Of a stretch of 24,117 nt of DNA, positions 1 to 24,117 are shown one piece after another (position 1 is the first letter of the stretch; each line of letters begins with the position of its first letter). The DNA is taken from IMG/VR virus record IMGVR_UViG_3300047359_000778, positions 1-24,117 of that record. One strand, written 5' to 3'. Position numbers and translations under genes: made by a program. The notes beneath the pieces were generated by a model. It did not search any database. It was not told the DNA's origin and saw only the letters and a program-made list of their open reading frames with translations. The DNA is from a virus.

Positions 1-2477
1 CCAGTTTCAATTTTTGAACCATCAACAAAAGTAGTATCACTACCTGTATTAAATGTAACTCCGTTAGTTGTGTTAATTACAAAATCACTAACACTAAATG
101 AAGCACTACCTGTTTCTTGGTTTACATAAAATAAATCACCAACTCTAAAGTCGCCTTTGTGGTCAACTGAGTTGTAACGTATTTGTGCATCGTTAGTTTC
201 AATTACTTCTTGTGCTTGTACTACAGTTGAAGGATCATTAGTAACTGCTTTACCATTGCCAATATATGCAAGGTTGTGTCCAATAGCATAAACTAATACA
301 CCTGGGCCATCACCTACTAAACCATTGTTACCATAAACACTAGCACTACCAATCATGCGTATTTCAGCACCAAAGTCTCTTAAATCTAAACTTTCAATAG
401 CAGTAGCAGATGCGCCACCACTTGATGATATGCTTAACGGAGTAAAGTCAAATCCTAATAAGCCTGTATCTTTTCCATTAATAACAAGCGTGTCGCTATT
501 TTCGACACTGTTAATTACTTTAGTAACTACTGTTGAATTATCTGTAGATGTAAATGTAATTGTTTCGCCGCCAGCAAATGTTCCTGAAATACCACTTAAT
601 CTAATACGTGTTTTACCTTCGCCTTTTAAACCATCGTTACTATCAAATGCGTATAATGATCTATTTGCAAAATATGTAAATGAGTTTAGCCATTCTATTC
701 TAGCACCGTTTGTTGCTGTAAGTGCATCAACACCCGGAGTAATAAACGTTGCAGAATGAAATAACATTGCCGCTTCTTTAGAATTTATAGTTGCATATGC
801 ACCGTCTACATATACACCCTTACCTGCATCTCCTGCATCAAAGCCTCTTGGGTCACTTGAACTAGTTACACTACCTTTTGTAATTACTGATACATTTTTA
901 ATGTATGGTGAACGACTAGTTACTTCAAAGTCTGTAGCAAAGCGGAAAGCATATCCGTTGTCTGGGAATGTTCTATTACCGCCATTGCAACTAAACACAA
1001 TATCTTTAATAAATGTAGTTGTTCCTACACCTGCATCTGGTCCTGCGTGTGTAATTACTAATTGTCCAGTTCCGTGCGTATATACAGCATTACTAATTGC
1101 ATAGTCGTTGCCGCCAAATGTTATTGTTCCACCGCTTACGTATGCGTGTGCAAATGGTGCGGTTCCAACATTTAAAGTTGCAGATCCTGCGCTTGCCGCT
1201 GTTGTGTCATGGAATGCTCCGCCACTATAAAAATCACTAACTGTTAAATCTTCAATAGTTGTTTGGCCATTAAGTAAAAATGCATCATTGTAACGTGTTG
1301 CTGTTGTTGGTTTTACTGTTACACCACGTATGCCTTGACCTTTAACTGTAACTCCTGTTGGAACAGTTAATGGAAATAGTTCTGTGTATATACCTGGATA
1401 TACATGAATTGTATCTCCTGAACTTGAAACACTAAGTGCTTTACTGATACTTGCAAAAGGATCTTGTTGATGCGTTCCTGTATGTGTATCATCGCCATTT
1501 TCTGCAACATAAAAAATGTTACCCTGACGTAGTGTTAAGTCAACTCCGTCAACAACAATAGTTCCAGTATTAATACCATTAGTTACAATATTGTCTACCC
1601 AAACATCAGCCCAACGTTTTGCACCAAGGTTAACTTGAACTACGTTGTAAGTTCCGTCTAAAATGCTAGGTGCTGATACTGATGCTTGTCTTGAACCAGT
1701 CCAAACACTAGTAGTTGTAACTTTGTGTAATGTTCCTGATGTAGATTGTAATGCTAATAGTAAACTATCTGAAATATTTGCTGTAGTGTTAACAACGTCA
1801 TCTGCCCAAGCAGTGCCACTTGCAGGTACGTTAAGTGTTCCAGTACCTCCACTAATAGTAATTGTAATATCACCTAATGCAAAGTTGCCAGCAGTTTGTG
1901 TATACTCTGTACCCTTGTAACCTAAATTGTAAGTATTATCTAAATCTGGTATAATATTTGATGCTACATCTGCATTGAAAGTAATGCTGTCAGTGTCTGC
2001 GTCACCAAGTACAATGTTTCCATCTGCTGTAATATTTCCAGTAGCATGTATGTTTCCGTCCACTTCCATGTTTGAATAAACATGTACTTCACCTGTTCCG
2101 TTTGGACGTAATTCTAAGTTTGAATTTGATGTGTTTGTGCTAATAACGTTGCCTTCAACGTCAATATCATCTACACGTAATTTGTTGTTGTAAACAATGT
2201 TGTCTACTGTACCTAAGTATAGGTATTGGTTGTCGCTCCAAATAGTATTACCTAGTACATTGATATCACCAATGTCTGCTCTATTTGTAACTCTTATATC
2301 TGTTGTACGTGTTGTACCTGTGATGTCTAGCTCGTATTGAGGTGTTGCGTTTTTGATACCGATGCGTTGATTGTTTACATCAAGATATAATAAATCCGTC
2401 TCAAATGCTAAATCTATGCCGTTACGCAATAAATTCGACTTTAAGAGCGGACCGCTAATACGACCGATGGCGCTCAT
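1..2477 (-). CDS. Large tail-fibre-like structural protein, beta-helix type (3' end outside window)
   Basis: My own translation gives at least 825 codons running off the left edge. The ATG at 2475-2477 follows a GAGGAG ribosome site. The N-terminus (MSAIGRISGPLLKSNLLRNG) matches the next gene, its paralogue (GRISGPLL..NLLR.GI). After it come a NLELRPNGTGEVHV repeat and a beta-helix-like domain starting RQGNIFYVAENGDD and continuing YPGIYTELFPLTVP.GVTVKG, as in pectate-lyase-like fibres of marine T4-like phages. Compared with the paralogue it has three extra Gly/Thr/Ser-rich segments, near 1630-1913, 965-1225 and 380-650. It is probably a virion surface fibre used in host contact. The fold is inferred from repeats and composition, not shown. 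The late promoter is about 130 bases upstream, giving a long leader. Confidence 0.8.
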   Translation of the reverse strand, partial: MSAIGRISGPLLKSNLLRNGIDLAFETDLLYLDVNNQRIGIKNATPQYELDITGTTRTTDIRVTNRADIGDINVLGNTIWSDNQYLYLGTVDNIVYNNKLRVDDIDVEGNVISTNTSNSNLELRPNGTGEVHVYSNMEVDGNIHATGNITADGNIVLGDADTDSITFNADVASNIIPDLDNTYNLGYKGTEYTQTAGNFALGDITITISGGTGTLNVPASGTAWADDVVNTTANISDSLLLALQSTSGTLHKVTTTSVWTGSRQASVSAPSILDGTYNVVQVNLGAKRWADVWVDNIVTNGINTGTIVVDGVDLTLRQGNIFYVAENGDDTHTGTHQQDPFASISKALSVSSSGDTIHVYPGIYTELFPLTVPTGVTVKGQGIRGVTVKPTTATRYNDAFLLNGQTTIEDLTVSDFYSGGAFHDTTAASAGSATLNVGTAPFAHAYVSGGTITFGGNDYAISNAVYTHGTGQLVITHAGPDAGVGTTTFIKDIVFSCNGGNRTFPDNGYAFRFATDFEVTSRSPYIKNVSVITKGSVTSSSDPRGFDAGDAGKGVYVDGAYATINSKEAAMLFHSATFITPGVDALTATNGARIEWLNSFTYFANRSLYAFDSNDGLKGEGKTRIRLSGISGTFAGGETITFTSTDNSTVVTKVINSVENSDTLVINGKDTGLLGFDFTPLSISSSGGASATAIESLDLRDFGAEIRMIGSASVYGNNGLVGDGPGVLVYAIGHNLAYIGNGKAVTNDPSTVVQAQEVIETNDAQIRYNSVDHKGDFRVGDLFYVNQETGSASFSVSDFVINTTNGVTFNTGSDTTFVDGSKIET

Positions 2478-2610
2478 CTTTTCTCCTCAATACGGGGATC
2501 CTGTCCCTCTACCCTAATTTTCAGCTCGCGCTCTTTGCCGGATAACCACAGTTAGTCCTGCTCAGCTTGCAGATATGTTGGTCCACAATGGTCTTGCTTT
2601 GCATTAATAG

Positions 2611-2618
2611 TATTTATA
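2611..2618 (-). promoter_or_regulatory. T4-type late promoter for the left fibre gene
   Basis: The minus strand reads TATAAATACTATT, an exact match to the TATAAATA box recognised by the T4 late sigma factor gp55. It lies between the two fibre genes, just after the stop of the 1706-aa gene and about 134 bases before the next ATG. The predicted leader is about 125 nt. Confidence 0.8.
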
Positions 2619-2640
2619 CGTTTAAGATAAAAGGGCTTTG

Positions 2641-5600
2641 TTACCCAAAGATAATGGTATATTCCAAAAGCAAGTCGTTAAACTCTGTTGGAGTAATTGG
2701 TGGGTTAGGACCCATTGAAGTAAGGTACGTGTTGCCGTCCCAAGTTTCAAGTATTTGAGTGTCAGTGTTGTATCTTGTGTCACCTACTGGTATTGGATTT
2801 GTTGCTGGATCAGGCTGTGTTGCTGTGCCACCAAACGGAATAACTACACCACTTGTACCAGTAAATTTAGTATAACCAAATCCTGAACTTACTAAATTAA
2901 CAACACCTTTGTTAGTATTATTTTTAATAGTATTTCCAACAATTGATATATTGTTTAGTATTACTTCTCCGCTTCCGTTACGTGCTAATTCTAAATCACT
3001 ATTAGAAACGTTTGTAGTAATTGTTGAATCGTTAATAAACACATCGTCTACTTGTAAGCCGTTTAATGTAATTCCTGTGCTATCTATAACACCAGAGCTT
3101 ACACTATTTGCAGTAAACAATATAGTATCATTTGTAGGATGTGCAAGTACACTAGTTAATCTATCGGAAGAATAAACACCATTAAATGTTACTGTATTTT
3201 GTGTAGTTCCTTCAAACAAATTATCGTCAGTATTAAAACGTATTGCTCCAGGAGTTCCTTGGTCTGCTATTATTGATGCGCCTGAATCGTATATAGTTGA
3301 TTCAGAATCAAATACAGTTGACGCTGTGCCGCCACTTAGTATAGATGAATTGTTATCAGCTGAACCACCATCTAATATGCTTCCTGTATCTAGTATACGT
3401 TGAGCTGATGTTCCTCTTGGTATTAGTAGAGCAGTAGTAGATGTAATGTTTAAGTTTTCTGTTGGTGCAAAAGTAATTGCTGAATTAACAGTTGATATAT
3501 TGTTATCTAAAATATCTAGTTCTTGAAGGTATACACTACCTGTACCATTTGTACGTAATTCTAAATCACTATTTGAATTAGTAGTTGTAATAACATTATC
3601 AAAGAATTGTACGTCTGTACTTAATTCAATAACTTCTAATGAAACATTATCGTCTACTGCAACAGCATCAACATTAAATGAACCTATATTTAAATTTTTA
3701 TCAATATGTAGGTCTTCATTAAATAATATTTCGCCTGTGCCAGCGGCTCGTAAATCTAAATTACTGTTAGATAAAGTAGTTTGTAATACATTGCCTTCTA
3801 TCTTTACATCATCAAATTGGAAAGCTCTATCTGTAGCAAGAGAACTAATATTTAAATTACCAGTAAGATTGTAATCTCCTGTTTGTATTCTATCACCAAC
3901 GTGTGTAAGTGTTCCTGTAATATTTGTATTAGCAAGAGCAGTTGTACCGTTAACTGTTAAGTTCTGTGAAAGTATAACATTATTTGATGCTACTGTAACA
4001 TCACCTGTAGCACGTAATTGTAAATCACTATTAGATACTTTAGTACTAATATAGTTTTCATTAATTTCAATATTACTATCAGTTATAACAAGCTCATCAA
4101 GTACTAATGATTGGTTAATTGAAATATCATTAGTTGCTATACTAGCGGCAAATAAGTCTTGTGTAACTCGCATGTTGGTGCCGTCGATAAGAACTTCGCC
4201 TGTGCCTGAAGCACGTAAATCTAAATTATTATTACCTATAGTTGTTGTAATAACATTGTCACTAATATTAACATCGGTAAGTTGTACATCTCCTTGGAAG
4301 TCAACTTGTCCGGTAACATCTAAATTACCAACCTGTGTATATTGTGAAGGAATACTTACAACTTCAGTATCACCTACTTTTCGAATTGTAAAATAAAAAT
4401 TAGGCCCGTCAACATCGACTAGAGTGCCTTGAACATATGTGGCTCCGCCAATATTAATCTCAGGAACATTGCCTCCTGCATTATATGTTATACCGTCATA
4501 TACAGCAGAACTATTTCCGTCAATAGCACCAAAATTCCTCCAGTGATTTACATTTCGTTCGTATATAAAGCCCTTTAAGCGTGTTTCTTCGTTGGTTATT
4601 GTTCTAGTACCTACATGTGTTAAACCACCGCTTAGAGACGTTGTACGTAGGTCTGTGACACCACTAACAGTGGTATTATTAGTCACTTCTACGTTTGCAG
4701 TTGGTACATATATTCTGTTTGTTGATCTTAAATCAAGGTCAGTATCTACTGCGGAAGTAGTAATAACATTAGTATCAATATTGATACTGTCGATATCCAA
4801 ACTGCCACCAATAGCCAAATTTCCTGTTTGTACATTATCACCTACATGTGTTAGGGTTGAATTAATTGTAGTATCGTCTAGTGTTGTTACTCCACTAACT
4901 GTTAGATCGTTAGTAATAGAAACATTATTTGTATCAGCAACAACATTGCCAGTTGCTCCTAATAATAAATTGCCTGTGGTAGTTGTAATAAAGTTATCTT
5001 CAATATAAACATTATCAACTGTAAGTTCGCCGTTCAGTGTAAGACTATTGCCTACAAACGTTGTTCTATCACCTGTATGATTTAAAGTTCCAGTAATATT
5101 AGTGCTGGCTATTACGCTAAGTCCTGCTACTGTAAGGTCTTGTCCAAACACAACATCAGTTCCGGTAACTCTAACTTCGTCGTCGGCATTTAGTATTAAA
5201 TTAGAATCTGTTGATGTTGCACTAATATTATTATCATTTATTTCAACATTACCAATATTAGCATTATCTGTAGTAACGTTAAGTGTTATATTAGCATTTG
5301 TAGTCTGTATATTATCAGCACTAACATTGTCTGTTACATTAACATTATCTTGTAAGTTAACAATACCTGTTCCTGCCGCACGTAATTCTAAATCTGCATC
5401 ACTTGTAGTTGTTGTGATAAAATTGTTATCAATTAATATTTCTTCAAGCTGAACGTTACCGTCTACATCAAGTGTACTTGTTACGTTTAAATCTTCTGAT
5501 ATATTAGTATTGCCAGTTTGGTTCGTAGTACCTACATGTGTTACAGTACCTGTGATATTTGTATTAGCAAGGGTAGCAAGGCCATTAACATTTAAATTAT

Positions 5601-7761
5601 TTGTAACATTTACATCGTTACTAGGAACAAGAACTTTACCTGTGCCATTAGCACGTAGCTCTAGGTCTGCGTTCGATACATTTGTTTCAATAACATTATC
5701 ATAAATGCTTATGTCACCAACTTCCATTCTTGATAAGTGTGCTATAAGCCACTTGTTATTAAATGATCCTAAACTAAAAGTTAAGTTTTGATGTGGATTG
5801 AAATTTTGTTGTAGTTCTGCATTGAATACTAGTGCGTCACCTAGTTCGTTACCTTTAACATTTAATGCACCACCATAACTAAAGTTACCTGTAATATCAA
5901 CATCGCCTGTAACATTTGTATTATCATTAAGATTTATTTTACCTGCCGATTCAATAATTAAATCGCCCACATCAGTTTGAATAATATTATTTTGTATTCT
6001 TAAGTTTCCGGTATCTATAAAAGCACCGTCAATTACTGTTGTGCTTGTACCTGTGTTAATTCTTAACGCATTAAATTGATTGACTGATAAATCATCAATA
6101 CTAATTGTTGTATTACCTGTTTCAAAGTCAACAAAGAAGTTGTCGCCAATTCTAAAAGAGCCACCTTGATCAGTTGTAACAAAATGAATTTTACCTGAGT
6201 TCAATTCAGTAATTTCATTTGTTTGTATAACCCTACTAGGGTCGTTGTCAACAAACTTACCTGCACCAATGTATGCCATGTTGTGCTGTATAAGATACAT
6301 TAATGTATCAGCGCCATCACATTCAGCACCTTTAGTACCGTATACGTTTGCTGAACCTATAGAACGTAATTCTGCACCATAGTTTGTAGTTCCATATGCT
6401 GTTCTTCCTGTAGATCCTCTAACTGCATACATACCTCTTTTTGCAAAGTATGTAAACGAGTTAAGCCATTCTACTCTAACACCATTTGTCATTGTTAGTG
6501 CATCTGCATTTGGTGTTATAAATGTTGCACTATGAAATAGCATACTGCCTTCGATACTAGCACTATTTAGATCAGCACCATCTACTAGTGCGCCTTTACC
6601 AGCATCACCTTGTGCAAAACCTCTTGGATCACTTGCGCTTGTTACGCTACCTTTTGTAATTACTGCTACATCTTTTATGTAAGGACTTCTATTTGTAATT
6701 ACAGCATCAGGAGCAAATCTAAATGCATGTCCTGTATTATTTGTACTGTTGTAGTAAAAGTCTTTGATAGTAACTTCTGTAATTGTAGAACTATCATTTA
6801 GTAAGAAGATATCTTTATCATTAGTACCTGCTGTAGGTTTAATAATAACATTTCTTATATCATTACCTAAAATACTAACATTGTCAGGAACTTCTAACGG
6901 ACATATTTCTTCATATTCGCCTGGATACATAAACACAGTTACAGGACCTGTTGTACTTGCATCACAACGATCAAGTGCTTCTTTAAGAGTCAGTAACGGT
7001 GCTTGTGGATGATCTCCTGTGTATGTATCGTTACCACCTTTGGCAACATAAAATATATTTCCTTGTCTTGAATCAAGAAATACATTTCCTACATTAACTA
7101 GTCCTGTAGTAATTAACTGTCCGTTAACTAATTCAGTATGTAAAGTGTTCCAGTTATATCCTGTACTACCTAGTGTGTAAGTATCTGTTGTATCAGGAAT
7201 AATGTCATCAGCAGTATCTGCGTTAAGATCTATACTATCTGTATTTGCATCACCAAATGTAATATTGCCGTCAAATGTAACATTACCTTGTGCATGTATA
7301 TCACCAAATACTTCTAAATTAGATTTAATATCTAATTCACCTGTACCATTAAATTTTAAATCAATGTCAGTATTTGTGTCTTTAGTAAGTATGTAATTAT
7401 CACTAATATAAAACTGTTCTGTTTCTAAATTAGACAGTTGTATATGTTCACCAGCATCTAAATAAATTGCTTGGTTATTAATAGCATCAATATTGTTGCC
7501 GATAATTGTAAAGTTAGCAACACCTGCATTACTTGTAGTTGATAATAAATCAGTTGTTTGAATAGTTTGAGATACTTGTAGTTCGTTAGCAACTGCTTCT
7601 AAGTCTACACCAATACGACCGTTTGCTACATCAACTTTTAGAAGTGTAGTATCACTGTTGGTGTTTTTAAAACTTAAATTGGCTTGGGTTCCGTTGGCAA
7701 TGCCTTGCCTTAAAAGGTTTTCCTCTAATAACGGACCGGATATTCTACCTACTTGTGCCAC
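2641..7761 (-). CDS. Giant repetitive tail-fibre-like structural protein (1706 aa)
   Basis: It starts with GTG at 7759-7761, 8 bases after AGGGAG. The N-terminal motif (VGRISGPLLEENLLRQGI) is shared with the left neighbour. Residues about 220-570 hold the beta-helix-like domain (RQGNIFYVAKGGNDTYTG, then MYPGEYEEICPLEVPDNVSI). About twelve degenerate copies of a motif like NVITTxxSNSDLELRAxGTG, alternating with NITGTLTHVGDR-type segments, run from residue about 135 to 1600. This suggests a long shaft of stacked beta units. Near the C-terminus is DTRYNTDTQILETWDGNTYL, a module common in phage fibres and also present in the 171-aa protein upstream. It is probably a long host-contact fibre. No chaperone or autocleavage domain is visible. 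Confidence 0.85.
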   Translation of the reverse strand: MAQVGRISGPLLEENLLRQGIANGTQANLSFKNTNSDTTLLKVDVANGRIGVDLEAVANELQVSQTIQTTDLLSTTSNAGVANFTIIGNNIDAINNQAIYLDAGEHIQLSNLETEQFYISDNYILTKDTNTDIDLKFNGTGELDIKSNLEVFGDIHAQGNVTFDGNITFGDANTDSIDLNADTADDIIPDTTDTYTLGSTGYNWNTLHTELVNGQLITTGLVNVGNVFLDSRQGNIFYVAKGGNDTYTGDHPQAPLLTLKEALDRCDASTTGPVTVFMYPGEYEEICPLEVPDNVSILGNDIRNVIIKPTAGTNDKDIFLLNDSSTITEVTIKDFYYNSTNNTGHAFRFAPDAVITNRSPYIKDVAVITKGSVTSASDPRGFAQGDAGKGALVDGADLNSASIEGSMLFHSATFITPNADALTMTNGVRVEWLNSFTYFAKRGMYAVRGSTGRTAYGTTNYGAELRSIGSANVYGTKGAECDGADTLMYLIQHNMAYIGAGKFVDNDPSRVIQTNEITELNSGKIHFVTTDQGGSFRIGDNFFVDFETGNTTISIDDLSVNQFNALRINTGTSTTVIDGAFIDTGNLRIQNNIIQTDVGDLIIESAGKINLNDNTNVTGDVDITGNFSYGGALNVKGNELGDALVFNAELQQNFNPHQNLTFSLGSFNNKWLIAHLSRMEVGDISIYDNVIETNVSNADLELRANGTGKVLVPSNDVNVTNNLNVNGLATLANTNITGTVTHVGTTNQTGNTNISEDLNVTSTLDVDGNVQLEEILIDNNFITTTTSDADLELRAAGTGIVNLQDNVNVTDNVSADNIQTTNANITLNVTTDNANIGNVEINDNNISATSTDSNLILNADDEVRVTGTDVVFGQDLTVAGLSVIASTNITGTLNHTGDRTTFVGNSLTLNGELTVDNVYIEDNFITTTTGNLLLGATGNVVADTNNVSITNDLTVSGVTTLDDTTINSTLTHVGDNVQTGNLAIGGSLDIDSINIDTNVITTSAVDTDLDLRSTNRIYVPTANVEVTNNTTVSGVTDLRTTSLSGGLTHVGTRTITNEETRLKGFIYERNVNHWRNFGAIDGNSSAVYDGITYNAGGNVPEINIGGATYVQGTLVDVDGPNFYFTIRKVGDTEVVSIPSQYTQVGNLDVTGQVDFQGDVQLTDVNISDNVITTTIGNNNLDLRASGTGEVLIDGTNMRVTQDLFAASIATNDISINQSLVLDELVITDSNIEINENYISTKVSNSDLQLRATGDVTVASNNVILSQNLTVNGTTALANTNITGTLTHVGDRIQTGDYNLTGNLNISSLATDRAFQFDDVKIEGNVLQTTLSNSNLDLRAAGTGEILFNEDLHIDKNLNIGSFNVDAVAVDDNVSLEVIELSTDVQFFDNVITTTNSNSDLELRTNGTGSVYLQELDILDNNISTVNSAITFAPTENLNITSTTALLIPRGTSAQRILDTGSILDGGSADNNSSILSGGTASTVFDSESTIYDSGASIIADQGTPGAIRFNTDDNLFEGTTQNTVTFNGVYSSDRLTSVLAHPTNDTILFTANSVSSGVIDSTGITLNGLQVDDVFINDSTITTNVSNSDLELARNGSGEVILNNISIVGNTIKNNTNKGVVNLVSSGFGYTKFTGTSGVVIPFGGTATQPDPATNPIPVGDTRYNTDTQILETWDGNTYLTSMGPNPPITPTEFNDLLLEYTIIFG

Positions 7762-7782
7762 TCAATAATCTCCCTGACACAG

Positions 7783-7790
7783 TATTTATT
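7783..7790 (-). promoter_or_regulatory. T4-type late promoter for the 1706-aa fibre gene
   Basis: The minus strand reads AATAAATACTG, which fits the relaxed NATAAATA late box. It lies in the 33-base gap before the GTG start. The leader would be about 15 nt and just contain the AGGGAG ribosome site. Confidence 0.6.
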
Positions 7791-7794
7791 GAAT

Positions 7795-8310
7795 TTACTT
7801 ATCGAAGTTATGTATTACTGTTACAGGTTTGCCTGCATCAACTGGTGATGCAAATTGTAAATAATAACCTGCTGTTTTTCCTGCTGGATTTTGTACAAGT
7901 GTGTAGTTTGTAATAGGTAATTGAAAGACGTTTTCAGCAAATACTAAAACGTTTTGTGCCGCGGCTGGTACAGGATAAAAAGGGTCTCCGCTATTAAGTG
8001 GACCAAATACTGTTTCACTTGCATCACCGTTACCTAAGTTTTGTATAGTAATAGGTGCATAAGCTGATGGAGCCGCGTTTCTTATACCGTTCCATTCGTT
8101 TGCTTCATACACTTCAAATCTGTTATCATCAGTGTTATAACGCATATGTCCGTTTTTTGGATTTTGCGGACGATCTTCTGTACGGCCTTTTGGAACCATA
8201 ACTACGTTTTCACTGTCAAGAATAATTTCTTTATCAACAGCGGTCATATGTATGCCTCTGTTGTTTCTAATAAACCTGTTAGCGGTTGTTTGTCTTCTAA
8301 CGTATCTCAT
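7795..8310 (-). CDS. Small structural protein with fibre-type RYNT module (171 aa)
   Basis: A central motif, PKNGHMRYNTDDNRFEVYEA followed by NEWNGI, matches the short RYNT...W module seen near the ends of many phage fibre proteins and in the 1706-aa neighbour. The C-terminal half is rich in predicted strands (NVLVFAENVFQLPITNYTLV). The first ATG overlaps the upstream stop by one base (TAATG), consistent with coupling, but has no clear ribosome site. The ATG at 8245-8247 (residue 22, HMTAVDKE) has AGAGG seven bases upstream and could be the true start. The role is probably a small tail or fibre component, inferred from context. Confidence 0.75.
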   Translation of the reverse strand: MRYVRRQTTANRFIRNNRGIHMTAVDKEIILDSENVVMVPKGRTEDRPQNPKNGHMRYNTDDNRFEVYEANEWNGIRNAAPSAYAPITIQNLGNGDASETVFGPLNSGDPFYPVPAAAQNVLVFAENVFQLPITNYTLVQNPAGKTAGYYLQFASPVDAGKPVTVIHNFDK

Positions 8311-8678
8311 TATACCGGTATGTAACTTACTGTTGCAGTAATATTAGTTGGAGATGTAGTTGAACATCTTACAATATCACCTGGTGCTAAAATCAACTTC
8401 TCACTGTCCATTGAAAATGTTTCGCCTGCTGGAATAGGAATATTATTTAAAATCATATTTCCGTCTCCTGCGGCAATACCGCCTGGACACACATGTACAT
8501 CTAAGTATGTGTCGCCGCCGTCTGTGTAGAGTTCTAACTCTGGGTTTTGCGCTGTATTACAGAACATAATAGTCGTAACAGCGAATCCACCTAGATTGTA
8601 GTTAGGGTCGCTAGATGAGCTAGGAACTGTTAGTATGTCTGTAAAGCTACCGCCAATTTGTGTATTAACTATTGCCAT
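8310..8678 (-). CDS. Small beta-rich virion protein (122 aa), function unknown
   Basis: A compact protein of alternating hydrophobic and polar strands, rich in Thr, Ser, Gly and Pro and almost without lysine. That composition suggests a single beta-sandwich domain (for example TIMFCNTAQNPELELYT and IPIPAGETFSMDSEKLIL). Proteins of this kind occur near fibre genes in marine myoviruses. It has a good AAGGAAC ribosome site and lies 10 bases after the 350-aa gene, in the same transcript. It could be a fibre accessory or head decoration protein. No catalytic motif is visible. Confidence 0.7.
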   Translation of the reverse strand: MAIVNTQIGGSFTDILTVPSSSSDPNYNLGGFAVTTIMFCNTAQNPELELYTDGGDTYLDVHVCPGGIAAGDGNMILNNIPIPAGETFSMDSEKLILAPGDIVRCSTTSPTNITATVSYIPV

Positions 8679-8688
8679 TTTTGTTCCT

Positions 8689-9741
8689 TTATAATATCAT
8701 CGAAAACAGTAGTGCCTTCTTTTTACTTACCAATTCATCTTGCACTGATCCGCCATTGATGAAATATAAGCTAGAGCCTGCCGCACCTTCTGCTTTACTG
8801 TATAATTTAATACCATCTCCTGGAGCATCCGGATTGGCTGTATCCGCATCTACACCAAAGTTTGGTATACCTCCGCCGCCTGTTCCATCATCATCTTGAT
8901 ATGGACCTTGTGGAATATACAAAACGTCATTGATTTGTACATTACCCGTTCCAGGTGCGCTTAAAACTAAATCTGCATTACTTGATGTAGTTTCGATTGT
9001 TGTGTCTTGAATTCTTAAATGCTGTAGCTCTGCTCTGTTATTAAAGAACTTTGCCGCTGGTGTATTATCAATAGTAAATTCAATAGCACTTTCGTCTATT
9101 GCAAATGCATCACTATCATGTACAACAACAAACGTGTCTAATGATTCAATTTTGTTTTGGAATTTACCAACAAAGAAGCCATCTACATAATCAACAACAC
9201 CTTTTGCATTTACTAATGTATCATGTTGATTTGCTTTTAATACTGGGTTAACAGTAAAGTCAACTAATGAACCGTCATACTCAAATATTTGTTTTTCATA
9301 ATCTGTACAACCTTCTACAGTAACAATACCAGTACCGTCATTAATTAATTTAAGATCAGCACCGCCTGTTTGTATTCTTGATGTTCTAAGATCAACTATA
9401 GTTCCTGTTGACGGACTACCTGTTCTACCTATGAATACTGGATCAGCAAGTCCTTGCTCATCGTATACCCAAAATGCATCACTTCCACCTCTGTCAATTT
9501 GTATACCTGCAACATCACCTTCGGAGTTGTTTACTACTCCTCCTGACACGCCGCCTTGGTTTACTGTAACAAACGGATCATCTACTACAAGAGTAGAACT
9601 ATTGATAATAGTTTGATCACCATCAACTTCTAAGTCGCCAATGATTTTTACTTTACCATCAGTGCCTGGATCGAGTCTAATCTCTCCACCGTCAGTGACT
9701 GAAATTTTATAGTCGCCATCTATATTTAAAAACTTTGACAT
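8689..9741 (-). CDS. Fibre-like virion structural protein (350 aa)
   Basis: The N-terminal part contains IIGDLEVDGDQTIINSSTLV and VDDPFVTVNQG. This resembles the GDLTVxGTTTTVNSTTVxVDDP module found in many phage fibre and neck proteins. Around residue 250 a copy of the fibre repeat occurs (TTIETTSSNADLVLSAPGTG), the same unit that is repeated about twelve times in the 1706-aa protein. The C-terminus (SLYFINGGSVQDELVSKKKA) looks like a conserved end module of marine phage fibres. The start ATG directly abuts the TAG of the preceding gene, indicating translational coupling. It is probably a short fibre or a connector for the larger fibres. Confidence 0.8.
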   Translation of the reverse strand: MSKFLNIDGDYKISVTDGGEIRLDPGTDGKVKIIGDLEVDGDQTIINSSTLVVDDPFVTVNQGGVSGGVVNNSEGDVAGIQIDRGGSDAFWVYDEQGLADPVFIGRTGSPSTGTIVDLRTSRIQTGGADLKLINDGTGIVTVEGCTDYEKQIFEYDGSLVDFTVNPVLKANQHDTLVNAKGVVDYVDGFFVGKFQNKIESLDTFVVVHDSDAFAIDESAIEFTIDNTPAAKFFNNRAELQHLRIQDTTIETTSSNADLVLSAPGTGNVQINDVLYIPQGPYQDDDGTGGGGIPNFGVDADTANPDAPGDGIKLYSKAEGAAGSSLYFINGGSVQDELVSKKKALLFSMIL

Positions 9742-10107
9742 CTATAGCTTTCCTGTTAATATTAATACATTGGTTGTAGAATCATTATCTAAATGCCAAG
9801 TATATTCTTTGTTTGTAAAGTCATTCATAATGTTGTTGACTATTGAAGCAATATACACAAACGCTGAACTGTTTAATACAAATCCAAGAATAGACATTTC
9901 ATTGTCTAGTAATTGTTCTGTATGTTTGTTAACTAATTCACACACGCCTTGATTTCCTTCTCCGTCTTCAACTTTAAACTTTGTATTGCTAAGTTGCTCT
10001 AAAACAGCACCATGAGGAACTGCTTCAGAGCTTCCAATTTTTACTGAAACAACCAGGTCTTTTAGATTCTTTAAAAGTTCCCAAAAAACATTTACTGGAT
10101 GTCCCAT
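9742..10107 (-). CDS. Hypothetical structural-region protein (121 aa)
   Basis: I do not recognise this family. It begins MGHPVNVFWELLKNLKDLVV and has a mixed alpha/beta pattern with a hydrophobic stretch near residues 75-90 (SILGFVLNSSAFVYIASIV) too polar in its flanks to be called a membrane helix with confidence. It lies 11 bases after the 149-aa gene, with AAGGAC upstream of the ATG, and its TAG touches the next ATG, so all three genes are probably translated from one late mRNA. A small virion or assembly protein is the most reasonable guess from position. Confidence 0.65.
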   Translation of the reverse strand: MGHPVNVFWELLKNLKDLVVSVKIGSSEAVPHGAVLEQLSNTKFKVEDGEGNQGVCELVNKHTEQLLDNEMSILGFVLNSSAFVYIASIVNNIMNDFTNKEYTWHLDNDSTTNVLILTGKL

Positions 10108-10118
10108 TACACTAGTCC

Positions 10119-10568
10119 TTATGCGTCTTCTGTGAAGTCGTCGTCATCAGTACCAATTAGTGTGTTATCGTCACCAGCTTCTTCAACTTGTGCCGCTCCA
10201 TCTGCTGTAGATGCCGCAAAGTTCCATGGAACACTTTTTCCATCATAAGCGTTTGCGCCTGTTGCACTTGGTGCTGACAATGTTGCTTTACGTCCAGAAA
10301 TTTTACTTACTGTGTATGTTTCTTCATCATCCATTTTGAATGATATTGACATTTCACCTGCCGCTAATGCCGCTGGTAATTTATCAGTTGTTAGTACACA
10401 AGTAAATTCGCCGCCTGTGCCAATTTCTTCACATACAAATTTCTTTGAAGCTTTTTGCTTTACAATATAACCTTCTTTAACTGCTGTGCCGTTATGAAAG
10501 TTTACTTTGATTTCAGATCCGCCTGCTGTAGGTTCGCTGAATAATCTTTTATTAAGTGGTCTTCCCAT
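10119..10568 (-). CDS. Hypothetical virion-associated protein with acidic tail (149 aa)
   Basis: The N-terminus MGRPLNKRLF is of a type I associate with small conserved proteins of marine T4-like phages. This is memory of similar proteins, not a search result. Strand-rich repeats follow (EIKVNFHNGTAVKEGYIVKQ, KKFVCEEIGTGGEFTCVL). The C-terminus is strongly acidic (DDNTLIGTDDDDFTEDA). A strong AGGAG site precedes the ATG. It is the first gene of the left structural operon, with its own late promoter about 100 bases upstream and a structured leader. The exact function is unknown. Confidence 0.7.
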   Translation of the reverse strand: MGRPLNKRLFSEPTAGGSEIKVNFHNGTAVKEGYIVKQKASKKFVCEEIGTGGEFTCVLTTDKLPAALAAGEMSISFKMDDEETYTVSKISGRKATLSAPSATGANAYDGKSVPWNFAASTADGAAQVEEAGDDNTLIGTDDDDFTEDA

Positions 10569-10666
10569 TTTTTTTCTCCTATTTAAGTAGTCCTATGCCC
10601 GTTCTATGAGCTACGCTGTGGGTTAAACAGCATAAGTCCGCCTTGCGGCACACTATTTGACATATG

Positions 10667-10674
10667 TATTTATC
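10667..10674 (-). promoter_or_regulatory. T4-type late promoter with structured leader
   Basis: The minus strand reads GATAAATACATATG, fitting the NATAAATA late box. It sits just downstream of the ncRNA terminator and 99 bases before the ATG of the 149-aa gene. The leader can form two hairpins: CCGC-AAG-GCGG, and ATGCTGT paired with ACAGCGT across a 7-nt loop. Confidence 0.6.
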
Positions 10675-10680
10675 ATAAAA

Positions 10681-10714
10681 GAAAAAAGCTCGACACAATT
10701 AAGTATCGAGCTTT
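10681..10714 (-). terminator. Intrinsic terminator of the ncRNA
   Basis: On the minus strand a perfect 9-bp stem, AAAGCTCGA / TCGAGCTTT, with a 12-nt loop, is followed by a TTTTTTC tail. It ends the RNA that starts near 10924 and insulates the downstream structural operon. Confidence 0.85.
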
Positions 10715-10924
10715 AAATAAAAGTGATAGGTTGGACTTCAGAATACCAACAATGCGGTTAACAGTCTGTCTGTTTTTCCCGCAAACCTCGCATCAAACAG
10801 TTACGTTCGAAAATACATCTCCATGTCTCCACAGTCATGCAATGCCACTACAGCTACTCGTCAAGTTCGGTGCCTGTAACACCTCTTCCTTGCACTATCT
10901 AAGTTACACCGTCGTCTAACTTAT
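10681..10924 (-). ncRNA. Structured small RNA of about 240 nt, family not recognised
   Basis: The region has no convincing reading frame but has a near-consensus promoter at one end and an intrinsic terminator at the other. It is visibly richer in G+C than its AT-rich flanks. Local hairpins on the minus strand: UAAGUUA/UAACUUA at 10900-10923 (the 5' end); GGUG/CACC with a 7-nt loop; ACAU-GGAG-AUGU; a two-part stem UGCGG/CCGCA enclosing AACAG/CUGUU at 10753-10783; GUUGG/CCAAC at 10730-10750; and the terminator stem. It does not look like tRNA, tmRNA, 6S or RNase P RNA by their key motifs. It lies directly downstream of a porin gene, so a role as a regulatory RNA acting on host or phage mRNAs is a reasonable inference. 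Confidence 0.75.
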
Positions 10925-10930
10925 GTACTT

Positions 10931-10959
10931 AATATAACAAACTATTAAGCAGAAGTCAA
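10931..10959 (-). promoter_or_regulatory. Sigma-70 type promoter of the ncRNA
   Basis: On the minus strand TTGACT (10954-10959), a 17-base spacer and TATATT (10931-10936) match the bacterial housekeeping consensus closely. Transcription should start near 10924. Unlike the surrounding late boxes it could be read by unmodified host RNA polymerase early in infection. It overlaps the 3' end of the possible 32-aa ORF. Confidence 0.8.
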
Positions 10960-11043
10960 CCTCTTTTTTAATAAAAAGTTAACTTTTTTTATGTGGTGCT
11001 GTTTAATGATTTGTTGAAAGCACCAAAGCGTGTAATTATCCAT
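10945..11043 (-). CDS. Possible 32-aa basic peptide
   Basis: ATG at 11041-11043 is preceded by GAGGAG at an ideal 6-base spacing. The frame runs 32 codons to TAA at 10945-10947. The peptide starts MDNYTLWCFQQIIKQHHIKK and ends KKRLTSA. It is basic, with an amphipathic pattern and no signal peptide. A hairpin GGTGCT/AGCACC lies within its codons. It lies between the porin and the ncRNA, and its stop falls between the -35 and -10 of the ncRNA promoter. The strong ribosome site is the main support. No family is recognised. Confidence 0.45.
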   Translation of the reverse strand: MDNYTLWCFQQIIKQHHIKKVNFLLKKRLTSA

Positions 11044-11118
11044 AACACTCTCCTCGTTAAAGGGTTAAGTGCGTTCCTTCGCTTATGCTACTCCCGGCCT
11101 ATTGGCTGAACGTAATAT

Positions 11119-11126
11119 TATTTATT
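11119..11126 (-). promoter_or_regulatory. Possible late promoter box at the porin stop codon
   Basis: The minus strand reads AATAAATAAT across the porin stop. It fits NATAAATA, but the region is very AT-rich and a chance match is possible. It would give a leader of about 70 nt for the 32-aa ORF. Confidence 0.3.
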
Positions 11127-12141
11127 AAAACTTATACTTAAGAGTAGCTTTAATACTGTCATCGCGTTCAGTTGTTACACCTGTCCATACACTTGTATTA
11201 GTAACATCTGTATGATAGTAGAATCCTGTTTCTACAGGTCCTGCTGTATGTACTACACCAAGATATGTACCATCAGTTCCAAGGTCATCATTTAATACTT
11301 TATGTGCTGTAAACATTACTTCTTTAGAATAGTTGTACATAACACCAAAGTCAACACGATCATCTTTTGCTAATCCTGTATTTTTGTCGTCCCATACTTC
11401 AACACCAAATCCTACCGGAATGCCATATCTACGCAATACTTGCGAACCTACAGCAACACCTTGTTGATTTAATTCATTGTTAGTGATGTTATTTTTATTA
11501 CCAATTTGCATGTATGATAGTTCTGCATAACCTGCTAAACTTACAGTACCACCTAAGTATATTGTACTTGCTTCTGCATCATAACCTACAGCAAAACCAA
11601 ATGGTAGATCTCTTTTTAGTCTATGTTCATCAAAGTCAAATTCATTATTGTTGTTCCATCCGCCAAAAGTAAGTACGATCTTTTCGTTATGATCAATTCT
11701 ACTATTAGCTTCTGTAATAATAAGTGGTAAACCAATTTTAGCTGTCTTAGCAAATCCTAATCTTTGTGCATCTGTTTCGCCTACATAAAGTCTAGTATTT
11801 CCTAAACCAACACCAATTTGTTTTTCAACAATAGTATTGTTTAATGTTGTGTCTAATGAATATTGAGAATCAAATCTAGTACTTGCTCCTGCCCAATCAA
11901 TAGGACCGTCTAGTTCAGATTGTAGTCCTACAAACACTTCTGCTCGTGTATCAAAATCTGAATCGTAAGTATCTGGGTCGTAAAATACTTCAATGTTTCC
12001 GTTAACAAACATTCCTGTTGGTAACGTTGGTGCTGACTTTTCTAAATCAGTAACTCTTTCTTCAAGAGTCTTTGTGTCTGCAAATGCTTGAAATGATATC
12101 AAAGCGAAAAGAGCAGACAGAATAACTATAGTCCGTTTCAT
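11125..12141 (-). CDS. Phage-encoded outer membrane porin-like beta-barrel protein (338 aa)
   Basis: The protein has a textbook Sec signal peptide (MKRTIVILSALFALISFQAF, cleavage expected after AFA at residue 21). A short coiled-coil-like segment follows (TLEERVTDLEKS), then about 300 residues of amphipathic strands with aromatic girdle patterns. It ends in LKYKF, a C-terminal Phe as required by the BAM machinery for outer membrane insertion. Strand-like blocks include TRLYVGETDAQRLGF and VDFGVMYNYSK. This predicts a general porin placed in the host outer membrane, not a virion protein. The GGAAA-type ribosome site lies before the ATG. It sits between the gp23 terminator and the ncRNA. Possible roles are solute uptake for the infected cell, receptor replacement or superinfection exclusion. 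These are inference. Confidence 0.85.
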   Translation of the reverse strand: MKRTIVILSALFALISFQAFADTKTLEERVTDLEKSAPTLPTGMFVNGNIEVFYDPDTYDSDFDTRAEVFVGLQSELDGPIDWAGASTRFDSQYSLDTTLNNTIVEKQIGVGLGNTRLYVGETDAQRLGFAKTAKIGLPLIITEANSRIDHNEKIVLTFGGWNNNNEFDFDEHRLKRDLPFGFAVGYDAEASTIYLGGTVSLAGYAELSYMQIGNKNNITNNELNQQGVAVGSQVLRRYGIPVGFGVEVWDDKNTGLAKDDRVDFGVMYNYSKEVMFTAHKVLNDDLGTDGTYLGVVHTAGPVETGFYYHTDVTNTSVWTGVTTERDDSIKATLKYKF

Positions 12142-12180
12142 TTTTATTTTCCTTTCGAAAATAGTTAGGGGTTTCTTCTG

Positions 12181-12207
12181 CGGTATTTAACCATATACCG
12201 AATGGTT
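12181..12207 (-). promoter_or_regulatory. Nested inverted repeats in the porin leader (possible RNA pseudoknot or operator)
   Basis: On the minus strand four blocks follow each other: AACCAT, T, CGGTAT, ATGGTT, AA, ATACCG. AACCAT pairs with ATGGTT, and CGGTAT pairs with ATACCG, each 6 bp and perfect. The two helices interlock as in an H-type pseudoknot or as mutually exclusive hairpins. The element lies about 40 bases upstream of the porin ATG and directly after the gp23 terminator. Confidence 0.5.
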
Positions 12208-12213
12208 AGCCAT

Positions 12214-12240
12214 AAAAAAAGGGCGACCTAAGCCGCCCTT
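12214..12240 (-). terminator. Intrinsic terminator of the head operon after gene 23
   Basis: On the minus strand AAGGGCG / CGCCCTT forms a 7-bp GC-rich stem around an 8-nt loop, followed by seven or more T residues in all. It is a classic rho-independent terminator 27 bases after the gp23 stop. Confidence 0.9.
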
Positions 12241-12243
12241 TAG

Positions 12244-12260
12244 TATAGTTAAAAACTATA
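12244..12260 (-). repeat. Short hairpin just before the gene 23 terminator
   Basis: TATAGTT and AACTATA form a perfect 7-bp stem with a 3-nt loop, between the gp23 stop codon and the terminator stem. It may protect the abundant capsid mRNA from 3' exonucleases. Confidence 0.5.
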
Positions 12261-12266
12261 TTCTGC

Positions 12267-13439
12267 TTACGAGAATGATAAGTTGTTGCTATTCACTTCA
12301 ACTTTTTCAACGTAATCAGCCGCGTTACCTAAAGATGACGCTGTGTTGTTTAACTCAACATATCCGTATCTAGTCATAAATGATACAACTGGTTCGAATG
12401 AAGTTGGGTCTAGTACAACACCTGAGCTCATTAGCGGAATGTATGGGCAATAGAATGCTGCCGCATCTGATTCACTTGAGCCTTTGTAGCCAACTAGTAC
12501 ATCGTCGTCTGCCGCATATGTATTAACATAGATCTTCATAGCATTGTTTAATGTACCAACCATTTTAGTATTAGTTGGTGCTTCAAACGTACCTTCAGTT
12601 GTTCTTGCAAACGCTGAAGTTGTTGCTGATTGAAGGACAGTTAAAATTGCTGGAGAAACAACAGCCCAGTTACCTGCGCCTCTACGTGTTCTTTGTGCAA
12701 TTCTGTTTGCCGCTCTATTAATTAATACAGCTAATGCCGCATGTTCGTCACCGACGAATGTTGCAGTACCACTTACACCAGCTTGGTTGTAAGTATCAGT
12801 ACCTGTACCTGCTAATGATGCTAATGAAGTTAATACTTCTTGATCAATCTCAGCTGTAATCTCTTGTGCAAGAGCTGCCATGATTTCTGCTTCAACATCA
12901 ATACCGTGTTGTGACTGCGCATCTTGTGCAGATTCAAACGTCCAGCGAGCTGACAATTTACGTGTCTTAGCTTCTACTGTTTGTTTTAGAATCTGAATGC
13001 TTAGTCTGTTACCAGCAACACCTTCTTTTGATGCTGTTGGATCTGCTTTACCATTTGCATTACCTGAATAGCCTTCAGCAATTTTGAATGGGCTTAAAGC
13101 CTCTTCGCCTGCTGCCGCTGATCCGCCTGCTGTACCTGTAAAGGCATCAGCGTAACGTACTCGTAATGTGTGGATTTGACCCACTGGTCCTGTCATAGGC
13201 TGAACACCAACGATCTCGTTCGCGATCACAGTTGGCATTACACGTCTAATAACTGGTAAAATAACTCTATTTAGAGTTGCTACGTTGCCTGCAGAAGTTG
13301 CACCTGCTGTTGCACTCTCTGACAAATACTTTCTAGTATTCTCAAGTGTTGCTTCCATAACAGATTTCTTATTTCCTGTTAATCCTTCAACTAGTGCACC
13401 TTTGGTCTCCTGCCAGCGACTTTCTAGTAGTTCTGACAT
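12267..13439 (-). CDS. 23: Major capsid protein gp23
   Basis: This is the main shell protein of the T4-type head. Diagnostic motifs are VQPMTGPVGQIHTLRVRYAD (residues about 84-103), which matches the conserved block used to survey g23, and the C-terminal VLDPTSFEPVVSFMTRYGYV. At 390 aa it is clearly shorter than T4 gp23 (521 aa). This suggests loss of a surface insertion domain and a compact HK97-type fold. A possible gp21 cleavage site is L-S-E at residues 39-41 (cut before SATAG), matching the (L/I)-x-E rule, which would remove a 41-residue propeptide. AAGGAGAT precedes the ATG. It follows gp22 by 16 bases and is the last gene before a strong terminator. Confidence 0.95.
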   Translation of the reverse strand: MSELLESRWQETKGALVEGLTGNKKSVMEATLENTRKYLSESATAGATSAGNVATLNRVILPVIRRVMPTVIANEIVGVQPMTGPVGQIHTLRVRYADAFTGTAGGSAAAGEEALSPFKIAEGYSGNANGKADPTASKEGVAGNRLSIQILKQTVEAKTRKLSARWTFESAQDAQSQHGIDVEAEIMAALAQEITAEIDQEVLTSLASLAGTGTDTYNQAGVSGTATFVGDEHAALAVLINRAANRIAQRTRRGAGNWAVVSPAILTVLQSATTSAFARTTEGTFEAPTNTKMVGTLNNAMKIYVNTYAADDDVLVGYKGSSESDAAAFYCPYIPLMSSGVVLDPTSFEPVVSFMTRYGYVELNNTASSLGNAADYVEKVEVNSNNLSFS

Positions 13440-13455
13440 TTCATATCTCCTTAAA

Positions 13456-14565
13456 TTATATTCCAGCTAAACGCACAATGTCTACAACATTTCTGTTGAA
13501 TTGTTCTGCGTCTGCTTGTCTACTAACGTTAGTTTGTGAACTTTGTTCACGGTTGCCTGTAACTTCTTTGCCTTCTGATAAAATTGCCTTTTTGGCTGGA
13601 GTATTCCCGTCTATTACTGCCGGTAGGTACTTGTCAAACGCAGAACGTAGTTTTGCTGTTTGTACAGATTCCAGTAAGTCTGTCATAATCTCTTTCTGGT
13701 CTTTTGATAAAGGTCCAGTAAGTTCATTAAGTACGTCTTTTCTTTCTGCCGCTTCTACTAAACGCTTCTTCTCAGTTGCCTGAGATTCTGCTAATGCTTT
13801 AGCTTTAGTTGCAAATGTTTTTGCTTCACTAATTTGCTTATCTTTCATAGCGATAACATTAATTAGTTTTGCGGTTTCTGACGCTTCATTTAGGTAGCTT
13901 CCTGCGTATTCTGAAGCAAATGCTTCAAACAGTTTACGCCCAAAATCGTTTCTTCGTGCTTCTTCAATATCTTCTTTAAGTTGTCCAATTTCTCCTTTAA
14001 GAGCTTTGTCAACTGTTTCTGATACTGCTTTAGCACTTCTTTCAACAAAGTTAGTTTTAACTTTCTTGAAGTGTTCTTTAGCTTCACGTACTAAACGTAC
14101 TTTAGTTTCTGCTAAATCTTTTTTGTCTTCGTTAAACTCTGCAAGTTCTTTTGCAAGTGCTTCTACAACAAATTCTTCTAGCTTGCCGAAGTTAACCGCC
14201 ATTGCTTTTTGATCTTCATGTAGCTCACCAACTTCTTTAGTTAGTTGCTCCATAACAAATCCTTTTAGTTTCTCTGCGTTTTCACGCTGAGCAACTGCAT
14301 ATTTTGCACGGGCTTCTGCTAATTGTTTACGGTCATCCGCAAACTCAGCAATTTCTTCTGCTAAACGTTCTGATACAAGAGTATCAATGGCTTCAACCAT
14401 TGTACCTTTGTCATGCTCATATTTCTTGGCAAATTCTTCACGTAGCTCTGATGTTACTTGCTGGCGATTCTCTTTGATCTTCGCGTCCCAAGCTTCTTGA
14501 ATTTCGTTGCGCACTTCTTCCGTAACTACATCGTTTTCGAAAAGTGTTTTTAGTGCATCCAACAT
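13456..14565 (-). CDS. 22: Prohead core scaffolding protein gp22
   Basis: A 369-residue, highly charged and mostly helical protein, rich in Glu, Lys and Ala with long coiled-coil-like stretches (for example EEIAEFADDRKQLAEARAKY and ELAEFNEDKKDLAETKVRLV). It lies exactly between the protease and the capsid gene, as T4 gp22 does. It would assemble the inner core of the prohead and be degraded by gp21 after assembly. Three repeats of an EFxxDxKxLxE pattern suggest internal duplication. The C-terminus (FNRNVVDIVRLAGI) is hydrophobic and may contact the shell. GAGGAG precedes the ATG, 15 bases after gp21. Confidence 0.9.
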   Translation of the reverse strand: MLDALKTLFENDVVTEEVRNEIQEAWDAKIKENRQQVTSELREEFAKKYEHDKGTMVEAIDTLVSERLAEEIAEFADDRKQLAEARAKYAVAQRENAEKLKGFVMEQLTKEVGELHEDQKAMAVNFGKLEEFVVEALAKELAEFNEDKKDLAETKVRLVREAKEHFKKVKTNFVERSAKAVSETVDKALKGEIGQLKEDIEEARRNDFGRKLFEAFASEYAGSYLNEASETAKLINVIAMKDKQISEAKTFATKAKALAESQATEKKRLVEAAERKDVLNELTGPLSKDQKEIMTDLLESVQTAKLRSAFDKYLPAVIDGNTPAKKAILSEGKEVTGNREQSSQTNVSRQADAEQFNRNVVDIVRLAGI

Positions 14566-14580
14566 ATTATTTTCTCCTCG

Positions 14581-15216
14581 TTATTGGAGTTTGCTAATGA
14601 TATTCACTAGCGATTCCTTTAGATACTTTTGTGCCTTTGGGTCTTGTTTTGTTGCCTGTGCCATTTCGTATGCCTTCATTCCGCCACGTGCATTCATTAA
14701 ATGCTCGTAGATTGGTGTTGGGTAAGCGCCTGGCGCACTTGGTTGCGCCACGACATCAACTGTTATAATTTCAAAGTCGGAGACTTGATTGCCTCCGTCT
14801 TCTGAAACGTTACCAGAGCCCCTACTGGAAACACCTAATTTAACGCCGCTTTCCAGCATTGTTTCAACTAGTTTTCCCATAGGAGTTGGTAAAATTTTTA
14901 ACTTGCCATAACCGTTTGGGCCATCCATCCAACAATCTGTTATCATGTGACTTACACGGTCTAAGTTAATATTAAGGCCTTCTGGATGATCAACTTCCCC
15001 GAGTACACTATATCCTCCGGATATTTGATCATTGAGAGTTTTGACAGCCCTACCAATTTCTTCTACAGGATACACACGTTGGTTTGCGTTACGCACACCG
15101 CCTTGTATACAAATACCTTTCATGTAAAGGTCTTTGCCTCCTTTGGAGTTATCGGTAGACTCAACGACTATGTTAGCCTGGTCGAATGTCAAGTGCTCTC
15201 TTAAAAAGTTGTTCAT
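14581..15216 (-). CDS. 21: Prohead core protease gp21
   Basis: The serine protease (S77 family, herpesvirus assemblin-like fold) that processes the prohead. Visible motifs are GEVDHPEG with the likely catalytic His77, and GVSSRGSG with the likely nucleophile at Ser130 or Ser131, followed by DFEIITVDVVAQPSAPGA. The length of 211 aa equals that of T4 gp21 (about 212 aa). It sits between the acidic core protein and gp22, as expected. Translation probably starts at ATG 15214-15216 with TAAGG about 10 bases upstream. Substrates are expected to be gp22, gp23 and the acidic core protein. Confidence 0.93.
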   Translation of the reverse strand: MNNFLREHLTFDQANIVVESTDNSKGGKDLYMKGICIQGGVRNANQRVYPVEEIGRAVKTLNDQISGGYSVLGEVDHPEGLNINLDRVSHMITDCWMDGPNGYGKLKILPTPMGKLVETMLESGVKLGVSSRGSGNVSEDGGNQVSDFEIITVDVVAQPSAPGAYPTPIYEHLMNARGGMKAYEMAQATKQDPKAQKYLKESLVNIISKLQ

Positions 15217-15231
15217 ACTAGTTCAACCTTA

Positions 15232-16209
15232 TTATTTGCCGACTATAGATTTTTTATTGTCAGCTGTTTCGCCTGCGCCTTTTTTCTCTGCGCCGTGGCC
15301 TTTTGGTTCAGCTTTCATTGACTTAGATGCTTTTCCGCCTGGTACGTTAACGTTCCCTGCTGTTTCATCTTTAGTAGTGTTTGCCGCTAATCCGCCAGTA
15401 GTTCCTTTAGTATCAGACTCTCCGCCAGCAACTATGTTACTTGCACTTCCGCCCATATCGTTAGAACCTGCTACAGTTGACTTAGCGTTTGCGCCGTTGT
15501 CGCCCATAGAAGCAGTTACTTTTTCAACATACTCTTTCATTACATCAATGTCTGACTTAGGCTCTTTTGATTCGTCAACTTCTTCGTCAGTAGTTTCATC
15601 TACTTCTTCGTCTGTTGCTTCTTCAACTGCTTCGTCAGTATCTTCTTCAGCTTCGCCAAAGTTATAAGCCTCTTCTTCAGGGGCTTCTTCATCACCAGCG
15701 TCCATATCGTCTCCAGCTTCTTCGCCTTCATCGCCAGCCATCATTTTTTCAAATTCAGCTTTTAGGTCATCTAGTGCATCTTCTAGGTCTTCAACACGAT
15801 CTTCAACATCGCCTTCTTCACCTTCATCTTCTTCGCCTTCGTCGCCGTCAACTGCATCCTCGATGTCACCCATCATATCGTCTGCTGGGTCACCGCCCAT
15901 GTCGTCGTCGCCTTCAACTTCAAATTCGTCAAGATCAAAGTTTTCATCAACTTTGTCTTCTTCAGAAGCTTCATCAACTTCTTCGTCAGTTGCTTCGTCT
16001 ACTTCTTCGTCAGTAGTTTCATCAACTTCTTCATCAGTAGTTTCGTCGACTTCTTCGTCGGCTACTTCTTCTAAATCATTTTCTAAAATATTTTCGTAGA
16101 TGTCTCTTGATTTCTCAACTACGATTTCGTGAAATAATTCTTCAGCACCTGCTTTGTCTTCTGCAATTAGGCGCTCAAGCATTTCTTCAAACTTGTTGCG
16201 ATCTGCCAT
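15232..16209 (-). CDS. Acidic repeat-rich prohead core protein (gp67/gp68-like position)
   Basis: The N-terminal 45 residues (FEEMLERLIAEDKAGAEELF and following) resemble the small prohead core proteins of T4-like phages. The middle is extremely acidic, with a repeated unit TDEEVDET: four copies at residues 49-81 and about three at 191-214. A predicted coiled coil lies between (VEDLEDALDDLKAEFEKMM). The C-terminal 100 residues are Gly/Ala/Lys-rich and disordered, ending KKSIVGK. The position just before gp21 fits T4 gp68/gp67, but the length (325 aa) is greater. It probably forms part of the internal core. Strong late promoter upstream. TTTCTCCT reverse gives an AGGAGAAA ribosome site. Confidence 0.75.
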   Translation of the reverse strand: MADRNKFEEMLERLIAEDKAGAEELFHEIVVEKSRDIYENILENDLEEVADEEVDETTDEEVDETTDEEVDEATDEEVDEASEEDKVDENFDLDEFEVEGDDDMGGDPADDMMGDIEDAVDGDEGEEDEGEEGDVEDRVEDLEDALDDLKAEFEKMMAGDEGEEAGDDMDAGDEEAPEEEAYNFGEAEEDTDEAVEEATDEEVDETTDEEVDESKEPKSDIDVMKEYVEKVTASMGDNGANAKSTVAGSNDMGGSASNIVAGGESDTKGTTGGLAANTTKDETAGNVNVPGGKASKSMKAEPKGHGAEKKGAGETADNKKSIVGK

Positions 16210-16261
16210 TGTTTTCTCCTATAAAATTGTTACCTATGGTAAGGCTGTCATTTGTATTTAC

Positions 16262-16269
16262 TATTTATA
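16262..16269 (-). promoter_or_regulatory. T4-type late promoter for the core-protease-scaffold-capsid genes
   Basis: The minus strand reads TATAAATAGTAAATAC, an exact TATAAATA box 53 bases before the acidic core protein ATG. It can drive the acidic protein, gp21, gp22 and gp23 down to the terminator at 12214-12240. Confidence 0.8.
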
Positions 16270-16318
16270 AGGAAAACTACGTAGATATAGGCGTTTTTTG
16301 CGCCTTTTTGACTAGATG

Positions 16319-17047
16319 CTAGGAAAGATTGAATATTTCCTTAAAATCATCTACTAAAATGTGCTTCATATTGTCAAAAGTATTTAGTTCGTCAGGTATA
16401 TAGTTATCAGGTAATATTATTCTATTAAATTCAATATGTGGGTTTTCACGTAGTACAGCAATGGTTTGTCTCATCCAATTACCAAAAAAAGTTGCACCAT
16501 CTGTTGATTTTTTGTAATTGCGTGTATTTGCAAAGATATTGTTTAATCTTTTACCGTCGTCTAAACCTTTGTAGTCAAAGCCTAGTATGTATATTTTTTC
16601 ATATCCGTGTTGTGCGGCAAGCCATAATGCTGTGGGTCCGCTACTCCAACCTTTGCTAGGATTGAAAAAATTTAAGTTTTTTATACCTGAATATGATTTA
16701 TTAGGATTTGTGTAAACTATATTATTGTTTTGATAACCAGTACTTGTAATCTCTAGTATCATTTTTGTATCAACAGCAACTAGATAGTCTGGAGTAATAC
16801 CGTTTCTGTATACAGCATTACATGCATATGTTTTACCTTGCTGTTGTAGTTCTTGAACGTCAATACTACTTCTACTTGTGCCATTACCTAGCACAAAGCC
16901 AATTTTACCTTTATTTGCTGTTTGCAATAACGTGTTTAATGGAACAGTGTTTTCACGAATAAGACGTTCACGCTTTTTGTTGCGTCTTTCTTCTCTAACT
17001 ATTTTCCATTGTTGCTTAGTGTATTGACTCTTGTCTATCTTTGGCAA
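16319..17047 (-). CDS. DUF115/GT42-like Rossmann-fold protein (242 aa), possible glycosyltransferase
   Basis: After a very basic N-terminus (residues 1-32) come motifs in the order seen in DUF115 (Maf/MptE-like) proteins and GT42 sialyltransferases: IGFVLGNGTSRSSID (49-63) with a GNG nucleotide-binding-type loop, CNAVY (76-80), PDYLVAVD (86-93), SSGPTALWLAAQHGYEKIYI (135-154) and LGFDY (155-159). This suggests an enzyme using a nucleotide-linked donor. The substrate is unknown. The start is TTG, directly after the TAG of the 81-aa gene, and no in-frame ATG occurs before residue 96, so coupling is likely. Its place inside the head cassette suggests modification of a head protein, though cargo insertion is equally possible. 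T4 has no counterpart here. Confidence 0.65.
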   Translation of the reverse strand: MPKIDKSQYTKQQWKIVREERRNKKRERLIRENTVPLNTLLQTANKGKIGFVLGNGTSRSSIDVQELQQQGKTYACNAVYRNGITPDYLVAVDTKMILEITSTGYQNNNIVYTNPNKSYSGIKNLNFFNPSKGWSSGPTALWLAAQHGYEKIYILGFDYKGLDDGKRLNNIFANTRNYKKSTDGATFFGNWMRQTIAVLRENPHIEFNRIILPDNYIPDELNTFDNMKHILVDDFKEIFNLS

Positions 17048-17293
17048 CTAGACCCCCGCTTCGGCATTGGCTGCCACTCCATACATTTGACGCACAAAAT
17101 CTAATTCTTCTGCTTGTTCACTGTTATGTAGTTCAGATGCCTTGCGGACTTTATTGATTTGACGAAGTGTTAACCGTGTCTTACGTGTATCATTATACTC
17201 AACTGGTGAGTCATCATCTCGCTCTTCATAGCGATCGTCTTCGATTGTGTCGAATGTTTCTTTGTCGTAGTAAAATAGTTCACGTAGTATCAT
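17048..17293 (-). CDS. Small charged protein between gp20 and head core genes (81 aa)
   Basis: It begins MILRELFYYDKETFD, has an acidic middle and then a basic helical part (TRKTRLTLRQINKVRKASEL). Similar small proteins follow gp20 in marine T4-like phages. T4 has the 80-residue core protein gp67 at this place, but I see no clear sequence link. No ribosome site precedes the ATG. Instead a TATAAATA late box lies only 5 bases upstream, so transcripts from it would start at or next to the ATG. Its last codon, TAG, abuts the TTG of the next gene. The function is unknown, possibly head assembly. Confidence 0.7.
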   Translation of the reverse strand: MILRELFYYDKETFDTIEDDRYEERDDDSPVEYNDTRKTRLTLRQINKVRKASELHNSEQAEELDFVRQMYGVAANAEAGV

Positions 17294-17298
17294 GTTAG

Positions 17299-17306
17299 TA
17301 TTTATA
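17299..17306 (-). promoter_or_regulatory. T4-type late promoter overlapping the gp20 stop codon
   Basis: The minus strand reads TATAAATACTAACATG. The box contains the gp20 TAA stop and ends 5 bases before the next ATG. If active it would yield a leaderless or nearly leaderless mRNA for the 81-aa protein and serve the downstream 242-aa gene. Confidence 0.6.
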
Positions 17307-19056
17307 TCGTTTGATCCGTTGCCGGAGGTGCGGATTGTTCTGCTCCTGCTTCAGGGGTTGCTCCAGCCATTTCATCTCCACCTATTGTTGGATCTGGTTC
17401 TTCTGTTGCATCGTCTTCAATGTTCCCTAAGTCTGAACTTATACCTGCGCCGCTTATCCCTGCACCACGCATTTCTCCTGCGGCATCGGTATTTGACGCT
17501 TCTAGATTTTCATCATTTTCTTCACGCCATAGTCTTTCGTTTTCTGCAATCTCTTCGTCGCTCATTCCTAAGAAACGTGTCATTGCAAATCTATTTGAAA
17601 TATAAGGTATTGCACTCATTTGTGAATACGTAGGTACTCTTGCATTATCAATCTCACTTTGTCTATAACTTGCAAAGTTTTGTGGAGGTTGAAATTTAAG
17701 ATCAAACATTGCTGTATCAATGTTTACACCTTTTTCTAAAACATAACGTTTAAATTCTTGGTTGAATTCTTCAACTACTAAATTCTGTAAACGTTCACAG
17801 TATGTATTAAATCTTAGTTCTTGTATGTATGCTGTTCCAACTCGTCCGTCAGTGTATTGAGAATTTCCATCATCAGGCCCGGTCGGTAAGTATGAACTAG
17901 GGATTCGTAAGCCACGTACGAGCTTATTAGTAAAATATCTAAGGTCATCTATCTCTCCGAGGTTAGTACCGCCTGGTAACGTTTCAACTTTAGATCCTCT
18001 ACCTTCAGCAGTTTGTGGGAAGAAGTAGTCTTCGTTAATTGATAGGGGATTGTAAGCTGAGTCTATAACGTTTTGGCCACCCCCCGTTTGCGATGGGATT
18101 CGTCTTTGATGAATTTCCGTCTTAACACGTTCCACAAATTGCATAGCAAGGTGTGATGGCATGTTACCCACATCAACGTAGAATACTCTTCTTTCTGGAG
18201 CTCTTTGCACACGATATATAATAATCGCATCTTCGAGCAATTCTTTTTGTTTGAATACTTTGAATACTGTTTCTAATAAACTATTACCAAACGGATAATT
18301 TAAATCTAATCCTTCTGATAAACTTAAATGTATCATATGCTCTGCATCAACAGCTATTTCATTTTCGCCTTGTTGAAAACGTCCGCCGCCTGCACTTGTA
18401 CTTGAATTACCAACCATGCCACGAACGCCACCAGTTAAGTAACCTGCATCGCCTGTGCCTCCTGATCCTTGACCAGTTGTTTGATATGGTGTTGTTGCTA
18501 CCATTTCAGCAAAGTTTAAATTAAAGTCTTTTACTAGATATTGCTCAGGTGTTTTACCTTGAGATTCATTTACAATAATTTTTGTAACTTTTGCAGGATC
18601 AACATGAAACAATTTTTTAGTTTCTGGATCTCTTACAAAAAATGCATCACCATACTTAAACACGTTACGCATTAAGCGGAACATACGTGTTTCAAAGTTT
18701 TGTAATTTACTCCACTGTTGTAAGTATTGCGATATAATTGTAATTTCTGAATTTGTTGCTTTAGTTTTAAAGTCAACTAAAAACGGAGTTTTATTTTGTT
18801 TGTTTTGTTGTGTAGTAAATTCTGCAAGGATATCAAGTGCGGCATTTACCTCACTATCCATATCCATTGTATTATATTGACCATAACGTTCAACACGATT
18901 TGGACTACCTATGTATACGTCTGGCAAATATGATGAATAGTTAGACCGCGCAGGACCAGCTTGACCACCACCACCATTTCTTGCAGTGAACGGACTGTAG
19001 CTTCCTTCTGTGTTATTACCAGTTTTAACTGGTGTAAAATGCTTTTTCCAACTCAT
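17302..19056 (-). CDS. 20: Portal vertex protein gp20
   Basis: The dodecameric portal through which DNA enters and leaves the head, and which nucleates the prohead. Diagnostic T4-type motifs are RVERYGQYNTMDMDSEVNAA near residues 54-73, YRVQRAPERRVFYVDVGNMP near 280-300, and DYFFP then GSKVETLPGGTNLGEIDDLR and YFTNKLVRGLRIPSSYLP near 340-392. A Gly-rich insertion (TTGQGSGGTGDAGYLTGGVR) is present near residue 200. The C-terminal 80 residues are acidic and Pro/Ala-rich, probably disordered. The length of 584 aa is slightly above T4 (524 aa). It follows the tape-measure-like gene by 8 bases, not gp19 as in T4. Confidence 0.95.
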   Translation of the reverse strand: MSWKKHFTPVKTGNNTEGSYSPFTARNGGGGQAGPARSNYSSYLPDVYIGSPNRVERYGQYNTMDMDSEVNAALDILAEFTTQQNKQNKTPFLVDFKTKATNSEITIISQYLQQWSKLQNFETRMFRLMRNVFKYGDAFFVRDPETKKLFHVDPAKVTKIIVNESQGKTPEQYLVKDFNLNFAEMVATTPYQTTGQGSGGTGDAGYLTGGVRGMVGNSSTSAGGGRFQQGENEIAVDAEHMIHLSLSEGLDLNYPFGNSLLETVFKVFKQKELLEDAIIIYRVQRAPERRVFYVDVGNMPSHLAMQFVERVKTEIHQRRIPSQTGGGQNVIDSAYNPLSINEDYFFPQTAEGRGSKVETLPGGTNLGEIDDLRYFTNKLVRGLRIPSSYLPTGPDDGNSQYTDGRVGTAYIQELRFNTYCERLQNLVVEEFNQEFKRYVLEKGVNIDTAMFDLKFQPPQNFASYRQSEIDNARVPTYSQMSAIPYISNRFAMTRFLGMSDEEIAENERLWREENDENLEASNTDAAGEMRGAGISGAGISSDLGNIEDDATEEPDPTIGGDEMAGATPEAGAEQSAPPATDQTI

Positions 19057-19064
19057 ATAATTTC

Positions 19065-22000
19065 CTAACCGTAAATGTTCCCGCTAGTGTTAGTAGCAGT
19101 CGCTTTGGTATTTGTACTCACTTCTCTCATTACTGTTTCAAGATTTCCTACTAACATATTTAACCGTTCTAGCTGATCTGAGCTACCAGTGCCGGATCCA
19201 CCGCCGCCAATTGTATCCATTTTAGCTACAACATCACCTGCATTAGTTCCACTACCAAAACCAAGTTTATTATCTTTAGCAAGTTCGGCATTTAATTCAC
19301 CTAATACTTCTACTAATTCTTTCATTGCTTTATTATAATTGGTTATGCTCTCTGTGTCAAGTGAATTGAGCGAATTAATATTTGTATCTAATCCTGTTAT
19401 TGAAGCAATACTTTGCAAGTTAGTAGATAATGTACCAATACCTGTGCTATCCATGCCAGCTAAACGTTCTAATGATGCAACAGTTTTTTTAGAGATTTCA
19501 ATCTCTCCTGCTTCTCCACTTGTAAATGAGTTTAGAGCATTTGCCATGTGAACCATTGCTTCAGCATTTGTTTTAACACCTTCAGCATTTAATTCCATTG
19601 CTCCAAAATCTTTTACTTTGTCAAATGGTGTTTTAGCTCCAAAGAATCCTGCAATAGCATTGCCAATTGCTCCAACTGCATTTCCTACACCGCTTTTTGC
19701 GCCTGCACTTGAATTAGAAGTTAATGCTTCGTTAAATGCTACCATTGCGGCCGCGTTTGCTTTTACTTTTTCTGTATCAAAAGCATAACCTTGGAATTTA
19801 ATTATATCATCATATGGTATGCCAGTTTCACCGCCAAAGAATGATGTAATGCCACCTGCTAACCCACTTACTAAAGTACCTAATCCACTTGCCGCTGTAC
19901 CGCCACCGTATGCGGCCATTGCAGTTGAATATGCAACTAGTGCGTTTGCATTGCCTTTGACTTTTGCTTCATCAATTGTGTATTTTTGAAATTCTAATAG
20001 TTGATCTAATGGATTTGCTTTTTCAGCACCAAATAATGCACCAATGCCGTCTGCTATTCCGCCTACTAAGTTTCCTAGTCCTGCAACTGCTGTTCCTGCA
20101 CCAAATGCCGCCATGCCTCCTGCAACTGCAAGCATACCTTTTCCTGCCGCTGAAAGTTTAGCACCGTCTAAATCTTCAAAAGACTTCATGCCGTCTGCAA
20201 ACGTTGGTAATGATTTACCTACTAACCACGTAGCACCTGCAACTGCCGCGCCAATAACAAGAATAACTCCTGCTAGTACTGCGCCACCTATTGCTACTTG
20301 TGGATTGCCGAATGCCGCTAATCCTTTAGCGATGCCTTTGAGAACACCACCGCCTACATTGCCAACAAAGTCTCCAACACCTTTACCTGCTTTGCCTGCA
20401 CCTGCTGGACCTTTAACAGGACCTCCTTTAGTACCGCCAAATAATCCGCCAAACATACTGCCAACACCTTTTGTCATTGCGCCAATAACTTTTGCGCCTA
20501 CAAACAGTCCAGTAATAGCAAGTCCTAACTTTACAGCAATACCTGAAAAATCAATGCCGCCGATCATTTCGCTAAATTTATCTTTAACAACATCACCAAT
20601 GGTTTGACCTTCTGCACCACCTAGTGCTTTTGCAATAGCTTCGTTCAATCCTAACTTTGTAACATCAGCAACAAACGCCTTAATTGAAGTTACACCTTCG
20701 CCAATTTTTGCCATAAAGTCATCAAACTTTTTCTTAAACTCTTCCGATCTTAAATATTTGACCATACTTTGTGCTTTTACGGCCATTGCGACTATTTTAT
20801 TTTTAAAGTTTTCAACATCTGTTTTAAACTGATCACTCTTAAGATATCTTGTAACATTTTCAGTAATTCCTTTAGTAACTTCTATAAGTGTATTGCTTAT
20901 ACCTGTTAATGCAATACCTAGTGTTTCCATTACTTCTGATTTAAGTAATGCTTCTTCAATGTTACTTCTAATAGTTTGTATAGTTTGTCTAAACTTAGCG
21001 AACACATCAGTAACAGAATCTTTTTTACTTTGTTCAGCCGCGGCTTTTCTCATATCTATTTCACGTTGACCTGCTGTTCTAGCATCAGCAGTCATTTGTA
21101 CAAACTCTCCCATGCCTTCAGTTTGGGCCAATGCTGTTACGCCCGCCGCTTTCATACCATCTGCTAATTTAGTAATCTCTGGAAGCATCTTCATTAGACG
21201 AGCTTTATATTCTTCTTGACTAATTGCTCCTGTTGCGTTTGCTACTTGTAATTCTTTTAGACCGGATACGTTTGCTTCTAAATATTGTGCTAGTGGTGTT
21301 TGGGAAACACCGTCAGCCATATCACCTAATGCATCACTAAATGCTGGTCCTGACTTGCCCATAATATCAGAAGAAAATTGTAAGTTGTTTTGGAAGTTTT
21401 CTAATCCTTTGCCACTTAATTGAGCCGCAAGCACGTTAATGTTTGCCGCTTCCATTCTGCCGTTTATTTCGTCTTGTAATGCTTTTCTACTTTTACCAGT
21501 AACTTTTGCAAGTTTGTCTATTTCTAGTAGATAACTTTTAGCACCAGCTGTTAATGATGCATCTGATCTTCCTCTAAGTTGTCCTGCTCTTGCTTGGTTT
21601 TCAATATAATCAGCCATGCCTTCATTTAATGACTCTTGTGTGAAACCTAAACCAAACATACCGTTTTCTACACTTCTAAGTGATTTGGTTAATTTACCTA
21701 AACGCTGTGCACCACCTGTAACTGTTCCGCCTAACAAAGTCATGTTAGATGAGTTTGATGAAACCATATCTGCAAATTGATCTAAACTAAGACCTGCTTC
21801 TGCTGATGCTTGTCGCATTGCTAACATATTGTTACCAAATCCAGCACCTGATTCACTTAACTGTTGGAAAGTTTGTAGACTTTTATCAAAGTAAGCACTT
21901 GCTTTTCCAAGTGCTGAGCCTAATATAGGTACTTGACTAAGAAACTCAGTAACACTATTACTATTTTGTACTGCGCCAGCAAAATTTGTTAGTTGTCCTG

Positions 22001-22295
22001 TGGTAGCACCTAGTACTGATCCTAGTGCTTTAAATGCAAAACCTAAAGTTGAGTTAAGACCGCTACTAAACGATTTTAATGCACTAGTGCTTTTTTTGAC
22101 TTCTGCTGTTTGTTTTTTAGTAGTTGTTGTACCACGTGTTACTGCTTTTGTGTACAGGTCTTGTGCTTTTGCACCGCCGCCACCGCCGCCGGACCCGGAT
22201 TGGCCTCCGCGCTTCATTATCTTTAATATTTCTTGTAATGTAGCTTCTGCGGCAGGTCCGCCGGCAACGTCAACAATTTTTACTTCTTCGGCCAT
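19065..22295 (-). CDS. Tape-measure-like tail protein (1076 aa)
   Basis: A long Ala/Gly/Lys-rich helical protein with hydrophobic segments, typical of tail length-determining proteins. After a Gly-rich linker (residues about 34-42) come long helical stretches, a duplicated YLKSDQFK / YLRSEEFKKKF unit near 495-535, and a hydrophobic Gly/Ala block about 600-700 (IGGAVLAGVILVIGAAVAGA). Four units of about 65-70 residues follow between about 705 and 930, each with a KVKxNAxAMVAY-like motif and a Gly-rich AFGAGTAVAGLG-like segment. The C-terminus is helical. It starts from a divergent late promoter opposite a gp26-type gene and runs into gp20. The T4 equivalent would be gp29 by role, but no direct similarity can be shown by eye. 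A membrane-active ejected protein is an alternative. Confidence 0.75.
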   Translation of the reverse strand: MAEEVKIVDVAGGPAAEATLQEILKIMKRGGQSGSGGGGGGAKAQDLYTKAVTRGTTTTKKQTAEVKKSTSALKSFSSGLNSTLGFAFKALGSVLGATTGQLTNFAGAVQNSNSVTEFLSQVPILGSALGKASAYFDKSLQTFQQLSESGAGFGNNMLAMRQASAEAGLSLDQFADMVSSNSSNMTLLGGTVTGGAQRLGKLTKSLRSVENGMFGLGFTQESLNEGMADYIENQARAGQLRGRSDASLTAGAKSYLLEIDKLAKVTGKSRKALQDEINGRMEAANINVLAAQLSGKGLENFQNNLQFSSDIMGKSGPAFSDALGDMADGVSQTPLAQYLEANVSGLKELQVANATGAISQEEYKARLMKMLPEITKLADGMKAAGVTALAQTEGMGEFVQMTADARTAGQREIDMRKAAAEQSKKDSVTDVFAKFRQTIQTIRSNIEEALLKSEVMETLGIALTGISNTLIEVTKGITENVTRYLKSDQFKTDVENFKNKIVAMAVKAQSMVKYLRSEEFKKKFDDFMAKIGEGVTSIKAFVADVTKLGLNEAIAKALGGAEGQTIGDVVKDKFSEMIGGIDFSGIAVKLGLAITGLFVGAKVIGAMTKGVGSMFGGLFGGTKGGPVKGPAGAGKAGKGVGDFVGNVGGGVLKGIAKGLAAFGNPQVAIGGAVLAGVILVIGAAVAGATWLVGKSLPTFADGMKSFEDLDGAKLSAAGKGMLAVAGGMAAFGAGTAVAGLGNLVGGIADGIGALFGAEKANPLDQLLEFQKYTIDEAKVKGNANALVAYSTAMAAYGGGTAASGLGTLVSGLAGGITSFFGGETGIPYDDIIKFQGYAFDTEKVKANAAAMVAFNEALTSNSSAGAKSGVGNAVGAIGNAIAGFFGAKTPFDKVKDFGAMELNAEGVKTNAEAMVHMANALNSFTSGEAGEIEISKKTVASLERLAGMDSTGIGTLSTNLQSIASITGLDTNINSLNSLDTESITNYNKAMKELVEVLGELNAELAKDNKLGFGSGTNAGDVVAKMDTIGGGGSGTGSSDQLERLNMLVGNLETVMREVSTNTKATATNTSGNIYG

Positions 22296-22322
22296 TAATC
22301 ACTATTCCAAGTTAACTGCGTA

Positions 22323-22330
22323 TATAAATA
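22323..22330 (+). promoter_or_regulatory. T4-type late promoter, plus strand, for the gp26-type gene
   Basis: An exact TATAAATA box followed by AAGTAG lies 44 bases before the ATG at 22374. It is one half of a back-to-back promoter pair. Confidence 0.75.
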
Positions 22331-22355
22331 AAGTAGATACATACAACTAATAATG

Positions 22356-22363
22356 TATTTATA
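22356..22363 (-). promoter_or_regulatory. T4-type late promoter, minus strand, for the tape-measure gene
   Basis: The minus strand reads TATAAATACATTATT, 61 bases before the ATG at 22295. It lies downstream of the plus-strand box, so the two transcripts overlap by about 10-20 nt at their 5' ends. Confidence 0.75.
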
Positions 22364-22373
22364 CGGAGAAAAC

Positions 22374-23252
22374 ATGTCACAAATAAAATCACCAGAATCA
22401 AACCCACTTAGTAAGTATTTTCGACAATCTAAGTTATATATTAGCCTTCCTAGCCAAGGAAAACACTATCCAGCAGGAGCAATTGACTTTCCAGAGAGCG
22501 GAGAAGTTGAAGTTTATTCAATGACAGCAAAAGATGAGCTGTTATTTAAAACTCCTGATGCGTTACTTAACGGACAAGCAACAGTTGATGTAATTCAAAG
22601 TTGTATACCTGCAATTAAAGATGCATGGAAACTACCTAGTGTAGATCTTGATGTATGTCTTATTGCTATTAGACTTGCAACATATGGCGAACAAATGACA
22701 CTCAAAATTAAAACTCCAGTGACAGGAGAAGAAAAAGAAATGGGTGTAGATTTAAGACAATTATTAGATCAGTTTGCTAATATTGAATACAATGATGTTG
22801 TAATGCTACCGGAAATGACAATACGTTTACGTCCATTAAATTACAGAGAATTTACAGACGGTGCTTTGAAAACATTTGAAGAACAACGTATCTTTAATGT
22901 TGTTAACGACGATACAATGAAAGAAGAAGATAAACTTCAAGCATTTACAAACTCGTTTGCAAAACTTACTGAACTAACTGTAGACATGATGGTTAAAGGT
23001 ATTAAAAGTATTGAGATACAACAAGAAAATGATGATCCATTATTAGTAACTAACAGAACACATATACTTGACTTTATTAAAAATGCAGATAAAACATTTT
23101 TTAATAGTATTCAAAAACACTTAGAAGCAGAAAAAGACAAGTTTACACTAAAGCCGTTAATTGCACAAGCAACTGACGAAGAAAAATTACAAGGTGTTCC
23201 AGAAACTTACGAAGTACCAATTACATTCGATCAGTCGAATTTTTTCGAATAA
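22374..23252 (+). CDS. 26: gp26-type baseplate hub / tail assembly protein (zero-frame product)
   Basis: 292 residues from the ATG at 22374-22376, which has CGGAG 5-9 bases upstream. The earlier in-frame ATG at 22353 has no ribosome site and lies in the promoter region. The N-terminus (NPLSKYFRQSKLYISLPSQG, then KHYPAGAIDFPESGEVEVY) matches the T4 gp26 baseplate family as found in marine T4-like phages (LPSxGxxYPxGAIxFP). Continuing motifs are DALLNGQATVDVIQSCIPAI and RPLNYREFTDGA. It is the only leftward-to-rightward gene here, facing away from the tape-measure gene. The end contains a likely -1 frameshift signal that would extend it by 76 residues, as in tail assembly chaperones. Confidence 0.85.
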   Translation: MSQIKSPESNPLSKYFRQSKLYISLPSQGKHYPAGAIDFPESGEVEVYSMTAKDELLFKTPDALLNGQATVDVIQSCIPAIKDAWKLPSVDLDVCLIAIRLATYGEQMTLKIKTPVTGEEKEMGVDLRQLLDQFANIEYNDVVMLPEMTIRLRPLNYREFTDGALKTFEEQRIFNVVNDDTMKEEDKLQAFTNSFAKLTELTVDMMVKGIKSIEIQQENDDPLLVTNRTHILDFIKNADKTFFNSIQKHLEAEKDKFTLKPLIAQATDEEKLQGVPETYEVPITFDQSNFFE

Positions 23253-23282
23253 GGATCCTGACGTGGACCGTCCCAGAGATCC
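23240..23282 (+). promoter_or_regulatory. Programmed -1 ribosomal frameshift signal
   Basis: The slippery heptamer T TTT TTC (23240-23246) is in the correct phase of the gp26-type frame, two codons before its TAA stop. After 6 bases a hairpin starts: GGATC, CTG and ACG (23253-23263) pair with CGT, CAG and GATCC (23269-23282), 11 pairs with a CC and an A bulge and a 5-nt loop. The -1 frame is open from 23177 to 23476. Confidence 0.75.
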
Positions 23283-23476
23283 TAGAAGAAGTTAAGGTCC
23301 TTGAACAAGAATCTAAACAGTTTAAATTAGAACTTACTAAATTATGTTGGTTGATGCGTGGAGGTCTAACCTACGAAGAAGCCTATTATCTCGGACCTGA
23401 AGAACGAGAAATAATTGGTAAAATGGTTGAAGACAATTTCGAAACTACAAAGAAAAGCGGACTACCTTATTTTTAA
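23246..23476 (+). CDS. -1 frame extension of the gp26-type protein (tail-chaperone-like, gp51 position)
   Basis: After slippage the frame reads RIRILTWTVPEILEEVKVLE and continues through TKLCWLMRGGLTYEEAYYLG and PEEREIIG to TTKKSGLPYF, 76 codons before TAA. The segment WxMRGGxTYEEAxxLxPxER...ETTKKxGLPxF looks like a conserved small T4-like tail/baseplate assembly module. The frame has no ATG, GTG or TTG start before its conserved centre (first is TTG at 23351), so expression by frameshift is more likely than separate initiation. The fusion product would be about 367 aa. The stop overlaps the stop of the convergent minus-strand gene. Independent initiation at a rare codon after AAGGAT is the alternative. 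Confidence 0.7.
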   Translation, partial: RIRILTWTVPEILEEVKVLEQESKQFKLELTKLCWLMRGGLTYEEAYYLGPEEREIIGKMVEDNFETTKKSGLPYF

Positions 23477-24117
23477 GCAGTCTTAAGTTTTTCAGTTCCT
23501 TTAACACCTGCTTGTGCCGCTTGTCCTGCTTGTGCAGTACCCGGTTTTACACCTTTAGCAGTAAGTTGTGCTTTTACTAATTTTCCTAATTCTGGATCAG
23601 CTTTAACAGCCTTAAGAATTGCAGTAAATTTAGGATTTGGTAATCCCATATCAAAACTTGCTTGTACACCAACAGGTTTATTTGTTTCTGTGTCAACCCA
23701 TAGTGCGCCTGCCCATTCGTAATCTTTACCACCTTTGTTCATTATAGTACCCTTTTTAATAGGTGCATCTTTAACTGCTGGTGGTGTTTTAGCACTTGGT
23801 TGTTCCGAATCCGCACCTTTTTGTGCTGTATCCGTACTCGGTGCATCTGGCTGTGTTTCAGGATCTTGTTGGGGCTTAGATGGTTCTAATTCTACTTTTT
23901 GTGTTGATCCAATGCTTTGTATTTGGTCGTTACTCATACCAGCATCTGCTAGTATATTAGCAATACTACCTGAATCTAATGGTGATCCCATCTTAGTCCA
24001 TTGTTTAGTAAGTTTATCAGCAGTAACTTTATTACCTACATTTTTTGCAGTTTGTTTAACTGCTCCTGCCGCTGAACTTGCCGCGCCCTTTACTGCGCCT
24101 GCGGCTTTACCTGCTAA
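23473..24117 (-). CDS. Low-complexity virion-region protein (5' end outside window)
   Basis: The frame is open to the right edge, so the ATG at 23991 is internal (KLTKQWTKMGSPLDSGSIAN) and the gene starts beyond the window. Visible parts in order: an Ala/Gly/Lys-rich segment (AGKAAGAVKGAASSAAGAVK); a small helical unit GSIANILADAGMSNDQI; a Pro/Gln/Asp-rich linker of about 40 residues; a short strand unit GKDYEWAGALWVDTETNKPV; and an Ala/Gly/Lys/Gln-rich tail. I recognise no enzyme. The composition fits a virion-internal or peptidoglycan-region protein, but this is a guess. The convergent stop codons share three bases with the frameshift ORF. Confidence 0.65.
   Translation of the reverse strand, partial: LAGKAAGAVKGAASSAAGAVKQTAKNVGNKVTADKLTKQWTKMGSPLDSGSIANILADAGMSNDQIQSIGSTQKVELEPSKPQQDPETQPDAPSTDTAQKGADSEQPSAKTPPAVKDAPIKKGTIMNKGGKDYEWAGALWVDTETNKPVGVQASFDMGLPNPKFTAILKAVKADPELGKLVKAQLTAKGVKPGTAQAGQAAQAGVKGTEKLKTA

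Follow-up and report, generated by a model that had tools for sequence, protein, structure and literature searches.

The closest described system is the manA RNA (Rfam RF01745), which Weinberg et al. (2010, PMC2864571), in the part of their paper devoted to it, located in potential 5' UTRs from marine metagenomes and T4-like cyanophages and presented as a riboswitch candidate with a complex conserved fold. In the passages that mention manA, PMC9964418, PMC12197685 and PMC10665884 call it "cis-regulatory" and report no experiments on it, PMC7779021 and PMC7657543 concern its structure, and PMC3692125 (citing Rfam) states that it is often adjacent to tRNAs. In the excerpts consulted, mainly from open-access articles, we found no experiment on the function of manA and no description of it as an RNA gene endowed with promoter and terminator of its own. 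Stand-alone RNA genes are known from T4-like marine phages, namely a cyanophage CfrI antisense RNA, phage tmRNA and phage tRNAs (PMC12197685 and PMC9004378, in their passages on these RNAs). The RNA described here probably resembles these in being a gene of its own, and some manA copies adjoin tRNAs, but it is of a different kind from tmRNA and tRNAs, having no match to either (ARAGORN found 0 such genes in the window). The premise since 2010 has been that manA controls the next gene, and the stand-alone arrangement reported below challenges this cis-regulatory reading. SreA/SreB and Rli55 of Listeria and EutX of Enterococcus are free RNAs that derive from riboswitch-like elements, with known ligands and partners; the likeness, drawn by description only, is that of a fold of riboswitch type, closed by a terminator and able to function as a free RNA.

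The window (the whole stretch of DNA analysed) is a virus record of 24,117 bases from a T4-like phage, with genes for the portal protein gp20, the prohead protease and the major capsid protein gp23, all on the minus strand. On this strand one reads in succession a porin-like ORF, a glutamine riboswitch, a 32-aa ORF, the promoter, the RNA, the terminator, a late box, a freshwater-2 leader and orf149:

11068..11114, minus strand: glutamine riboswitch (RF01739), upstream neighbour of the RNA; Rfam scan 43.3 bits, gathering 35
10945..11043, minus strand: 32-aa ORF (MDNYTLWCFQQIIKQHHIKKVNFLLKKRLTSA) that follows the glutamine riboswitch and overlaps, at its 3' end, the -35 hexamer of the RNA promoter
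10931..10959, minus strand: sigma-70-type promoter TTGACT-17-TATATT with extended -10 TG; pattern match, conserved in relatives
10681..10924, minus strand: predicted stand-alone transcript of about 244 nt, its ends deduced from promoter and terminator
10720..10922, minus strand: divergent manA RNA domain (RF01745, model positions 1-192); 45.0 bits, E 2.3e-10
10685..10714, minus strand: intrinsic terminator, 12-bp stem, 6-nt loop, T-run to about 10681; fold against shuffles, conservation
10667..10674, minus strand: T4-type late box GATAAATA, lying beyond the RNA and belonging to the downstream gene; pattern match and conservation
10566..10652, minus strand: freshwater-2 RNA (RF02980), leader of orf149, a neighbour outside the RNA gene; 67.7 bits, gathering 49.9
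10119..10568, minus strand: orf149, the downstream ORF of 149 aa, without Pfam or PHROG match

The RNA unit at 10959-10681 on the minus strand is indeed composed as the first-pass annotation had described it, of a promoter, a structured non-coding stretch and a terminator. The promoter TTGACT-17-TATATT is present at 10959-10931, with TG before the -10, although it cannot be called the best host-type promoter in the window (minus 19360 reaches 12/12, minus 13484 reaches 11/12 and several others 10/12), and promoter-like sites show no excess in 9000-13000 (9 found, 13.2 expected in shuffles). We consider it credible because it is conserved: 81 of the 92 variant relatives among the matches listed have a promoter of at least 10/12 in the 80 nt that precede the RNA, against 40 of 2000 random windows. 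The nested hairpins are likewise there, 10681-10924 folding at -73.2 kcal/mol (z -3.35, with 1 of 200 shuffles equally stable). The terminator has the announced hairpin and T-run, with a stem of 12 bp instead of the 9 bp first counted (-17.9 kcal/mol; 0 of 200 shuffles equally stable). The G+C enrichment exists (44.3% at 10720-10922 against 37.4% for the whole window) but is mild, since 8.4% of 203-nt windows reach an equal G+C. That the RNA lacks a good reading frame agrees with the lengths of its 92 relatives (among the matches listed), which spread 32/33/27 over 0/1/2 modulo 3. Frames of 26-31 codons inside the RNA are common to the closest relatives (L017, L031 and L066), and we have taken these as chance carried by near-identity; the coding reading was rejected on the frames and lengths just described. 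The idea that every neighbouring unit uses late boxes has to be abandoned, as [TAG]ATAAATA lies within 160 nt of only 6 of 16 tested starts. The order of promoter, structured RNA and terminator inside a late region does hold, and recurs in sister phages.

The RNA had at first been assigned to no known family. This no longer stands: a permissive Rfam covariance scan of 601 bases matches it to manA, a match that a default Rfam scan misses. At 45.0 bits the window copy falls below the gathering cut-off of RF01745 (55.2), and its alignment spans the whole model at a significant E (2.3e-10 for the 601 bases, 2.2e-12 for the whole record). Since it is under the cut-off, we term it a divergent manA-type RNA and not a plain Rfam member; on the strength of its sequence we regard it as belonging to a divergent, full-length branch of manA. 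None of 14 control genomes matches the manA model. Other Rfam matches over the RNA (VrrA at E 0.29, RUF1, BsrF and the L10 leader) were set aside as chance. Among sister contigs, taken as the best 80 of 269 viral contigs encoding an orf149 relative, 39 have a manA match at E<=1 (21/40 and 18/40) and 13 one over the gathering cut-off. The manA of phage Mosig scores 64.0 bits, above the cut-off; a match of only 12.3 bits in Melnitz was not counted. By blastn, the window stretch recovers over the RNA a 39-nt piece in Mosig, and Mosig's own manA copy used as query returns no further manA phage.

What marks the window's branch is the core UAGUGCAAGGAA, in place of the core GAGUGACUGAAUAAACUU of canonical manA. 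With the published family it shares the full-length model match, the helices (including the helix closing the 5' and 3' parts, a pseudoknot in the family model) and the occurrence in T4-like marine phages; it differs in its core, in its score under the gathering cut-off and in the terminator and separate late box that stand before the next gene, where a plain 5' UTR would be expected. To compare the two classes, we used 92 variant and 96 canonical copies, samples chosen by these core patterns from at least 120 stretches per class, after dropping copies cut by contig ends or identical in RNA and flanks (near-copies remain). The Rfam model matches 34 of 50 variant records at E<=0.01, 8 of them over the cut-off, and 48 of 50 canonical records, all over the cut-off at 85-197 bits (both among the matches listed); the remaining copies were assigned by nhmmer only (116 variant and 120 canonical matches in 239 loci). 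The divergent branch being mostly under the Rfam cut-off, annotation by cut-off would miss it.

Conservation of the fold was assessed on 63 non-redundant variant copies drawn from 122 copies, seven loci that were cut short or offset having been excluded beforehand. RNAalifold gives 30 pairs on this alignment, 23 with changes on both sides. The consensus helices kept comprise 37 pairs in 8 helices, with 91.1% of cells paired (70.7 when shuffled), and their covariation score of 0.561 is reached by 0 of 500 shuffles (0.186 when shuffled). Changes on both sides are seen in 29 of the 37 pairs and slid versions score at most 0.157, two controls that favour the structure because it was partly derived from the same 63-row alignment. 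The 5' hairpin was left out of the covariation count because its register shifts between subgroups. Of three stems expected to covary, UGCGG/CCGCA (helix 7) and GUUGG/CCAAC (helix 8) do so, and AACAG/CUGUU falls outside the structure counted. These results support a fold conserved in manA relatives.

The arrangement of the window recurs at sister loci. Upstream sequence is sufficient in 79 of the best 80 (of 269) orf149 loci, and manA lies within 400 nt upstream in 34 of them. A late box stands 96-107 nt ahead of the ATG in every one of these 34, and in 33 an intrinsic terminator separates manA from orf149 (the single exception is L017). These terminators differ in sequence. The window thus departs from the usual 5'-UTR placement of manA, a terminator and a late box separating it from the next ORF. 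The late box is kept in 37 of the 45 loci of the same set without manA within 400 nt, and 11 of these 45 have manA farther upstream; in L037 and L038 manA is about 10 kb from orf149. In L005, whose flanking proteins are 99-100% identical to those of the window, the stretch with glutamine riboswitch and manA is missing, and the terminator, late box and orf149 are kept. In the wider samples (among the matches listed), the promoter of at least 10/12 is found in 86 of 96 canonical copies, in addition to the variant copies already mentioned, so that an own promoter is a property of both classes. Terminators, called by perfect stems only, are common in the variant class, where 50 of 92 copies have one in the next 64 nt or so (94 of 2000 random windows), and uncommon in the canonical class (only 14 of 96 copies), again among the matches listed; after stop codons the same rule finds one in 3 of 16 windows, a rate above that of random windows but from too small a sample to be used. 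In most of L423-L432 (ten cyanophages), a terminator-like hairpin of the upstream unit carries, by eye, a -35 TTGACA in its loop, directly before the manA -10.

The genes around manA are diverse. Downstream of variant copies, among the matches listed, orf149 relatives (28 by clustering, 32 by tblastn) and the ssDNA-binding protein gp32 (20 and 23) are found along with scattered others, and none of the 23 variant copies before gp32 has a terminator by the strict rule; downstream of canonical copies we find gp32 (19), transaldolase (14), ThyX (9) and others. Pfam confirms one representative each of gp32 (in both classes), transaldolase, ThyX, rubrerythrin, peroxiredoxin and cold-shock protein, as well as Hsp20 downstream genes of both classes, and PHROGs also confirm the gp32, transaldolase and ThyX representatives. 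Ten cyanophage records (nine titled complete genome) and Mosig hold exactly one manA match each. In these phages manA follows gp23 in P-HM1, S-SSM5, P-RSM4 and MED4-213, as in the window, regA in P-SSM2, pstS in P-SSM4 and ferredoxin in P-SSM7. The gene that comes after manA is gp32 in P-HM2 (where annotated short ORFs overlap manA) and talC in P-RSM6, and in P-TIM68 a reverse-strand ORF lies between manA and talC. A terminator-like hairpin follows manA, by eye, in P-HM1, MED4-213, S-SSM5 and P-SSM7, and in Mosig manA ends 23 nt before the rubrerythrin ORF. A quickly built tree of the 92 variant RNAs requires no fewer than 22 changes of neighbour class (orf149, gp32, other) and 18 of terminator presence, whereas the gp32 copies come close to a single clade (3 changes). 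This tree is based on a short alignment and has weak support at 28 of its 89 inner branches, and change counts of this kind would be inflated by recombination. Nine of the 188 copies sampled among the matches listed (L135, L148, L264, L355, L350, L245, L340, L308 and L277, of which L264 and L355 are near-copies) have a tRNA gene that starts no more than about 14 nt from the end of manA, as does a weak copy from Marinifilum (L459, 28.8 bits).

This last copy comes from a scan of genome contigs, in which 6 of 59 stretches had an nhmmer match at E<=0.01: L491, L499, L494 and the weak L459 are manA-like, and L460 and L476 were dropped as short chance matches. The Rfam model finds manA in the genome of L491, and gives no match at E<=1 in those of L494 and L459. 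Core-pattern matches in Photobacterium had no nhmmer match; both Photobacterium genomes searched (L504 and L505) nevertheless contain a manA at another place (83.2 and 82.6 bits), some 250 nt ahead of the following ORF. One contig with a variant manA (L137) also carries, at 12888-13351, a permuted tmRNA of alphaproteobacterial type, which hints at an alphaproteobacterial host for that phage.

Several observations concern the surroundings of the RNA. The slot between gp23 and orf149 (L002-L081) is hypervariable, its length going from 165 to 1260 nt in the loci where gp23 and orf149 could both be located, and its content including RNAs, short ORFs, a NifU-like ORF (by eye, in L062) and others. 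The 338-aa ORF at 11125-12141 (minus) is porin-like by eye only, with a signal-peptide-like start; it has no match in Pfam, PHROG or the phage collection, and is also present in L002-L005, L023, L041, L049 and L069. Short ORFs, similar to the 32-aa ORF or different, follow the glutamine riboswitch in sister phages (those of L013, L032 and L061 resemble it), and a 73-nt piece of 10945-11114 matches a Melnitz stretch annotated as SsrA in four records. According to blastn, most of the sister loci (the best 80 of 269) retain the freshwater-2 leader, which is located behind the late box, and a literature search for this motif gave no paper. The twelve best-listed relatives of the window's gp23 (12267-13439, minus) share 67-71% identity with it and come from jumbo phages that infect Vibrio, Sinorhizobium and Pseudomonas, with no cyanophage among them. 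As manA is absent from the jumbo phages searched among these nearest relatives (Vibrio 2.275.O and Pseudomonas PA5oct), gp23 informs us on neither host nor context.

How should this arrangement be interpreted? One could see in manA a riboswitch whose expression platform is the terminator, a ligand deciding between a stop and read-through into the next gene, in line with its published candidacy and complex fold, with the terminator that directly follows 50 of 92 variant copies (among the matches listed) and with the gene that comes directly after manA in Mosig, P-HM2 and P-RSM6. We find this explanation unlikely, if worth keeping in mind. A terminator riboswitch is expected to pair a segment of its aptamer with an arm of the terminator, and the absence of such pairing counts against it: 44 distinct terminator arms have no cognate complementarity to the whole RNA (-8.19 kcal/mol for cognate and -8.27 for swapped duplexes), and show no special complementarity to their own manA as an antiterminator-type, transcriptional platform would. 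For the last 60 nt of manA, the cognate duplex is slightly lower (-6.73 against -6.28 kcal/mol swapped), a point against the reading as an RNA gene. At each of the 34 loci (from the best 80 of 269) a separate late box serves orf149, in the tRNA tandems no ORF follows manA at close range, and neighbours change while manA stays. The whole unit might also be a chance pair of promoter-like and terminator-like signals around an unexpressed or coding stretch, given that promoter-like sites in the region are not above shuffles and that short ORFs can be listed on both strands. This we hold to be very improbable indeed, in view of the covariation beyond shuffles and slides, the full-length manA homology, the relatives' lengths that keep no frame, and the recurrence of both signals.

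Another possibility is a general 5' leader, in which promoter and stable fold protect or boost middle-gene transcripts (gp32, transaldolase, ThyX, Hsp20), the terminator-bearing copies being remnants or decoys. The near-universal promoter of the sampled copies and the frequency of gp32, transaldolase and ThyX downstream of canonical ones would fit such a role. It is nonetheless an improbable account, because the terminators, placed after manA at 33 of the 34 sister loci in spite of their highly varied sequences, look selected and not decayed, and because the invariant core nucleotides and strong covariation exceed the needs of a mere stabilising stem.

We therefore lean, with reasonable though far from complete confidence, towards an autonomous non-coding RNA gene of a T4-like phage, likely acting in trans and not as a switch for the next gene. 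The lack of cognate complementarity, together with the independent late box, the tRNA tandems, the single copies and the changing neighbours, favours such a free RNA. In this scenario, a host-type sigma-70 promoter would start transcription at the first hairpin of the divergent manA RNA, an intrinsic terminator just after the fold would release an RNA of about 240 nt, and the downstream late gene would be served by its own late box and leader. The RNA would be made early, as judged from its type of promoter, and would act in trans, its partner being some protein or small molecule from either the host or the phage; in phage Melnitz, the relevant section of PMC9004378 counts sigma-70 promoters as early and TATAAAT as late. 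Against a universal version of the RNA gene, gp32, transaldolase or rubrerythrin genes follow other manA copies, most canonical copies have no terminator by the strict rule, and some of them have a hairpin just before the ATG, a possible riboswitch platform. Depending on the phage, the RNA may be cis-acting or a free molecule. A lead as to its partner could come from gp32 of T4, which regulates its own mRNA via a 5' pseudoknot and an unstructured leader: gp32 is among the commonest downstream genes in both classes (among the matches listed), and in the variant class its leader is AU-rich and 62-101 nt long. By analogy, this autoregulation is a possible clue, to be taken as a lead only.

The layout of the window suggests that a supposed gene switch, manA, can be an RNA gene in its own right. 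More tentatively, and conceding that the odds are somewhat against us, we propose that the whole family could be primarily an autonomous phage RNA gene and not a riboswitch, present once per phage under a promoter of its own, which would move from one intergenic site to another and be freed by a terminator or an adjoining tRNA. If this is true, marine T4-like phages would have in a trans-acting manA a dedicated and widespread RNA that serves as regulator, decoy or scaffold, its 5'-UTR placements would be secondary, and, if manA is an RNA gene, the search should shift from ligands related to downstream pathways to binding partners and targets in trans.
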